A stretch of 64,000 bases of DNA, taken from Denitrovibrio sp. (GTDB taxonomy: Bacteria; Chrysiogenota; Deferribacteres; Deferribacterales; Geovibrionaceae). The notes beneath the pieces were generated by a model. That model was not told the DNA's origin, made no database searches, and worked only from the letters and a program-made list of their open reading frames with translations. Where the stretch lies: positions 496,001 through 560,000 of the forward strand of contig PKTN01000001.1 in assembly GCA_002869185.1 (NCBI GenBank). Direction: 5' to 3'. Shown in pieces: positions 1-64,000 of the stretch; position 1 is the first letter of the stretch, and each line of letters starts with the position of its first letter. The position numbers and the translations under genes are program-made.

Positions 1-63
1 AGTTTCGATGCCGGCAGGACCGGCACCGATAACTACTATTTCATAATTTTCAATTTCAGACAA
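1..63 (-). CDS. FAD/NAD(P)-dependent oxidoreductase, N-terminal fragment (runs off the window)
   Basis: Only the first 21 codons are inside the window. From a TTG start at 63-61 the peptide begins MSEIENYEIVVIGAGPAGIE, a beta strand followed by a GxGxxG dinucleotide-binding loop. This is the FAD-binding N-terminus of thioredoxin reductase-like and related flavoproteins. The start lies three bases after the ahcY stop and in the same frame, so translation is probably coupled to ahcY. The substrate cannot be inferred from so short a piece; thioredoxin reductase, a TrmFO-like enzyme or another two-dinucleotide-binding flavoprotein all remain possible. Confidence 0.6.
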   Translation of the reverse strand, partial: MSEIENYEIVVIGAGPAGIET

Positions 64-66
64 AAG

Positions 67-1467
67 TTAGTACCTGTAATGACCAGGCTTGTAAGGGCCT
101 TCTACTTTAACACCGATGTAATCAGCTTGCTCTTTAGAAAGCGTAGTAAGCTTTACACCAATTTTTGCAAGGTGAAGTCTAGCAACTTCCTCGTCAAGCA
201 CTTTACTAAGGATGTAAACACCTGGCTTGTATGTCTCTTTGTTTTTCCAAAGGTCGATCTGAGCGAGTGTTTGGTTAGCAAATGAGTTACTCATTACAAA
301 TGATGGGTGACCTGTAGCACAACCAAGGTTTACAAGGCGTCCTTCAGCAAGCATGAATATTTCATGACCATCTTTAAATGTATATTTATCTACCTGAGGC
401 TTGATGTTTGTCTTAACGATACCTGCGAGGTTTTCAAGTTTCTCTACCTGAATTTCATTGTCGAAGTGACCGATGTTACAAACGATAGCCTGATCTTTCA
501 TTTTTTCCATATGCTCTGCACGGATAATGTCTTTGTTACCTGTTGTAGTAACATAGATGTCACCTATACCGAGTGTGTCTTCAACTGTTTTAACTTGGAA
601 TCCTGCCATTGCAGCCTGAAGAGCACAGATTGGGTCGATTTCAGTAACCATAACGATAGCACCAAGTCCTCTGAGGGATTCAGCACAACCTTTACCAACG
701 TCACCGTAACCACAAACAACAGCGACTTTACCAGCGATCATTACATCTGTTGCACGCTTGATACCGTCTACAAGAGACTCACGGCAACCGTAAAGGTTAT
801 CAAATTTAGATTTTGTAACTGAGTCGTTAACATTAATAGCAGGAACAAGAAGCTCACCCTTCTCCATCATATGGTAGAGTCTGTGAACACCAGTTGTTGT
901 CTCTTCAGAAACACCTTTCCAGTCAGCTACTGTCTCTTTCCAACGGTTAGGGTTTTCAGCGAGAATCTTTTTAAGCTGAGCGAGGAAAACGCCCTCTTCT
1001 ACTGTTTCAGGAGCTTTATCAAGGATAGAAGCATCTGACTCCGCTTTGTTACCAACGTGGATCATCATTGTAGCATCGCCACCATCGTCAACAATAAGCT
1101 CTGGTCCTTTTCCACCAGGAAAACGAAGAGCCATATCTGTACACCACCAGTACTCCTCAAGTGTTTCGCCCTTCCAAGCGAATACAGGAACACCTGATTT
1201 TGCTATTGCAGCAGCAGCGTGGTCTTGAGTTGAGAAGATGTTACAGCTACACCAGCGAACATCGGCACCGAGAGCAACAAGTGTCTCGATAAGTACTGCA
1301 GTTTGAATTGTCATATGGAGAGAACCCATGATACGAACACCTTTAAGAGGCTGCTCTTTTGCATATTTCTCTCTTGTGGCCATAAGACCTGGCATTTCAT
1401 GTTCAGCGATAGTAATCTCTTTACGACCAAATTCAGCCAAGCTTATGTCAGCAACTTTATAATCCAT
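67..1467 (-). CDS. ahcY: Adenosylhomocysteinase (S-adenosyl-L-homocysteine hydrolase)
   Basis: Splits S-adenosylhomocysteine into adenosine and homocysteine, recycling the product of SAM-dependent methylation in the cytoplasm. The 466-residue protein is full length for the bacterial form. The NAD-binding loop GYGDVGKG is at residues 253-260. The substrate-binding segment [16 protein letters not shown] (about 48-63), the [13 protein letters not shown] segment (about 212-224) and the C-terminal HYRY tail that closes over NAD of the partner subunit are all present. An AAGGAG ribosome site precedes the ATG. It lies directly downstream of metK, separated by a hairpin, so both halves of the methyl cycle are adjacent. 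Confidence 0.97.
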
Positions 1468-1489
1468 TTAATTGTCTCCTTAAATATTA

Positions 1490-1520
1490 GAAAAGCACCC
1501 ACAGTGAACCTGCGAGTGCT
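1490..1520 (-). terminator. Hairpin with T-run between metK and ahcY
   Basis: Read on the minus strand, AGCACTCGCAG pairs with CTGTGGGTGCT over an 11-bp stem (two G-T pairs) around a GTTCA loop, followed by TTTTC. It sits just after the metK stop and before the ahcY ribosome site. It looks like a terminator or attenuator that sets ahcY expression relative to metK. No SAM or SAH riboswitch core was recognised here. Confidence 0.65.
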
Positions 1521-1534
1521 TTATTTGTTTGATA

Positions 1535-2674
1535 TTATTTTACGGCAGACTTGAGTTCGTCTACTTTATTTGTTTGTTCCCATGAAAATTCGTTACGTCC
1601 AAAATGACCGTAAGCTGCTGTTTGTCTAAAGATTGGCTTTCTTAGATCAAGAGCCTCCATGATACCTTTAGGTGTAAGGTCAAAAACCTTGCTAACAGCT
1701 TCTTCAATTTTCTCTTCTGATATAGTGTTTGTGCCGAAAGTGTTAACCATAACGCTAACAGGATCAACGACACCAATTGCGTAAGCAACTTGAACTTCAC
1801 ATCTGGATGCAAGACCAGCAGCTACGATATTCTTAGCTACCCATCTAGAAGCATAAGCAGCTTAACGGTCAACCTTCGATGGGTCTTTACCACTGAAAGC
1901 TCCACCACCATGACGTCCCATACCTCCGTATGTATCTACGATAATCTTACGACCAGTAAGACCACAGTCTCCCATAGGTCCACCGATAACGAAACGTCCT
2001 GTTGGGTTGATATGGAATTTTATATCATCTTTTACAAGTTCTTTTGGAAGAACAGGAAGGATTGCTTTATTTATAACGTCTTCTTTAAGTTGATCAAGAG
2101 TAACATCTTCAGCGTGTTGAGTACTTACAACAACTGTATCAATTCTTATAGGTGTGAAACCATCATATTCTACTGTTACCTGAGATTTGTTGTCTGGGCG
2201 GAGGTAAGCAAGCTCACCACTTTTTCTGAGCTCAGACATTTTATGTGTAATCTTATGGGAAAGAGTAATAGGCAAAGGCATAAGCTCTTCTGTCTCGTCA
2301 CAAGCGTAACCAAACATAAGACCTTGGTCTCCAGCTCCACCAACATCAACACCCATTGCGATGTCTGGTGACTGCTTATCAAGAGTAACCATTACGCCAC
2401 ATGTGTCACAGTCAAAGCCGTAGGCAGCATTGTCGTAACCGATCTCGCGGATAGTTTCTCTAACTATTTCAGGAATCTCTACGTATGTATTTGTTGTAAC
2501 TTCACCAGCAACAACAACAAGTCCTGTTGTAATCATTGTCTCACAAGCAACTCTACTAAAAGGATCGTCTTTTAGCATTGCATCGAGCACTGCGTCTGAA
2601 ATTTGGTCAGCCATCTTATCTGGGTGACCTTCACTCACAGACTCTGATGTAAACAGGTAGTTCTTATTTTTCAT
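1535..2674 (-). pseudogene. metK: S-adenosylmethionine synthetase, interrupted by an in-frame TAA
   Basis: Makes SAM from methionine and ATP. Read through codon 271, the frame gives a normal-length MetK of 379 positions. The N-terminal domain has the [16 protein letters not shown] motif, the middle has [17 protein letters not shown], and [21 protein letters not shown] contains the P-loop-like GGGAFSGKD. The frame then hits TAA at 1864-1862 and continues without shift as [16 protein letters not shown]. In MetK this position follows VDR and is a conserved serine, so TCA to TAA is the simplest explanation. The C-terminal part ([19 protein letters not shown] onward) is intact. A good AGGAG site precedes the ATG. 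Truncation would remove about 29% of the protein, including part of the active site. Confidence 0.9.
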
Positions 2675-2688
2675 CTAAATATCTCCTA

Positions 2689-2919
2689 CTATTTATTATT
2701 AGATTTATTATTGGCAAGCATTAGGTTCATCTTATCTTTGCCTCTAAGTTTTACAACTTTTATCTCTTTAATTCTAGCTTCCACCTCAGGTGGAAAATAT
2801 TTAAGGCTATATAAAGCCTCTAAATCTTGTTCTAAATTAATATGTTCTTCAAAAAGTGCTTTAAAATTCTCATCTTTTTGAATCATCTCTTCAACTTTTA
2901 CGTTATCCGCCTTAAGCAT
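2689..2919 (-). CDS. DUF465 (YdcH-like) small coiled-coil protein
   Basis: A 76-residue, highly charged helical protein of the DUF465/YdcH type. It has the characteristic heptad-like helix ending in LEALYSLKYFPPEVEARIKEIKVVKLRGKDKM. The LK(Y/R)-x-FPP-E and KL-x-KDKM signatures are visible. It has no signal peptide, membrane segment or catalytic motif. It lies 14 bases upstream of metK and downstream of rimI in the same direction, so it is probably co-transcribed with them. Function of the family is not settled. Confidence 0.8.
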   Translation of the reverse strand: MLKADNVKVEEMIQKDENFKALFEEHINLEQDLEALYSLKYFPPEVEARIKEIKVVKLRGKDKMNLMLANNKSNNK

Positions 2920-2939
2920 TGTCAGTACCCCTCATGTTT

Positions 2940-3380
2940 TCAGAAACTCAATGCCATACGTTGAGCATCCTTTCCGTTACCATAATAATTTTTTATGTAG
3001 CCAGTCGTTTTAAACCCGAATTTATTATATAGACTAATAGCCCCCGAGTTAGTTTTATCTACTTCGAGATAAATTCTATTAACTTCGGGATGCATGGATA
3101 TACAATACTTTAAGAGTTCAACAGCTATACCCTTTAGCTGATGATCTTTAGAAACTGAAATAATTCCTATTTCTGCTTCATCTAGAATATACCAGAAAAT
3201 AATATAGCCCGCTACTAGTCCATTTATTTCATATACTAAAAAATCACTTTTCTGTTTCTTAAACTCATTCATCAAAGATATCTCAGACCAAGGTCTATTG
3301 AAATTCTCTTTTTCGATCTGATAGATAGCATCTATATCAGCTGGCTTTGCATCTCTTATCAAAGTTAATCTCTGCCTCAC
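2940..3380 (-). CDS. rimI: GNAT N-acetyltransferase, RimI-like (ribosomal protein S18 alanine acetyltransferase)
   Basis: A 146-residue GNAT-fold protein that would use acetyl-CoA. The order is RDAKPADIDAIYQIE (N-terminal strand and helix), FLVYEINGLVAGYI (core strands), the motif-A segment IGIISVSKDHQLKGIAVELL, and the C-terminal LEVDKTNSGAISLYNKFGF. The last is the N-x-x-A-x-x-x-Y-x-x-x-GF signature of RimI. The reading frame opens with GTG and overlaps the end of tsaB by 44 bases, the tsaB-rimI arrangement common in bacteria. The canonical Q/R-x-x-G-x-A acetyl-CoA loop is present as QLKGIA. The true substrate cannot be proven from sequence. Confidence 0.85.
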   Translation of the reverse strand: MRQRLTLIRDAKPADIDAIYQIEKENFNRPWSEISLMNEFKKQKSDFLVYEINGLVAGYIIFWYILDEAEIGIISVSKDHQLKGIAVELLKYCISMHPEVNRIYLEVDKTNSGAISLYNKFGFKTTGYIKNYYGNGKDAQRMALSF

Positions 3381-3924
3381 TCTTTCTCATATACATAGGT
3401 GAATAATCAGATATAAACCTATCAAAGCTGTTAAAAAGAATAGCTTTTGATAAATCTGACCATTTTTCTCCAGAATTAATCACTAGGTATTCATCGGTGT
3501 TTTCTAACTTTTCTGTAACATAATCTGAAAAAACAGATTCTGGAAAGTTGTATTCTCTATACCCGTATAATGTGCCACGCAGTTTTACCGCAGTCTTCAC
3601 AATATCCTTGCCAGACACTATTGCAGCGGCATCAAGGGAGCTAATCCCTTTTAGTTTTTTACCACTAGACACACAAAACCCGAGCAAGCTACCAACACCT
3701 ATTCTAATGCCAGTAAATGACCCGGGTCCAGTAATTATATAAAAGTTATCAATATCTTGTGGTCCTAAATTAGAAGATATAAATAGCATATCCATAACAG
3801 ACATCATTTTTTCACTAAGTCTGTTTTCAAGCTTAATACAAACAGAAGCAATGATATTTCTATTCTCATCACAAATTGTCGCAGAAAGTCCTTTTCCAGA
3901 TGTATCCACAAGGATTGATTTCAT
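3337..3924 (-). CDS. tsaB: tRNA threonylcarbamoyladenosine biosynthesis protein TsaB
   Basis: TsaB is the inactive kinase-like partner that dimerises with TsaD in the t6A-forming complex for ANN-decoding tRNAs. At 195 residues it is slightly short. It shows the expected N-terminal ILVDTSGKGLSATIC, the IDNFYIITGPGSFTGIRIGV signature (G-P-G-S-F-T-G-x-R), and the LKGISSLDAAA segment. A TTGACT...TAAGAT promoter ends just before the ATG and no ribosome site is visible, so the message may be leaderless. It heads the minus-strand run tsaB-rimI-DUF465-metK-ahcY. Confidence 0.92.
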   Translation of the reverse strand: MKSILVDTSGKGLSATICDENRNIIASVCIKLENRLSEKMMSVMDMLFISSNLGPQDIDNFYIITGPGSFTGIRIGVGSLLGFCVSSGKKLKGISSLDAAAIVSGKDIVKTAVKLRGTLYGYREYNFPESVFSDYVTEKLENTDEYLVINSGEKWSDLSKAILFNSFDRFISDYSPMYMRKSEAEINFDKRCKAS

Positions 3925-3931
3925 TTAAAAT

Positions 3932-3959
3932 ATCTTAACAGAAATGTTTTAGAAGTCAA
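3932..3959 (-). promoter_or_regulatory. Sigma70-type promoter for tsaB operon
   Basis: On the minus strand TTGACT (3959-3954), a 16-base spacer and TAAGAT (3937-3932). The predicted start of transcription falls at or next to the tsaB ATG at 3924. Confidence 0.5.
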
Positions 3960-3992
3960 TATTACAAATCCCACTTTAATTCACTGCTAAAG

Positions 3993-4610
3993 CTAAAGAA
4001 AAGGATTATAGCTCTTTTCATGCCCGATACTGCTTGCAGGACCATGCCCTGGAAGTACCACAATACTCTCATCTAAAGCCATTAATTCTGTTTTAATGCT
4101 CTTTATTAGTTGATCATGATCACCATAAGGGAAGTCTGATCTACCAATAGATTCAAGAAAAATAGTATCACCAGTCATAACAGAATTTAGATCTTTTACA
4201 TATAAAGAAACACCACCAGGAGTGTGCCCTGGGGTATGTAATACTTTAATCTTTATACCAGCGATATCCAACTCATCATCATCGCTCATTTTATTTGTAA
4301 CGATAGGCGTCTTCATACCATCGAAACCAAACATTGCGGCTGTCTCTGAACCATGAGCACAAAGGAACTCGTCATCTGCATGCAGATAAAAAGGAATATT
4401 ATATTTCCTAACCAGCTCGTCTATCCCACCAATATGATCAAAATGACCATGTGTGTTCACTATAGCTGCTGGTTTAAAGTTATTCGTACTCAAGAATTCA
4501 ATAATCTCTCCTGCGTTACCACCTGGGTCTACTATAACTGCATTACCATTATTTGAAATTATATAGCAGTTCACTCCGAGTGGGCCTACTACCATTGAAT
4601 CTATTTTCAT
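3993..4610 (-). CDS. MBL-fold metal hydrolase, glyoxalase II family
   Basis: A 205-residue metallo-beta-lactamase-fold hydrolase of the small bacterial glyoxalase II-like (hydroxyacylglutathione hydrolase-like) type. Metal ligands are visible: THGHFDHIGG (HxHxDH), HTPGHTPGG, MTGDTIF (bridging Asp) and the late PGHGPASS. An upstream in-frame ATG exists at 4625, but GGAG followed by six bases before the ATG at 4610 decides the start. It lies five bases after nothing else in its strand except dtd upstream. The natural thioester substrate is unknown; a persulfide dioxygenase role is less likely at this length. Confidence 0.85.
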   Translation of the reverse strand: MKIDSMVVGPLGVNCYIISNNGNAVIVDPGGNAGEIIEFLSTNNFKPAAIVNTHGHFDHIGGIDELVRKYNIPFYLHADDEFLCAHGSETAAMFGFDGMKTPIVTNKMSDDDELDIAGIKIKVLHTPGHTPGGVSLYVKDLNSVMTGDTIFLESIGRSDFPYGDHDQLIKSIKTELMALDESIVVLPGHGPASSIGHEKSYNPFL

Positions 4611-4630
4611 TTCATTCTCCATCATTTTGT

Positions 4631-5074
4631 TTATGCTTCTAATATTATCGTTACTGGGCCATCATTTTCAAGCCCTACCTTCATATCTGCGGCAAAAATT
4701 CCTGTTTGAACCTTGTCTTCACCCAAATGATCTATACAACATTTAGTAAAATATTTATAGTACTCATTAGCTACATCAGGTTGCATAGCACTTGAGAAAT
4801 CAGGTCTGAGCCCTTTTTTACAGTTGCCTGCTAAGGTAAATTGACTAACTATGATAATCTCACCATCGATATCTTTTACAGATTTACCCATCTTCCCTTT
4901 ATCATCTTCAAAGATACGTAAATGGGTAGATTTATAAGCTAGATCTTCGCAAAACTTTTCCTCGTCACCCTTCTCCACTCCAAAAAGTATGAGCAACCCA
5001 GTTCCAATATTAGCTACTCTTTTACCTTCTATATCAACATAAGCGTGATTGGCTCTTTGTAAAACTACTTTCAC
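4631..5074 (-). CDS. dtd: D-aminoacyl-tRNA deacylase
   Basis: Removes D-amino acids mischarged onto tRNA. The 147-residue length matches DTD. Diagnostic motifs are the N-terminal MKVVLQRANHAYVDIEG, the SQFTLAGNCKKGLRPDFSSA motif with the catalytic Thr in SQFTL, and the C-terminal NDGPVTIILEA carrying the Gly-Pro that enforces chirality. The ATG overlaps the murJ stop by four bases, so the two are translationally coupled. Confidence 0.96.
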   Translation of the reverse strand: MKVVLQRANHAYVDIEGKRVANIGTGLLILFGVEKGDEEKFCEDLAYKSTHLRIFEDDKGKMGKSVKDIDGEIIIVSQFTLAGNCKKGLRPDFSSAMQPDVANEYYKYFTKCCIDHLGEDKVQTGIFAADMKVGLENDGPVTIILEA

Positions 5075-6552
5075 CTAATAAGCTCCTTAATCCTGATACC
5101 TGTGATTTTAAGTGCAATAAAATATATAACCCCACCAATAGCTATCACAGGAATAATATTCAAACCAAGTATATAAAGACCATACGTACTAGCCCCCATA
5201 ACAACAGATGCAAAAACTAACTTAACAATATAAAAGAAATTATCAGTTAAACGATATCTATAGTCACGCATTTTATAATATAAGTAAGCACAATTGAGGC
5301 CTGCAGCTAACCCTGAAGCCAATGCAATCCCCGAATGTCCCATTGGTTTTATAAGTAGTAAATTGAATAACACATTAGCTACAAGACCTATCGCAGCACC
5401 TTTAACTGGAGTTTTCATATCTTTCTCAGAGTGGAATACCCTGCTAAAAACATTTAGAAATGAGTAAAAAAGCAGACCAATAGTATACATTTGCAAAGCA
5501 GAAGCAGTAGCTCCAACATTTTCCATTGTAAAGCTCATTCTAGCGTAAACAATATCAATAATAGGATAAGCAAGCACTATCAAACCTGTACTAGCTGGTA
5601 ACATGATGAGAAAAATAGAATTGACTGCCTTATCTATGAGACCATTTCTTTTATGAAGATCGCCTTCAGTATTTGCCTTACTTATCTCAGTAAGAGTTAC
5701 AGTTCCAACCGCCACAGCAAACATACCAAGTGGGAATTGAAAAAGCCTATTAGCATAATATAAGTATGAGATGCTACCTACAGCAAGAAATGATGCTAGA
5801 ATACGACCAACCATAAAGTTTACTTGGTTGATACCTACGCCTGCGAGAGATGGTATAACAAGATAAAACGTCTTCCGAACATCTTTACTAAAACCACCAG
5901 ATAAAGTTGCTCTGTACCCTTTTATATAGGCTGCTATAGCTACATATAAGAGTTGAGCAATTCCACCAAAAAAAACACCGTAGCAAAGATACATTATATC
6001 TACGCCCTTAGTGTACCCTATCCATGCACCTGTAATCATCGCAATATTAAGTATAGCTGTTGAAGAGTGTGGTATATAATAGCTCCCCTTAAGGTTTAGA
6101 TAACCAGATAACAGAGCACAAATAGTAACAAGTAAGAGATATGGCATCAGAACGACCATCATATTTGATGCTGTTGTGATAATTTCTTGGTTATTAGCAT
6201 AACCAGGCATAAACAATTTTATAATATATTCTGGGAATAAAGATGTTATCACTAAAATAACTGCTATCATTAAAGAGACAGCAATAATTAAACTAGTAAT
6301 ATAGTTATCTGCTACCTTGGAACTTTTATGTTTCATGTTGTCACTAAGGAAAGGAACAAAAGCAGAAGATAAAGCTCCCTCAGCAAAAAAAGCTCTGAAA
6401 AGGTTAGGTATAGCAAAGGCAACAAAGAAAGCATCGGTCAGTCCACTAGCCCCGAAGTAGCCAGCAACAACGATGTCACGTATTAATCCAAAGATTCTAC
6501 TCGTGAAGATTCCTAGCCCAGATTTCAGTACTTTTTGTATAAATCCTGACAT
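5071..6552 (-). CDS. murJ: Lipid II flippase MurJ
   Basis: A polytopic inner-membrane protein of the MurJ/MviN family (MOP superfamily), which flips lipid II for peptidoglycan synthesis. It shows the start signature SGLGIFTSRIFGLIRDIVVAGYFGASGLTDAFFVAFAIPNLFRAFFAEGALSSAFVP and about 14 hydrophobic segments through to the C-terminus. The frame is open to an ATG at 6588, but AAGGAAA precedes the ATG at 6552 and the family begins near MSGFIQKV, so I place the start there (493 residues). It is divergent from the HU gene. Confidence 0.93.
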   Translation of the reverse strand: MSGFIQKVLKSGLGIFTSRIFGLIRDIVVAGYFGASGLTDAFFVAFAIPNLFRAFFAEGALSSAFVPFLSDNMKHKSSKVADNYITSLIIAVSLMIAVILVITSLFPEYIIKLFMPGYANNQEIITTASNMMVVLMPYLLLVTICALLSGYLNLKGSYYIPHSSTAILNIAMITGAWIGYTKGVDIMYLCYGVFFGGIAQLLYVAIAAYIKGYRATLSGGFSKDVRKTFYLVIPSLAGVGINQVNFMVGRILASFLAVGSISYLYYANRLFQFPLGMFAVAVGTVTLTEISKANTEGDLHKRNGLIDKAVNSIFLIMLPASTGLIVLAYPIIDIVYARMSFTMENVGATASALQMYTIGLLFYSFLNVFSRVFHSEKDMKTPVKGAAIGLVANVLFNLLLIKPMGHSGIALASGLAAGLNCAYLYYKMRDYRYRLTDNFFYIVKLVFASVVMGASTYGLYILGLNIIPVIAIGGVIYFIALKITGIRIKELIR

Positions 6553-6588
6553 GACAAATGTTTTCCTTTTTTTTTCATGTAAATTCAC

Positions 6589-6617
6589 TTTACACCTTAT
6601 ATGACATCAGATATAAT
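6589..6617 (+). promoter_or_regulatory. Sigma70 promoter for HU gene
   Basis: TTTACA (6589-6594), 17-base spacer, perfect TATAAT (6612-6617), followed after about 40 bases by a GGAG ribosome site and the HU ATG at 6671. A strong promoter as expected for an abundant nucleoid protein. Confidence 0.75.
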
Positions 6618-6670
6618 GTGTAAATAAAAATAATGTTTAACCAACGACATTTATAACGGAGATCAAGGTT

Positions 6671-6955
6671 ATGACTAAATCAGAACTTATCGAAGTAATC
6701 GCAACTCAAAACCAGGATCTAACGAAAAAACAAGTAGAGTTTATCGTTAATGGTGTTTTCTCATCTATCAAAGACGCGCTTAACACTGGTGACAAAGTTG
6801 AGATCAGAGGTTTCGGCAGCTTTAAAATTAGAGAGAAAAACTCTAAAGTCGGACGTAATCCTAAAACTGGTGACAAAGTTGAAGTACCTTCTAAGAACGT
6901 ACCTTACTTTAAGCCTGGAAAAGAGATTAAAGAGCTTCTGATAAAAGCTGACTAA
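6671..6955 (+). CDS. HU/IHF-family DNA-binding protein
   Basis: A 94-residue histone-like protein that bends and compacts DNA as a dimer. It has the N-terminal dimerisation helices (MTKSELIEVIATQNQDLTKKQ), the GDKVEIRGFGSFKIREK beta core and the beta-arm tip GRNPKTGDKVEVPSKNVPYFKPGKE, where the intercalating proline lies in RNP. The sequence cannot separate HU from an IHF subunit with certainty. It is transcribed alone from its own promoter and is followed by a hairpin. Confidence 0.93.
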   Translation: MTKSELIEVIATQNQDLTKKQVEFIVNGVFSSIKDALNTGDKVEIRGFGSFKIREKNSKVGRNPKTGDKVEVPSKNVPYFKPGKEIKELLIKAD

Positions 6956-6970
6956 TTTAAAATTTGATGT

Positions 6971-6998
6971 CTGGTTGTCAGGATTTTCTGTCAACCAG
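6971..6998. terminator. Hairpin between convergent HU and flagellar small gene
   Basis: CTGGTTGTCAG pairs with CTGTCAACCAG (one T-T mismatch) around GATTTT. It overlaps the last codons of the minus-strand gene and could terminate transcription from both sides. The T-run is weak. Confidence 0.5.
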
Positions 6999-7316
6999 CG
7001 TTGATTTTATACTTTTTGAGTAATACTTATGCTGTATATGTTCACGGCATATTAAAGTGCGTATATTTTTAAACAACCCATCTTTTTCAGATATCAATCT
7101 ATCCTCTACTTTTTTATGAACTTCTAAAATCTTTTCAGTCTCAGATTTTACTTCATCTTTATTTTCAATTTCTTTTAGAATTTGTGTAAGTTGTTCCAAG
7201 CTTGTTGAATATGCTTCATATCTCTTCAGAAAGTTTTCATCCATCTCTGAATTTAAAAACTCATCAGCTTTTTTTAGTGCATTATTATATATTTGTAAAA
7301 AATTGATTTTTGACAT
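6978..7316 (-). CDS. Small helical protein of the flagellar cluster (FliT-like position)
   Basis: About 112 residues, charged and mostly helical, with segments such as NNALKKADEFLNSEMDENFLKRYEAYSTSLEQLTQILKEIE. It has no signal peptide or membrane segment. It is the last gene of the fliD-fliS run, where many genomes carry the FliD chaperone FliT. I do not recognise a firm FliT signature, so this is inference from position and helical character. The frame is open upstream to a TTG at 7367; the ATG at 7316 is preferred but has only a weak ribosome site. Confidence 0.55.
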   Translation of the reverse strand: MSKINFLQIYNNALKKADEFLNSEMDENFLKRYEAYSTSLEQLTQILKEIENKDEVKSETEKILEVHKKVEDRLISEKDGLFKNIRTLICREHIQHKYYSKSIKSTLVDRKS

Positions 7317-7382
7317 AGTGGTATGGTATAGATTTATCCAAAATATCTCAATAGAAAGTAGTCGCAAAAGTCAGTTTAGTTT

Positions 7383-7721
7383 TTATTCAAATGGATAAAA
7401 CTGCATAACTGCATCTGGACTCGCTTTTTTGTGAGCATTAATCGCGTTCTCTGGTTCATCAGCAAACTGTCTTTTAAGCTCTTCAATCATATCGAGAGCT
7501 TCATCTTGGGACTGAATGGCTGAGTTAGAGACAGCGGCGAGTCTATTTTCATTACGAATCCCGATTACGTCAGCAATATATTGCTTCTCGTTATCAGTAC
7601 TCTTTTCAGACCTTCCGTTGTCCTGAACTTTTTGAGAACTGTCAGATTGTGATTTTTTTCTGTCGATATTCGAGAGTTTATCTCTCAAGTTAACAACAGA
7701 ACCTTCAAAGTTAACTACCAT
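7383..7721 (-). CDS. Flagellar cluster protein, unknown (FlaG position)
   Basis: A 112-residue hydrophilic protein. The N-terminal half is low complexity (rich in Ser, Asp, Lys). The C-terminal half, with QSQDEALDMIEELKRQFADEPENAINAHKKASPDAVMQFYPFE, resembles the short helical tails of small proteins often found beside fliS. It is six bases downstream of fliS and sits between fliS and the FliT-like gene, a place where FlaG-type genes occur. The typical FlaG C-terminal motif (ending near TGEVIRQIP) is absent, so FlaG is not claimed. Confidence 0.6.
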   Translation of the reverse strand: MVVNFEGSVVNLRDKLSNIDRKKSQSDSSQKVQDNGRSEKSTDNEKQYIADVIGIRNENRLAAVSNSAIQSQDEALDMIEELKRQFADEPENAINAHKKASPDAVMQFYPFE

Positions 7722-7726
7722 AATTT

Positions 7727-8146
7727 TTATCCGGCAAAGTTAATTGACTGTTTCTCTTCCTTTTCTGGTTTTACTGTTCCCTCTTCCTGTTGAATAACAT
7801 TTTTCCATGCATCCCTCAGTGAAGACATGAGCTTTACTACACTTTCGATTTTTTCTTGGTTTTTCTCTTTGTTAGCCTCAATAAGCTGCCAGATCATAAA
7901 ATCATACAGTCTCATAAGGTTTCTAGAGATATCGCCAACATACATGTTGAGTGTGGACATAAGCTCATAAATGATGTTTTGTGCTTTCATAATATTATTA
8001 TGCGCTTCAGGGATATTCTTATCCTCAATAGCTTTAATTGAGATACGCATAAATTTGATTGCACCATCATACAGAAGAAGTACCAATTTCCCTTTGGTAG
8101 CGCCTTCTACTTCCTGTTTAATGTAGTTCTTGTAAGGACTCTGCAT
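7727..8146 (-). CDS. fliS: Flagellar export chaperone FliS
   Basis: Binds flagellin in the cytoplasm to prevent premature polymerisation and guide export. The 139-residue protein begins MQSPYKNYIKQEVEGATKGKLVLLLYDGAIKFM. It contains the FliS hallmarks Y-x-x-Y/I near the start, the LI/VLLLYDGAIKFM helix, and the ELMSTLNMYVGDISRNLMRLYDFMIWQLIEAN segment. AAGGAG followed by eight bases fixes the ATG at 8146, inside a longer open frame. Between fliD and the small FlaG-position gene. Confidence 0.95.
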   Translation of the reverse strand: MQSPYKNYIKQEVEGATKGKLVLLLYDGAIKFMRISIKAIEDKNIPEAHNNIMKAQNIIYELMSTLNMYVGDISRNLMRLYDFMIWQLIEANKEKNQEKIESVVKLMSSLRDAWKNVIQQEEGTVKPEKEEKQSINFAG

Positions 8147-8171
8147 ATAAACGACTCCTTTCGTCAATATA

Positions 8172-10847
8172 TTAGCCACCGGCCTGGCTGAAATCAGCCG
8201 ACTGTGACTGCGCATCAGCAATGGCCATTTCCATCGCTGTGAACTGCTTCCAGTATCTTTCTAGCTGGTTTTCTACCCTATCTTCTTGGGCAATAATTCT
8301 ATCTTCCAATCTAAGAAGATCATTACTAATACTGCCGTTTAGTCCAAGCTTGTTACCAATCATACCATCATCTCCAGTATATCGATCAACGAGGACATCA
8401 TTAAAGTATCTAGACCAACCAAGCTCATTCAAGTACGAATTATAATCATTGGTATAATTTGCACTACCCTCTTCAGGTTCTTCAGGATAATTTGCAAAAA
8501 AGTTAAAGACATCATCAGGATTTTCAGTAATTGCATCCATGAAATTAGAATTATCTCTTAACTCGCTTGCTATCTCTTCATAATCGGTCGAAAACTCCAC
8601 AAGATAACCTTTAAATTCTGTATCAAGGTCACCAGCACCTGCAACTTTGATCCCTAGATCAGACATATCATTTATAGAGCCTGTGATACCAGGCCTTTCA
8701 GCAAAAAATGTCTTTCTCATAATAGTATCAAGATTTCTAAGTTCGGAACTTCGTCTAACTATGTCATATTTATTATACATTTCATATTTTTCTAAATACG
8801 CTTCAAGATCAGCTTCACCCATACCTTCTTTCTCAGCATCAGACAAGTGAGCTATATATTCGTCTTCAGTATCTTCTTTTTCTGGTATATCTAAAGCCAT
8901 CATCACTTCATTGTAGTGAGCTATAAATTTTGAAAAAGCGACAACAGCCTTTTCAGTATCAACCTCAACATTGATTGAGGCAGTACTTGTGCTTATTCCA
9001 TTAAGGCTAAGCGTAACACCATTTATAATATCACTAACAGCATTAGACTCTCGGACATAGGTTGTACCATCAACAGTAAGTATCGCTCTTTGTCCAGATT
9101 CACCTATTGTTGTAGCTACTTCAGTATTGCTTGTGAGATTAAGTGCTTCAAGCAAATTACTAGTATCATTCGCAGAACCAACTGTAATATCATCTATATT
9201 GTCAGATCTTAAAGTAACTTTATCAGACACTGTATCGTATGCCATAGTAACGCCAGCACCAGATTTATTCACCTTAGAGATCACATCATTGAGGCTCTCT
9301 GTTGATGTATCAACATATATCGAAACACCGTTAATAGTAAATGTGCCCGTAAATGGATATACAGTTAGACCTGAATCAACAAGATTATCACTAGCATCAA
9401 TACTATCTGAAGATGAACCAGTATCAAGCGTTGGGTTACTAGCATAATCAAGCTTCATAAGCTCAATAACGTTACTAGTATCACCATAGGCACCTAAACT
9501 AATCTTTGTACTTCCTGGATAATTTGATTTAAGCAAAAACTGGTCATTCGTGCTGTCGTAAGATGCCGTAACACATGCACCAGCAGAGTTTATGATACCT
9601 AGCATATCGTTTACAGATATTTTGGTATAATCTTCGATTGTAATTTTTACACTATTTATTGTGAAATAGCCGTTTGCGTCTGTATTCACTACCTCGTCAA
9701 AGCCAGCAGCATCGAGTCCTTCGACGGTTGTATCTAGTCCCGAGCCAGTTGAAGCAGTTGTACCTGTATATGTTGTATAAGTGTCGGAAGAGACTTTAAG
9801 TGATGCATCTTGTGCGATAGTAAAAGAACCTTCAGCAAGACTTGTAGTACTAAGCTCGAAAGTTGCTCCACCTACCACACCAGAGATAGCACTAAATATC
9901 TTATTATCAAGATTAGCGAGGCTATCAGCAACGTGATATTTCATTATAGAAGTAGTAGAGCTAGTTGTTGGTGTATACGCTTCTGCGAACCCGATTTCGT
10001 CACGAAGCGATCCAGCATCAGTACCACCTACAGATATACTGTAATCTTCAACAGTAGTCTCATACATTGCCATGTTCCAAGTACCAGCGTCATATTCTGC
10101 ACGCATAGATATGTATTGCTTGGCAGTGGTTCCCATTGATGAATTCATCCCTTCATTTAGTTCAAATTCAAGTCTAGCGGCCACATCATTTATATCTTCT
10201 CCAGTAGAGCCAAAAGTATCAGTAACTGTGAGAGTTTGGTTATTATCATTTGAATCAACGTAATTGATAGAAAAGCTTCCTGTAAAATCAATTGCAAGCG
10301 TCCCAGAAGCACTTACACTTGCCCCGTCTATGGCATCACCAGTTGATTTAGAAATAGTTCCAATATTATCAACTTTCATTTCAGTAGTAGATATAAAGTC
10401 AGAACCAGAAGCAGCAATAGTAACCTCGTGCACTCCTTCAAGATAATCTGAAGAAAGCCCTGAGACTTTTGTTATGTTAGCTCCTTCTGAGGAGAGTGAA
10501 AAACGAGTAAATGCACTGGTTGCAAGTGAGTTTTTTGCTATTTGATCAACCTGAATAGAGTGGTTGCCAACGGCAGCATCAGTGGTTGCAGTAGCTGTAA
10601 CAATAGAATTATTAGTAGTGGAGGTTAGTTTAGTCTTGAAGGTTGATTCAAGACGCAAGTTGAGTAGGTCAGACGAAAGGCTACTAAGCTTTTCGTTGTA
10701 ATCTGTGTATACTTCATTTTCAAATTTTTTGTATTCGTAATCGCCATACAGCCTATCGACAGGCACTTTTGCCTGCACCAGCATCTTTTCAACGATTCCG
10801 TTCGTATCCATTCCAGATACTATACCACCAACCTGTATTCCTGCCAT
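8172..10847 (-). CDS. fliD: Flagellar hook-associated protein 2 (filament cap) FliD
   Basis: Forms the cap under which flagellin subunits polymerise. The conserved N-terminal D0/D1 region (VGGIVSGMDTNGIVEKMLVQAKVPVDRLYGDYEYKKFENEVYTDYNEKLSSLSSDL) and the C-terminal helical region (RLEDRIIAQEDRVENQLERYWKQFTAMEMAIADAQSQ) are clear. The middle is very long, Ser/Thr/Asp-rich and contains several related beta modules (each with a variant of FTINGVSIYVDTSTESLNDVISKVN, the hook-IN motif). At about 891 residues it is much larger than the common 450-700. AGGAG eight bases upstream favours the ATG at 10847 over the GTG at 10856. A sigma28-like promoter precedes it. Confidence 0.94.
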   Translation of the reverse strand: MAGIQVGGIVSGMDTNGIVEKMLVQAKVPVDRLYGDYEYKKFENEVYTDYNEKLSSLSSDLLNLRLESTFKTKLTSTTNNSIVTATATTDAAVGNHSIQVDQIAKNSLATSAFTRFSLSSEGANITKVSGLSSDYLEGVHEVTIAASGSDFISTTEMKVDNIGTISKSTGDAIDGASVSASGTLAIDFTGSFSINYVDSNDNNQTLTVTDTFGSTGEDINDVAARLEFELNEGMNSSMGTTAKQYISMRAEYDAGTWNMAMYETTVEDYSISVGGTDAGSLRDEIGFAEAYTPTTSSTTSIMKYHVADSLANLDNKIFSAISGVVGGATFELSTTSLAEGSFTIAQDASLKVSSDTYTTYTGTTASTGSGLDTTVEGLDAAGFDEVVNTDANGYFTINSVKITIEDYTKISVNDMLGIINSAGACVTASYDSTNDQFLLKSNYPGSTKISLGAYGDTSNVIELMKLDYASNPTLDTGSSSDSIDASDNLVDSGLTVYPFTGTFTINGVSIYVDTSTESLNDVISKVNKSGAGVTMAYDTVSDKVTLRSDNIDDITVGSANDTSNLLEALNLTSNTEVATTIGESGQRAILTVDGTTYVRESNAVSDIINGVTLSLNGISTSTASINVEVDTEKAVVAFSKFIAHYNEVMMALDIPEKEDTEDEYIAHLSDAEKEGMGEADLEAYLEKYEMYNKYDIVRRSSELRNLDTIMRKTFFAERPGITGSINDMSDLGIKVAGAGDLDTEFKGYLVEFSTDYEEIASELRDNSNFMDAITENPDDVFNFFANYPEEPEEGSANYTNDYNSYLNELGWSRYFNDVLVDRYTGDDGMIGNKLGLNGSISNDLLRLEDRIIAQEDRVENQLERYWKQFTAMEMAIADAQSQSADFSQAGG

Positions 10848-10873
10848 CCTTGACACTCCTATGGTTATCAGAC

Positions 10874-10900
10874 TTATCGGTCAATCTGATTATTTCTTAA
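10874..10900 (-). promoter_or_regulatory. Sigma28 (FliA)-like promoter for fliD operon
   Basis: On the minus strand TTAA (10900-10897), 15 bases, then ACCGATAA (10881-10874), close to the flagellar consensus TAAA-N15-GCCGATAA. It sits 27 bases upstream of the fliD start. Confidence 0.6.
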
Positions 10901-10943
10901 GAAAAAATTTGCCACATCTGCAAAAATGTACTAAAACCACTGC

Positions 10944-11558
10944 ATGAAAAAAATACTTGTGTACGACTGCGACGGTGTATTATTTAACAGCACTGAAGCT
11001 ATCAAAGGCTATTACGACTTTGTCTTCGATAAATTCAGCCTACCTTTAATAGACTGGACTAACGAAGAAAACCTCAAGCTCGCCATGATGAGCACCAGCA
11101 AAGAAATTATCCGTGCGTTTGCCACGAGCGACGATCTTAGCGATGAGATTCTCACTTTTGCCGCACAGACAAATTTCAGGAAATTTCTTCCCCTTATGAT
11201 ACCCCAACCAAAAGTCTACGAAACTCTTGAAAAGCTTGTAGAGATGGGGCACACCCTTACAGTATGTACTAACAGAGGTATTTCTCTCGCATATCTTTTA
11301 GAACATTTCGATATGGGAAATTATTTCTCTTACTCTGTCACCACTATGGATGTAGCAAAACCAAAGCCAGATCCAGAAGGTATACATATGATAATGGAAA
11401 AATTTAATGCTAAGAAAGAAGATATACTTTTTATAGGGGATGCATTCACAGATTACTACGCAGCAAAGGCGGCAGATGTGCAGTTCTTAGCTTATGAAAA
11501 TGAGCTAAAAGAGAGCAAAGTTATCAAATGTCATTCTGAGGTTTTTAACTACTTATAA
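10944..11558 (+). CDS. HAD-superfamily hydrolase (phosphoglycolate phosphatase-like)
   Basis: A 204-residue haloacid dehalogenase-fold phosphatase. Motif I is YDCDGVLFNS (nucleophile Asp and general acid Asp), motif II is TVCTNRG with the Thr, the motif III Lys is in AKPKPDPEG, and motif IV is FIGDAFTDYYAA. The small helical cap between motifs I and II fits the Gph/pyrophosphatase group. The substrate is not predictable. It is divergent from fliD, with 96 bases between the two starts. Confidence 0.85.
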   Translation: MKKILVYDCDGVLFNSTEAIKGYYDFVFDKFSLPLIDWTNEENLKLAMMSTSKEIIRAFATSDDLSDEILTFAAQTNFRKFLPLMIPQPKVYETLEKLVEMGHTLTVCTNRGISLAYLLEHFDMGNYFSYSVTTMDVAKPKPDPEGIHMIMEKFNAKKEDILFIGDAFTDYYAAKAADVQFLAYENELKESKVIKCHSEVFNYL

Positions 11559-11623
11559 CTTATGACTGATCTCCCCATTCCAAAAGGAGCATGAAGTCAT
11601 AGATAATAAATCATTTTCATATT

Positions 11624-11665
11624 ATTCTTAGTCATCCTGAGGAACGTAGTAGTGACAGATACTCT
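11624..11665. repeat. REP-like intergenic element
   Basis: The string GTCATCCTGAGGAACGTAG followed by TAGTGACAGATACTC in the HAD-PHP intergenic gap matches a type of short dispersed intergenic repeat seen in many AT-rich genomes (GTCATYCTGAGGARCG...). Only one copy is visible in the window, so its repetitive nature here is inferred from memory of the motif and not shown. Confidence 0.4.
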
Positions 11666-11731
11666 ATAAATAAAAAACTATTTGCCGTATCTGGTTTTGA
11701 GTGTTTCGTAAACGTTATAAGGGATATTCAG

Positions 11732-12523
11732 TTAGCCCCTACCCGTCCCAAGACCGATACTGAGCTGATTGTCACCATGAAAATCACTTCCACCAGAGAT
11801 TGCCATGTCATGCTCGATAGCTATCTCATGAAGCATCCTCTGACGATACATATCAGTATCAGAGGTAAAGACCTCTATACCATCAAGCCCCAGACCTTTT
11901 AGATATTTGACAAAGCCTGAATAGTATTTCTCATCTATGTCAAGAGTGAATGGATGTGCAAGAATAGCTATACCGCCAGCCTCGTGAATAAGGTCAAGTG
12001 AGTTATGAAAATCTAGAGTCTCACGTGCAATATAATAAGGTTTACCTTTACCTAAGTATTTATCGAAAGCATCGCCCATATTCTCAGCCAAGCCTTGTTT
12101 GCAAAGATATTTAGCAATGTGTGGCCTACCAAGCTCACCGTCATTCTCTGTTGAGATATCTTCCTGAGTAAGCTGTTTGCCGACAAGTTCACCAATAAGC
12201 TTTATCATCTTGTCGTTTCTGACCCTTCTAGCATCCTTTAAGCTGTCTAAAGCCTTATTTAGATACTCATTCTTATGATCTACAAAAAGACCAACGAGAT
12301 GAAAAGTCCCCGGCTCGTATGAGACACTAAGTTCTACACCACTGACTCTTTCCACGTTTACGTCCACAGACATGAAACTATCAATACCATTAACAGTATC
12401 ATGGTCAGTCAGTGCAAGCACCTCTACACCAAGTTTTTCGGCATATTTAGCTAGCTTCTCTGGGGTCATTGTGCCATCAGAAAAAGTCGAATGGGTATGT
12501 AAATCTATCATATTTAGTAACAT
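11732..12523 (-). CDS. PHP-domain phosphoesterase (RNase AM / YciV-like)
   Basis: A 263-residue PHP-fold metal-dependent phosphoesterase. Metal-binding motifs are DLHTHSTFSDG at the N-terminus, ALTDHDTVNG, a GVELSVSY acidic motif, ILAHPF and the C-terminal SGGSDFHGDN. The length and motif order match the YciV/RNase AM group that acts on 3',5'-nucleotide or short RNA substrates. ATGs at 12523 and 12511 are both possible and neither has a clear ribosome site. The neighbours are unrelated, so the exact substrate remains open. Confidence 0.88.
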   Translation of the reverse strand: MLLNMIDLHTHSTFSDGTMTPEKLAKYAEKLGVEVLALTDHDTVNGIDSFMSVDVNVERVSGVELSVSYEPGTFHLVGLFVDHKNEYLNKALDSLKDARRVRNDKMIKLIGELVGKQLTQEDISTENDGELGRPHIAKYLCKQGLAENMGDAFDKYLGKGKPYYIARETLDFHNSLDLIHEAGGIAILAHPFTLDIDEKYYSGFVKYLKGLGLDGIEVFTSDTDMYRQRMLHEIAIEHDMAISGGSDFHGDNQLSIGLGTGRG

Positions 12524-12612
12524 ACAATAACTTAAAACTATTTAGAATAACTATTCGAATAAAAAACACATTTTCCTTGTTATTACATCTTTAAAAGTAT
12601 ATATTTCCATCA

Positions 12613-13011
12613 ATGCAACCAGTACATTATGTCTTCTACAGAGCTTGTGTTAACCTTATCGGAATAGGATTCGCCTCTTTAGTGCTATCGGGCGTATCTG
12701 TCAGTGGATTTATGCCTTTATTTATAGCAGGTATAATACTCACCTTTTTCCAAACATTTCTTCGCCCTATTCTCGTTTTTCTAACGCTACCATTTCAGAT
12801 TCTAAGCCTAGGAGTCGGCTACATTATAGTGAATTCATTTTTACTTAAGCTGACTGCAAACTTTTTATCTGGTATAGAGATAACAGGATTTTGGTATGCA
12901 TTTTTCGGTGCTATTTTTATCAGTTTCATCAACATGGTTTTTGATATATTCTCTTCTAATAAGAGTAACGTTAAGATTTATTACCACAACAGCGGAGATG
13001 ACCAAGAATGA
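12613..13011 (+). CDS. Phage holin family 4 / YvlD-type membrane protein
   Basis: A 132-residue protein with about four hydrophobic segments and the family signature FLRPILVFLTLPFQILSLGVGYIIVNSFLLKLTANFLSGIEI. Despite its Pfam-type name, this family is widespread on chromosomes and is not evidence of a prophage. Its stop overlaps the start of the DUF1820 gene by four bases, so it is the first gene of a run with DUF1820-lptF-lptG. Confidence 0.82.
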   Translation: MQPVHYVFYRACVNLIGIGFASLVLSGVSVSGFMPLFIAGIILTFFQTFLRPILVFLTLPFQILSLGVGYIIVNSFLLKLTANFLSGIEITGFWYAFFGAIFISFINMVFDIFSSNKSNVKIYYHNSGDDQE

Positions 13012-13310
13012 GAAAGAAACTGTTTAAAATCATATTTATAGATGAAGATAAAAAGATTCAGACAATACATGCATCAGAGCTAAATCCTTCGTCTTTCTTA
13101 GGACTGGTGGAGATATCTGATATCGTTTTTATAGATAAATCAGAGCTAATCATCTCCCCTGATGATGGCAATCTGAAAGAAAAATTTAAAAATGTAGAAC
13201 GTTCATTCCTTCCTCTTAATTCTATCATCAGGATAGACGAAATTATGATTGAAAAAGAGACACCTGTCATCAGATTATATAGCGAAACTAAAGATGAAAT
13301 TACTTCATAG
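13008..13310 (+). CDS. DUF1820 family protein
   Basis: A 100-residue cytoplasmic protein matching DUF1820: KLFKIIFIDEDKKIQTIHASELNPSSFLGLVEISDIVF at the N-terminus and VERSFLPLNSIIRIDEI towards the C-terminus, the family's most conserved segment. Function unknown. It overlaps both neighbours (four bases with the YvlD-type gene, 17 with lptF), indicating translational coupling. Confidence 0.85.
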   Translation: MRKKLFKIIFIDEDKKIQTIHASELNPSSFLGLVEISDIVFIDKSELIISPDDGNLKEKFKNVERSFLPLNSIIRIDEIMIEKETPVIRLYSETKDEITS

Positions 13311-14340
13311 ATACATTCTCAAAGAAATTTTTCCAATATTCTTTCTAGGCAATATATTTTTCGTTCTGCTTCTACTTCTCGACAAGTTAATTGCCCTTGC
13401 TGATCTATTCTTTACTAAGAACGTTCCAGGCTATCTTATTATACAAACAATAGTCTTTTATCTTCCATCTTTTCTGGTTATCACAATCCCTACTTCTGCC
13501 ATGTTAGCAGTCATGATAGCATACGGAAGATTATCATCTGACAGCGAAATCATTGCTATGAGAGCGTCTGGTGCAGGTAAATCATTCTTCACTTACCCTA
13601 CTGTCTTTTTTGGTTTAACAGCTTTTATAATAGGCATAATGATGAGCTTTTGGCTAATGCCTCTCGGTAGTGCAAGTGCCATAAACAATCTCTCAAAAAT
13701 GGCAAAACTCGTATCAATAAAAGATATGAAACCTAAAGAGCTTTATAACGAAATCCCTGGAATGGTCTTCTATGCAGTAGAAAAAGAGAGCGATGTCAAT
13801 TACAATAAGATGATCATAATAGATAAACAACAACACTCTGTTATTACTGCTAATAAAGCAGAAATCTTACCTTCTGGTGATGCTGGGTTACTTATGAACC
13901 TCAAAGACGGTCGGATCGTAACATTAAATAAAGATGATAAACATACAAAAATCAATTTTGATAACTTTAAACTCAACTCCCCTCTACTATCACCTGAAGG
14001 GTTCACAGTCAATTCAGAAAGACTTATGACAACTGAGGAACTATTTAAAAACTACAATAAAGCACCAATATATAAATTTGAAATATCTAAAAGGATATCC
14101 ATGCCTTTTGCGGCCATCATTATGAGTATTTTTGGCATGAGCCTAGGTATATTCTTTCACAGGAGCGGACGTTCACTTGCTATACCTATAACGATAGCTG
14201 TTGTCGCTGTTTACAATATCTTGTTTTTTACAGCCCAAAACTTCGCTACATCAGGTAGAGCTGAACCTCTTCTTGCTGCTTGGATACCTAATATAATCTT
14301 TGCTGTCGTAGCAGTCTTCTTTTATAGGAGAGCTGTATGA
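13294..14340 (+). CDS. lptF: LPS export ABC transporter permease LptF
   Basis: Inner-membrane permease of the LptB2FG complex that extracts LPS and passes it to the LptC-A-D bridge. It has N-terminal transmembrane helices beginning MKLLHRYILKEIFPIFFLGNIFFVLLLLLDKLI, the PSFLVITIPTSAMLAVMIAYGRLSSDSEIIAMRASG coupling segment that docks on LptB, a large periplasmic beta-jellyroll domain in the middle, and C-terminal helices. The start at 13294 lies inside the DUF1820 gene. It overlaps lptG by ATGA. It indicates a Gram-negative outer membrane with LPS. Confidence 0.92.
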   Translation: MKLLHRYILKEIFPIFFLGNIFFVLLLLLDKLIALADLFFTKNVPGYLIIQTIVFYLPSFLVITIPTSAMLAVMIAYGRLSSDSEIIAMRASGAGKSFFTYPTVFFGLTAFIIGIMMSFWLMPLGSASAINNLSKMAKLVSIKDMKPKELYNEIPGMVFYAVEKESDVNYNKMIIIDKQQHSVITANKAEILPSGDAGLLMNLKDGRIVTLNKDDKHTKINFDNFKLNSPLLSPEGFTVNSERLMTTEELFKNYNKAPIYKFEISKRISMPFAAIIMSIFGMSLGIFFHRSGRSLAIPITIAVVAVYNILFFTAQNFATSGRAEPLLAAWIPNIIFAVVAVFFYRRAV

Positions 14341-15425
14341 TTTCTAAATTTAATAAATACATTATAGCTTTATTCATAAAGAACACATTAATTGTACAGA
14401 TTTTTGTAGCTATCATAACTCTAATCGCAAACACGTTCCAGCATACAAAAATGCTAAACCAATACGATATCTCTTTCTATACACTTATAATTTATGACCT
14501 GATGAAGATCCCTTATCTATTATACACAACCATGCCTATGACAATAGTAGTCTCTACTATGCTGGTTATGGTCTCACTACTTAAAAGCAACGAGCTACTA
14601 GCTTATGTTTCACTCGGTGGCAAGATACGCAACATGGCTCTCCCTTTTTTCATAAGTGGTTTTATCCTCGCAGGTTTTTTATATTTAGCCGCTGACACTA
14701 TAAACCCAAAAACAATGCTTAAACGTGAGCAATATGCTTATAAGTATATCAAGAAGAAAAAATTTAGTATCTCTGGCAAGCTGACAGATATTTGGTTAAA
14801 AGAGACTGACACTAGATTCATTAATATCAACTTCATGGATCCAATCCAAAAGAAAATCGTAGGAATCACAGAATATAATTTAAATAATGAGTTTCAAGTT
14901 AGCAGTATAGTCACATACGATTCAGCTGATTTTGTAGATAATAAATGGCAGATAAAAAACATGAAAATGTTCACTATGCATCCAGTCCCTACTATGACAA
15001 ATGAGACACCACATCTATCCCAAGACAGAGAACTGTTCGATGAACTTACGAGCCTACCTGTACTCAAGCCTCAATATTTATCTCTTAAAGAGATAAAGAG
15101 GATATCTAGTATTCTTAAAAAACAGGATCTTAATGCAGCTAAATATGAGCTTCAGCTATATAAGTCATACGCACATGCACTAAGTGTTCTAGTCATTATA
15201 CTTGTTATTTTTCCGTTATGTATAGGCTTCTCGAGAAACCACTCATACATAGGGGTCGCTTCAAAATCACTCTTTACAGGTTTCGCCTATTGGCTAACCA
15301 TGGCGTCCTTTCAGTCACTTGGAAAAACAGGCTTGTTTAATCCTATAGTCGCTAGCTTTATGCCAGTTGCCCTATTCTTTTTACTTGCGATATACCTCAT
15401 ATATAAACGTGAGCGAGCGGGATAG
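14337..15425 (+). CDS. lptG: LPS export ABC transporter permease LptG
   Basis: Partner permease of LptF. The 362 residues follow the same plan. N-terminal helices include YIIALFIKNTLIVQIFVAIITLIANTFQ, and the coupling segment is YTTMPMTIVVSTMLVMVSLLKSNELLAYVSLGG. A periplasmic domain contains FININFMDPIQKKIVGITEYNLNNEFQVSSIV, and the C-terminal helices include a GFSRNHSYIGVASKSLFTGFAYWL stretch. Translationally coupled to lptF (ATGA overlap). Confidence 0.92.
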   Translation: MISKFNKYIIALFIKNTLIVQIFVAIITLIANTFQHTKMLNQYDISFYTLIIYDLMKIPYLLYTTMPMTIVVSTMLVMVSLLKSNELLAYVSLGGKIRNMALPFFISGFILAGFLYLAADTINPKTMLKREQYAYKYIKKKKFSISGKLTDIWLKETDTRFININFMDPIQKKIVGITEYNLNNEFQVSSIVTYDSADFVDNKWQIKNMKMFTMHPVPTMTNETPHLSQDRELFDELTSLPVLKPQYLSLKEIKRISSILKKQDLNAAKYELQLYKSYAHALSVLVIILVIFPLCIGFSRNHSYIGVASKSLFTGFAYWLTMASFQSLGKTGLFNPIVASFMPVALFFLLAIYLIYKRERAG

Positions 15426-15454
15426 CATTTCACTCTTGCGGAACAATTTCAAGT

Positions 15455-15483
15455 TTGACTTTACCACCATACTGAGCTAATAT
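15455..15483 (+). promoter_or_regulatory. Sigma70-type promoter for leuB
   Basis: TTGACT (15455-15460), 17 bases, TAATAT (15478-15483). It lies about 50 bases before the leuB ATG. Confidence 0.55.
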
Positions 15484-15531
15484 CTTTTTTCTTGAATATA
15501 ATTCAATCAACCTATTAAGGAGTATATAATT

Positions 15532-16605
15532 ATGAATAAAGTAGCAGTCCTCCCGGGTGACGGGATCGGTCCAGAGGTAATGCAGCAGGCAATTAAAGTC
15601 CTGGATAAAGTCTCTGAAAAATATGGTAAAAAATTCGATTTCACATTCGCCGATGTTGGCGGTATAGCAATAGATAACCACGGTACTCCACTACCTGATG
15701 CGACACTTAAGCTTTGTGACGAGTCAGATGCAATCCTCTTCGGTTCTGTTGGTGGACCTAAATGGGAAAACCTCCCTCCACAAGAACAACCAGAGAGAGG
15801 AGCACTCCTTCCTCTTCGTGCTCACTTTAAACTTTTTTGCAACATCAGACCTATCCAAATATTCAACCCTCTTAAATCAGCTTCATCCCTAAAAGAGGAA
15901 TATATCCCTAACGGTCTTGACCTCGTCTTCTTTCGTGAGCTCACAGGTGGAATCTACTTCGGTCAGCCAAAAGAGATCAACGCAGACAGAACAATGGGTC
16001 TCGACACTATGATTTATACTAAACCAGAGATCGAGCGTATTGCTAGACTCGCTTTTGATGCTGCTATGCTCAGAGACAAGAAACTTTGCTCTGTAGATAA
16101 AGCAAACGTACTAATGAACTCCATCGTTTGGAGAGAGACAGTCATAGAGATTCACAAAGAATACCCTGAAGTAGAGCTTACACATATGTATGTTGATAAC
16201 GCTGCTATGCAACTCGTTCGTAACCCATCACAGTTCGACGTAGTTGTTACAGGTAATATGTTCGGTGATATCCTCTCTGACGCTGCTGCAATGCTTACTG
16301 GGTCACTCGGTATGCTACCATCAGCATCTATCAACGAGTCAAAGTTTGGTCTTTACGAGCCTATCGGTGGTACAGCTCCAGACATCGCAGGTCAGAACAT
16401 AGCTAACCCTATCGCACAGGTTCTGTCTGCTGCTCTTATGCTTCGTTATACATTCGCTATGGATGATGCGGCATGTGCCATAGAAGACGCTATAGAAGCT
16501 ATCCTCGAAGAAGGATACAGAACTGGCGACATCTACAACAAAGGGACTGACCAGAAACTTGTTAAGACTGACGAGATGGGTGATCTTATAGCTTCACGTA
16601 TCTAG
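15532..16605 (+). CDS. leuB: 3-isopropylmalate dehydrogenase
   Basis: Oxidises and decarboxylates 3-isopropylmalate to 2-oxoisocaproate in leucine biosynthesis, using NAD. The 357-residue length is normal. Visible motifs are the N-terminal [14 protein letters not shown], the substrate-binding [20 protein letters not shown] (Arg residues), [16 protein letters not shown] (Tyr), the catalytic Lys region [11 protein letters not shown], the metal-binding [25 protein letters not shown], and the NAD-binding [18 protein letters not shown]. It stands alone here, with its own promoter and terminators. Confidence 0.96.
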
Positions 16606-16620
16606 TCGGTAAGTGCTGAC

Positions 16621-16665
16621 AGGCATAACACTATACTGTGAGCACATATAGTAGTGCCTTCTTTT
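16621..16665 (+). terminator. Terminator-like hairpin after leuB
   Basis: AGGCA...ACTATA pairs with TATAGT...TGCCT across a CTGTGAGCACA loop, with a small internal bulge, followed by TCTTTTG. A second short hairpin (GCGGCTAT/ATAGTCGC) follows at 16665-16683. Confidence 0.5.
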
Positions 16666-16704
16666 GCGGCTATCATATAGTCGCCTAATAATGAATTTAA
16701 TCGT

Positions 16705-16738
16705 AAAGGCTCATGCAGAAATGTGTGAGCCTTTTTTG
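16705..16738 (+). terminator. Rho-independent terminator
   Basis: AAAGGCTCA pairs perfectly with TGAGCCTTT (9 bp) around a 12-base loop and is followed by further Ts. Confidence 0.75.
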
Positions 16739-16841
16739 TTTTATCTTGTTCTCATTCTAAAACAAACCTATCTGCTTGTTTCATATACAATAATAAATTA
16801 CTCTAAAATAAACAAAATAGTGTTTGTAACTATTAACACAT

Positions 16842-16863
16842 TTTTGTAATATTCATTACAAAA
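16842..16863. promoter_or_regulatory. Perfect inverted repeat upstream of the XRE-cupin gene
   Basis: TTTTGTAAT and ATTACAAAA, 9-bp perfect arms separated by ATTC. It lies about 83 bases upstream of the -35 of the regulator promoter. It could be an operator for the regulator or for another dimeric factor; no T-run follows on either strand beyond the arm itself. Confidence 0.45.
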
Positions 16864-16945
16864 CAAGACATAGATTTAAATTTAGTCACAATATCAATTA
16901 CTTATAACAGTATTAACTTAATTAAGTATTATAATTGAATTTTAA

Positions 16946-16973
16946 TTGACATTATTTTCTTGTTCACTATAAT
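16946..16973 (+). promoter_or_regulatory. Sigma70 promoter for the proline catabolism genes
   Basis: Perfect TTGACA (16946-16951), 16-base spacer, perfect TATAAT (16968-16973), followed by GAGGTG and the TTG start at 17011. Confidence 0.75.
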
Positions 16974-17010
16974 AAACAATATACAGGTTAACATTATTCA
17001 GAGGTGCAAT

Positions 17011-17559
17011 TTGGATTTCGGAAAAACTGTAAAAGAGCTAAGACTAAAACACGAAATGACCCTCCGCGATCTTGCAAAGGCGAGCGGTTGTAGTATCTCA
17101 TTCCTATCTCAATTAGAAAGAGACATGATGTCACCCACTGTTGCCAGCCTTAGAAAGATAGCTGACGCCCTCGGTGTTACTATCACATCGTTCTTCTCAG
17201 ACGATGACGGTGATAAAGACAGAATTTTTGTCCGCAAAGACGAAAGAGTCCGCATAGGTTCCCAAGCATCAAAAGTCACCTATGAATCACTCAAACCAAG
17301 AAACGCAAACTCAATACTAGAGCCACTCTATCACACACTTGAAAAAGGTGCTTACAGTGGTGATGACAATAATATGCATTTAGGTGAAGAGTTTGTATAT
17401 GTACTACAAGGTCAGGTAGAGATAACCGTGGGCGATAAGCCTATGATATTAAACGAAGGGGACAGTGCAGTTTACAACTCAAACATCCCCCACAGATGGA
17501 AGAACACTTTTGACGGTAAAACTATCCTTTTATGGGTAAACACACCGCCATCATTTTAA
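17011..17559 (+). CDS. XRE-family transcriptional regulator with C-terminal cupin domain
   Basis: About 182 residues. Residues 1-60 are a helix-turn-helix: FGKTVKELRLKHEMTLRDLAKASGCSISFLSQLERDMMSPTVASLRKIADALGV. The C-terminal half is a cupin with LGEEFVYVLQGQVEITVGDKPMILNEGDSAVYNSNIPHRWKN, a small-molecule sensing fold. The start is the TTG at 17011, chosen because GAGGTG lies just upstream; the open frame begins at 16960. Seventeen bases before the proline dehydrogenase gene, so a local regulator of proline catabolism (PutR-like role) is likely by position. Effector unknown. Confidence 0.88.
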   Translation: MDFGKTVKELRLKHEMTLRDLAKASGCSISFLSQLERDMMSPTVASLRKIADALGVTITSFFSDDDGDKDRIFVRKDERVRIGSQASKVTYESLKPRNANSILEPLYHTLEKGAYSGDDNNMHLGEEFVYVLQGQVEITVGDKPMILNEGDSAVYNSNIPHRWKNTFDGKTILLWVNTPPSF

Positions 17560-17575
17560 TATTTGGAGACAAGCA

Positions 17576-18481
17576 ATGATAAATACCTTAATTGCAAACA
17601 CACTCCCTTTTATGCCAAAAGGACTTGTGTCACTATTTGCAAAGAGATATGTAGCTGGGAAGTCACCTGACGACGCTTTCGATTTCACAAGAGGGATCAA
17701 CCAAGAGGGCGCAGTTGGTACAATCGACCTACTGGGCGAATTCACAGAAGATCCAGCAAAGGCAAGAGCAACTGTAGATATGTATAAGCTAGTCCTAGAT
17801 AACATCAAAAAAGATAATCTAGGTACTAACATCTCTATCAAACCAACCGCATTCGGTGCACTCCTCGATATGGAGACCTGCACAACAAACATCACGGAAG
17901 TAATCGAATATGCATACGAAAAAGGAATATTTGTTCGCATAGATATGGAAAACCATCCATACACTGACTACACAATTGACCTTTATCTTGAACTCAACAA
18001 AAGGATGCCAGGTTCTTGCGGAACAGTTCTCCAGTCATATATGAAGCGTAACCTCAGTGATATCGCACATATTACATCAAACATTGAGAAGGCAAACATT
18101 CGTCTTTGTAAAGGGATCTATAGAGAACCTGAAGATGTCGCTTACCATAATAGACAAAGAGTCCAGCAAAACTATCTGGAAAGTCTTGATCTCCTCTTTG
18201 AAAAAGGTGCATACGTTGGTATAGCAACACACGATGACGTTCTTATTGACGGTGCTTACGACCTAATCAAAAAGCATAAACTCGAAAAAGAACAGTATGA
18301 ATTCCAGATGCTTCTCGGTGTTCGCTCTGAGCTTAAGAAGAGACTTCTTGCTGACGGGCACACACTTCGCATCTACACACCTTTTGGTGAAGACTGGCTC
18401 CCATACAGCCTTAGAAGACTAAAAGAAAACCCTGCAATCGTCGGTTCAGCCATCAAAGGCTTTTTAACCGGCGGTAAGTAA
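17576..18481 (+). CDS. Proline dehydrogenase (monofunctional PRODH)
   Basis: FAD enzyme that oxidises L-proline to delta1-pyrroline-5-carboxylate (P5C), passing electrons to quinones. The 301-residue protein is the stand-alone barrel form. Motifs include NISIKPTAFGALLD, VRIDMENHPYTDYT, IRLCKGIYREPEDVAY, VGIATHDD and the C-terminal signature LRIYTPFGEDWLPYSLRRLKENP, whose Tyr and two Arg bind proline. Between the regulator and P5C dehydrogenase on the same strand, 32 bases before the latter. Confidence 0.94.
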   Translation: MINTLIANTLPFMPKGLVSLFAKRYVAGKSPDDAFDFTRGINQEGAVGTIDLLGEFTEDPAKARATVDMYKLVLDNIKKDNLGTNISIKPTAFGALLDMETCTTNITEVIEYAYEKGIFVRIDMENHPYTDYTIDLYLELNKRMPGSCGTVLQSYMKRNLSDIAHITSNIEKANIRLCKGIYREPEDVAYHNRQRVQQNYLESLDLLFEKGAYVGIATHDDVLIDGAYDLIKKHKLEKEQYEFQMLLGVRSELKKRLLADGHTLRIYTPFGEDWLPYSLRRLKENPAIVGSAIKGFLTGGK

Positions 18482-18513
18482 CAATATATTTAATATACAA
18501 CGGAGTATAACAA

Positions 18514-20148
18514 ATGAATAACAGCGTATTTAACGTACCAAAACCAATTAATGAACCAATCCTTGACTACAAAGAAGGTAGCAAAGAGAAAGCAGAATTA
18601 AAAGCAGCTCTTAAAGAACTATCAGAGCAGTATATTGAAATCCCTGTCGTAATCGGCGGAGAAGAGATCAAAACAGGTTCCACTGTTGAAATCACAGCTC
18701 CATTTGATCACGACATCAAACTCGGTAAATACCATCAAGCTGGACCTGAAGAGATTCAGAAGTCTATCGATGTTTCTATGGCTGCTAGAAAAGAATGGGG
18801 CAAAATGCCTTGGTTCCACAGGGCTGGAATCTTCCTTAAAGCGGCAGAGCTTATAAGCACAAAATACCGTGCACAGATGAACGCTGCTACTATGCTTTCT
18901 ATCGGTAAAACAGCTATTCAGGCTGAGATCGATTCTGCATGTGAGCTTATTGACTTCCTTAGATTCAACGTACACTTCATGCAACAAATATACTCAGAGC
19001 AGCCAATTGCAAACTCTAAAGGCGTTTGGAACAGCCTTCAGTATCGTCCACTCGAGGGATTTGTACTCGCTGTAACTCCTTTCAACTTCACAGCTATCGC
19101 TGGTAACCTCCCTACTGCACCTGCTATGATGGGTAACGTATGTATTTGGAAACCGTCTACTGATGCTGTTTATGTACCTTACCTTATGATGAAGATTTTC
19201 AAAGAGGCTGGACTTCCTGATGGCGTAATCAACTTTATCCCATGTAAGTCATCTAACCTCTCTAACATAGCTTTCACAAGCCCAGACTTTGGTGGTATCC
19301 ACTTCACAGGCGGTACTTCTACTTTCAAAACTATCTGGGAAACAATTGGCAAAAACATTTGGAACTACAAGTCATACCCAAGAATCGTTGGTGAGACTGG
19401 TGGTAAAGACTTCATATTCGCACACAACTCAGCTCCACTCGAAGAAGTTGTCGTAGCATCCGTAAGAGGATCATTCGAATATCAAGGTCAGAAGTGTTCA
19501 GCCGCTTCTCGTGCTTACATACCTATGAGCATGAAAGACGCATACCTCAAACGCATGAAAGAAGTTATGGCTACAATTAAGATGGGTTCACCATTTGATT
19601 TCACAAACTTTATGACAGCATGTGTTTCTAAAAAATCTTTCAACGACATCACAGGTTATATCGACTTCGCTAAAGAAGCATCTGACGCTGAAATTGTTGT
19701 TGGTGGTAACTATGACAGCTCTAAAGGTTGGTTTATTGAGCCTACACTCATCACAACACAGAACCTAGAGTTCAAAACATTTAAAGAAGAAATCTTCGGA
19801 CCTGTCCTTACAGTGACATTCTATGAAGATGCAGAATACGAAAAATACCTCGGTCTTTGCAACTCTGGTAACGAATACGCACTTACAGGTGCTATCTTCG
19901 CTCAAGACAGAAATGCTATAAACCTCGCTTTTGAAATTATGGAGGATTCCGCAGGTAACTTCTATATCAACGATAAACCTACTGGTGCAGTTGTTGGTCA
20001 ACAGCCATTCGGTGGCGGTAGAGGATCAGGAACAAACGATAAGGCTGGTAGCTACCTTAACCTTATCAGATGGGTAAACACTCGTACTGTAAAAGAGACT
20101 TTTGTTTCACCTGTAGCTATAGAATATCCACATATGGAAGCTGAGTAA
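18514..20148 (+). CDS. pruA: L-glutamate gamma-semialdehyde (1-pyrroline-5-carboxylate) dehydrogenase
   Basis: NAD-dependent aldehyde dehydrogenase converting P5C/glutamate semialdehyde to glutamate. At 544 residues it matches the PruA/ALDH4-type group. Motifs are VTPFNFTAIAGNLPTAPAMMGN (cofactor site), HFTGGTSTFKTIW, VGETGGKDFIFAHNSA (general base Glu), FEYQGQKCSAASRAYIP (catalytic Cys) and FGPVLTVTFYED. The PFGGGRGSGTNDKAGS anchor near the C-terminus is typical of P5CDH. Together with the preceding gene it forms a split PutA pathway from proline to glutamate. Confidence 0.95.
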   Translation: MNNSVFNVPKPINEPILDYKEGSKEKAELKAALKELSEQYIEIPVVIGGEEIKTGSTVEITAPFDHDIKLGKYHQAGPEEIQKSIDVSMAARKEWGKMPWFHRAGIFLKAAELISTKYRAQMNAATMLSIGKTAIQAEIDSACELIDFLRFNVHFMQQIYSEQPIANSKGVWNSLQYRPLEGFVLAVTPFNFTAIAGNLPTAPAMMGNVCIWKPSTDAVYVPYLMMKIFKEAGLPDGVINFIPCKSSNLSNIAFTSPDFGGIHFTGGTSTFKTIWETIGKNIWNYKSYPRIVGETGGKDFIFAHNSAPLEEVVVASVRGSFEYQGQKCSAASRAYIPMSMKDAYLKRMKEVMATIKMGSPFDFTNFMTACVSKKSFNDITGYIDFAKEASDAEIVVGGNYDSSKGWFIEPTLITTQNLEFKTFKEEIFGPVLTVTFYEDAEYEKYLGLCNSGNEYALTGAIFAQDRNAINLAFEIMEDSAGNFYINDKPTGAVVGQQPFGGGRGSGTNDKAGSYLNLIRWVNTRTVKETFVSPVAIEYPHMEAE

Positions 20149-20164
20149 GGTATAAAATTGATAA

Positions 20165-20250
20165 AGCACGGAAAATGTAGTAAAGTTAGATTGAACTAAT
20201 GTGGTCATGATACCACACTTCGAATCCGTGCTACTCATACAACAGCACGA
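20165..20250 (+). promoter_or_regulatory. Structured livK leader with two competing hairpins
   Basis: AGCACGGA (20165-20172) pairs perfectly with TCCGTGCT (20225-20232), enclosing an inner hairpin TGTGGT/ACCACA (20200-20217). The same CGTGCT (20227-20232) can instead pair with a second AGCACG (20244-20249) just upstream of the livK ribosome site. The two pairings exclude each other, the classical layout of a cis-acting RNA switch. No known riboswitch class was recognised. Confidence 0.45.
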
Positions 20251-20269
20251 AATTTTAATGGAGGATTTT

Positions 20270-21391
20270 ATGAAGAAAATGTTGGGCATGTCTCTTATGA
20301 TTCTTGTATCTGCTCTTTTTGCAGCTACAGCATTCGCAGACACAATCAAAATTGGTGTTCAGGCACCAACAACTGGTCAATACGCTAACGAAGGTCAAGG
20401 TATCGACAACGCAACAAGACTGTTCGCAGAGCAGTACAACGCTAAAGGTGGTCTTCTCGGTAAGAAACTTGAAGTTTTCACATGTGATGACGAAGGTCAG
20501 GCAATGAAAGCTGCAATTTGCGCTAAAGAGCTCGTAAACAAAGGCGTAATCATGGTTATCGGTTCTTACACATCTACTGCTGCACTAGCTGCACAGAAGA
20601 CTTATTACCGCGCTGGTGTTCTTCAGACTACTGACGGAACATCTGACGACCTCGTTAAAAACTCTTACTGGACTTTCTTTAGAAACTATAACCCTAACTC
20701 TGCAGCTGCTGTTTTCACAGCTGACTACATGGTTAAACAAGCTAAATTTAAGCGTATTGCTATTATCTCTGACTATTCATCATATGCTCAGGGACTTGCA
20801 GCTGCTGTAACTAAAGAGACAGAAGCTATTAAAGGCAATATCGTTTACTCTGGTAAGATCAAAGCAGGAAGCCAAAACTTCACACCTGTTCTTACAAAAA
20901 TGAAGTCACTCAACCCTGACGTAATCTACTTCGCTGGATACTACGCAGATGGTGGTCTTCTTCGTGCTCAGCAGAAACAACTTGGTATAGACGCTGAATT
21001 CATCGGTGGTGATGCTAACGATAACGTAGACTTCGTAAAGCTTGCAGGCGCTGCAGCTACAGATGCGAAGATCATCAACGTTCCTACACCTGATATGCTT
21101 CCATACGATCTTGCAAAGACTTTCCTTGCAGATTACAAAGCTAAATACGGTAAAGACATCCCATCAATCTGGGCTCTCCTTAACGCTGACGGACTCCTTG
21201 CTTTCCTTACAGCTATCGAGAAAACAGGCTCTACAGATACTAAAAAACTCTCTAAATGGCTCCACAACAACGAACTTAACGGAATTTCTGGTAAGCTCAA
21301 GTGGGACGAAAGAGGAGAGCGTGTTGGTGCAGCATTCATGGTTTACAACATCAAAGCTGACGGAAGCTATGGCGTTGCATTCCCTAAATAG
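20270..21391 (+). CDS. livK: Periplasmic amino acid-binding protein of ABC transporter (LivK-like)
   Basis: Periplasmic solute receptor for the permease encoded next. About 373 residues. The N-terminal signal peptide MKKMLGMSLMILVSALFAATAFA has a likely cleavage after AFA. The mature part starts DTIKIGVQAPTTGQYANEGQGI, the type 1 periplasmic-binding fold of the Leu/Ile/Val-binding family. GGAGG precedes the ATG at 20270. Position between proline and hydroxyproline catabolic genes raises the possibility that the ligand is proline or hydroxyproline and not branched-chain amino acids; sequence alone does not decide. Confidence 0.9.
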   Translation: MKKMLGMSLMILVSALFAATAFADTIKIGVQAPTTGQYANEGQGIDNATRLFAEQYNAKGGLLGKKLEVFTCDDEGQAMKAAICAKELVNKGVIMVIGSYTSTAALAAQKTYYRAGVLQTTDGTSDDLVKNSYWTFFRNYNPNSAAAVFTADYMVKQAKFKRIAIISDYSSYAQGLAAAVTKETEAIKGNIVYSGKIKAGSQNFTPVLTKMKSLNPDVIYFAGYYADGGLLRAQQKQLGIDAEFIGGDANDNVDFVKLAGAAATDAKIINVPTPDMLPYDLAKTFLADYKAKYGKDIPSIWALLNADGLLAFLTAIEKTGSTDTKKLSKWLHNNELNGISGKLKWDERGERVGAAFMVYNIKADGSYGVAFPK

Positions 21392-21414
21392 TAACCAAAC
21401 GTAATAAATAGTAA

Positions 21415-21437
21415 TGGGGCGGTTCGCCGCCCTTTTA
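21415..21437 (+). terminator. UUCG-loop terminator between livK and livH
   Basis: GGGCGG-TTCG-CCGCCC followed by TTTT. The very stable tetraloop hairpin probably stops part of the transcripts so that the binding protein is made in excess over the permease, and protects the livK message 3' end. Confidence 0.85.
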
Positions 21438-21539
21438 CAATCAATTAAGATTTTCATTAAACTTCGTTACTCCTAGCACTGGAAAGACGGAAACGCTTTC
21501 TTGACCTTGGAAGAACGAATAAAACAAAAGGAACTATAC

Positions 21540-22445
21540 ATGGATATATTTCTACAACAAGTTGTAAACGGTCTCACTATAGGTAGCATTTATGCACTCG
21601 TGGCTCTCGGTTACACTATGGTCTACGGAGTTATGAAACTCATCAACTTCGCACACGGTGACATGGTTGCCCTTTCGGCTTACATCGGACTCGTCCTCTA
21701 TACTCAGCTAGCTGGACTTGGGTTTATCCCTCAGCCACTAACAGTTGTTCTAGTCTTTTTAATCACAGCACTAGTCATTGCGATATTTGGTGTTCTGCTT
21801 GAAAGGATTGCATACCGCCCACTACGAACAGCTCCAAGGCTCTCGGCGGTTGTTTCAGCTCTTGGTGCCTCTATGATGATCCAGAACGGTATCATGCTAG
21901 TATGGGGTCCAAACATTCTCATATTCCCTGCAGACATACTCCCAGCAATTAGTTGGAATGTTGCAGGCGTGACTATAACATTTATTCAAGCTGCAATGAT
22001 CATCATCACTATCTTGCTTATGATCAGTTTGACATTATTTATCAACTACACAAAGATGGGAACTGCTATTAGAGCTAGTGCTATCAATCAAGACGCTGCA
22101 AAGCTCATGGGTATTAATGTTAACCTAGTTATCATGATTATCTTCGTGATTGGTTCGATACTCGGTGCTGTTGGTGGTCTCTTCATCGGAATGTATTATC
22201 GAGGTATCACATTCAACCTCGGTTGGGTATACGGTCTGAACGCCTTTATCGCTGCTATCCTTGGCGGTATTGGTAACATTCCTGGTTCAATGATAGGTGG
22301 TTACCTACTCGGTCTTTTCACAGCACTTATTGCAGGTTATGTATCTTCTGCTTGGGCAGAGGCATTTACATTCATCCTGCTTATCTTAATACTAATCGTT
22401 CGCCCTACTGGTATCCTCGGTGAACGTGTAGCGGAGAAGGTATAA
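21540..22445 (+). CDS. livH: Branched-chain-type amino acid ABC transporter permease LivH
   Basis: First membrane subunit of the HAAT-family importer. About 301 residues, eight or so hydrophobic segments, starting MDIFLQQVVNGLTIGSIYALVALGYTMVYGVMKLINFAHGD, the LivH signature. The EAA-like coupling region (AIRASAINQDAAKLMGINVN) and the GGIGNIPGSMIGGYLLG segment are present. AAAGGAA places the start at 21540 rather than at the upstream ATG-like codon. Its stop overlaps the livM start by one base. Confidence 0.93.
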   Translation: MDIFLQQVVNGLTIGSIYALVALGYTMVYGVMKLINFAHGDMVALSAYIGLVLYTQLAGLGFIPQPLTVVLVFLITALVIAIFGVLLERIAYRPLRTAPRLSAVVSALGASMMIQNGIMLVWGPNILIFPADILPAISWNVAGVTITFIQAAMIIITILLMISLTLFINYTKMGTAIRASAINQDAAKLMGINVNLVIMIIFVIGSILGAVGGLFIGMYYRGITFNLGWVYGLNAFIAAILGGIGNIPGSMIGGYLLGLFTALIAGYVSSAWAEAFTFILLILILIVRPTGILGERVAEKV

Positions 22446-23392
22446 TGAAACTTAAAAAATCAACATATGGATACTTACTCTTCTTTGCTGTACTTACTTT
22501 ATTTCCATTTATAAACGACCCTAAATGGCTCACAGTAATAACAACATTCTGCATCTACTCAGTTGTAGCACTCAGTGTAGACATAGTACTAGGCAGAGCT
22601 GGGATGTTCGACATGGGACACGCCCTCTTCTTCGGACTCGGTGCATATATCACAGCTATAATGAACGTTCAGTTCGGGATAAATGTTTTATACGCTCTAC
22701 CACTCGTGGTTGTAGTCCCTGCTATTTTTGCTATAGCTTTATCTAGCCCGATAGTTCACCTGAGAGGAGATTATCTTCTAGTGGCGACAGTCGGTATGAA
22801 CATAGTCTTCGAGCAGACACTTAAAAACAACCTCTTTGGTCTAACTGGTGGTCCTAACGGAATCTTCGGCGTAGACTCATACGTGTTCGGCTTCTCACTT
22901 GATGAGCCACTCACTATCTACTATATAGCTTTTTTCCTGCTACTTGGAACACTATTACTCATTCGTAACCTCGAAAGGAGTAAAGCAGGACGAGCTCTAC
23001 ATTATATTCAGGAAGATCCACTCGCATCTGAGAGTATCGGAATCAGTGCACGTTTTTATCGTGTCTTCTCATTCGCTCTTGGTGCTGGAGTAGCTGGTCT
23101 TGCTGGCTGGGTCTTCTCTATTCAATACTCAGCGGTCTCTCCAGAGGCATTTAACTTTATGACCTCTGTACTATTTTTCGCTATCGTACTTGTAGGTGGT
23201 AAGGCCTCTATACCTGGAATTCTTGCAGGTACATTCATAATGTTTGTACTGCCAGAGATTTTCATAGAGTTCGCTACGGCTAGATACTTCTTTTTTGGTA
23301 TAGCTATGATCTTATCTATGATCCTTCGCCCTGAAGGTATGTTCCCAGCGAAATACGGTAAACTTCCGAAATATGTTACGGAGGATAAATAA
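22445..23392 (+). CDS. livM: Branched-chain-type amino acid ABC transporter permease LivM
   Basis: Second membrane subunit, 315 residues. The LivM hallmarks are present: VALSVDIVLGRAGMFDMGHALFFGLGAYITA, HLRGDYLLVATVGMNIVFEQTLKN, GGPNGIFGV and the coupling loop ALHYIQEDPLASESIGISARFYRVFSFALGAGVAGLAGW. Start and stop overlap livH and livG by one base each, giving tight coupling. Confidence 0.93.
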   Translation: MKLKKSTYGYLLFFAVLTLFPFINDPKWLTVITTFCIYSVVALSVDIVLGRAGMFDMGHALFFGLGAYITAIMNVQFGINVLYALPLVVVVPAIFAIALSSPIVHLRGDYLLVATVGMNIVFEQTLKNNLFGLTGGPNGIFGVDSYVFGFSLDEPLTIYYIAFFLLLGTLLLIRNLERSKAGRALHYIQEDPLASESIGISARFYRVFSFALGAGVAGLAGWVFSIQYSAVSPEAFNFMTSVLFFAIVLVGGKASIPGILAGTFIMFVLPEIFIEFATARYFFFGIAMILSMILRPEGMFPAKYGKLPKYVTEDK

Positions 23393-24174
23393 TGAGCCTA
23401 CTTCAACTTAAAAACGTAACAAAAAAATTCGGTGGTGTCGTTGCTATGGACGCCCTCACCTTCGAGGTAGAAAAAGGTCAGATATACGGTGTAATCGGAC
23501 CAAACGGTGCAGGTAAAACAACTGCTTTTAACTGTATCACTGGTATTTATAAACCAGAAGGTGGCGAGATTATCTGGAAAGGTGAAAATATTACAGGTCT
23601 ACACCCTAGTAAAATCGCGGATAAAGGCATCGTAAGAACATTCCAGAATATTCGCCTATTTGGAAAGATGTCTGTTGCAGAGAATATTATCTCTGGGCGA
23701 CACATGAAATCAAAACAAAAATGGTGGCAAGGACTCCTTGCGACACCTGCATATAAGAAAGATGAATATGAAAACTGGATGAAAGTCAGTGAGATCATGG
23801 AATTCCTAGATCTTATGGAATTTGCTAAAACTCCTACAAACTCTCTAGCTTACGGTATACAGCGTAGAGTAGAGATAGCAAGAGCTCTCGCTACAGAACC
23901 TGAGCTTCTCATCCTTGACGAGCCAGCAGCAGGTCTGAACGATAAAGAGACTCTAGAGCTTGTTGAACTTATCTTCAAGATAAGAGATATGGGTATGACT
24001 GTACTCCTTATCGAGCATGATATGGACATGGTTATGCAACTGGTTGACTATATTACTGTTATTAATTTTGGTAAATGGATCAGTGATGGAACCCCAGAGA
24101 AGATCCAAAATGACCCAATTGTTATCGAGGCATACCTCGGTAGTGATGATGATGACGATGAGGATGAAGCATAA
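23392..24174 (+). CDS. livG: ABC transporter ATP-binding protein LivG
   Basis: Cytoplasmic ATPase of the importer, 260 residues. Walker A GPNGAGKTTAFNC, Q-loop RTFQNIRLF, signature region LAYGIQRRVEIARALA (a degenerate LSGGQ, as is usual for LivG), Walker B LLILDEPAAGLND and the H-loop LLIEHDMD are in order. The C-terminus is a run of aspartates and glutamates (SDDDDDEDEA), an acidic tail not needed for ATPase activity. Confidence 0.94.
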   Translation: MSLLQLKNVTKKFGGVVAMDALTFEVEKGQIYGVIGPNGAGKTTAFNCITGIYKPEGGEIIWKGENITGLHPSKIADKGIVRTFQNIRLFGKMSVAENIISGRHMKSKQKWWQGLLATPAYKKDEYENWMKVSEIMEFLDLMEFAKTPTNSLAYGIQRRVEIARALATEPELLILDEPAAGLNDKETLELVELIFKIRDMGMTVLLIEHDMDMVMQLVDYITVINFGKWISDGTPEKIQNDPIVIEAYLGSDDDDDEDEA

Positions 24175-24890
24175 TGTCAGAACTACTTCTTGAAGTAAAA
24201 GACCTTGTTGTCAACTACGGCAGTATTCAGGCGATCAAAGGTATTAACTTTTCAGTAAATAAAGGTGAAATAGTTTCTATACTTGGCGCTAATGGTGCTG
24301 GTAAAACAACAACTCTCCGCACAATAAGTGGTCTTTTAAAGGCTAAGTCAGGTCAGATATTATACAATGGTACAGACCTTACAAAGGTTCCTGCGCACAA
24401 AATCGTAAGACTAGGTGTAGCTCAGTCACCAGAAGGTAGACAAGTATTTGGAACACTCACTGTTGAAGAGAATATTAGACTTGGCGCTTTCACAAAAAAA
24501 CACGCAGATAAAGATACACTAGAGTGGATATATGAACTATTCCCTAGACTCCTTGAAAGACGTAAACAGCTAGCTGGTACTCTCTCAGGTGGTGAGCAAC
24601 AGATGCTAGCTATCTCTAGAGCATTGATGGCACAACCACAACTCCTGCTTCTAGATGAGCCTTCACTTGGTATAGCCCCTATCCTTGTTAAAATGATATT
24701 CCAAGCTGTTAAAAAGATTTCTGGTCACGGAGTTACTGTACTCTTAGTTGAGCAGAACGCTAAGGCGGCACTGAAACTTGCCGACAGAGGTTACGTCCTC
24801 GATGTTGGTCATGTTAATATCGAAGGGAATGCAAAAGATCTTCTGAACGACCCTAAAGTTCAGGAAGCATATTTGGGCAAGAAAGACTAA
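24174..24890 (+). CDS. livF: ABC transporter ATP-binding protein LivF
   Basis: Second ATPase of the importer, 238 residues. Walker A GANGAGKTTTLRT, Q-loop AQSPEGRQVFGTLTVEENI (the SPEGR signature of LivF), canonical LSGGEQQMLAISRAL, Walker B LLLLDEPSLGIAP and H-loop LLVEQN are visible. The ATG overlaps the livG stop by one base. It ends the transporter part; a hairpin separates it from the glycyl radical activase. Confidence 0.95.
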   Translation: MSELLLEVKDLVVNYGSIQAIKGINFSVNKGEIVSILGANGAGKTTTLRTISGLLKAKSGQILYNGTDLTKVPAHKIVRLGVAQSPEGRQVFGTLTVEENIRLGAFTKKHADKDTLEWIYELFPRLLERRKQLAGTLSGGEQQMLAISRALMAQPQLLLLDEPSLGIAPILVKMIFQAVKKISGHGVTVLLVEQNAKAALKLADRGYVLDVGHVNIEGNAKDLLNDPKVQEAYLGKKD

Positions 24891-24901
24891 GTTTAATTTG
24901 T

Positions 24902-24936
24902 CATGCCAAGTTTATTGCTTTAATCAAACTTGCATG
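24902..24936 (+). promoter_or_regulatory. Hairpin between livF and the glycyl radical activase
   Basis: CATGC-C-AAGTTT pairs with AAACTTGCATG (11 bp, one bulged C) around a 12-base loop. No T-run follows, so it looks more like an operator or an RNA processing/stability element than a terminator. Confidence 0.45.
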
Positions 24937-24953
24937 ATTATGCAAAAATATAG

Positions 24954-25760
24954 GTGAAAGACATTAACCTAAAAGGTATAGTTTTTGACATAAAACATTA
25001 TGCAATACACGATGGGGACGGGATAAGAACCACTGTCTTTTTTAAAGGCTGTCCCCTCTCTTGCATATGGTGCCATAACCCTGAAAGTAGAAAACCTTCT
25101 ATCCAGACAATAAAAAAAGAGCTTAAACTAGACGGTAAATCATTTTGCACTGATGAAACCGTCGGTAAAGAGATGACTGTTTCTGAAGTAATGGATGAGA
25201 TCAAAAAAGACCTTATCTTTTATGAAGAATCAGGTGGCGGAGCTACGTTCTCTGGAGGAGAAGTTTTCTTACAGGATAAGTTTTTAATTTCACTACTTGA
25301 AGAATGTCAAAAAAGTGATATTAATACTTGTATAGATACCACAGGGTTTGTCAGTGAAGGTACGCTCAGAAGCGTTATCCCACTTGCAGATTCTTTTCTA
25401 TTCGATGTTAAATTGATTGATGACGAGGCACACGTAAAATATTGCGGTGTTTCCAATAAAAAGATTTTAGACAATTTTAGATTCATATACGCAAATGGCA
25501 AAAATATACGCTTACGTCTTCCTGTGATACCTGGGATAACTGACACCGCTCAGAACTTGAAGCTTACAGCTCAGTTCGCAAAGCAGTTTGATGGTGTTGA
25601 GATTGATCTACTCCCGTATCACAAGATAGGCAAAGACAAGTATCGCAAGCTCGGGATGGACTACAAAATGGATGGGGTAGAGTCCCCTTCTAATGACCGA
25701 ATGGAAGAGCTTGTACGTTTTTTTGAAGGATACGAAATAACAACAACGATCGGAGGATAA
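24954..25760 (+). CDS. Glycyl radical enzyme activating enzyme (HypE-like radical SAM protein)
   Basis: Radical SAM enzyme that installs the glycyl radical on the enzyme encoded next. The 268-residue protein has the CX3CX2C cluster at Cys33, Cys37 and Cys40 (GCPLSCIWCHNPES), the H-D-G-D-G-I-R-T activase signature at residues 19-26, and the SGGEVFLQ SAM-binding motif. The insertion after the cluster is short and has a single Cys. The auxiliary ferredoxin-type clusters common in activases of dehydratase-type glycyl radical enzymes are therefore missing, making it PflA-like in size. GTG start; weak ribosome site. Two bases separate it from the dehydratase gene. Confidence 0.9.
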   Translation: MKDINLKGIVFDIKHYAIHDGDGIRTTVFFKGCPLSCIWCHNPESRKPSIQTIKKELKLDGKSFCTDETVGKEMTVSEVMDEIKKDLIFYEESGGGATFSGGEVFLQDKFLISLLEECQKSDINTCIDTTGFVSEGTLRSVIPLADSFLFDVKLIDDEAHVKYCGVSNKKILDNFRFIYANGKNIRLRLPVIPGITDTAQNLKLTAQFAKQFDGVEIDLLPYHKIGKDKYRKLGMDYKMDGVESPSNDRMEELVRFFEGYEITTTIGG

Positions 25761-25761
25761 T

Positions 25762-28119
25762 ATGACCGACAGAATCAATAAACTTCGCAGAGAAAGCTTA
25801 GATGCTATACCTACCGTCTCATCAGAGAGGGGAACACTTCTCACGGAGTTTTATACCAGTGGTCAGGCCGACGGTTTCTCAACACCAGTTCAAAGAGCAA
25901 AAGCCTTCTATTACATCATGGATAACAAAGAACTCTCTTTTTGTGATGGCGAACTTATCGTCGGAGAAAGAGGTCCTAAGGCGAAAGCCACACCTACATA
26001 CCCAGAGGTATGTATTCACTCAAAAGAAGACTTTGACATGCTAGACAGCAGACCTAAATGCCCTTTCAAAGTCGACGACCTAAATAGAGAACTACACGAA
26101 CAAAAAGTTTTCCCATACTGGCATGGAAAATCTCACCGTGAAAAAGTTATGATGCACATGACACCAGAGTGGCAAGACTGCTATAAAGCTGGCGTCTTCA
26201 CAGAGTTTCAGGAACAAAGAGCACCGGGGCATACAGTCCTAGGTGGTAAGATATATAAAACTGGTCTCATCGGTCTTAAGGCTGAAATCAAAGAAGCTAT
26301 GGATACCCTAGACTTCTATAACGATAAAGATGCCTTCGATAAGAACGAAGAACTCAAAGGGATGGACATAGCCGCTGATGCTATCATCAACTTCGCGGAA
26401 CGCAATGCTCAAGCTCTTAAAGAGATGGCTGATAAAGAGACAGACACTAAGCGCAAACTTGAACTACAAGAGATGAGTGCAATATGCTCTCGAGTCCCTA
26501 AATATGCTCCAGAAAGCTTTTGGGAAGCTCTTCAAACTTACTGGTTCATCCACGTAGGTGTTATCACTGAGACTAACCCTTGGGACGCTTTCAACCCTGG
26601 TAGACTCGACCAACACCTATACCCATTTTACATGGCAGACATAAAGTCTGGGCACATTACAGAAGAGAGTGCAAAAGAGCTACTCAGTTCATTCTGGATA
26701 AAATTCAATAACCACCCTGCCCCTCCAAAGGTAGGCGTTACAGCTAAGGAATCAAACACTTATACCGACTTCGCACTCATCAACCTTGGTGGTGTTAAAG
26801 CTGACGGTACAGACGCAGTAAACGAGCTTTCATACGTACTTTTAGACGTTATAGAAGAGGTTCGCCTCCTTCAGCCTAGCTCAATGGTTCAGATATCCAA
26901 AAAGAACCCTGATAGATTCCTCAAGCGTGCTCTACACATACTCAAGACTGGCTTTGGTCAGCCTTCGATATTCAACACTGACACGATCATCCAACAACTG
27001 CTCCGTCAAGGCAAAGACATTATAGACGCTAGAAATGGCGGTGCATCAGGTTGTGTTGAGACTGGAGCATTCGGAACTGAGGCCTACATACTTTCAGGAT
27101 ATTTCAATCTTGCAAAGGTTCTTGAGCTGACACTTAATAGCGGTTACGACAAACGTACTGACAAACAAGTAGGTTTAAATATCCCATCAGATTTCAAAAG
27201 TTACGAAGAACTCTTGGCTGCCTACGAAAAACAGCTTAACTACTTCATAGACATAAAGGTTAAAGGTAACGTGGTTATCGAGAAGCTATACGCTGACTAT
27301 ATCCCTGTCCCTTTCCTATCCCTTTTGGTCGAAGACTGTATCAAAAACGGAAAGGACTATAATGCAGGTGGAGCAAGATACAATACGACTTACATTCAAG
27401 GCGTTGGGCTTGGGTCATTAACAGACTCACTCTCATCACTTAAATACAATGTTTTCGACAAGCAACTTATATCGCTAAACGATCTTAAAAAAGCTATTGA
27501 TGCTGATTTCGAAGGTTATGACGAGCTAAGAGTTATGCTTCTTGAGGACACCCCTAAATACGGCAACGACGACGATTATGCTGATGACCTAATGAGTGAC
27601 ATCTTTGAGATGTTCTACTCCGCAGTAAATGAAAGACCTACCTACAAAGGTGGTATGCACAGAATAAACCTTCTGCCGACCACATCACACGTTTACTTTG
27701 GTAGTGTTATTGGTGCTCTTCCTGATGGCAGAAAGGCTAAAGTGCCACTCTCAGAAGGTATATCACCTGTACAGGGAGCTGACAGAAAAGGACCTACTGC
27801 TGTTATAAAATCAGCGGCGAAGATAGACCACCTCAGAACTGGCGGAACACTACTTAATCAGAGGTTTTCCAAAGAGTTTATGTACACAGACGAAGGTATA
27901 GACAACGTTTGTAAGCTAGTGCGCTCATACTTCCGTATGGACGGGCATCACATACAGTTCAACGTTATGGATGAGAAAATTCTACGTGAAGCACAAAAGC
28001 AACCAGAAAACTACAGTGACCTTATCGTCCGTGTGGCTGGTTACTCTGACTATTTCGTTGATATAACAGACGAGCTACAAGAAGAGATTATTCGTCGTAC
28101 CGAGCACCAACAGTCTTAA
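25762..28119 (+). CDS. hypD: Glycyl radical enzyme, probable trans-4-hydroxy-L-proline dehydratase
   Basis: A 785-residue glycyl radical enzyme. The active-site thiyl Cys is Cys431 in GCVETG with Glu433, and the radical Gly is Gly760 in RVAGYS near the C-terminus. Segments I remember as diagnostic of hydroxyproline dehydratase are present: RAPGH (His157), NPWDAFNPGRLDQHL (Asp275), LQPSSMVQISKK (Ser374), GGARYNTTYIQGVGLG and PKYGNDDDYAD. The reaction would turn trans-4-hydroxyproline into P5C anaerobically. The assignment is from recalled similarity, but the setting (P5C dehydrogenase upstream, P5C reductase downstream) supports it strongly. Oxygen-sensitive by nature. Confidence 0.88.
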   Translation: MTDRINKLRRESLDAIPTVSSERGTLLTEFYTSGQADGFSTPVQRAKAFYYIMDNKELSFCDGELIVGERGPKAKATPTYPEVCIHSKEDFDMLDSRPKCPFKVDDLNRELHEQKVFPYWHGKSHREKVMMHMTPEWQDCYKAGVFTEFQEQRAPGHTVLGGKIYKTGLIGLKAEIKEAMDTLDFYNDKDAFDKNEELKGMDIAADAIINFAERNAQALKEMADKETDTKRKLELQEMSAICSRVPKYAPESFWEALQTYWFIHVGVITETNPWDAFNPGRLDQHLYPFYMADIKSGHITEESAKELLSSFWIKFNNHPAPPKVGVTAKESNTYTDFALINLGGVKADGTDAVNELSYVLLDVIEEVRLLQPSSMVQISKKNPDRFLKRALHILKTGFGQPSIFNTDTIIQQLLRQGKDIIDARNGGASGCVETGAFGTEAYILSGYFNLAKVLELTLNSGYDKRTDKQVGLNIPSDFKSYEELLAAYEKQLNYFIDIKVKGNVVIEKLYADYIPVPFLSLLVEDCIKNGKDYNAGGARYNTTYIQGVGLGSLTDSLSSLKYNVFDKQLISLNDLKKAIDADFEGYDELRVMLLEDTPKYGNDDDYADDLMSDIFEMFYSAVNERPTYKGGMHRINLLPTTSHVYFGSVIGALPDGRKAKVPLSEGISPVQGADRKGPTAVIKSAAKIDHLRTGGTLLNQRFSKEFMYTDEGIDNVCKLVRSYFRMDGHHIQFNVMDEKILREAQKQPENYSDLIVRVAGYSDYFVDITDELQEEIIRRTEHQQS

Positions 28120-28202
28120 CAGACTGAGGCTTATTGCAAGCTGATACGATATACTCTAACGTATATACGGTTTCCGCTAGATACCTACAGAGTTTTAATC
28201 AA

Positions 28203-28236
28203 AAAAAAGGCTACTCAAATGAGTAGCCTTTATTAT
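28203..28236. terminator. Bidirectional terminator between hypD and proC
   Basis: AAAGGCTACTC and GAGTAGCCTTT form a perfect 11-bp stem around AAAT, flanked by As on the left and Ts on the right, so it can serve both converging genes. Confidence 0.9.
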
Positions 28237-28323
28237 TTTAAGTGTAAATTAGCCGACCAACTGAAGGCGTAAAATAAGGATATTCATAATATATCCCAGC
28301 ATTGTGTTAAAATAGTGATGAAA

Positions 28324-29139
28324 TCACTTTACTTTGCCTAGTTTAGCCGCTTTCTTTGTAGCAGCCTCAACAGCATTCATAACAGTAGACTTGAATCCAC
28401 CTCTATCAAGCTCGTGGAGGGCACAAATAGTTGTTCCTGCTGGAGTGGTAACATTATCCTTCAACTGCATAGGGTGTATCCCAGTTTCAAGAACCATCTG
28501 TGCGGCTCCCATAACAGTCTGGGCAGCAAGCTTAGTAGCATTAACCCTTGTTAGCCCCATGTTTACCCCTGCATCAGCAAGAGCATCAATGAATGTATAA
28601 ACGTAAGCTGGACCACTACCAGAGAGTCCTGTAATAGCGTCCATTCTATCTTCGCCAACAACAACACATGAACCGATGGTATTCATCATAGTCTCAACAA
28701 GATCGATATCGTCCGATGTTGCATGTGCACCTTTGCATATACCAGAAGCACCGAGCCCCACAAGTGCTGGAGTATTAGGCATAACTCTAACAACACGAAC
28801 ACCATCATAGATGAGGCTTTCTATTGTCTCTGTAGTAACACCAGCGGCTATAGATACTATAAGCTTATCGCCAGTTATAAGGTCTTTAACATCTTTAAGG
28901 ATCTCAGGTATGATCTGAGGCTTGACAGCCAATATGATCACATCTGCAAACTCGACAACTTTTTTATTATCTTTGCTAATCCCTTCTACACCGTATTGAT
29001 TACGGAAGACATCAAGCCTGATTGTATTTAAATCACTAACAGCTATATCAAGTGGACCAGCAGCACTCAACATCCCTTTGCAAAGAGCTTCTGCCATGTT
29101 GCCAGCACCTATGAAACCTATTTTATATTGATCTATCAT
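28324..29139 (-). CDS. proC: Pyrroline-5-carboxylate reductase
   Basis: Reduces P5C to L-proline with NAD(P)H. The 271-residue protein is full length. The N-terminal Rossmann motif is KIGFIGAGNMAEALCKG, the middle has ILAVKPQ and VRVMPNTPALVGLGASGI, and the C-terminal signature is SGSGPAYVYTFIDALADAGVNMGL followed by DNVTTPAGTTICALHELDRGGFKS. It converges on hypD. Besides proline synthesis it could turn P5C made by the dehydratase into proline, so its location next to hypD is meaningful. Confidence 0.96.
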   Translation of the reverse strand: MIDQYKIGFIGAGNMAEALCKGMLSAAGPLDIAVSDLNTIRLDVFRNQYGVEGISKDNKKVVEFADVIILAVKPQIIPEILKDVKDLITGDKLIVSIAAGVTTETIESLIYDGVRVVRVMPNTPALVGLGASGICKGAHATSDDIDLVETMMNTIGSCVVVGEDRMDAITGLSGSGPAYVYTFIDALADAGVNMGLTRVNATKLAAQTVMGAAQMVLETGIHPMQLKDNVTTPAGTTICALHELDRGGFKSTVMNAVEAATKKAAKLGKVK

Positions 29140-29141
29140 TT

Positions 29142-30053
29142 CTAACTCCTATCTCTCAACCATTCAGCTATTTTAGTAAACATTTCGTCTCTGTAAATAT
29201 TTTTTTCAGAAACAAGAATATGATTTCGCATTCTCTTATCAGGAAACTCAACATACGTCTTATCATCAGAAGGTGCTTTAGCAAAAAACTCTGCTGTAGC
29301 ACGACCACTAACAACACCGTCATTTATAAATTGAAACCCCAAAAGAGGAACTTTAATTTTATCTATATTAGCAGACACATACCGAGTATATTTAAACAAC
29401 TGATATAACCCTACAACTGGCCATTTATCATAGTAAATATGCTTAAGGTCTTTTGTCCAATCACCAGCTTCAACCTTCGGCAACATCTTAATAAAGTGGT
29501 GAGCAAAAGGTGTAAAATTTGCCGTGAACGTGCGTATCTTTATGCATGGAGAAAGCAATATAGCGCCGTCTACATCATTAAGACCTGCGACGCTAAGAGC
29601 CACAAGTCCACCCATAGACTCGCCCATAACAAAAACTTTTTTGCAGTTTCGCTTCAGCATGAAATAGCCATATCTAGCTGACTCATACCAATCTTTATAG
29701 TTTGTGACATTTAAGTTTTCTGGCTTAGAGCCATGCCCAGCTACGCGTACCTGATAAGTAGAGAATCCCTGCTCAACTAGATAATCAGTAAGAGGCTGCA
29801 TTTCTAGCGGTGAGCCTGTGAAACCATGAATAATCAATATCCCAACATCATTACCTTTGGTGAAAGTAGGATAATTTGTAGCAAGCTTAACCTCTTCCGA
29901 CTCAGCTTTTTTGAAATCAAGATCAAGAAGCTCTATATCATCAACAGGTGTCAGGTCTACAAATGAGTCTAGGTCGTAATAAGGTCTTCCAGAAAACATA
30001 TATATCACCAATAAAATAAATGTAAGTATCAGTAAAAAGTAAAATTTACGCAT
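29142..30053 (-). CDS. Membrane-anchored alpha/beta hydrolase (carboxylesterase/lysophospholipase-like)
   Basis: A 303-residue alpha/beta-hydrolase. An N-terminal hydrophobic segment (FYFLLILTFILLVIYMFSG) probably anchors it to the inner membrane facing the periplasm. The oxyanion region is VGILIIHGFTGSPLEMQPL, the nucleophile elbow is GESMGG, and the catalytic Asp and His are near NDGVVS and MRNHILVSE. The motif set resembles Est30-type carboxylesterases and monoacylglycerol lipases. Two bases upstream of proC; substrate unknown. Confidence 0.83.
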   Translation of the reverse strand: MRKFYFLLILTFILLVIYMFSGRPYYDLDSFVDLTPVDDIELLDLDFKKAESEEVKLATNYPTFTKGNDVGILIIHGFTGSPLEMQPLTDYLVEQGFSTYQVRVAGHGSKPENLNVTNYKDWYESARYGYFMLKRNCKKVFVMGESMGGLVALSVAGLNDVDGAILLSPCIKIRTFTANFTPFAHHFIKMLPKVEAGDWTKDLKHIYYDKWPVVGLYQLFKYTRYVSANIDKIKVPLLGFQFINDGVVSGRATAEFFAKAPSDDKTYVEFPDKRMRNHILVSEKNIYRDEMFTKIAEWLRDRS

Positions 30054-30070
30054 GTGAGATTATAGCATAT

Positions 30071-31060
30071 TTACAAAATACGTCCGTTCATCCCTTCATA
30101 AAGCCTATCAAATAGTTCTTTTTTATTACCGTCGTACTTAGAAGTAAAATGGAAAAAACGTGCGAACTGCGAGTTACTCTCACGGAAGATGTACTTCGAA
30201 AGATCAAGAGTAAGGTGCTTTTTATGGTTAGCATGCATAACATCCTCTTTCATGAACATACCTTCTATAAGAAGGATTGTCGAATCCTTAGCAAACTCTA
30301 TCGCCTTAGTAACATTGTCGTAAGACGGAGCAGTATCTGTTATGTAGGTGACAGACTGAGGTTTAACATACTCTATGATCTTATCAGCCGCCTCCCCTAC
30401 TTTCATAGTTACAAGCCCATCTGAAGTTTCAGCTTTGATATCATCTTTAAGCTCACCAGACAAAACTTTGGCTTTAAGCTCTTTGAGCCATTTACCAGCT
30501 TTAAAACCATTTTCTTCCATTTTGTCTTTTAACACAGAGACCATATCGGGCTCTGTAACACGATATCCAACAGACGGCACCCGATGGTCGAAAAACTCGA
30601 AATCAAGCTTAAAACCATCAGTTAAGCCGAGCTCAGATGCCTTTATGGTTCCATCCACCCTCTCAAAACCATCCTCAGCGGCAAAATATGCGGTTTTATA
30701 CTCTTTGCGGTCTAAATTCAGCTCAATAACCTCATAGCTAACGGTATAACTCTTAATAAGGTTCCATGTATATGAGTCTATCTTACCCTGTACGTTTTTA
30801 ATAATCCCAGGTGGACCAAACACTCGAAATTTATTTCCAGACATGAGTGTGCCACGAAGTATACGATCAAAACCGTAAAAGTGGTCTATGTGTGTATGAC
30901 TGATCAGTATCTCTTTTATAGAAAGAACTTCGCTATTGGCTAGTGGTCCTATACGCCCACAGTCAAAAAGGAATGCTTCGTTCTTATATGTATTTCTCAG
31001 AAAGAATGCGGTGTCCTCAAATGGAGAATTCACCTGTTTTACATGAAAGTTATGCTTCAT
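30071..31060 (-). CDS. MBL-fold hydrolase, ribonuclease Z-like
   Basis: A 329-residue metallo-beta-lactamase-fold protein related to RNase Z. The metal motif ILISHTHIDHFYGFDRIL (HxHxDH), the later TYITDTAP and the late LTLDLSKYIF region are visible. A second histidine and the long insertion in the middle differ from tRNase Z proper (the exosite arm is not recognisable). Whether it processes tRNA 3' ends is uncertain. It overlaps the upstream kinase-like gene by 11 bases. Confidence 0.78.
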   Translation of the reverse strand: MKHNFHVKQVNSPFEDTAFFLRNTYKNEAFLFDCGRIGPLANSEVLSIKEILISHTHIDHFYGFDRILRGTLMSGNKFRVFGPPGIIKNVQGKIDSYTWNLIKSYTVSYEVIELNLDRKEYKTAYFAAEDGFERVDGTIKASELGLTDGFKLDFEFFDHRVPSVGYRVTEPDMVSVLKDKMEENGFKAGKWLKELKAKVLSGELKDDIKAETSDGLVTMKVGEAADKIIEYVKPQSVTYITDTAPSYDNVTKAIEFAKDSTILLIEGMFMKEDVMHANHKKHLTLDLSKYIFRESNSQFARFFHFTSKYDGNKKELFDRLYEGMNGRIL

Positions 31061-32594
31061 TAATTAAATATCCAATAATGGTCAAGGCGTTATCTTCCAC
31101 CTTACCTGTAGTTTCTATCTCAAAGTCAGCTCCTATATCTTCGGCTGACGCTTTTTGTTGGTCGTATATCTCTGCTCTACCATCAGATGCTGTAACTTTA
31201 TCTGCACGCTCTTCAAGTCTCTTTATTATGACATCGTCAGGTGCTGAGAAATGTATCTTAATATACTCACCAGAGTAGTTTTTATTAAGTGATTCAATAT
31301 ACTCATTCTTGCTAAAACTACCATCAATTAGTGTCATCCTGCCCAGCGTTCTGTTGTTTTCGGCAAGCTCACCAAGGTATTCGTATAGTTTTATAGAGTT
31401 CTCTTTAGAGTATAAATCAGCTCCAAAATCGACTTCAACGCTAGTGTCTGGGTCTATGCCATTCATAAGCTTGCGAACTACATCAGTATTCACATGCTCC
31501 ACAGGATATTTTTCGCTAAAGAGACGGGCATTCTTCGACTTACCACTCGCCATCAGACCGTAAAAGATCATAGCCTTAGTGTCAGACATCCCCAGAGAGT
31601 ATATTACAGCCATGTCTAAGTACTGCTTAGCTCTAGCCGTCTTATCTGCATATTGTGACCATTCTTCAGTCTTTTCGGCGAGTACAAAACAACTAACTTT
31701 CGCACGGACACAAGCTCTGTAAGTGCGATAAAAGTTGATTAGCTTCTTACTGTAGTCATCATCATAAATAGAGAGAAATCCACCAAGCAGACCGTCAGCA
31801 AAAGCTGTTTCGCCCTGTTGGTCAGCATCCATACATAGGAATGCTATCTCTGAGATAACATCATTAAAACGGAATCTTCTATTAAACTCTATACAGTCGA
31901 TAAGCCCAAAGGAGTCACCCTCTATATAGATATGCTCTAGCCTAAGATCACCATGACCATCTACAACAAATCCATCTTTAACTCTTTTTGCCAATAACTC
32001 CGCATTATCATCTAAAAACTTATTAGTTTGTACTTCTAAGAAATTAAGCACTTCCTCGTTAACGCAATCACCAACAAATGGACGCATCTGCTGAAAATTC
32101 TCTATTAAGTTTTGTCTTATAACTTCAGCACCGCCGTGCATATCAACAGCAAACGGGTCAGTCTTAACAGATTTGAAAAGGTTAGCTATCTTAACGCCTA
32201 TATCAAAGGCATCTTTGGTATCTACTTCGCCAGCTTTTAGCTTGTTCGATAAGAAAGCATCATCTGGAATCTTTTTCATTTTAAGGCAATAGTCTAGTGT
32301 AAGGAGTGAGCTATCAAATGGGACAAGCCCAAATGATTTTTCCATACTAGCAACTTTAAGCACATCGATATAAACGTCTTTAGAGAACCTCTCATTAAGA
32401 TCTTTCTCAACGATGCACATAGCCTTACGTTTCTTCTTAGAGGTGTAATCGAGGAATCCAAAATCTACACTCTTCTTCACTTTATATACATACTCATCTT
32501 TTATAAAAACATAAGAGATGTGTGTTTCAATTATTTCATCAGGTCTAAGGATATCTTTCATCACGGTGACGACTGGAGTCTCTGTCACTTCCAT
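31050..32594 (-). CDS. Two-domain phosphotransferase-like / P-loop kinase fusion
   Basis: A 514-residue protein of the 'aminoglycoside phosphotransferase-like plus AAA ATPase' family (COG2187 plus COG0645). Residues 1-330 are a protein-kinase-like fold with KVKKSVDFGFLDYTS near the start, FVVDGHGDLRLEHIYIE (catalytic loop HGDLR) and GLIDCIEFNRRFRF (metal-binding Asp). Residues 340-514 are a P-loop kinase with Walker A GLMASGKSKN. The family phosphorylates an unknown substrate; antibiotic resistance is not implied. Two bases downstream of nfo in the same operon. Confidence 0.85.
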   Translation of the reverse strand: MEVTETPVVTVMKDILRPDEIIETHISYVFIKDEYVYKVKKSVDFGFLDYTSKKKRKAMCIVEKDLNERFSKDVYIDVLKVASMEKSFGLVPFDSSLLTLDYCLKMKKIPDDAFLSNKLKAGEVDTKDAFDIGVKIANLFKSVKTDPFAVDMHGGAEVIRQNLIENFQQMRPFVGDCVNEEVLNFLEVQTNKFLDDNAELLAKRVKDGFVVDGHGDLRLEHIYIEGDSFGLIDCIEFNRRFRFNDVISEIAFLCMDADQQGETAFADGLLGGFLSIYDDDYSKKLINFYRTYRACVRAKVSCFVLAEKTEEWSQYADKTARAKQYLDMAVIYSLGMSDTKAMIFYGLMASGKSKNARLFSEKYPVEHVNTDVVRKLMNGIDPDTSVEVDFGADLYSKENSIKLYEYLGELAENNRTLGRMTLIDGSFSKNEYIESLNKNYSGEYIKIHFSAPDDVIIKRLEERADKVTASDGRAEIYDQQKASAEDIGADFEIETTGKVEDNALTIIGYLINEA

Positions 32595-32595
32595 T

Positions 32596-33417
32596 TCATA
32601 TCTCCCTATAGGATTTTAATAGCTCTACCTCCTGCTGATAGTTCTCATCAACAGGTGTTTCAAGTATGCCGAGGATATCACTAAATCGACTATCGTTCAC
32701 GACTTTTTTAAAGAATTCTTCGCCTATTTCGCCCTTACCTACTAGCTCGTGTCTATCTCTACGACTATCGAGAGGTTTTTTACTATCGTTTAGGTGAAAG
32801 ACCTTTATCTTGTCACCAAAAGCAGAAAACATCTCATCGAAAACCTTATCGTAATTATCACGTATGTCGTAACCAGCAGCAAATATATGACATGAGTCTA
32901 GGCATATACCTAGCTTATCACTAAAAGCTGATGCTTCTATGATATCGACCATGTTTTGTATAGAATAGCCTATATTTGTACCCTGCCCTGCAACCATCTC
33001 AAGGAGGGTCATAGTTTCAAAGCCTTTATCGTACGTTTGGTCTATCGTCTCTGCGATACGCTTTATCCCGACATCTTCGCCATGTTTTAGGTGAGAGCCT
33101 GGATGTATTACATAGTAAGGGATTTGAAGCCTGTCACAGCGTGTAAGCTCATCTTCGTAACATATAACAGATTTTGCATATGTATCTTCTTTGAATGATG
33201 CGAGGTTGATTAAATATGAAGAGTGAGCACAAACTTTTAACCCAGAGCGTTTCAACTCAGTTTTAAACTTTTCTACAGTCTCATCCAAGAGGGGTTTACC
33301 CTCCCAGCGGTTATTGTTCTTCACAAAAATTTGAAGGCACTCACAGTTATCTGCAAGTGCCCTCTTTATACTTAGATCAATAGATTTTGTAATTGACTGG
33401 TGCGCGCCTATAAGCAT
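32596..33417 (-). CDS. nfo: Deoxyribonuclease IV (AP endonuclease)
   Basis: Cuts DNA 5' of abasic sites in base-excision repair; a tri-zinc TIM-barrel enzyme. The 273 residues contain the Nfo motifs IGAHQSI, VCAHSSYLINLASF, YYVIHPGSHL, TLLEMVAGQGTNIG, LGICLDSCHIFAAGYD and FHLNDSKKPLDSRRDRHELVGKGEIG. These supply the conserved His, Glu and Asp zinc ligands. Six bases after the fbp stop. Confidence 0.96.
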   Translation of the reverse strand: MLIGAHQSITKSIDLSIKRALADNCECLQIFVKNNNRWEGKPLLDETVEKFKTELKRSGLKVCAHSSYLINLASFKEDTYAKSVICYEDELTRCDRLQIPYYVIHPGSHLKHGEDVGIKRIAETIDQTYDKGFETMTLLEMVAGQGTNIGYSIQNMVDIIEASAFSDKLGICLDSCHIFAAGYDIRDNYDKVFDEMFSAFGDKIKVFHLNDSKKPLDSRRDRHELVGKGEIGEEFFKKVVNDSRFSDILGILETPVDENYQQEVELLKSYREI

Positions 33418-33422
33418 TTAGA

Positions 33423-34421
33423 TTACAGCTCGCCCCTTTTAAATTTCATATAGAGGTCAACCTCATACTTAGAACCTATCGCAAGTGGCTCTCTCTGATG
33501 AAGTCCAGTAGGTACAACATCAAGAATATCCTCTTTACCGTTAACAGCTCTACCACCTGCCTGTTCAGCTATGAAAGCGAGTGGAGCACACTCGTAAAGG
33601 AGTCTCAATTTACCATCTGGATTATTCTTATCCTCTGGATAGATGAATATTCCACCCTTAAGGAGGTTTCTATGAAAATCAGCTACAAGTGAGCCGATGT
33701 ACCTTGAAGTGTATTTTGTATCTACATCATTTTTAATATAGCTGAGGTATTTCTTAGTAGCATCATCCCAAAGGTTATAGTTAGCTTCGTTCATGCTATA
33801 AATTTTACCTCTATCAGGCATCTGCATATTTGGGTGGCTGAGAATGTATTCACCAACACTAGGGTCGAGAGTAAATCCATGCACACCGTTACCAGCAGAG
33901 TAAACCATCATTGTGGACGAACCATAAAGGATATAGCCTGCTGCTACCATATCTCTACCCGGCTGGTAGAAATCTTCACAACAACCGTCACCCTCTTTAT
34001 CATCTTTACGTTTATAGATACCAAAGATTGTTCCGATACTGATGTTTACATCGATATTTGACGAGCCATCGAGTGGGTCAAAAGCAGCGAGATATTTACC
34101 CTTAGGGTATTTTGAAGGGATTAAGATAAGATCGTCATTCTCTTCGGATGCCATTGCGCATAGCTTTCCGAGGTGATCTAACGCTTGGATCATCTTTTTG
34201 TCAGCATAAACATCAAGCTTCTGCTGGTCTTCACCATGCACGTTTGTTGACTGAGCTCTACCGATTATATTTACGATACCAGCCTTGTTAACTTCACGGC
34301 TGATAATTTTGGATGCGAAACCGATTGATTCTATAAGAATTGTAAAACCACCAGTGGCTCCAGGGAATTCTCTCTGTTGTTCAAGCAGAAATCTATTTAG
34401 GTTAGTAACGCCTTGTTCCAT
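33423..34421 (-). CDS. fbp: Fructose-1,6-bisphosphatase, class 1
   Basis: Gluconeogenic enzyme hydrolysing fructose 1,6-bisphosphate to fructose 6-phosphate, Mg-dependent. It has the ASEENDDLI metal motif, the active-site signature AAFDPLDGSSNIDVNISIGTIFGIY and late NPDGKLRLLYECAPLAFIAEQAGG. GAGGGG four bases before the ATG at 34421 sets the start (332 residues) although the frame is open further up to 34505. First of the minus-strand run fbp-nfo-kinase-MBL. Confidence 0.95.
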   Translation of the reverse strand: MEQGVTNLNRFLLEQQREFPGATGGFTILIESIGFASKIISREVNKAGIVNIIGRAQSTNVHGEDQQKLDVYADKKMIQALDHLGKLCAMASEENDDLILIPSKYPKGKYLAAFDPLDGSSNIDVNISIGTIFGIYKRKDDKEGDGCCEDFYQPGRDMVAAGYILYGSSTMMVYSAGNGVHGFTLDPSVGEYILSHPNMQMPDRGKIYSMNEANYNLWDDATKKYLSYIKNDVDTKYTSRYIGSLVADFHRNLLKGGIFIYPEDKNNPDGKLRLLYECAPLAFIAEQAGGRAVNGKEDILDVVPTGLHQREPLAIGSKYEVDLYMKFKRGEL

Positions 34422-34526
34422 TTTACCCCTCGCTTTAAATATGTTTACGTGTGAAATATTTATTAAGTCTATGCAAAATAGGGATAAAAGTAAAGAAAAT
34501 AACAATTATTAGTTTTTCAAATAATG

Positions 34527-35228
34527 TTAAATGATTTCGAGAACAGTTTTCAGGCTTTTCAGCTTCTTTTCCATCACTACAGAACTATATCCAGCAAGAG
34601 CTTTGATTATCTGTATCTCTTGCTTTCTGGTCACAGCAATATTTCTATAAAGTGAACTATTCCCCATACATTTTATGATATACGCAGACTCTTTATCACA
34701 ATACCCTGTCTGGCTGAGTTGGTCTGAACAGGTAGAACAATATAAACCCTGATCCGTCACAGTGAATAGGTCGTCCTTACTTCCGCAGCTAACGCATGAG
34801 GTCAGGTCATACATCACACCAGCCTTTTTCAGAATAAAATACATTAAATAAGGTGTTAGACGACGAAAGTTCTCGTCATCATATTTAAGGATCAGCTCAA
34901 ATAAGGTAGGGTCTGAAAGCTCAGGCTCTATCAACCCATCTAATATTTCAAATACAAGGTGAAGACGAATGAGTATCTCGTGATTATTTAGATAGTGATA
35001 GAAATCAGTATAATTATTAAATGAGTAAAACTTAGAAAGGTCGGATGATTTCTTTGCGAAGTCTAAATTACCGTGAACAAAGCAGACTACCCCACCCTTT
35101 TTGGTAAATGCCTTCGGTATAAATAGCTTTATCCTACCAAATTCCTTAGAGAATGCTAGACCGATGGCAGAACTGTCTGCGTAACGGATTAGTTTATATA
35201 TGATAGCTTCGGATTTTTCTCTGCTCAT
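34527..35228 (-). CDS. recO: DNA repair protein RecO
   Basis: Works with RecF/RecR to load RecA on gapped DNA. The 233-residue length is normal. The N-terminal OB fold includes EAIIYKLIRYADSSAIGLAFSKEFGRIKLFIPKAF, and the C-terminal part has a Cys4 zinc motif (CVSCGSKDDLF...GLYCSTC). It overlaps the mgtE stop by four bases, a common genomic neighbourhood with era and ybeY. Confidence 0.92.
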   Translation of the reverse strand: MSREKSEAIIYKLIRYADSSAIGLAFSKEFGRIKLFIPKAFTKKGGVVCFVHGNLDFAKKSSDLSKFYSFNNYTDFYHYLNNHEILIRLHLVFEILDGLIEPELSDPTLFELILKYDDENFRRLTPYLMYFILKKAGVMYDLTSCVSCGSKDDLFTVTDQGLYCSTCSDQLSQTGYCDKESAYIIKCMGNSSLYRNIAVTRKQEIQIIKALAGYSSVVMEKKLKSLKTVLEII

Positions 35229-36583
35229 CCAAAGTATCTAAAGAATGTGATAGCAGTTCCGAAGTAAACAGCCAGACCAAGAATATCGTTAAGCATTGTA
35301 ATGAACGGACTGGAAGCTACGGCAGGGTCAAAATTCATCTTAATAAGTGTAGCAGGGACAAAAGTACCTGTGAATGACGCAATAACAAGCGAACAGAACA
35401 TAGAAGTACCAACGGCAAGCCCCATAGTTATGCTCCCTTCGACAATATATCCAACAATTGATAAAAGAAAACCACAGGTAATACCTATAATAGAACCAAC
35501 CCTTATCTCTTTAAATGTAACCCGAGCCATGTCACTATGGCTTATCTTGCCCAGTGCAACACCTCGTATAAGGATTGTCGCTGACTGAGAACCAACGTTA
35601 CCAGCCATCGCCATGATAACAGGCATAAAAGGGACAAGGATAGCAAACTCTTTCACCCTTGTCTGAAAGAAAACAACAACTAAACCAGACATCAAAGCTC
35701 CGACAAAGGTTATCAGAAGCCATGGTAGACGAACCTTTGCGACCTTTGCTGAGTTATGACCAAACAGAAGCTCGTCATCACTTGTACCAGCCATACGGTA
35801 GATATCCTCAGTCGCCTCTTCACGGATAATATCAATTACGTCGTCAACAGTAATAATACCACACAGGACATAATTCTCATCAACAACAGGTAGAGCAAGA
35901 AGGTCATATCTTTCAACCATTTTTGCAACGTCTTCCTGATCGACATGAGTCTGAACCTTTATAACGTCACGGATCATTATGTCTTCGAGTTTCTTATCAG
36001 GAGTATTAATAATAAGCTGACGGAGCGAGATAACACCAGAAAGCTTACCTTCTGCGTCAGTGACATAAAGATAGAAAACCATCTCGATATCTTCTGCCTT
36101 ATGAAGCATCTTAGTTGCTTCTTTGACGGTTAAATCTTCCTGTAGTGAGAAGTAACTAGTGTTCATGATAGAACCGGCTGTATCCTCTGCATATGTCAGC
36201 AGGGTCTCAACCTCGCTCATCTCACCTTTACCCATCACCTTTAAAACATCTGCACTTATCTCTTCAGGAATCAAACGGAAAATCTCCGCAGCATCATCGG
36301 TCTCCATCTCTGAGATGATAGGTACTATATCTAAAGTAGGCTTAGATTCGAAAAATTTAATAATATCAGAATCTTCCAACTCTAACACGGAGGAAGCTAT
36401 TTTTGATTTGTCAGGTATAAAATTCCAAAGACGCTCTTTATCAAGCTCTGAAAGGTTTTGATAAATTGACGCTATGTCTGCGGGGTGCAGCTTTACTAAT
36501 AGATTTTCCAAAGGTTGTTTGGCATTTCTTCTTATCAGTTTTTTTACAGTTTCAATTTTGACCCTAAGAGATTGTGTAAGCAT
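35225..36583 (-). CDS. mgtE: Magnesium transporter MgtE
   Basis: Dimeric Mg2+ channel. About residues 1-125 are the cytosolic N domain (LLVKLHPADIASIYQNL). Residues 130-250 are two CBS domains (MIRDVIKVQTHVDQEDVAKMVERYDLLALPVVD) that gate by Mg2+. The last 180 residues carry five transmembrane helices with the signature MPVIMAMAGNVGSQSATILIRG. 452 residues, full length. Confidence 0.95.
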   Translation of the reverse strand: MLTQSLRVKIETVKKLIRRNAKQPLENLLVKLHPADIASIYQNLSELDKERLWNFIPDKSKIASSVLELEDSDIIKFFESKPTLDIVPIISEMETDDAAEIFRLIPEEISADVLKVMGKGEMSEVETLLTYAEDTAGSIMNTSYFSLQEDLTVKEATKMLHKAEDIEMVFYLYVTDAEGKLSGVISLRQLIINTPDKKLEDIMIRDVIKVQTHVDQEDVAKMVERYDLLALPVVDENYVLCGIITVDDVIDIIREEATEDIYRMAGTSDDELLFGHNSAKVAKVRLPWLLITFVGALMSGLVVVFFQTRVKEFAILVPFMPVIMAMAGNVGSQSATILIRGVALGKISHSDMARVTFKEIRVGSIIGITCGFLLSIVGYIVEGSITMGLAVGTSMFCSLVIASFTGTFVPATLIKMNFDPAVASSPFITMLNDILGLAVYFGTAITFFRYFG

Positions 36584-36620
36584 ATTTTTTCTCGTTATTA
36601 ATTAAAAAATGACTTATGGC

Positions 36621-37508
36621 TTAAGAAAGCCCCTGCATTTTAAGGTATTCTTCTTTTGTTTGCCATCCTGTCTTCACTTTAACGTAAAGCTCAAGATATA
36701 TTTTAACACCAAAAAAGCTGGAAAGCGATACTCTAGCAGCTGTACTGATCTCTTTCAGTCTTTGTCCGCCTTTTCCGATAACCATACCTTTTTGTGAGTC
36801 CCTATTAACAATAATAGCTGCTGCAATATACATCAGATCGTCGTTTCTGTCTTCAATACTTTCTGTTTCTACAACTATTTGATAAGGGATTTCGTCTGAA
36901 AGCTGTCTAAACACCTGCTCTCTGATAAATTCAGATACAAGTAATTTTTCTGGCTGGGTGGTTATCTCCTCTGATGGGAAAATCTGCTCGCCCTCTGTCA
37001 TCTCTTCAACAGTAAGCTCAAGAAGCTTTGCTACATTTGTTCCCTTAAGTGCGGAAACAGGAAGAACATGTTTGAACTCTAATAGAGGGAACATCTTCTC
37101 TGCCATACCGTAGACTAGTTCTTTTTTGAAGTTATCAACTTTGTTTATAATAAGGAATTTAACAGCGTCTACCTTCTCAAGTACTTTTACAAGAGAGGTA
37201 AGCTCAGGTCCCATAAATTCGTCTGGTTGAACAAGGAGGAATATAGCATCAACAGCCTCAAGTGATTCCTTAGCCTGTTGAACCATCATCTTGTTTATGC
37301 TGTCTTTCGCTTTATGGTATCCAGGCGTATCTATAAAGACAAGCTGAAAGTCCTCACCAGTAAGGATTCCTTGGATATTCGCCCTAGTCGTTTGTGGCTT
37401 GGATGAAGTGATCGCTATCTTTTCACCCATGAGTGCATTAAGAAGTGTGGACTTGCCTACATTTGGCCTGCCCATGATTGAGATAAATCCAGTTTTAAAT
37501 TTTTTCAT
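36621..37508 (-). CDS. era: GTPase Era
   Basis: Essential GTPase for 16S rRNA maturation and 30S assembly. G1 is GRPNVGKSTLLNAL, the G2 region is TSSKPQTTRANIQG, G3 is DTPG, and G4 is NKVD. The C-terminal KH domain (SQKGMVIGKGGQRLKEIS) binds the 3' end of 16S rRNA. Start at MKKFKTGF (37508) fits the family; an upstream in-frame start exists. It overlaps the upstream CNNM/CorC gene by 14 bases. Confidence 0.95.
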   Translation of the reverse strand: MKKFKTGFISIMGRPNVGKSTLLNALMGEKIAITSSKPQTTRANIQGILTGEDFQLVFIDTPGYHKAKDSINKMMVQQAKESLEAVDAIFLLVQPDEFMGPELTSLVKVLEKVDAVKFLIINKVDNFKKELVYGMAEKMFPLLEFKHVLPVSALKGTNVAKLLELTVEEMTEGEQIFPSEEITTQPEKLLVSEFIREQVFRQLSDEIPYQIVVETESIEDRNDDLMYIAAAIIVNRDSQKGMVIGKGGQRLKEISTAARVSLSSFFGVKIYLELYVKVKTGWQTKEEYLKMQGLS

Positions 37509-38799
37509 TATTAGTAGAGCTCTCCTCATTATCGTCAGGATTAATCTGTATCCTTCTAAGCTCTACCTTGTCAAGTCTTCTTTCTTGTTTGTTTAATATT
37601 TTAAGCGTGTAATTTTCGTAAGTATACTGCTCGCCAATATCCGGAATCTTCTCTGCTACATCGAAAACAAGCCCGCCAAGAGTCTCGTACTCTTCCATTT
37701 CAGTAGTCTTCTCAAGCTCGAATTTCTCACAAAAATCATCTATATCCATACGTACATCAACGATATATATATCATCTGCAGTCTGAGTGACCATATGCTC
37801 TTCAGTATCATATTCGTCCCAAATCTCACCAACGATCTCTTCGAGAATATCCTCAAGCGTAACTATACCATCAACACCACCATATTCATCTATAATAACA
37901 GCCATATGGTTTCTTCTTTTTTGGAATTCACCAAGCATAGCATCTATCTTTTTAGTCTCTGGGATAAAGTATGGTTTTCTAAGAACTTTTCTAAGCTCAA
38001 AAGCTTCATCCTCTTTATTAACAAACCTAAGAAGGTCTTTCACGTATAATATTCCGATAATATTATCGATATTCTCTTCGAAAACAGGGATACGAGAAAA
38101 TTCCGTACTATATATCTTTTCCATTATGCTATCTATTGGGTCTGTGATGTCTATGGCAACCATATCAGTTCTAGTTACCATAACTTCCTTCACATATATC
38201 TCACTAATATCAAAGATATTTTGAAGCATACGGCTCTTACCGTTTTCGATAACACCAGCCTTCTCACTCTCAGTTATATAAAATTCTAACTCATCTTCAG
38301 TGATCTTATTCTTATTCTTATCAAGCTTACCGCCTGAAATAATAATCATCCCTTTGACAAGCTTGTTTATGCCGTATGAGAATGGATAAAAGAACCAGTA
38401 AGGGAGTTTAAGGACACGCATAACATAAGGTGCAAGAGCTACTGCATTGTGCTTTGCAAAGGTTTTTGGTGTAATCTCTCCAAAGAAGAGAACCATCAAG
38501 GTCATAACACCTGTTACAGCGGCAATATGAGAGTCACCGAATAGTTTAGCAGAAAAGTCTGTCGCAAGAACAGAACCGAGAATGTTTACTATATTGTTTC
38601 CGATAAGGATTGTATTAAGAACTTTGTTAGGATGCTCAAGCCAAAGTTTAAGAGGTTTTGCCTTTGGATTTTCCTCTAGCATATGCCTAACTTTTAACTC
38701 ACCAAGAGAGGTGAGAGCTGTCTCACTTCCTGAAAATACACCAGATAATAATACACAGGCGCCTATTGCTAGAAGCTCAAGTATAAGAGATTCACTCAC
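37495..38799 (-). CDS. Hemolysin C / CNNM-CorC family transporter
   Basis: A 434-residue protein with an N-terminal DUF21/CNNM transmembrane domain (LLSGVFSGSETALTSLGELKVRHMLEENP), a central pair of CBS domains (VMVTRTDMVAIDITDPIDSIMEK and HMAVIIDEYGGVDGIVTLEDILEEIVGEIWDEYD) and a C-terminal CorC/HlyC FAD-PCMH-like domain. The family takes part in Mg2+/Co2+ efflux. In the era-ybeY-phoH neighbourhood usual for this family. Confidence 0.9.
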   Translation of the reverse strand: MSESLILELLAIGACVLLSGVFSGSETALTSLGELKVRHMLEENPKAKPLKLWLEHPNKVLNTILIGNNIVNILGSVLATDFSAKLFGDSHIAAVTGVMTLMVLFFGEITPKTFAKHNAVALAPYVMRVLKLPYWFFYPFSYGINKLVKGMIIISGGKLDKNKNKITEDELEFYITESEKAGVIENGKSRMLQNIFDISEIYVKEVMVTRTDMVAIDITDPIDSIMEKIYSTEFSRIPVFEENIDNIIGILYVKDLLRFVNKEDEAFELRKVLRKPYFIPETKKIDAMLGEFQKRRNHMAVIIDEYGGVDGIVTLEDILEEIVGEIWDEYDTEEHMVTQTADDIYIVDVRMDIDDFCEKFELEKTTEMEEYETLGGLVFDVAEKIPDIGEQYTYENYTLKILNKQERRLDKVELRRIQINPDDNEESSTNNEKI

Positions 38800-38919
38800 C
38801 TGAACTCCCCCTGCTCATTAAATAATTACAACTATCCGAGTCCATTATTTAGTTATTTACCTACCAATTTAGAAATAATTTTCGACTATGACTGTGTTTA
38901 ACACACCCAAAAAACAATA

Positions 38920-39378
38920 TCAAGGTACTTTACCATTTTCTAGTAAATTTCGAAGCATTCCCTCTTGCAGATCAAACATCTCTTCTTCTTCGTCTGGTCC
39001 CTCTTCATGGTCAAAACCCAGAAGGTGTAACACGCCATGTATGAAAAGAAAAGCTATTTCTCTCTTAAGTAGTATAGCAGCTTCATCAGCTTGCCTCTGA
39101 GCTGTCTCAAGAGATATAACTATATCACCAAGCATAACACTACCATCGACTGGTTCATCATCCATAGGGAACGACAGAACGTCTGTAGCACTGTCTTTAT
39201 CTCTAAATTGTTTATTCAGCTTTTGAATGCGTTTATCGTCTGTTATAACAAGAGATATCTCACAATTGTCAAAGCCAGCTTTAAGCTTTGAAAACACTTC
39301 ATGAGCACAATCGTCAAAAAGCGTTGGCTCAATTTTACTATCAACATCATCTGTTATGAGTATATTTATGTCCATCAA
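38920..39378 (-). CDS. ybeY: Endoribonuclease YbeY (rRNA maturation factor)
   Basis: Zinc-dependent RNase acting in 16S rRNA 3'-end maturation and ribosome quality control. 152 residues with the signature HGVLHLLGFDHEEGPDEEEEMF, whose three His (HxxxHxxxxxH) bind zinc, and the upstream DVLSFPMD strand. The start overlaps the phoH stop by four bases. Confidence 0.94.
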   Translation of the reverse strand: MMDINILITDDVDSKIEPTLFDDCAHEVFSKLKAGFDNCEISLVITDDKRIQKLNKQFRDKDSATDVLSFPMDDEPVDGSVMLGDIVISLETAQRQADEAAILLKREIAFLFIHGVLHLLGFDHEEGPDEEEEMFDLQEGMLRNLLENGKVP

Positions 39379-40322
39379 ACTTCTCCGTAGTAAGTATCGT
39401 ATGCTTTCACTATTCTTTGTACTAATGGATGCCTAACAACGTCCTTATCATCAAAATGCTGAAAGCTAACACCCTTCACACCTTTCAGAATATTCTGTAC
39501 TAACATAAGACCGCTATTTTTGCTTGTAGGTAGATCTATTTGTGTCACATCGCCTGTAATAACAACTTTCGACTGAAACCCCATCCTTGTAAGGAACATC
39601 TTCATCTGTTCCTCTGTAGTGTTTTGTGCCTCGTCTAAAATGATGAAAGCATCATTAAGAGTTCTACCACGCATAAAAGCGAGTGGAGCAACCTCTATGA
39701 TTCCACTCTCTACAAGTGCGGCAGCTCGGCTATAATCCATCATGCTGTACAGTGCGTCATAAAGTGGACGTAGGTAAGGGTTTATTTTTTCATTTATATC
39801 ACCAGGTAGAAAGCCAAGATTTTCACCAGCCTCTACAGCTGGTCTTGTCAGGATAATCTTGCTACATTTCTTACGCAGAAAGTAATGCACAGCCATAGCC
39901 ATCGCAAGGTATGTCTTCCCTGTTCCAGCTGGTCCTATACCGAATGTCATATCATTTTTGCGCATAGCATTCACATAAGATTTCTGGTTTCCTGATTTGG
40001 CGTATACCTTCTTTATGCGTCCTGCAACCTGTATGCAGTCTGACATAACACCACTCGCATCAGGTGTATTATCCGCCACCATACGAAGTATATCAGCAAC
40101 CTTCTCTGTGGTTAGGTTCCCCTCATTGGCAACAATAACTATATCATTCATAGCCTTCACAGCCTGAGCCACATTTACCTTTAATCCTTCAATGGTCATG
40201 ACGCCCTTAAAAACGCTAATTTTTACTGAAAATTTATTATTAATCATCCGCACATGGGCATCTTTACTCCCCAATATTGACGGAATAAGGGTCTCTGCAA
40301 TCTCTATCGTCTCTTTAGCCAT
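39375..40322 (-). CDS. phoH: PhoH-like ATPase (YbeZ)
   Basis: A 315-residue P-loop ATPase partner of YbeY. Walker A is GPAGTGKTYLAMA, and Walker B is FIILDEAQNTT with the following TRMGFQSKVVITGDVTQIDLP. An N-terminal KH-like segment precedes it. Overlaps the upstream gene by eight bases. Confidence 0.94.
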   Translation of the reverse strand: MAKETIEIAETLIPSILGSKDAHVRMINNKFSVKISVFKGVMTIEGLKVNVAQAVKAMNDIVIVANEGNLTTEKVADILRMVADNTPDASGVMSDCIQVAGRIKKVYAKSGNQKSYVNAMRKNDMTFGIGPAGTGKTYLAMAMAVHYFLRKKCSKIILTRPAVEAGENLGFLPGDINEKINPYLRPLYDALYSMMDYSRAAALVESGIIEVAPLAFMRGRTLNDAFIILDEAQNTTEEQMKMFLTRMGFQSKVVITGDVTQIDLPTSKNSGLMLVQNILKGVKGVSFQHFDDKDVVRHPLVQRIVKAYDTYYGEV

Positions 40323-42957
40323 TTTTCACCAACTCTTTAGCAAGCTGTTTTGCACGCTTAATCTGGTCATCTATATCACCACATTTGCCATCTATCTTTT
40401 CATCTTTTAACGCTGTCAGTACCTTCGCATAAACAGTTCGAGGCTCTACACCAGCCTCCATAAGATCATTTCCGTTTATATCAGATTTTATAAATCTATA
40501 TTCAGAAAAATAATCCTTAACAAGATCTTCGTACTCTTCACCAAGAGCAACAGCCGCTGCTATAGAACATGGGATTTCAAGCCTGCTCATATAAAATGTA
40601 AAGGAAGATGGTTTATTGATATTTCTTCTCTGGATACCACCAACTACATCCTTAGTCTCTATTAATGAATCGAGTAATTCTTTTGTCTTACCCTCATCTA
40701 GCTGAAACCTGTCTAGAAGCTCATTAATGTCTTTACGCTCAAGCTCCCAAAAGAGGATGATAAAACGTGATCTATATATATCAAACTCATCATCAAACTG
40801 GAACTGATACCAGTCTAGAATTTTTTCAAGTGTCTCAAAATAACTAGTTTTACGCGCATCTAACTGTAGTTTCTTAGAAAAGAATCTAAGCATATCGTAC
40901 TTTTTCATCATAACAAGCGCGTTCTGATAGTTCCTCTCACTCAGTATATATTTAAGCTCTAAAAACATCCTAGGACCTATAACCTTATCAAAAAGATTCA
41001 GGCTTACAGCATGACGGAAGAGCCTATCTGTATGAGGTCCGATCATAAAATCAAACCTAACAGCAAAACGGATTGCCCTGAGTGCTCTGGACGGGTCATC
41101 AACAAAGCTTAGTGAATGAAGTACCCGTATTTTCTTATCAACTAAATCTCTCTGACCACCAAAGAAGTCGATCAACATACCAAAATCTTCACTATTCAAC
41201 TTAACAGCCATAGCATTAACAGAGAAATCTCTACGGAAAAGGTCATTCCTTATGGATGCATCCTCAACTGTAGGTGCCGATGCTGGGAAGTTATAGTACT
41301 CGGTACGACTAGTTGCAAAATCGACCCTGAACCCATCAGGAAAGATGACAACAGCAGTCTTGAACTTTGAATGGATAGCAACTCTTGCATTGTTCATATC
41401 AGCAAACTTTTTAGCAAACTCAGGGGCGCTACCCTCTACAACTATATCTATGTCTTCATTATTCTTTTTTATAAGTATGTCACGAACAACACCACCCACA
41501 AGGTAGCATTTATCTCCATCTCTATCAGCCATCTCACCGATATCTTTCAATATTTTAACAACCCTCTCAGGCATAACAGTTGATATTGCAGAAGCTATAT
41601 TTTTAAACTTTTTAACTTCATTTTTGACAAGTCTGCCATCTTTATACCTTGGCATCTTAGATATCTCTTCATGCATGAGACGAAGTAGATCTGTTCTGGT
41701 TATAACACCTTTTAGGCAATCATCCTCTTCAACCACAATCATCTTTTGGTTAGAGTCAAGCATCAACTCTTCTATATTATAATAAGGAGTATCTGCCTTT
41801 ATAGAGCCAAACTCTACCTGCATAATAGACTTAACAGGCTCGTCATTCAGCTTATGCTTAAGCCCTTGCAAAATATCTCGCCTTGATACCATACCAACAG
41901 GTTTTAAACCTTCCACAACTGGCATCATGTTGAGGTTATTATGCATAAAAAGCTCTATTGCTTCGCTAAAGGTCGTGTTCAAGCTTAGGGTCTTAACAGG
42001 AAAATTCATTATATCCGCTGCGGTCTTCACATGTTTAACAATCTCATGAAGTATCATATGTAATTTATTAGTACATTCATGCAGAGTCATATCTTTTATA
42101 ACTGCACTCGCAGCTGTTGGATGTCCACCACCACCAAAATTAAAAGCAATAACAGAAACATCAACCTCTTCGGCACGGCTTCTAGCGACTAATACAACCC
42201 TGTCACCAGTGCGCACAAGCAAGAGTAGTGCATCAAGGGATTCCATATCCATTATTTTATGAGCGAGATAAGATATCTCACCAACATACTGATCACTTGA
42301 AGCATGCGATACGCCTATACTTATAGAACCTATACGCACAAGCGACATACTCGTAAGCAACTCATTCAACATAAAAACATGGTCTTTGCTCATGTTTCTT
42401 TTAACGTAATCACTCACTAGTTGCAGGTTTGCACCACATGAAAGCAACCAAGATGCCGCCTCCATATCCTTAACCGTAGTGCTGGAAAAGGTTAGTAAAC
42501 CAGTATCTTCGTATATCCCTAGGATCATAGTGCTAGCATCATCGCTAGTTATTTTAAGACCACTCTCTTTAATCTTGTGAACAAGCATAGATACTGAAGC
42601 ACCTATCTCTTCGACATAAACTTCATCCCCTACAAGATCTTGCCCATGAGAAGGATGGTGGTCATATATTATTATCTTCTTAGCTTTTGGAATAAGTTTA
42701 TCTAAAGGGGCTAACCTCTCAGCTAGCTTACAGTCAGTTATAACCAATAGGTCTAGTGATTCTATAGCCTCTATATCTTTCTCTTTCATATGAATAAGTG
42801 GAATACTTATATCTTCAGAAGTTAAATAATCTTTAACGCTTGTCTCGTAAGATGTTCCAGTTACAATGCAATCTAAATCATATAAAAGTACGGCAGCAAA
42901 AGCACTGGCAATAGCGTCAAAGTCAGGATTTTTATGTGTAATAGCTATTCTTTTCAT
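40315..42957 (-). CDS. CCA-adding/poly(A) polymerase family protein with DHH and CBS domains
   Basis: An 880-residue fusion. Residues 1-310 are a DHH/DHHA1 phosphoesterase (AITHKNPDFDAIASAFAAVLLYD; IIYDHHPSHG; the GGGGHPTAASA motif). Residues 315-435 are two CBS domains (MNFPVKTLSLNTTFSEAIELFMHNN and VKSIMQVEFGS). Residues 470-880 are a class II nucleotidyltransferase with YLVGGVVRDILIKKNNEDIDIVVEG and the RRDFSVNAMAVKL and ALRAIRFAVRFDF motifs. The polymerase probably adds or repairs tRNA CCA ends. The DHH part may act on short oligonucleotides; CBS domains may sense adenylates. Confidence 0.92.
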   Translation of the reverse strand: MKRIAITHKNPDFDAIASAFAAVLLYDLDCIVTGTSYETSVKDYLTSEDISIPLIHMKEKDIEAIESLDLLVITDCKLAERLAPLDKLIPKAKKIIIYDHHPSHGQDLVGDEVYVEEIGASVSMLVHKIKESGLKITSDDASTMILGIYEDTGLLTFSSTTVKDMEAASWLLSCGANLQLVSDYVKRNMSKDHVFMLNELLTSMSLVRIGSISIGVSHASSDQYVGEISYLAHKIMDMESLDALLLLVRTGDRVVLVARSRAEEVDVSVIAFNFGGGGHPTAASAVIKDMTLHECTNKLHMILHEIVKHVKTAADIMNFPVKTLSLNTTFSEAIELFMHNNLNMMPVVEGLKPVGMVSRRDILQGLKHKLNDEPVKSIMQVEFGSIKADTPYYNIEELMLDSNQKMIVVEEDDCLKGVITRTDLLRLMHEEISKMPRYKDGRLVKNEVKKFKNIASAISTVMPERVVKILKDIGEMADRDGDKCYLVGGVVRDILIKKNNEDIDIVVEGSAPEFAKKFADMNNARVAIHSKFKTAVVIFPDGFRVDFATSRTEYYNFPASAPTVEDASIRNDLFRRDFSVNAMAVKLNSEDFGMLIDFFGGQRDLVDKKIRVLHSLSFVDDPSRALRAIRFAVRFDFMIGPHTDRLFRHAVSLNLFDKVIGPRMFLELKYILSERNYQNALVMMKKYDMLRFFSKKLQLDARKTSYFETLEKILDWYQFQFDDEFDIYRSRFIILFWELERKDINELLDRFQLDEGKTKELLDSLIETKDVVGGIQRRNINKPSSFTFYMSRLEIPCSIAAAVALGEEYEDLVKDYFSEYRFIKSDINGNDLMEAGVEPRTVYAKVLTALKDEKIDGKCGDIDDQIKRAKQLAKELVKNG

Positions 42958-43859
42958 CTTTTAAACCTCGGATGACAGTCGAGAAGAGTATTTCTCGCTT
43001 TATCATCAGTAACCTGCGTATATCTTTGGGTTGTGGATAGATCCGAATGCCCAAGAAATATCTGTATTGTGCGTAAATCAGCACCATTTGTAAAAAGGTG
43101 TGTTGCGAATGAGTGTCTTAAAGTGTGAGGAGAAACGTTCTTTTTGATACCTGCACGCTCACAATATTTTTTAATAAGCATCCAGACATACTCTCTGTTT
43201 AACTGTTTGCCGTTACGACTTAAAAAGAGCCACCCTCCATCAGTTTTTTTAACAAGCTCGTTATGACGCACATCTATGTATGTACGCATCTTTTCTGCAA
43301 GAGAACCATACATAGGAACTAACCGCTGTTTGCTCCCCTTGCCTGTCACCTTCATTATCTCACGGTTCAGGTCAACATCAAGCACTTTCAAGCCTACAAG
43401 CTCACTAATTCGCATACCTGTAGAGTATAGAGTCTCAAATATCACTCTGTCACGAAAACCAAGTGTCGATGCATCATCTGGTGTAGCGATAAGCTTTTCA
43501 ACTTCGTCAAAATTAAGGAATATAGGCAGTTTATCCCATTTAGAAGGCTTTGATATAAAACCTACAGGGTTGGTTTTAAGAATACGTTCCATGATAAGAA
43601 AGTCATAAAAGCGAGATATGCCAGAGATTCTACGTTGAACTGTCTCAAGGCTAGCCCCAGACTTACGCAGATGCGTCATATATTTGACAAGTTCCTCAGC
43701 TCCGCACTCAGTAAGATCTTTTGCAATGAATTCAATGTAGTTATTGATGTCTTGCCCATAAGCTTTAACAGTGTTATCAGCTAACCCAAGCTCGTATTTC
43801 ATCCAATTTGTAAAATTTGCAGCTAATTTTAAATTTTCCAAACTAAACATGCCCTCCAT
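42954..43859 (-). CDS. Tyrosine site-specific recombinase, XerC/XerD-like
   Basis: About 301 residues. An N-terminal SAM-like core-binding domain (FTNWMKYELGLADNTVKAYGQDINNYIEFI) is followed by the catalytic domain with Arg in STGMRISELVGL, Lys in VTGKGSKQRLVP, HTLRHSFATHLFTNGADLRTIQIFLGHSDLSTTQRYTQV (His-x-x-Arg, His, Tyr). Length and motifs match the chromosome dimer-resolving Xer recombinases rather than phage integrases, and the neighbourhood is housekeeping. The start is not certain: ATGs at 43859 and 43850 and a TTG at 43862 are possible, with GGAGG too close to the last ATG. Confidence 0.9.
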   Translation of the reverse strand: MEGMFSLENLKLAANFTNWMKYELGLADNTVKAYGQDINNYIEFIAKDLTECGAEELVKYMTHLRKSGASLETVQRRISGISRFYDFLIMERILKTNPVGFISKPSKWDKLPIFLNFDEVEKLIATPDDASTLGFRDRVIFETLYSTGMRISELVGLKVLDVDLNREIMKVTGKGSKQRLVPMYGSLAEKMRTYIDVRHNELVKKTDGGWLFLSRNGKQLNREYVWMLIKKYCERAGIKKNVSPHTLRHSFATHLFTNGADLRTIQIFLGHSDLSTTQRYTQVTDDKARNTLLDCHPRFKR

Positions 43860-43862
43860 CAA

Positions 43863-44386
43863 GAAAACACAAAATACCTTTAACTGACATTTATTTATAC
43901 ACTATATCAAAGCACTTTACAATCTAAGTTGCATTTTACCACCTAAAACTTTTTTTAAGAAAATTTCAGACCTTTGTTAACAAATGATAACACTTCTCAT
44001 TAATAAAACAGCTAAGTCTATTTTCAACAATTCAACCTCACATTCACTCTATCCAATCAATAGTTTTTTTTTCGTTTTTACCCCCCTATCACTGTCTATA
44101 ATAAACAACAGATAAGATGTAAACACTGATTTCAAAGGCTTTCAACTTATAGATATTTTCTATAATACTCAAGACTATTATAAAAATACCAAATTCGAGC
44201 GTTATTAAATATTCAACTTTAAGTAACAGCATTATAGATTTTTCCTATAATAGATCTATAACAAATAAGAACATTTTTAACGAACACAAGTTCATAATAG
44301 CAACGTAATTAAACTTTATTGTTGACTCATAGTTTAATATGGATTATTCTTTCCAGAGTCAATAACACAAATCAGGAGGGTAACCA
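43863..44386. other. 524-base gap upstream of maeB
   Basis: AT-rich with long T and A runs. It carries a good promoter just before maeB (44322-44350) and three copies of CTATAATA (44096, 44160, 44245), one facing an inverted TATTATA (44161-44182) and one next to TTATAGAT/ATCTATAA arms (44232-44261). No protein-like frame or tRNA is seen. Could hold tandem promoters or factor-binding sites for the highly regulated malic enzyme gene. Confidence 0.5.
44322..44350 (+). promoter_or_regulatory. Sigma70-type promoter for maeB
   Basis: TTGACT (44322-44327), 17 bases, TATTCT (44345-44350), about 37 bases before the ATG with an AGGAGGG ribosome site between. Confidence 0.6.
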
Positions 44387-46672
44387 ATGTCTGACAAGAA
44401 GAAAACGACGAGACAAGAAGCCTTGGATTATCATAAGTATCCAAGACACGGAAAAATCGAAGTAACACCTATTAAACCATGCTATACACAAAAGGATCTA
44501 TCCCTAGCCTACTCACCAGGAGTAGCAGAGCCTTGTCTTGAAATAGAAAAGAACCCTGATCTAGTTTACGACTATACATCTAAAGGAAACCTCGTAGCTG
44601 TTGTATCTAATGGTACTGCAGTTCTCGGACTTGGTAACATCGGCGCACTTGCTGGTAAACCTGTTATGGAAGGGAAAGGCGTTCTCTTTAAAAGATTCGC
44701 TGACGTAGATGTTTTTGACATCGAACTTAATACACAAAACCCAGATGACATCATTAAAGCTTGTGAGCTTATGGAGCCTACATTCGGTGGTATCAACCTT
44801 GAAGATATTAAAGCACCTGATTGTTTCTATGTTGAAGAGACACTTAAAGAGAAACTTAATATCCCAGTATTTCACGATGACCAACACGGAACAGCTATCA
44901 TATGTGTAGCTGCACTCATTAACGCACTTGAGCTTATTGATAAAAAAATCGAAGATATTAAAATCGTAATCAACGGTGCTGGTGCTGCTGGCATCGCTAT
45001 TGGTAAGCTTGTAATATTCATGGGCGGTAGCCGTGAGAATATATACATGTGTGACACTAAAGGTGTCATCCATAAAGGGCGTACTGAAGGGATTAACAAA
45101 TATAAAGAAGAGTTCGCTATAGATACTGAGAAAAGAACTCTTGATGATGCAATGGATGGAGCTGACGTTTTCCTCGGTCTCTCCGCTAAAGATGCTGTTT
45201 CTAAAGAGATGGTTAAAAATATGGCTCGTAGCCCAATTATTATGGCTATGGCTAACCCTGACCCAGAGATCACACCTGAAGCAGTTGCTGAGGTTCGTGG
45301 TGACGCTATCATGGGTACAGGTCGTTCAGACTACCCTAACCAAGTAAACAACGTTCTTGGTTTCCCATTCATCTTCCGTGGAGCTCTTGACGTTCGCGCT
45401 AAGGCTATCAACGAAGAGATGAAGGTTGCTGCTGTTTACGCTCTCGCTGAGCTTGCTAAACAAGAAGTACCTGAATCAGTATGTAAAGCTTATGGTGTTG
45501 ATAAGATTGAATTCGGTCCTGAATACATCATTCCAAAGCCTTTCGATCCAAGAGTTCTCACATGGGTTGCCCCTGCAATTGCTAAAGCTGCAATAGACAC
45601 AGGCGTAGCTCAAAAAGATATACCTAATTTTGATGAATACAAAGACTACCTTGAGTCACGTCTTTCATTCGCTAAAGAATTTACAAGACACATCATATCT
45701 GTTGCTAAGCAGAAGCCTAAAAAACTTGTATTCCCTGAAGGAGAGCACGAAAAGATTCTTCGCGCAGCTAGTAAGCTTGTTGAAGAAGGAATCGCAGCCC
45801 CTATCCTTCTCGGTAACCAAGATCGTATTAAAGATCTAGCATTAAAAGCAAATATAGACCTTGTAGGTTGTGAAATCATTAACCCTGTAAACTCAGATAA
45901 ACTTGATGTTTACTCTAAGCAAATGCTTGCACAACGCCAAAGAAAAGGTCTCACTGTAGCAGAAGCTAAGAGACTTCTAGTTCGTGTTCATGATTACTAC
46001 GGAGCAATGATGATCGCTAATGGTGAGGCTGATTGTCTCCTTAACGGTTACTCAAGAAACTATCCTGATGCTGTTAAGCCACTTATGGAACTCCTCCCTC
46101 TTCAGGAAGGATACACAAAACCATCTGGTGCACACTTTATGGTTTTCCGTGACAGAATAGTACTCTGTGCTGACACAACTGTTAACATCGACCCAACAGC
46201 TGACGAGCTTGCTCAGATCGCTGTTCAGTCTGCTGACACATGTGCAAAATTCGAAATCGAGCCAAAAGTTGGTATGATCTCATTCACTAACTTCGGTTCT
46301 GTTCGTATCCCTAGAACAACAAAAGTAACTGACGCTGTTAAACTAGTTAAAGAGAAGTACCCTAACCTTATTATCGATGGTGATATGCAGGCGGATACAG
46401 CTCTTTACGCACCTATAGCAGAAGAAGCTTTCCCATTCTCAGAGATTAAAGGTGATGCAACAGTACTTGTATTCCCTAACCTTGAGGCTGGTAACAGTGC
46501 ATATAAACTTCTTTGGAGACTCGGAGGCGGTATCGCAATCGGTCCTATCCTTCAGGGATTCCAGAGCTCTGTACACGTTCTTCAGCGTGGCGTAGACGTT
46601 AACGAAATCGTTAACCTCGCTGCTATCGCTGTCGTTGACGCTACAGAAAAAGCAAAAGTAAAACATAAGTAA
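44387..46672 (+). CDS. maeB: NADP-dependent malic enzyme fused to a phosphotransacetylase domain
   Basis: A 761-residue MaeB-type protein. Residues 1-420 are malic enzyme, with [54 protein letters not shown] (metal and catalytic residues), [11 protein letters not shown] and [15 protein letters not shown] (NADP-binding). It decarboxylates malate to pyruvate. Residues 430-761 are a phosphotransacetylase-like domain ([17 protein letters not shown] ... [21 protein letters not shown]). In related enzymes that domain is regulatory (acetyl-CoA responsive) and usually not catalytic. Monocistronic, followed by hairpins. Confidence 0.95.
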
Positions 46673-46700
46673 TTTTTACTTGTTATGAGTTAAGTTTGGA

Positions 46701-46770
46701 CCTGCAGGGTAGTGCCTGCAGGTCTCATTTAAATCTTGCAAAATTGCAGGCTTTAAATGATCAAAAGATT
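46701..46770 (+). other. Nested inverted repeats after maeB
   Basis: ACCTGCAGG/CCTGCAGGT form a perfect 9-bp hairpin (loop GTAGTG). Immediately after, TCATTTAAA/TTTAAATGA form a 9-bp stem enclosing TGCAA/TTGCA. No T-run follows. These may protect the maeB 3' end or mark a small RNA. Confidence 0.45.
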
Positions 46771-46861
46771 TTTCAACTTAGCCGTTGAAAAGAATATGGC
46801 GTTTGCAAAAAACCATATATTCCAACTCCTCATTCCCGAATCAGTAAAAGGCAGTGTCTAG
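46757..46861 (+). CDS. Possible 34-residue small protein
   Basis: ATG at 46757 with AGG six bases upstream reads MIKRFFNLAVEKNMAFAKNH followed by IFQLLIPESVKGSV and TAG. It is amphipathic and not obviously a shadow, but it runs into the terminator hairpin and has no known relative I can recall. It is weakly supported. Confidence 0.2.
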   Translation: MIKRFFNLAVEKNMAFAKNHIFQLLIPESVKGSV

Positions 46862-46880
46862 TCACCACTGCCTTTTGCTA
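46846..46880 (+). terminator. Rho-independent terminator before the zinc-ribbon gene
   Basis: AAAAGGCAGTG and CACTGCCTTTT form a perfect 11-bp stem around a 9-base loop (TCTAGTCAC). Confidence 0.85.
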
Positions 46881-46961
46881 TTACAAGGGTAAAATCTTTT
46901 TTACTATAACCGATTGCAATTTAACCTGAGAATGATATTGTCTCTATTAAAGGAGATTGTC

Positions 46962-47201
46962 ATGGAAAAAACTATCAAATGCCCAGAGTGTGGTGACGAA
47001 GCTACCCCCGAATTTGGCATGTGTCCAACCTGTAGCTATAAATACAGACCATTTGATTATCAAAACCAAGGACTTTCAGTACATGATTTCAATGGCATTA
47101 ATGATTATCAACCTGGTTCAAATAACCTATTCGGAAAGATAAAAGTTATTGGTTTTGTTATTGTCTTCATCTTTATTGTTATTATATTCATAAACAAATA
47201 A
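46962..47201 (+). CDS. Small zinc-ribbon membrane protein
   Basis: About 79 residues. The N-terminus has two CxxC pairs (Cys7/Cys10, Cys21/Cys24: CPECGDEATPEFGMCPTC) forming a zinc ribbon. The C-terminus ends in a single transmembrane helix (VIGFVIVFIFIVIIFI). AAAGGAG precedes the ATG at 46962, favouring it over the upstream in-frame start at 46914. 29 bases before the DUF255 gene. Function unknown. Confidence 0.7.
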   Translation: MEKTIKCPECGDEATPEFGMCPTCSYKYRPFDYQNQGLSVHDFNGINDYQPGSNNLFGKIKVIGFVIVFIFIVIIFINK

Positions 47202-47230
47202 TAAATATTGCTATCACCTAAAGGATTATC

Positions 47231-48907
47231 ATGAAAAACGAACTTATAAATGAAAATAGTCTTTACCTAAGACAACACAGCAACAACCCTGTCGCTTGGC
47301 AGGCCTACAAACCAGAAACTCTCAGAAAGGCATTAAAAGAGAATAAACCACTCTTCATAAGCATTGGTTATTCATCATGTCACTGGTGCCACGTTATGGC
47401 TCACGAGACATTTGAGGATGAAAAAGCTGCTGAGATACTCAATAAATATTTTATCCCTATAAAAATAGACAGGGAAGAATTCCCCGCTATAGATAAAATG
47501 TACCAATTCTATCTCCACGCAACAGGTAAGAAAGGCGGATGGCCACTCAGCGTCTTTGCACTACCTGACGGCAGACCATTCTTTGGAGGTACATACTTTC
47601 CTCCAGAGCAGAAACATGGTCTTCCTGCATTTAAAGAGATTGTCACACAGCTTGGGGAGCTTTTCATAAAGACTCCTGCCGAAGCAAAAAAATACGCTGA
47701 TAATTATGACAAGTTTCATGATAAATTTATTGCATTTGATAATGAATATGAAGCATTAGCTGAAATTAAAACTACTGACATACTAGATATATTTAAGAAA
47801 ATGTTTGATATAGAACACGGTGGTGTTGGGCAAGACGCTAAATTTCCTAACATCCCTGTAATGTCTGCACTTTTGAACTATTTCGATGATGATGATGTAG
47901 CTATATTCTTAAAAATGACAGCGGATAAATTATGCACAACAGGCATCTACGACCATATTAATGGTGGTTTCTATAGATACGCAGTAGATCGTGCATGGAC
48001 AGTTCCCCACTTTGAGAAGATGCTTTATGACAACGCACTCAATGCATCATTCTTATTAAACATGTTTGAACTTACAGATAACATCCTCTACTTAAAAGTA
48101 GCTGAAAAGACTATAGATTTTATTCTCTCTGAGTTTAATTCAGATTTCGGTCTTATAACAGCTATGGATGCTGACAGTTTGGATGACACAGGCAAGAGTG
48201 TTGAAGGTTTTTACTATTTAGTTACCCAAAAGCATATAGAACCTGTAGCTGAATTCGTAGAGCTACACGAAGGTGTTATCAACCTTAAAGCGACTACCCA
48301 TGAACAGTATGTCTCACTTGAAAAACATTTCGAAAAACTAAAAGTCTCTAACGAAAGAGTTAAGCCTAGAAAAGACGAAAAAGTTATCCTATCGCTTAAT
48401 ATGCTCTTCTGTTCTACCCTTTTAAAAATGTTTGAAATGTCAGGAAAAGAGTTTTATATGGAGCAAGCGACTGCTCTCTTTGGAAAGCTAAAGCACTTCC
48501 TTATGATAGACGACGATCTTTTCCGTATCAATTATCAAGGCGAGATTTTTGGTAACACGACACTAGAAGATTATGCATATACTATCAAAACACTTATAGA
48601 TTTCTTCGAAGTTACAAAAGAGAAAACTTTCCTTGGCGAAGCTGCAAGGTTTACTGAAAAGGCTATAGAACTCTTCTACTGTGACGGAATATTCTACCTA
48701 GACCCTAACAAAAAAGTTGTTGATACTTTTGATGATTCCACACCTAACCCTTCTGGTTTAATAATTGATATTTTAGAGAACTACTCTGACCTGATGGGGA
48801 TCGCAAAAGACAGCCAATCACTAGATTTTGCTGCTGACAGGCTTATTAAATACGCAGGTGGTCACCCTACTCTCTTCGCATCACTTAAGGAGTACCTTGG
48901 TAAATGA
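47231..48907 (+). CDS. Thioredoxin-domain DUF255 protein (YyaL / SSP411-like)
   Basis: Two-domain protein: an N-terminal thioredoxin-like DUF255 domain with SIGYSSCHWCHVMAHETFED and KIDREEFPAIDKMYQFYLHATGKKGGWPLSVFALPDGRPFFGGTYFPPE, then a (alpha/alpha)6 barrel with WTVPHFEKMLYDNA. Physiological role of the family is unknown. At 558 residues it is shorter than the usual 600-700. It overlaps the AlkD-like gene by four bases. Confidence 0.88.
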   Translation: MKNELINENSLYLRQHSNNPVAWQAYKPETLRKALKENKPLFISIGYSSCHWCHVMAHETFEDEKAAEILNKYFIPIKIDREEFPAIDKMYQFYLHATGKKGGWPLSVFALPDGRPFFGGTYFPPEQKHGLPAFKEIVTQLGELFIKTPAEAKKYADNYDKFHDKFIAFDNEYEALAEIKTTDILDIFKKMFDIEHGGVGQDAKFPNIPVMSALLNYFDDDDVAIFLKMTADKLCTTGIYDHINGGFYRYAVDRAWTVPHFEKMLYDNALNASFLLNMFELTDNILYLKVAEKTIDFILSEFNSDFGLITAMDADSLDDTGKSVEGFYYLVTQKHIEPVAEFVELHEGVINLKATTHEQYVSLEKHFEKLKVSNERVKPRKDEKVILSLNMLFCSTLLKMFEMSGKEFYMEQATALFGKLKHFLMIDDDLFRINYQGEIFGNTTLEDYAYTIKTLIDFFEVTKEKTFLGEAARFTEKAIELFYCDGIFYLDPNKKVVDTFDDSTPNPSGLIIDILENYSDLMGIAKDSQSLDFAADRLIKYAGGHPTLFASLKEYLGK

Positions 48908-49593
48908 TTGATCAACTATTGAAGCAACTAGAAGAATTAAGTACTGCGACCAATAAAAGACAGATGGCAAAACTAGGAATTAACATTTCTAATGCATACG
49001 GTGTGAAAGTTGAAGATATCAGAACCATGTCTAAAGAGATTGGGAGAAACCATGACCTCGCTATAAAACTTTGGAAGACTGGTAACCACGAAGCTCGTAT
49101 ACTAGCCACCATCATAGCAGACCCTCAATCTACTGATATAGACCTTCTTCAAGACTGGGTAATGGACATCAACTCGTGGGATCTATGCGACCAGTTTTGC
49201 AATAACCTAGTTACAAACACAGAGCACGTTGAATTATTGATAGTCGACTGGTGCATCCAAGACGAAACTTTTGTAAAACGTGCAGGCTTCTCTACTATGG
49301 CTGTATACGTAATTAAGAACCCAGAACTACGTGAAAAAGATGTAGATGGTTATTTCGGACTAATACTAAATGAGTGTTGGGACAAGAGAAATTATGTACG
49401 TAAAGCTGTAAGCTGGGCACTTAAAAACATAGGGAAGAAGGATATCCACCTAAACCGTAAAGCTGTCCGCATTGCAAAACAGATGAAAGAAGATAATTTA
49501 AAGCCAGCAAAAGCGACTGCCTCCGAAGTTTTAAAAGAACTACAAACTCCTGAACTTTTAAATAAGCTTAAGGCTAAACACGATGGCGAATAA
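48904..49593 (+). CDS. DNA alkylation repair protein (AlkD-like HEAT-repeat glycosylase)
   Basis: A 229-residue all-helical HEAT-like protein with the AlkD/AlkC signature features GNHEARILATIIAD, WVMDINSWDLCDQFCNNLV and KRNYVRKAVSWALKNIGKKD. AlkD excises bulky cationic alkylated purines without base flipping. The active-site Trp and Asp region (SWDLCD) is present. Translationally coupled to the DUF255 gene. Confidence 0.85.
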   Translation: MIDQLLKQLEELSTATNKRQMAKLGINISNAYGVKVEDIRTMSKEIGRNHDLAIKLWKTGNHEARILATIIADPQSTDIDLLQDWVMDINSWDLCDQFCNNLVTNTEHVELLIVDWCIQDETFVKRAGFSTMAVYVIKNPELREKDVDGYFGLILNECWDKRNYVRKAVSWALKNIGKKDIHLNRKAVRIAKQMKEDNLKPAKATASEVLKELQTPELLNKLKAKHDGE

Positions 49594-49605
49594 ATTAAAA
49601 TAACT

Positions 49606-50208
49606 TTAGCTAATCACACCATCATTAATAACGAGTAATACTCCAAGACTTATAAGTATTAACCCCATAATAATGTTTATTGTAGCAATGTGCTTCTCAT
49701 TCTTGAATAATTTTGAAGTTAGTTTTCCCGACATAGCCCATAAAGCTATGGATGCATAACATATAACAAAATATATCACACAAAATAAAAATAGCTTTTC
49801 GTATGACTCACTAAGCCTGAACGCAGAAGTACCTGCCAAACAAGCGATCCATGCCTTAACATTTAGCCATTGCATTATGAATCCATGATGAAACAAAGGT
49901 CGGTCAGCGGATTTGTTTTCTATGCTAACCCTTGAATGCATTATTTTATACCCTACATATGAAATGAATATAGCTCCTGCAAAACAAATGATTTTTCCAA
50001 CAAAAGGGAATAATGTAATAAAACCACCCATCCCTAAACCCACTAAGCCCAATAAAAGAGTGAAACAAATGGTTGCACCTGTAACAAATGGCATTGTAGG
50101 CATAAAGCCGTAGTTTACCCCAGACGAAAAAGTAGTTACATTTACTGGTCCAGGTGTGATTGACATTGTAAGGGCAAATAACATCATGGCAATTATCTGA
50201 GCAGTCAT
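49606..50208 (-). CDS. LysE-family amino acid exporter
   Basis: A 200-residue polytopic protein with about six helices. The LysE/RhtB signature is TMSITPGPVNVTTFSSGVNYGF. Exports amino acids (threonine, homoserine, lysine or arginine in characterised members). Divergent from a LysR gene, the standard layout for a LysR-controlled exporter. Convergent with the AlkD-like gene with only 12 bases between stops. Confidence 0.9.
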   Translation of the reverse strand: MTAQIIAMMLFALTMSITPGPVNVTTFSSGVNYGFMPTMPFVTGATICFTLLLGLVGLGMGGFITLFPFVGKIICFAGAIFISYVGYKIMHSRVSIENKSADRPLFHHGFIMQWLNVKAWIACLAGTSAFRLSESYEKLFLFCVIYFVICYASIALWAMSGKLTSKLFKNEKHIATINIIMGLILISLGVLLVINDGVIS

Positions 50209-50274
50209 ATTTCCTCCATATAAAACATCTCACTATATTGTAGTTCTTGTATAATCAGGTATAATATCAAAATT

Positions 50275-50313
50275 GGATGGTGTCCAATCGACAGATCAAA
50301 TTGGATTAATCCA
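50275..50313. promoter_or_regulatory. Palindromes in the LysE-LysR intergenic region
   Basis: A perfect 12-bp palindrome TGGATTAATCCA (50302-50313) and an ATTGGA/TCCAAT pair just before it lie between the divergent genes. They are good candidates for the LysR operator, which is typically a T-N11-A palindrome. Confidence 0.45.
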
Positions 50314-50335
50314 TTTTATTTATGAGGTTTACACT

Positions 50336-51226
50336 TTGGAGATCAATCAGTTAAAAATATTTCTAGCAATAGCACGCTCAGGAAACCTTACAAGAGCTTC
50401 TGAACAGCTCTTCATAAGCCAGCCAGCAGTTAGCTCACAACTTAAACTTCTTGAAGAAGACCTTGGTTTTCAACTTTTTCTCCGCACCTCAAAAGGGATG
50501 AAACTCACCGAGAAAGGTCGTATAATGCTTGATGAAGCTCAATCGATTGTTGAGTTGTTTGATAAAATGCTTTTGAATGCAAAATCACTTAACACCAATT
50601 CGAATAATCATTTAAATATTGGACTCAATACAGATAATGAAATACTACAAATAGAAAGGTTTATTAAACTTTCAATAGATTCAAACAATCCAATAAACTT
50701 CAGACTAATACAAACAAGAAGCGAAGACTTTATAAGGGATATCACATCAAATACGATCGATGCTGGGTTCTTTTACGGTGAAATCAAGTCAAATCAAATA
50801 GACTATATCCAGCTTGCCTCTTATAGCCTAAATATTGTTTGTCCTCCTTCTTGGCGATCAGAAGTTCAATATTTGTCTGTGGAAAAACTTGCCAAACTTC
50901 CTTGGATATGGACAACAGAAGGTTGCCCTTTTTCAAAATCAGCAACAGATTTTTTTAAAGCTAAAGGGTTTAAACCAAAAAAGATAATGTATATTGATGA
51001 TGAAACCCTTATTGGAAAGTTGGTTAACTCCGAAATTGGCTGTTCGATACTTGCAAGCCCCATAGCTAAAAAACTTCAGAAAGAAAACTCTCTTGAGATT
51101 ATTGATAGCATTGAGGCTGAAATATGTCTTAACTTCGGTTATTTAATAGAAAAAAAGAATACATATGAGATTACTAATGTAATAAATATCCTCAATGAGA
51201 TATGTAACCTTCCGACAAAACATTGA
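50336..51226 (+). CDS. LysR-family transcriptional regulator
   Basis: Residues 1-60 are the winged HTH: MEINQLKIFLAIARSGNLTRASEQLFISQPAVSSQLKLLEEDLGFQLF. The rest is a type 2 periplasmic-binding-like effector domain. GAGGT six bases upstream sets the TTG at 50336 as start. Likely controls the divergent LysE exporter in response to an amino acid. Confidence 0.9.
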   Translation: MEINQLKIFLAIARSGNLTRASEQLFISQPAVSSQLKLLEEDLGFQLFLRTSKGMKLTEKGRIMLDEAQSIVELFDKMLLNAKSLNTNSNNHLNIGLNTDNEILQIERFIKLSIDSNNPINFRLIQTRSEDFIRDITSNTIDAGFFYGEIKSNQIDYIQLASYSLNIVCPPSWRSEVQYLSVEKLAKLPWIWTTEGCPFSKSATDFFKAKGFKPKKIMYIDDETLIGKLVNSEIGCSILASPIAKKLQKENSLEIIDSIEAEICLNFGYLIEKKNTYEITNVINILNEICNLPTKH

Positions 51227-51344
51227 GATTCTCTCATAACTTTAATGCTACATAATTTCCTTTGTAATTTATCTTACATTTAGTATCGCATTTATATTAT
51301 TTAATGTTAAAATAATTTAATTAAGATACACATTGGAGATATTG

Positions 51345-51608
51345 TTGAGCTATAAGCACTTTTCCAACACTGATTGCGAATATTACCCATGCCACGGAAT
51401 TGAAGACCAAAACTGCCTCTTCTGCTATTGTCCACTATATTTAATTAAAGATTGTGGTGGAGATGCCAATTTTATTGGTAGCCTAAAAGACTGTTCAAAA
51501 TGCGAGAAAAATCATAATAAAAAAAGTTATGATTTTATTCAAACTCGGCTAAAACAAATATTCTCAAAATTAGACAAAGGGTTAGAAATGATAACCCTTG
51601 GCGAATAG
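51345..51608 (+). CDS. Cysteine-rich small protein
   Basis: About 87 residues with eight clustered cysteines (positions 11, 16, 24, 27, 29, 37, 50, 53) in FSNTDCEYYPCHG, NCLFCYCPLYL, CGGD and DCSKCEKNH. This matches the small cysteine-rich domain sometimes found with cobalamin or metalloprotein genes. GGAG six bases before the TTG at 51345 supports that start. Metal or Fe-S binding is likely; role unknown. Confidence 0.75.
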   Translation: MSYKHFSNTDCEYYPCHGIEDQNCLFCYCPLYLIKDCGGDANFIGSLKDCSKCEKNHNKKSYDFIQTRLKQIFSKLDKGLEMITLGE

Positions 51609-51634
51609 CACACGCATGCTCATAAAAGAGTTTT

Positions 51635-51644
51635 TTGTATACAA
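51635..51644. promoter_or_regulatory. Perfect palindrome TTGTATACAA upstream of the Rrf2 promoter
   Basis: A 10-bp perfect palindrome just before the -35. The arms match those of the imperfect repeat downstream of the -10 (51677-51699), suggesting two operators of one dimeric repressor. Confidence 0.5.
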
Positions 51645-51650
51645 CTTTTA

Positions 51651-51680
51651 TTGACAGGCACCACTCATTAGAGCTATTGT
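51651..51680 (+). promoter_or_regulatory. Sigma70-type promoter for the rrf2-cco genes
   Basis: TTGACA (51651-51656), 18-base spacer, TATTGT (51675-51680). Confidence 0.6.
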
Positions 51681-51699
51681 ATACCCAAGAGGTACACAA
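51677..51699. promoter_or_regulatory. Inverted repeat overlapping the Rrf2 promoter and start codon
   Basis: TTGTATACC and GGTACACAA (9-bp arms, one mismatch) separated by CAAGA. It covers the -10 and the GAGG ribosome site. The most likely autoregulatory operator of the Rrf2 protein. Confidence 0.55.
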
Positions 51700-52097
51700 T
51701 GGATTCGTTCATACACAGAGAAGAGGATTATGCTTTGAGGATAGTTATATATTTAGCTACTGTTGGCAAAATGGTTAAAACCAAAGAAATTTGCGACAAA
51801 CTATATCTCACGCGCCCGATAGTTCTTAAAATTACGAATAAACTCAAATGCTGTGGATTCCTCACTACAAAGACTGGCAAAGATGGTGGGCTCACTGTGG
51901 CAGATTTCGTATACGATGCTAGTATGTATGATATACTAAAGTGTATGGGGTTTAATTCAAGAATGAATAAATGCCTTAACCATACTGAAAACTGTCAACT
52001 TATGCCAATATGCAAAGTAAATGACCTTTTTTATAATATCCAAAACGATATTGAGTTACAACTTAAGAATGCAAAGATAAAAGAGTTTCTTTATTAG
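51699..52097 (+). CDS. Rrf2-family transcriptional regulator with three C-terminal cysteines
   Basis: A 132-residue Rrf2-type winged-helix protein with FIHREEDYALRIVIYLATVG and a recognition segment LTRPIVLKITNKLKCCGFLTTKTGKDGG. Cys92, Cys99 and Cys105 (C-x6-C-x5-C) are placed like the Fe-S ligands of NsrR/IscR-type members, so it may sense oxygen, NO or redox. Located 44 bases upstream of ccoN on the same strand; probably controls the cbb3 oxidase genes. Confidence 0.88.
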   Translation: MDSFIHREEDYALRIVIYLATVGKMVKTKEICDKLYLTRPIVLKITNKLKCCGFLTTKTGKDGGLTVADFVYDASMYDILKCMGFNSRMNKCLNHTENCQLMPICKVNDLFYNIQNDIELQLKNAKIKEFLY

Positions 52098-52104
52098 ATA
52101 AAGG

Positions 52105-52121
52105 AAATACTATTAGTATTT
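52105..52121. promoter_or_regulatory. Palindrome in front of ccoN
   Basis: AAATACTA-T-TAGTATTT, perfect 8-bp arms with a one-base centre, just upstream of the GGAGG ribosome site of ccoN. It could be an operator or a small RNA hairpin affecting translation. Its sequence differs from the TTGTATAC sites. Confidence 0.4.
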
Positions 52122-52141
52122 ATTAACCGCAGGAGGTTTTA

Positions 52142-53545
52142 ATGAACGAGTATCAATACGACTATAAGACGGTACAAGGCTTTGTCTTGTCTGCTATCTT
52201 TTGGGGAGTTATTGGACTTGTGGCTGGTCTTCTCATATCAGCTCAAATGTGGAGCGCTGATCTTAACTTCGGCGAATATCTATCATTTGGTAGACTGAGA
52301 ACCTTTCACACCAATGTATTAGCATACGGTCTTGGTATCGGTGCAGAATTTGGTCTTTTTTACTACATAACAATGAGACTTACAAAAAAACCTTTTGTTC
52401 TTCCTAAGCTTGCACGCTTGCACCTCTGGTTATTCAATATAGGAGTGGGTGCCGCTGGTCTTTCACTTCTGATTGGAATGAACACGTCTCTTGAGTATGC
52501 AGAGTTCGAGTGGCCTTTCGACGTGGCCATCGTTATTTTATGGGTAATGTTTGCTATAAATATTCTAGGTAATATTTTTACCAGAAAAGAGAAGCACCTT
52601 TATGTTTCTCTCTGGTACATAATCGCTACAGTAATTACAGTTGCGATTCTATACATAGTAAACAACCTAGCCATCCCAGCAACACTCACAAAGTCTTATC
52701 ACCTTTTTGCAGGTGTAAACAGTGCTAATGTAGAGTGGTGGTACGGACACAACGCAGTAGGTTTCCTCTTTACGACACCTATCCTCGCTATGTTCTACTA
52801 CTTCTTGCCTAAATCAACAGGACTACCACTATTCAGCCACAGGCTGTCTATCATATCTTTCTGGTCATTGATTTTTGCATACCTTTGGACAGGTGCACAC
52901 CACCTTGTCTACACTCCGCTACCAGACTGGATCCAAACACTCGCAATTGCCTTTACACTATTCCTCATCGCACCGTCATGGGGTTCTGTTGTAAATGGTT
53001 ATTTCACTGTTGATAAAGACTGGTCGAAGATGAGCACGAACTACCTTACAAAGTTCTTCATCGTTGGTATTACATTCTACGGTCTCCAGACTATTCAGGG
53101 ACCATCACAGGGTATCAGAGTTATTAGCTCACTTATCCACTACACTGACTGGGTTCCAGGACACGTTCATATGGGAACTATGGGTTGGGTAACAATGGTT
53201 ATCTGCGCATCAATTTACTATGCACTCCCTGCTATGTATAAAACAACAATCTTTAGCGAAAAAATAGCTAATACACACTTCTGGCTCGTTCTTGTTGGTC
53301 AGGTTATGTTCTCTATCACTATGTGGATCACTGGTATCCAACAAGGTGCTATGTGGAAGATGACTGCAGCGGACGGTACACTCCAGTACACCTTCATGGA
53401 AGGTCTGGTACGTAACTATCCTTACTGGCAGATGAGAACTGCTTCAGGTCTTATTTTCGTCGTAGGTATGCTTTTCTTTATCTACAACGTTCTTATGACA
53501 ATCCAAAAAGGCAAGAAAAACCTTGCTAAACTTCAAGAAGCTTAA
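52142..53545 (+). CDS. ccoN: cbb3-type cytochrome c oxidase subunit I
   Basis: Catalytic haem-copper subunit (low-spin haem b, haem b3-CuB). 467 residues with about 12 helices. Ligand histidines are visible: His56 in FHTNVLAYGLG, His203 in WWYGHNAVGF (CuB), His253/His254 in TGAHHLVYTPLPDW, and His341/His343 in VPGHVHMGTMGW. The conserved Tyr in the WWYGHN stretch cross-links in cbb3 enzymes. GGAGG precedes the ATG. High-affinity terminal oxidase for micro-oxic respiration. Confidence 0.96.
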   Translation: MNEYQYDYKTVQGFVLSAIFWGVIGLVAGLLISAQMWSADLNFGEYLSFGRLRTFHTNVLAYGLGIGAEFGLFYYITMRLTKKPFVLPKLARLHLWLFNIGVGAAGLSLLIGMNTSLEYAEFEWPFDVAIVILWVMFAINILGNIFTRKEKHLYVSLWYIIATVITVAILYIVNNLAIPATLTKSYHLFAGVNSANVEWWYGHNAVGFLFTTPILAMFYYFLPKSTGLPLFSHRLSIISFWSLIFAYLWTGAHHLVYTPLPDWIQTLAIAFTLFLIAPSWGSVVNGYFTVDKDWSKMSTNYLTKFFIVGITFYGLQTIQGPSQGIRVISSLIHYTDWVPGHVHMGTMGWVTMVICASIYYALPAMYKTTIFSEKIANTHFWLVLVGQVMFSITMWITGIQQGAMWKMTAADGTLQYTFMEGLVRNYPYWQMRTASGLIFVVGMLFFIYNVLMTIQKGKKNLAKLQEA

Positions 53546-53556
53546 GGAGGCTAATC

Positions 53557-54441
53557 ATGAGTAAGAATGATAATTCTATTTATAACAGAGCCCTCCTATT
53601 TTCTATAGTAGCGGCTGTTACGGTACTTATAGGTACTATTGCAACTGTTTTCGTCCCTATGTTTACAGAGGGTATGCACCCTAAAGTTGATGGTCTTAAG
53701 CCATACACAGCTCTCGAACTAGCTGGTAGAGATGTTTATCAGGCTGAAGGTTGTGTCAACTGTCACTCTCAGGTTATTCGTCCTCTTAAAGCAGACGTTC
53801 TGAGATACGGACAATACTCTAAAGCTGGTGAATATGCATACGATAGACCATTCCTTTGGGGATCCAAAAGAACAGGTCCAGACCTCGCTAGAATCGGTGG
53901 TAAATACCCTGATGAGTGGCATATACAACACTTTGAAAGCCCACAAGCTTTCTATCCAAAGTCAAACATGCCTCCTTACCCTTGGTTCAAAGAGAAGCAG
54001 GTTAATGTTAAAGAAACATTGGCTAGAATGGATGCACTCAGCTTCCCTTATACAGAAGAAGAAGCAGCCGAACTTGAAGGTGCGACAGAGCTTGATGCTA
54101 TGATCGCTTATATGCAAGTTCTCGGTACATCTATCGCTAAAGAAGCTCTCATCGAAATAGATGAAAGCATGATAGAAGCTGAAAGCCCAGTTAAAGGTGA
54201 CGCTGATGCAATAGCACTCGGTAAAAAACTTTATAAAGCAGAATGCTCTGGTTGCCACGGACAAATTGCTGAAGGTAATATTGGCGCATCACTTGTTGAC
54301 TATGCAGAATTTGAGCCATTAGATACAGATACTTATATCACTATCGCTAACGGCTTCGAGGGTGCAATGCCTGGCTACGCTGCTAAATTCAGCAAAGAAA
54401 AAATATGGGCTATCGTTGAATATATCAACAGCCTTAAATAA
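53557..54441 (+). CDS. ccoO: CcoO fused to a CcoP-type cytochrome c domain
   Basis: Residues 1-200 are CcoO: an N-terminal anchor helix (LLFSIVAAVTVLIGTIATVFVPMF), haem c motif CVNCH (66-70) and axial Met138 in SNMPPYPWF. Residues 215-294 are a second c-type haem domain with CSGCH (230-234) and axial Met271 in GAMPGYAAKFS, which matches a CcoP cytochrome domain. Normal cbb3 operons have separate CcoO (one haem c) and CcoP (two haems c). Here one CcoP domain is attached to CcoO, the other is missing, and the anchor is encoded by the next gene. 294 residues, 11 bases after ccoN. Confidence 0.93.
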   Translation: MSKNDNSIYNRALLFSIVAAVTVLIGTIATVFVPMFTEGMHPKVDGLKPYTALELAGRDVYQAEGCVNCHSQVIRPLKADVLRYGQYSKAGEYAYDRPFLWGSKRTGPDLARIGGKYPDEWHIQHFESPQAFYPKSNMPPYPWFKEKQVNVKETLARMDALSFPYTEEEAAELEGATELDAMIAYMQVLGTSIAKEALIEIDESMIEAESPVKGDADAIALGKKLYKAECSGCHGQIAEGNIGASLVDYAEFEPLDTDTYITIANGFEGAMPGYAAKFSKEKIWAIVEYINSLK

Positions 54442-54456
54442 AAGAGGAGGTACGTT

Positions 54457-54651
54457 ATGATTCAGGAAGAGTATGATAATATTGAAGCATTTCAAAGAGA
54501 AGATACTGAGCATGTACTTCCGCTCGGCTGGCTTATCCTTTTTATAGGTCTCATAGTATTCGGTATTTACTATATATATGCCTATACACCTGCCTTTACA
54601 GGTTGGTCTCAGGAGCAGCAGCTCGAAGAAGTTATGAAAACAGTTAAGTAA
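54457..54651 (+). CDS. ccoP: CcoP N-terminal membrane anchor as a stand-alone protein
   Basis: 64 residues: a cytoplasmic YDNIEAFQREDTEHVLPLGW lead-in, one transmembrane helix (LILFIGLIVFGIYYIYAY) and a short periplasmic end with FTGWSQEQQLEEVM. This matches the N-terminal anchor of CcoP (Y-D-G-I-x-E ... P-x-x-W) but stops before any haem motif. It follows the CcoO-cytochrome fusion by 15 bases and precedes a terminator. Confidence 0.82.
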   Translation: MIQEEYDNIEAFQREDTEHVLPLGWLILFIGLIVFGIYYIYAYTPAFTGWSQEQQLEEVMKTVK

Positions 54652-54663
54652 TTAACAATCTAT

Positions 54664-54690
54664 GGGGCGGTTTTAATGCCGCCCTTTTTT
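54664..54690 (+). terminator. Terminator between the cbb3 structural genes and the accessory genes
   Basis: GGGCGG and CCGCCC with an 8-base loop, followed by six Ts. It probably lets only a fraction of transcripts read on into the CcoQ-like and ccoG genes, keeping accessory protein levels low. Confidence 0.85.
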
Positions 54691-54709
54691 ACCCTAACAG
54701 GAGAAAATA

Positions 54710-54859
54710 ATGATAGGAACACCATTGTCTTACTTTTTGTACGGTTTGGTTCTAGTTTTAGTTTTTGCTGGCATAATATTCTACAATTACTCTAAAAAGA
54801 ATCATGACAAGATAGAAGAAGCTAAATATACCATGCTGGATGATGACGATGATGTCTAG
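54710..54859 (+). CDS. CcoQ/FixQ-like small membrane protein
   Basis: 49 residues: one helix (YFLYGLVLVLVFAGIIFYNYS) then KKNHDKIEEAKYTMLDDDDDV. The layout and size match CcoQ. The final Asp run is encoded by GATGATGACGATGATG, whose overlapping ATGs are the starts of ccoG. CAGGAGA precedes the ATG. It could also be a second CcoS-like protein, as its tail resembles the later CcoS. Confidence 0.72.
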   Translation: MIGTPLSYFLYGLVLVLVFAGIIFYNYSKKNHDKIEEAKYTMLDDDDDV

Positions 54860-56069
54860 TCTTGAGCTACAGCAGAAAAGATGGATTGTTAGGATATTAT
54901 GGACTTCCATATACCTATTTATCCCCTTCATTCAAATCGATGGGCAGAGTGCTCTCAGATTTGACATATCATCTCTTGGATTACAGTTTTTTGGCAATAC
55001 TATTTACATAGAGAACTTCTTTATAGTTCTAATTTTCACATTTTTATTAACATTTCTTATTATATTAATTACGCAACTATACGGTCGTATTTGGTGTGGT
55101 TGGTTCTGCCCACAGACCGTCTTGATGAATTTCACAAAGTTTCTTGACATTAAAAAACAGAGCTTAGTTACTAAGCTATTAGGACATATATTCGTTTTAG
55201 TTATCAGTGCCCTTATAGGCGCATCAATGGTTTGGTATTTTGTTTCGCCTTATAAATTCTTTGGCGATATCGCAAACGGCAGACTCGACTCTGCAACTAT
55301 GTGGTTTACGATTACCTTATCTATTATCACATATTTAAATTTCGCCTTTATTAGATACAAGTTCTGTACAACTGTTTGCCCCTACTCTAAGCTTCAATCG
55401 GTTATGTTTGATGATAATACTCTCATCATAGCAATGGATCCAGAGACTAGCTATAAATGTGTCAGATGCAACGCCTGCGTTACCACCTGCCCTGTTGGCA
55501 TTGATATTCGTCAAGGTATGGACAGTCAATGTATCAACTGCGGACGCTGTATCTCAGCATGTACTAAGACTATGACAGTCGAAGACGAGGACGTACCTAC
55601 ACTCATAGACTATATATACGGTTTCTCTAATACTAAAAAACCTCTACGAGCTAATGTATTAATTACTGCAGTAGTAACATTTGTATTCCTTGCTGGGTTT
55701 ATATTTATGGCAGCAACGATGAAGCCATACGAGTTTCAGGTATTCCCTAACTCTTCGTTCCTACCTAGGTATAAAGATGATCAGGTTATAAACTCATATG
55801 AGATAATGCTTAAAAATCTTTCTAAAAAAGATCTTAAAGTAGAGCTACAGATAAAAGATTTTGACGATTATTAGCTGCAATACCCTAAACCTCTTATTGT
55901 TAAACCGAGCGAAACCCTTAAAGAGAAAGTATTCCTCTTTATACCTGCTGAAAAACTTGAAAAGATGCCTATATTATCTCTTAAGATGCAATCACTAGGT
56001 GATGATAAAGACGGAAAACCTCTCGAGAGTGATCTCAGCTTCCGTAGACCAATAAGACGTAGGAAATAG
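54840..56069 (+). pseudogene. ccoG: CcoG/RdxA-type ferredoxin, interrupted by an in-frame TAG
   Basis: Cupric reductase-type Fe-S protein that helps cbb3 assembly. Helices near the start are followed by CGWFCPQTVLMNF, FCTTVCPYSKLQSV and two 4Fe-4S motifs (CVRCNACVTTCPVGID; CINCGRCISACTKTM), then a helix and a periplasmic Ig-like domain. TAG at 55872-55874 is codon 345. The frame then continues as LQYPKPLIVKPSETLKEKVF to a proper TAG at 56067-56069, giving 409 positions. The Ig-like domain would be cut in half by termination. One of several in-frame ATGs at 54840-54852 is the start, all inside the upstream Asp-codon run. Confidence 0.9.
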
Positions 56070-56078
56070 GAGACAACA

Positions 56079-56513
56079 TTGAAATCCAGTTTAATCATTT
56101 TTCTAATAGGCTTTTTGACTATAGCACCATCAATATATGTTGGAGCTAAATACTTCGACGGAAAAGTAGTCGACCAACCATACGAGTCAGGGCTTACATA
56201 TAATGCTGATAAAAAATTCATTAGTGAAAACGGTCTTGGGCTGACTATCATAAAAAATGCGAAAACCGGTAATAATGTTGATCTTCAGTTCTCTTTTGAT
56301 AAGAATAAAGAGGTAGAATTAGGTGAAACATCTTTCTTTCTAACTCGCCCTGCGACGAATCAGGAAAAGATACAGATCAAAGTTGAAAAGACTGTAGATG
56401 GAATTTACGCATCCGCTTTCGAACTAAATACATACGGACACTACATTCTGAAGGCTATCACAACCGCAAACGGTAAAAGAGTAGCGATTCAGAAGAGTTT
56501 ATATATTAATTAA
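56079..56513 (+). CDS. ccoH: FixH/CcoH-like assembly protein
   Basis: 144 residues: an N-terminal membrane helix (SLIIFLIGFLTIAPSIYVGAKYF) and a periplasmic beta domain. The PYESGLTYN motif is the FixH signature (Y-E-x-G-L-x-Y-N). Needed for cbb3 maturation in characterised systems. Nine bases after ccoG. Confidence 0.88.
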   Translation: MKSSLIIFLIGFLTIAPSIYVGAKYFDGKVVDQPYESGLTYNADKKFISENGLGLTIIKNAKTGNNVDLQFSFDKNKEVELGETSFFLTRPATNQEKIQIKVEKTVDGIYASAFELNTYGHYILKAITTANGKRVAIQKSLYIN

Positions 56514-56535
56514 ACTGTTTTATTAGGAGGATGAC

Positions 56536-56622
56536 ATGAGAATAGGAACAATAGTAATGATCATTTCGCTTGTCTCTATGATTGGGCTGCCACTTTTTTA
56601 CGCGTTAAAGTACGCTAACTAA
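56536..56622 (+). CDS. 28-residue single-helix peptide
   Basis: MRIGTIVMIISLVSMIGLPL followed by FYALKYAN: one transmembrane helix with a short positive N-terminus. AGGAGG five bases before the ATG is the best ribosome site in the region, which makes translation likely. It is too short for family assignment. It lies between ccoH and ccoS and may be a cbb3 accessory subunit. Confidence 0.6.
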   Translation: MRIGTIVMIISLVSMIGLPLFYALKYAN

Positions 56623-56636
56623 TGGGAGCGCTCTAT

Positions 56637-56780
56637 ATGATGATCCCTATCTCGCTTATACTTGGCGTGATAGTTCTAGTCATATTTTTATGGGCCTCAA
56701 AATCTGGTGAATTTGAAGACATCGAAGGACCTAAGTATAGGATGCTAGATGACGACGACGAAGACTATGACGACGACTAA
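56637..56780 (+). CDS. ccoS: CcoS-like cbb3 maturation protein
   Basis: 47 residues: a helix (ISLILGVIVLVIFLWASKSG) followed by EFEDIEGPKYRMLDDDDEDYDDD. The SGEFEDIEGPKYRML stretch is the CcoS signature. CcoS is required for haem and copper insertion into CcoN. Its end overlaps the ccoI start region. Confidence 0.88.
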   Translation: MMIPISLILGVIVLVIFLWASKSGEFEDIEGPKYRMLDDDDEDYDDD

Positions 56781-59202
56781 TGTTGTAGCGTGTAAACACT
56801 GCTTGCTTGAAACTAACAAGAATCAGGCTATTATTGAAAGTGTCAACGGTGAAGAGTGCTCTTTCTGTTGCCCTGGTTGTGCCAGTGTTTATAAAATACT
56901 TCAAGAGGAAGGGTTCTCTAAGTTTTATTCCAAAAGGGATGATAACTGGGAACCCGGAGCTGTCAGTCCATCAAACGTCTCCGAGGAACTTTTTGTCGAC
57001 TCAGTAACTGAGACTGACACAGGTTATGAAGTGAGCATCGCCCTATCAGGTATAAGATGTGCCGCATGCATATGGCTTATCGAAACATACCTCTCTAAAG
57101 CAGAAGGTATCGAATCTATACGTGTAAACTACGCAACCCACAAAGCAAAAATCAGCTGGACTAAGGGCGTCATAAACCTGAGAGAGATCATAGATAGAAT
57201 CTCTTCAATAGGTTATTGTCCTCTTCCAATAAGCGATTCAGACACAGCTACAATTTATGAAAAAGAGAAGAAAGATTACTTCTTCCGCTTCTCGATAGGC
57301 GCATTCTTTAGTATGCAGCTTATGATATATACTGTTGCACTCTATGCAGGCTATTTCCAAGGGATAGATACTGGTCTTCGAACCATGTTTCAATACGCCG
57401 CTTGGCTTCTCAGCACTCCTGTCATGTTTTACTCTGGTATGCCATTCATAAAGAGCTCGTTCCAAGCTCTTCGCAGAGGGCACACCACAATGGACACCCT
57501 TATATTTATGGGTTCGTTCACCGCATATGTTTACAGTGTCTTTGCCCTATTCCTTGATAAAGATGTCTATTTTGACACTACATCTATGATCATCACACTC
57601 ATTCTTTTAGGCAGATATATAGAATCCAGCGCAAAGGCTCGCACATCCAACGCAGTCTCAAAGCTACTTACTTATCAACCTTCACAAGTTAAGTTTCTTG
57701 AAAATTTTTATTTAGAAACATACACTTCAGGAGAGTTATCTTCTACTACTGTCCCTGTGAAGCAGATCAGACCGGGTGACTACCTTGAGGTTATGCCAGG
57801 TGATTCTATACCTGCTGACGGTATCGTAATATACGGAAGCTCCGAAGTGAACGAATCTATGCTAACAGTTGAATCACTACCACAAATCAAGGATATAGAT
57901 GGAAAGGTATTCGCTGGTACAGGGAACATCAACGGTAAGCTTGTTATCATGGTTGAAAATATAGGCTCGACAACCACCCTATCCCGTATTGTTCGAGCTG
58001 TCGAAGATGCACAGGCATCCAAGGCTCCTATTCAAAACATTGCAGATATGGTTGTTGGATATTTCGTACCAACTATCATTGCAATAGGTTTTTCTACATT
58101 CATCGGCTGGTATTACCTAACTCACGAACTATTAACCTCAACAATGAACGCTGTGTCGGTACTTGTTATCGCATGCCCTTGCGCACTTGGTCTTGCAACA
58201 CCTCTTGCTATACTTATAGCTACATCAAAAATAACTAAACTAGGTGTCGTTGCAAAAGCTGGCGACATCATAGAGATTTTAAGCAAGGCAGAAACTTTTA
58301 TCTTTGACAAAACAGGAACTATAACCAAAGGTGAGCTGAAAGTAGAGGAGATAATCACATCTGGATATGACAAAGAGACACTACTTAAATACACCGCATC
58401 AATTGAAAGGAACTCATCACACCTTATAGCTAAGGCTATAACTGATACTTATCTTGAAGATTTCATGACTGTAGACGATTTCAAAGAACATCCAGGCAAA
58501 GGGCTGAGTGGCTCTATAAACGGACAAGAGATTATTGCTGGCACATTATCGTATTTAAAAGAAAAAGGGGTTGAAACACCCGATGAGCTCGTTACGGAAC
58601 ACATAAAGAACGGATATACTGCTGCGTGTATTGCAATAGATAACAAATTCGCTGGGTTCATCACACTCTCTGACTCTATAAGGGATGACGCACGTGAAAT
58701 GTTACTCGCTCTTGCTAAGCGGAACGTCACGGCTGTAATACTGACTGGTGACAACAGACTCGCTGCTGAGAAACTTATAGAAAGACTAGATGTACCTAAT
58801 TTGGAATATATCGCTGAAGTTACCCCATTCGAAAAGGCTGACGTGGTTAGATCATATCAGCAAAATGGGAAAAGATGTGCAATGGTTGGTGACGGGATAA
58901 ATGACGCCCCTGCACTTACAACAGCAGACGTTGGTATAGCGATAGGTCAAGGGACAGACATAGCTATAGAGAGCTCTGACATAGTCCTTATGAGAGACGA
59001 GCTTAAACTTGTTGAAACAGTATTTGATACATCAGTTACCACTCTCAAGGTCATAAAACAAAACCTATTCTGGGCGTTTTCGTATAATTTTGTAATGATA
59101 CCACTTGCTGTCACTGGGACTATCCACCCAGTTTTCAGCGCGGCATTTATGAGTGTGAGTAGCCTTTTAGTAGTCTTTAATTCACTCCGTATCAGCAGGT
59201 GA
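56767..59202 (+). CDS. ccoI: Copper-transporting P-type ATPase CcoI (FixI)
   Basis: About 811 residues. The N-terminal metal-binding cluster CKHCLLETNKN...CSFCCPGC is typical of FixI. It is followed by an HMA domain with GIRCAACIWLIE, transmembrane helices, the CPC motif (VIACPCALGLATP), the DKTGTIT phosphorylation site and GDGINDAPAL hinge. The motif usually reading S-x-H-P in the nucleotide domain here reads SSHLIAKA (His at 58420-58422, Leu CTT at 58423-58425), an unusual substitution. The frame is open from 56749, but an ATG at 56767 lies after the Asp run of ccoS; either may be used. Supplies Cu to the oxidase. Confidence 0.92.
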   Translation: MTTTNVVACKHCLLETNKNQAIIESVNGEECSFCCPGCASVYKILQEEGFSKFYSKRDDNWEPGAVSPSNVSEELFVDSVTETDTGYEVSIALSGIRCAACIWLIETYLSKAEGIESIRVNYATHKAKISWTKGVINLREIIDRISSIGYCPLPISDSDTATIYEKEKKDYFFRFSIGAFFSMQLMIYTVALYAGYFQGIDTGLRTMFQYAAWLLSTPVMFYSGMPFIKSSFQALRRGHTTMDTLIFMGSFTAYVYSVFALFLDKDVYFDTTSMIITLILLGRYIESSAKARTSNAVSKLLTYQPSQVKFLENFYLETYTSGELSSTTVPVKQIRPGDYLEVMPGDSIPADGIVIYGSSEVNESMLTVESLPQIKDIDGKVFAGTGNINGKLVIMVENIGSTTTLSRIVRAVEDAQASKAPIQNIADMVVGYFVPTIIAIGFSTFIGWYYLTHELLTSTMNAVSVLVIACPCALGLATPLAILIATSKITKLGVVAKAGDIIEILSKAETFIFDKTGTITKGELKVEEIITSGYDKETLLKYTASIERNSSHLIAKAITDTYLEDFMTVDDFKEHPGKGLSGSINGQEIIAGTLSYLKEKGVETPDELVTEHIKNGYTAACIAIDNKFAGFITLSDSIRDDAREMLLALAKRNVTAVILTGDNRLAAEKLIERLDVPNLEYIAEVTPFEKADVVRSYQQNGKRCAMVGDGINDAPALTTADVGIAIGQGTDIAIESSDIVLMRDELKLVETVFDTSVTTLKVIKQNLFWAFSYNFVMIPLAVTGTIHPVFSAAFMSVSSLLVVFNSLRISR

Positions 59203-60054
59203 ACGCTTCTCTAAGCTCAATATAAGAATACCAGATAACAGACACATCATACCAAGCCCCACCATCATATTCAAAGACTCGCCAAGTACAGCTATGCCTA
59301 GAAAAGAGGCAGTCAGAGGCTCAGCTAATGAAAGTGTTGTAGTCTTCGCAACTGTTAGTGTTTTTAGCCCTTTTGCAAAGAATATGTATGCAAGAGTTGT
59401 TGCAAGCAGACCCAAATGAGCCATACTGATGACACCTTTCGTAGTACTTAACCATGAGATGTCATATATAAATAACACTGGAAGCATTATCAACGCAGCA
59501 CCGAAAAATAGTAATGCAAGTACAGCGTTACCTTTAGCTCTTGCGAGCATTACCTTAGCAGTCATAGTATATCCAGCGTATCCAAAACCTGATATCAGAG
59601 CATATAGTATACCTAATGGATTAACAGAGATATCGTCTTCACCCGATAACACGAGCAATGCACACCCTATAACTGCAAATATTGTCGCTAAATACCATTT
59701 TTTATTAAGATGTTCCTTTAAAATAACTCTACTGAGAACACCAGCAAATGCAGGTCCGCTACCTATGGCAACAATAGTCCCCACTGCAACTCCTGTTAGC
59801 TTGACCGCAGAAAAAAATGCAATCTGATAAATCGCAACTAAAACCGCACCACCAATCAGATGGATAGGATTAAATTTACTCCCAGTAAAAGACCGTCCAG
59901 CTACTGCAACAATCAAAAGCCCTGCTCCGCCTATTAGCAGTCGAAGAGTTCCCACAGTAAGAGGCATAGCACCAACTGGAGCAAATGCTTGCGATGTACC
60001 TGTTGTTCCCCAGAGCATCGCAGCAGCTATTATAAAAAAGATACCTTTATTCAT
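59182..60054 (-). CDS. DMT-superfamily (EamA) transporter
   Basis: A 290-residue polytopic protein with about 10 helices and two EamA repeats (FFIIAAAMLWGTTGTSQAFAPVG and ILYALISGFGYAGYTMTAKVML). Likely exporter of small metabolites; the substrate cannot be predicted. Its 3' end overlaps ccoI by 21 bases, convergent. Upstream neighbour is the TauE/SafE-like gene, four bases away. Confidence 0.88.
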   Translation of the reverse strand: MNKGIFFIIAAAMLWGTTGTSQAFAPVGAMPLTVGTLRLLIGGAGLLIVAVAGRSFTGSKFNPIHLIGGAVLVAIYQIAFFSAVKLTGVAVGTIVAIGSGPAFAGVLSRVILKEHLNKKWYLATIFAVIGCALLVLSGEDDISVNPLGILYALISGFGYAGYTMTAKVMLARAKGNAVLALLFFGAALIMLPVLFIYDISWLSTTKGVISMAHLGLLATTLAYIFFAKGLKTLTVAKTTTLSLAEPLTASFLGIAVLGESLNMMVGLGMMCLLSGILILSLEKRSPADTE

Positions 60055-60058
60055 GAAA

Positions 60059-60718
60059 TTACATCCTTATCCCAGACCAAATAAAAAAGATTCCCATACC
60101 AACCATTAATATCAAAGTTAGCAAGTTGAAAAAACCTCTTCTCGCCATGAGGTAGTTACCAAATACTGAGGTAGCCATCATAGCGACAGATGTACCTAAC
60201 CCAAACAGGAGCATAGACAAAAATCCTCGTGCCGCATCTGCTGTAGAAGCGGAAGCGATGATCATCCCATAAAGTGGACCACATGGGAGAAAACCTAAAA
60301 CTATACCAGTCAGAAAGACCGATTTCGGTTGTAACTTTTTAAGCTTATTTACGAAAGTACCGCCAGCAAGCTTATACTCCAGCTTATTCATAAAGTTATA
60401 ACCAATGAAAGAGAGCAAACCATACAGAACTAAAAAGATTCCTGCGACTATAGCGGCACCCTTCTGGATCCCCATAAGTCGCCCAACAACCTGCATCATA
60501 TCACCAGCAAACCCTGCTATCAAACCCAAGAATGAATAAGTGACGATACGACCAAGATTATATTTTATGTGTGGGATGAATAGATTAGCATAACCACGTT
60601 TATCACCGACAAAACGACCTGAAACATATAAAACAAATGGATGACACATACCAATGCAGTGACCAAACCCAACAGATAAGCCCATTGTTAAAAAGCCTAA
60701 ATATGTCAGCTCTTCCAT
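60059..60718 (-). CDS. Sulfite exporter TauE/SafE-like (DsbD_2 type) membrane protein
   Basis: 219 residues, about six helices, starting FLTMGLSVGFGHCIGMCHPFVLY and with GIVLGFLPCGPLYGMIIASA. These Cys-containing motifs are typical of the DsbD_2/TauE-SafE group often found near cbb3 genes. A role in copper handling or redox delivery to cytochrome oxidase assembly is inferred from position and not proven. One base from the next gene. Confidence 0.8.
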   Translation of the reverse strand: MEELTYLGFLTMGLSVGFGHCIGMCHPFVLYVSGRFVGDKRGYANLFIPHIKYNLGRIVTYSFLGLIAGFAGDMMQVVGRLMGIQKGAAIVAGIFLVLYGLLSFIGYNFMNKLEYKLAGGTFVNKLKKLQPKSVFLTGIVLGFLPCGPLYGMIIASASTADAARGFLSMLLFGLGTSVAMMATSVFGNYLMARRGFFNLLTLILMVGMGIFFIWSGIRM

Positions 60719-61180
60719 TTAATTTTTATCCATGTCAAATAAGAAAACTTTCTGAGCAGAGAAATTACCCTCTTCAAAACTAAGCTTCATAAACCACCTA
60801 TGACCACCAAAGATGCACTTAGGTAGAGTGACAATAGCTGAGTAGCCAGTTGCCGCCTTTTGCAGACGAGCCTTATATAACCCCATATCCATAACCATAT
60901 TAAACTTAACCTGAGCATTACTAAGAGCTACTGGTTTGCCATTTCGCTCTACAAAAATTCTAAATACAAGCTCTTTGAATGGTTTTGCAGGTCTGACCAT
61001 ATCGACCTTTATGTCGTAGCGCCCAACTTTAACCTCAGATGCTTCGTGTGTAATATCTATTCTTTTATCATATTTACGTACAAATTTTTCTGCTGCGAAA
61101 GAAACAGCAGTGAAACATAAGATAGCTACAATAAAGTAAAATATAATTAAAAATATTTTCATTCTTTTAGTTTTTCTCAT
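60719..61180 (-). CDS. YtkA/FixH-like periplasmic protein
   Basis: About 153 residues. An N-terminal signal anchor (FLIIFYFIVAILCFTAVSFA) is followed by a beta domain: YDIKVDMVRPAKPFKELVFRIFVERNGKPVALSNAQVKFNMVMDMGLYKARL. The Met-rich MVMDMG pattern is common in YtkA-like domains linked to copper proteins. ATGs at 61180 and 61162 are both plausible; the long frame up to 61270 looks unlikely. It overlaps nothing and is divergent from uspA. Confidence 0.7.
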   Translation of the reverse strand: MRKTKRMKIFLIIFYFIVAILCFTAVSFAAEKFVRKYDKRIDITHEASEVKVGRYDIKVDMVRPAKPFKELVFRIFVERNGKPVALSNAQVKFNMVMDMGLYKARLQKAATGYSAIVTLPKCIFGGHRWFMKLSFEEGNFSAQKVFLFDMDKN

Positions 61181-61229
61181 AGGTGACAGGATATCATAAC
61201 GGTATAAAAATTCAATGGAACAGTTAGCG

Positions 61230-61258
61230 TTGAAATCGCAAGAATAGAGGCATATAAT
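61230..61258 (+). promoter_or_regulatory. Sigma70-type promoter for uspA
   Basis: TTGAAA (61230-61235), 17 bases, TATAAT (61253-61258), about 25 bases before the ATG. Confidence 0.65.
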
Positions 61259-61283
61259 ATTAATAACCAATAAGGAGTTTGTG

Positions 61284-61721
61284 ATGAGTTATAAACATAT
61301 ACTTGCGTTGACTGATTTCAGTGAGAATTCAAGAAAAGCAGTTGAAGAAGCAGCGAAAATTGCTAAATGCCAAGGTAGTAAACTGACTGTTCTACACGTA
61401 GCATACGACCAAAGCCAATTCCAAACATACATTACTGAAAAACAATATGCAGAGATCAAAGTTAAGATTGATGCTGAGGTTAACGAAAAATTTGATAAAC
61501 TTGAGGATAATATACCAATTCTGAAAGACATGGATTGGGAGAGTTACCTCAGACGTGGAACTCCATACATAGAAGCATTATACGCAATGGAAGCTGGCGA
61601 CTATGACCTTGTGGTTCTCGGCTAGCACGGTGAAGGCGGTTTTAAAAGGATAGTGCACGGAAGTACAGCTGGAAAGATACTACGTCATTGTCAAATAAGC
61701 GTTCTCATCACTAAGATGTAG
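61284..61721 (+). pseudogene. Universal stress protein, interrupted by an in-frame TAG
   Basis: UspA-fold protein. It starts YKHILALTDFSENSRKAVEEAAKIAKCQG and keeps the ADP/ATP-binding strand YDLVVLG. Then TAG (61623-61625, codon 114) replaces what the family has as serine in G-S-H-G. The same frame continues HGEGGFKRIVHGSTAGKILR to the true stop at 61719-61721, about 145 residues, normal length. The motif after the stop contains the nucleotide-binding G-x2-G-x9-G(S/T). AGGAG followed by six bases sets the ATG at 61284. Confidence 0.88.
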
Positions 61722-61729
61722 TTTCTATT

Positions 61730-63454
61730 CTATCCCTGTACATTTCCTAATAATTTATCTGGGGTGAGTCCTATAATGAGGGCTCCCCAGTGTTTTCCAT
61801 TCACATAAATTGGCAATGAAAGATCGTTCAATACCTCGCCAGTGTCCCTAACGTATGCCTGAAGTAAAAATGGTTTAGTATTAGTCGCTCTACGTTTTTC
61901 AGCAGAACTATTAGCATAAATACGCATGTGTCTACTTTTCAGAATATCTACATCATAATTACCAGTCATAGCATTACTAAACTCAGCATGGTGACAAGGT
62001 AAATAACCATTTATATCAACAGGAAGAGAGTATATAGCAACTATTTTCTGCCTTAACTCATCAATCTTCTTTTGGAGAAGTGACACAAACGACTGCCTGT
62101 AGCCAACATCATACTTAACTGGATTTGTATTGGTAATTTCAATATAGTTCTTATCAAAGAGATTATATTGCTTACCGACCTCTGATAAGTCTGAACTTAT
62201 ATCATTGATGAAAACATTTGCTATATCTAGTATAACTTCAAGGTTTTACTCCCCTGTTTTGAACTCTGAAACTTGATCTAAAAGCTCTTCTGAGGTATTT
62301 CTTAATGAAAGAGATGACTCTGTTGATGTCGCCATCTTATCCTGAACATTGCTACTCAGGCTATGTATAGATTCTACTTTTTCATGTATCTCTCCGTTAG
62401 TAACAGATAACTCTTCTATCGCAGATGATATTTGCAATAAGTTAGAATTATTGTCCTCTAATGCTTGCATCATAATTTCGAACTTTCCAGTAGCATCATC
62501 GACAACGTTCTGAATGTTTCCAGCATATTTCTCTATCTCTTTGGCTCCATCATCAGTGTGGGAAACAAGCGTAGTCATAGTAGAGATATTGCTATTAATC
62601 TCATCAGTGGCTGTCTTAACTTTTTCTGCTAATTTCCTAACTTCATCCGCAACAACAGCAAACCCTCTACCATGCTCCCCTGCTCTAGCAGCTTCAATAG
62701 CAGCGTTAAGAGCCAAAAGATTAGTTTGGTCTGAAACATCGTTTATAAGTGAGACTATACTTCTTATGTTATGTGAATTCTGAGTAAGAGAACCAACTGT
62801 CTCCTTAAATGACTTTATATGTTCAGAAATTATAGATATCTCATTGGATATGTTTTTCATGCCACCGAATGTCACTTGAACAGATTCAAGATTATCAGAA
62901 GTAGAGTTAGTTATCTCAGTAGAATTTTCTGATATATCATTCAATGCAATCTTTGATTCGCTACTAGCGTTAAATATTTCATCCGACATTTCAGATTGGG
63001 ATTGTGCTGCATCTGATGACTCGTTAATCTTCTCAGAGATTTTTGCAACCTCGACAGACATTTGTAAGACAACGTTTCTAATATCTTCGATAGTTCCTCT
63101 AAAAGAGACTAAGAAATTATTAAAATTATCTGCCAGATCACCCATCTCATCAAAACTACAACGAACAGCATTAATAGTAAGATCCTTCTCCCCTGATGCA
63201 ATATCTATAATGCAATTATTGATCTCATTAACAGGTCTTATAATCAGGTATCGTAAAAATATGTAAGTTCCTATTGAAATAGCAAACATAACTACAATCA
63301 CACCCCAAATGATATATTTCATATCATGCCCAATTGACAAAAAGATAAGGACTATTGACGGTAGTAGATTAACAAATAAGATATTACCTAAAAGCTTTTT
63401 ATTTAAGGTATTGAATATATTTTTCTCTAGGTAGGTGTAAGCTTGAATAAACAT
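61730..63454 (-). pseudogene. Methyl-accepting chemotaxis protein, interrupted by an in-frame TAA
   Basis: Chemoreceptor with two N-terminal membrane segments (about residues 20-65), a HAMP segment ([25 protein letters not shown]) and a signalling hairpin tip [38 protein letters not shown]. After SEFKTGE comes TAA (62248-62246, codon 403). The frame continues NLEVILDIANVFINDI... to a C-terminal domain with GYLPCHHAEFSNAMTGNYDV and FLLQAYVRDTGEVLNDLSLPIYVNGKHWGALIIG, which I recall as the C-terminal sensory-type domain of a known MCP family. GGGAG before the ATG at 63454 fixes the start. Total 574 positions if read through. Confidence 0.85.
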
Positions 63455-63481
63455 ATATGCTCCCAAAATTAATTAAAATAA

Positions 63482-63497
63482 CCATATTATTTAATAT
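63482..63497. repeat. Short inverted repeat in the MCP leader
   Basis: CATATT-AAAT-AATATG, 6-bp arms, between the terminator and the MCP start; possible operator or small hairpin. AT-rich and may be chance. Confidence 0.25.
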
Positions 63498-63526
63498 GTT
63501 AATTCTGGATAAACAATAAGTAAATA

Positions 63527-63556
63527 TAAAAAGGCCCACCTATGTGAGCCTTTACA
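63527..63556 (-). terminator. Terminator after the aminotransferase gene
   Basis: On the minus strand AAAGGC-T-CAC pairs with GTG-G-GCCTTT (loop ATAG), followed by TTTATATTT. Confidence 0.75.
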
Positions 63557-63567
63557 AGTTTAACATT

Positions 63568-64000
63568 TTATGATTTCAGCCATTCCACAGTTTTTTCCAT
63601 CGCCTCTATGTTGTTTCCACAATATTGACGAATAAACTCTTCATCAGGTTCATAATCTTTAGGCTTAGTCTCAAGAGCTGAAAGAGCTTTAGCACCATCA
63701 AAGTCAACATACGATAGTCTTGCTGTAAGCTCATTTAAAGGTCTACCAAAAGCTGTCCCAGGTAGGATCGCAACGCCGATATCATTGAGTAGTCTCTGGC
63801 ACAGTTGTTCAGAGTTACTAATCTGCTTCCCTTTAAGTATCTCTCTATAGTTTTCAAAGTTAGGAAACATATAGAAGCCACCCTTTGGCTCAGCTACACA
63901 AACATCAGCCTGAGTTAGTATCTTATACATAAGACCTCCAAGCTGGCGAAGTATCTTGCGAGAGTTCCATAGGTATCTTTCGATATCTATACCAAGTTTA
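63568..64000 (-). CDS. Class I/II PLP-dependent aminotransferase, C-terminal part (runs off the window)
   Basis: The open frame reaches the window edge without a start, so only the C-terminal 143 residues are seen. Features include KLGIDIERYLWNSRKIL, the fold-type I C-terminal-domain motif EPKGGFYMFPNFENYRE (substrate-contacting segment typical of aspartate aminotransferase-like enzymes) and TARLSYVDFDG, where the conserved Arg binds the substrate carboxylate. Substrate specificity is not predictable from this part. Confidence 0.85.
   Translation of the reverse strand, partial: KLGIDIERYLWNSRKILRQLGGLMYKILTQADVCVAEPKGGFYMFPNFENYREILKGKQISNSEQLCQRLLNDIGVAILPGTAFGRPLNELTARLSYVDFDGAKALSALETKPKDYEPDEEFIRQYCGNNIEAMEKTVEWLKS

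Follow-up and report, generated by a model that had tools for sequence, protein, structure and literature searches.

A cbb3 oxidase operon of Deferribacterota and Nitrospirota encoding a CcoO–cytochrome c fusion and a haemless CcoP anchor

The C-type (cbb3) haem-copper oxidases allow cells to respire where oxygen is very scarce. In the Rhodobacter capsulatus enzyme, electrons enter at the haems of CcoP and pass through the CcoO haem and haem b to the haem b3–CuB site (PMC7876108), and CcoN together with CcoO is considered the smallest unit that functions (PMC5697931). According to the title of Peters et al. 2008, as cited in PMC13186404, stability depends on a specific interaction between CcoQ and CcoP. 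The trihaem CcoP of Neisseria is a fusion with cytochrome c5, and the extra haem was lost again in N. meningitidis (PMC2924362). The operon analyzed here lies in a 64,000-nucleotide stretch of Denitrovibrio DNA (the whole stretch is called the window) and has CcoN, the CcoO core, a CcoQ-like ORF and the ccoGHIS genes in common with the canonical ccoNOQP systems of Pseudomonas stutzeri (3MK7/5DJQ) and R. capsulatus (6XKW). Unlike these, it has no dihaem CcoP, carries a second haem domain on CcoO and encodes a CcoP anchor of only 64 aa; its gene order, N-O-P(anchor)-Q, also differs from the canonical one.

The genes follow one another in the order Rrf2, ccoN, fused ccoO, anchor, CcoQ-like ORF, ccoG, ccoH, ccoS and ccoI (Table 1); the CcoQ-like ORF at 54710–54859 had gone unmentioned in a preliminary description of this DNA. 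CcoN aligned with TIGR00780 over the length of the model at 496 bits, below the cut-off of 583, and its haem and CuB ligand residues H56, H203, H253, H254, H341 and H343 were all invariant in a 10-row alignment. With this conserved set of His residues in CcoN, a membrane-anchored CcoO bearing a c haem, and the maturation genes ccoG, ccoH, ccoI and ccoS, the locus has the features that define a cbb3 (C-type) haem-copper oxidase. The Rrf2-family protein is a possible regulator of the operon. In ccoG, an in-frame TAA at 55872–55874 ends the protein at 344 aa, compared with about 380–425 aa in relatives, and about 65 codons homologous to the C-terminus of those relatives continue in the same frame beyond the stop; the copper-handling protein may be truncated, or the assembly may contain a wrong base here. 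The ccoS gene overlaps the first possible start of ccoI by 32 bases, and the real ccoI start may lie farther downstream.

Table 1. Genes of the cbb3 operon in the window, and free cytochromes downstream of ccoG in Nitrospirota operons of the same type.
Feature	Coordinates	Strand	Evidence or remark
Rrf2-family regulator	51699..52097	+	immediately upstream of ccoN; PF02082 63 bits
ccoN, catalytic subunit, 467 aa	52142..53545	+	PF00115 (COX1) 330 bits
ccoO + C-terminal monohaem cytochrome c, 294 aa	53557..54441	+	PF02433 at 9-172, PF13442 at 218-290
haemless CcoP anchor, 64 aa	54457..54651	+	FixP_N 23.9 bits; anchor profile
ccoQ-like ORF, 49 aa	54710..54859	+	PF05545 FixQ 35.8 bits, cut-off 29
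ccoG, 344 aa	54840..55874	+	TIGR02745
ccoH/fixH	56079..56513	+	PF05751 41.7 bits
ccoS	56622..56780	+	PF03597 71.7 bits; TIGR00847 60.6 bits, above cut-off
ccoI, copper P-type ATPase	56749..59202	+	TIGR01511 531 bits; ATPase-cat_bd + HMA domains
downstream free cytochromes	L194:5164-5517, L195:5244-5591, L196:5091-5444, L197:3669-4004, L198:4498-4875 + 4836-5195		operon-strand coordinates

The fused CcoO consists of a core (about residues 1–192), a linker (about 193–212) and an extra haem domain (about 213–294). Profile searches revealed matches to FixO (PF02433; 238.6 bits, 7e-71, residues 9–172) and to TIGR00781 (213.7 bits, above the cut-off of 200.65), and residues 218–290 matched Cytochrome_CBB3 (PF13442) at 5e-16. 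The core matched the P. stutzeri CcoO structure 3mk7_B at 212 bits, and the extra domain matched cytochrome c domains, including those of CcoP, at 26–37 bits. Two CXXCH motifs and two Met-Pro ligand motifs are present, and the corresponding residues C66/C69/H70/M138 and C230/C233/H234/M271 were invariant in a 10-row alignment with relatives, so that the second c-type domain, which the preliminary description had placed at the C-terminus of CcoO, was borne out. AlphaFold models built from 10- and 18-row alignments reached pLDDT values of 57 and 60, respectively, which is inadequate for fold search or domain placement. The nearest named relative, from a Denitrovibrio sp. MAG, exhibited 80% identity to the fused protein, which places the window genome in that group of Deferribacterota. 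Both the fusion and the anchor are under purifying selection. Residues 5–294 aligned with positions 2–291 of the 294 positions of NF011054 (PRK14486) at 444–445.1 bits, 3 bits below the equivalog cut-off of 447, and an orthologue from the same genus passed that cut-off at 482 bits; the fusion is therefore already known as an annotation.

The next gene encodes a 64-aa protein without a haem motif, which comprises a single hydrophobic stretch, read as a predicted transmembrane helix, and a conserved GW[ST]Q tail. Its score against FixP_N was 23.9 bits, just below the cut-off of 24.9, and that of the same-genus orthologue was 30.6, above it. A profile of the anchors aligned with the N-terminal part of canonical dihaem CcoPs at 97.6% probability (E 4e-12) and detected that of monohaem CcoPs at 27–63 bits. 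Judged from these alignments, the protein is a homologue of the CcoP membrane anchor, in agreement with the earlier proposal that this gene encodes only the anchor part of CcoP. A haemless anchor is located directly 3' of CcoO, or slightly overlaps it, in 29 of the 30 Deferribacterota loci examined and in 21 of 22 window-type Nitrospirota loci examined. Comparison with the two nearest relatives gave a dN of about 0.08 against a dS of 1.2–1.4 for the anchor, indicating that it is a maintained protein. The operon accordingly encodes two c haems in place of three, as the preliminary description had suggested.

A dihaem CcoP encoded elsewhere, which would complete a canonical complex and which the preliminary description had named as the finding that would contradict it, was sought with the FixP_N, Cytochrome_CBB3 and TIGR00782 profiles; none was found in the window genome. 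The window genome contained no second FixO, no FixP_N match better than the anchor, and no CcoP above cut-off. The other c-type proteins examined in this genome occurred in different contexts: a tetrahaem protein was encoded next to a cytochrome b and a c4-like dihaem protein next to a flavocytochrome-like gene, and there were two small monohaem proteins. The assembly is a 2.78-Mb draft, 92.8% complete, and a gene missing from it is a possibility for that genome alone. CcoP above the TIGR00782 cut-off was found in 0 of 51 Deferribacterota genomes, and CcoP above the family cut-off in 1 of 246 Nitrospirota genomes; the identical search was positive in 36 of 50 Pseudomonadota genomes that served as a control. 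The window genome also encodes a second haem-copper oxidase subunit I (G000:C5:30004-31335; locus L206, also L004; 499 bits), which has a Sco-like gene and the gene of a small monohaem cytochrome as neighbours.

As to distribution and INTERMEDIATES, the fused CcoO was present at full length in 36 of 51 Deferribacterota genomes and in 26 of 246 Nitrospirota genomes. Since the same architecture occurs in dozens of genomes, it is the result of neither chance nor a frameshift. Its recurrence in the 36 Deferribacterota genomes and the purifying selection acting on fusion and anchor uphold the initial view that the arrangement is stable and not broken. A frameshift or assembly artefact was considered as well and is ruled out by the conservation across genomes.

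We categorized the operons by the number of c haems on CcoO + CcoP. Operons of the 1+2 type occurred in Pseudomonadota and in one Nitrospirota genome (G246), and those of the 1+1 type in Leptospiraceae and in the Nitrospirota genomes G122, G095, G130 and G069. A fused CcoO with two haems accompanied a monohaem CcoP (2+1) in one Deferribacterota genome (G003, locus L097) and in the Nitrospirota genomes G076, G210, G077 and G206 (L141–L144, L199–L202); these operons have three c haems, redistributed relative to 1+2. The 2+0 type comprised the window, nearly all other oxidase-bearing Deferribacterota and 22 Nitrospirota, and the 1+0 type, a monohaem CcoO with a haemless anchor, was found in G284 (L193/L145) and in G004 and G005 (L099, L100). 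No Cytochrome_CBB3 domain above cut-off was detected anywhere in G004 and G005 (1.3-Mb genomes, 86 and 90% complete), and G284 contained two such domains outside its cbb3 operon. In five window-type Nitrospirota operons, ccoG was followed downstream by one or two genes for small monohaem cytochromes; their products were the free proteins most similar to the fused domain, and they are possible electron donors. A MAG titled Caldithrix sp. contained a cbb3 operon (L041) nearly identical to that of Turneriella (L040), and the isolate names are similar; this MAG is probably mis-binned or mislabelled.

A concatenated tree was built from CcoN and the CcoO core, with the fused domain left out. In this tree, the 2+0 oxidases and one 1+0 oxidase formed a single clade (100/99), and the position of the latter suggests a later loss of its fused domain. 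The 2+1 and 1+1 lineages branched beside this haemless-anchor clade, the branching order among them not being resolved, and in a tree of CcoN only the haemless-anchor oxidases lay above a grade of 2+1 and 1+1 lineages. We consider it probable that the operon encodes a complete C-type (cbb3) oxidase whose entry modules were rearranged, with a cytochrome gained by CcoO and the CcoP haem domain lost afterwards. We infer this order of events from the trees as the simplest and most likely one, with occasional later losses of the fused domain as well; living lineages that combine a fused CcoO with a haem-bearing CcoP suggest that the gain on CcoO preceded the loss on CcoP. The Deferribacterota oxidases, together with that of a distant member of the phylum (G001), nested among Nitrospirota sequences in the concatenated tree (95/88), which suggests that the oxidase passed between the two phyla. 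Another genome of the same family as G001 (G003) contained a different, deep-branching oxidase.

The origin of the fused domain allows other readings. The preliminary description had regarded CcoP as split, which would mean that haem 2 of a dihaem CcoP moved to the end of CcoO, while haem 1 stayed on the anchor (2+1) and was lost later. A transfer of this kind would fit the 2+1 state, the TIGR00782 alignment of the fused domain falls mostly in the haem-2 region, and the window domain scored slightly better against haem 2 (42.5 bits) than against haem 1 (37.2 bits). Across the fused domains, however, the mean scores against the haem 1 and haem 2 profiles were 44.8 and 47.6 bits, respectively, with haem 2 ahead in only 32 of 49. 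Moreover, canonical haem-1 and haem-2 domains formed one clade (99/98), outside which all fused, free and monohaem-CcoP domains fell, and their profiles were each other's best match (177, against 110–154 to other classes). The loop after the haem site contained 9 residues in the fused domain, the free cytochromes and the monohaem CcoPs, as against 10–12 in most haem-1 domains and at least 12 in most haem-2 domains, and short-loop monohaem CcoPs already exist in Leptospiraceae and some Nitrospirota. With free monohaem cytochromes as its nearest matches, the fused domain thus does not favour a split; since the AU test did not reject its grouping with CcoP haem 2 (p=0.245, for a short haem domain of 95 columns), we keep this as a weaker and rather unlikely rival. 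It is possible, if doubtful, that the fused domain instead arose by duplication, onto CcoO, of the haem domain that the operon's own monohaem CcoP carried; this is a sub-version of the explanation preferred above, as it involves the same gain followed by loss, and the probabilities of the two overlap. The short loop is common to the fused and CcoP-borne monohaem domains, which fall in one large clade, and in 2+1 genomes the two domains are alike in sequence. Against a duplication, the free cytochromes matched the fused domains slightly better (99 bits) than did the CcoP-borne ones (78 and 72 bits), a small margin. Profile similarity to the fused domain decreased from the free cytochromes and 2+1 fusions through monohaem CcoP to the canonical haem domains. 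In the haem-domain tree, 43 fused domains of 2+0 oxidases formed one clade (97/92), and those of the 2+1 lineages did not cluster with it and therefore may represent separate fusion events; a single clade of all fusions was only marginally disfavoured, and not rejected, by the AU test (p=0.074, 95 columns). With a domain this short and these two AU values, its source among the free cytochromes is a tentative assignment, and fusion may have taken place once or more than once.

Two further alternatives concern the completeness of the enzyme. A 2026 study described the Deferribacter oxidase as only partially encoded, reporting neither ccoP nor ccoQ (PMC13186404), and together with the early in-frame stop in the window ccoG this could be taken to indicate a degraded or incomplete oxidase that has lost CcoP, the fusion being an error of annotation or assembly. 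This reading is hardly credible, since 36 of the 51 Deferribacterota genomes, as well as Nitrospirota, repeat the architecture, the anchor is conserved with a low dN, all catalytic His residues are retained and a CcoQ-like gene is present; an annotation that misses the 64-aa anchor and CcoQ leads to such an oxidase being called incomplete, as in Deferribacter (PMC13186404). It is also quite improbable that a free cytochrome c, docking on the haemless anchor, contributes a third c haem in trans and so brings the working complex to three. The small monohaem cytochromes of five window-type Nitrospirota operons, being the closest match to the fused domain, would suit this role, but no such gene is present in the window operon or was seen in the Deferribacterota operons examined, and the two small monohaem cytochromes of the window genome scored only about 14–22 bits against the CcoP haem profiles.

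Under the preferred explanation, in which CcoO gained a haem domain before CcoP lost its own, the ancestor would have been an oxidase with a monohaem CcoO and a monohaem CcoP. Once a small cytochrome c with the short loop had been added at the CcoO C-terminus, this oxidase would have had three haems as 2+1, and the CcoP haem domain would then have been lost once, in the ancestor of the haemless-anchor clade of Nitrospirota and Deferribacterota. The outer c haem, presumably loaded at the conserved CXXCH site, would be carried by the cytochrome domain at the CcoO C-terminus, and CcoP, cut down to a membrane helix and a short tail, would probably still occupy its place next to CcoN and CcoQ, where it would serve assembly or stability. 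Electrons would pass from menaquinol through a b/c-type complex and a periplasmic cytochrome c to the fused domain, and onward through the CcoO haem and haem b to haem b3–CuB. The fused domain would in this way replace the CcoP haems as the entry point, covalently joined to the haem protein that follows it in the chain, and a changed electron-entry path, as the preliminary description had proposed, is a reasonable prediction. More generally, we judge the chances to be about even that the cbb3 entry arm is modular and was passed between subunits, with the states 1+2, 1+1, 2+1, 2+0 and even 1+0 in living genomes, that the CcoP haem domains become dispensable once CcoO has an entry cytochrome, with the helix kept for assembly, and that a single-c-haem oxidase is possible in a few lineages. 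The roles of the CcoP haems and of the CcoP anchor are hard to separate by experiment, and evolution appears to have separated them: the helix stays and the haem moves. The series of intermediates supplies naturally occurring variants in which the electron-accepting haem could be identified and the purpose of the CcoP helix examined.

A literature search with little coverage of subscription journals returned no paper in which the architecture, the anchor or the intermediates were described. Among the known systems, the NF011054 (PRK14486) family resembles the window protein as a CcoO–cytochrome c fusion that aligns over its full length, but the model is silent on how the domain arose and on the intermediates, and it covers neither the haemless anchor nor the loss of CcoP. 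The Leptospiraceae-type cbb3 oxidase has two c haems in total, as does the window operon, and its CcoP haem domain is of the short-loop kind; in contrast to the window, its second haem resides on the CcoP anchor and its CcoO is monohaem. NF011053 (PRK14485), the CcoN–CcoO fusion annotated as bifunctional cbb3 subunit I/II, is likewise a fusion of cbb3 subunits, but other subunits are joined and no haem domain was moved. The trihaem CcoP of Neisseria provides a precedent for the window protein, in that a free cytochrome was joined to the end of a cbb3 subunit; that fusion, however, is on CcoP, which kept both of its own haems, and is confined to one genus.
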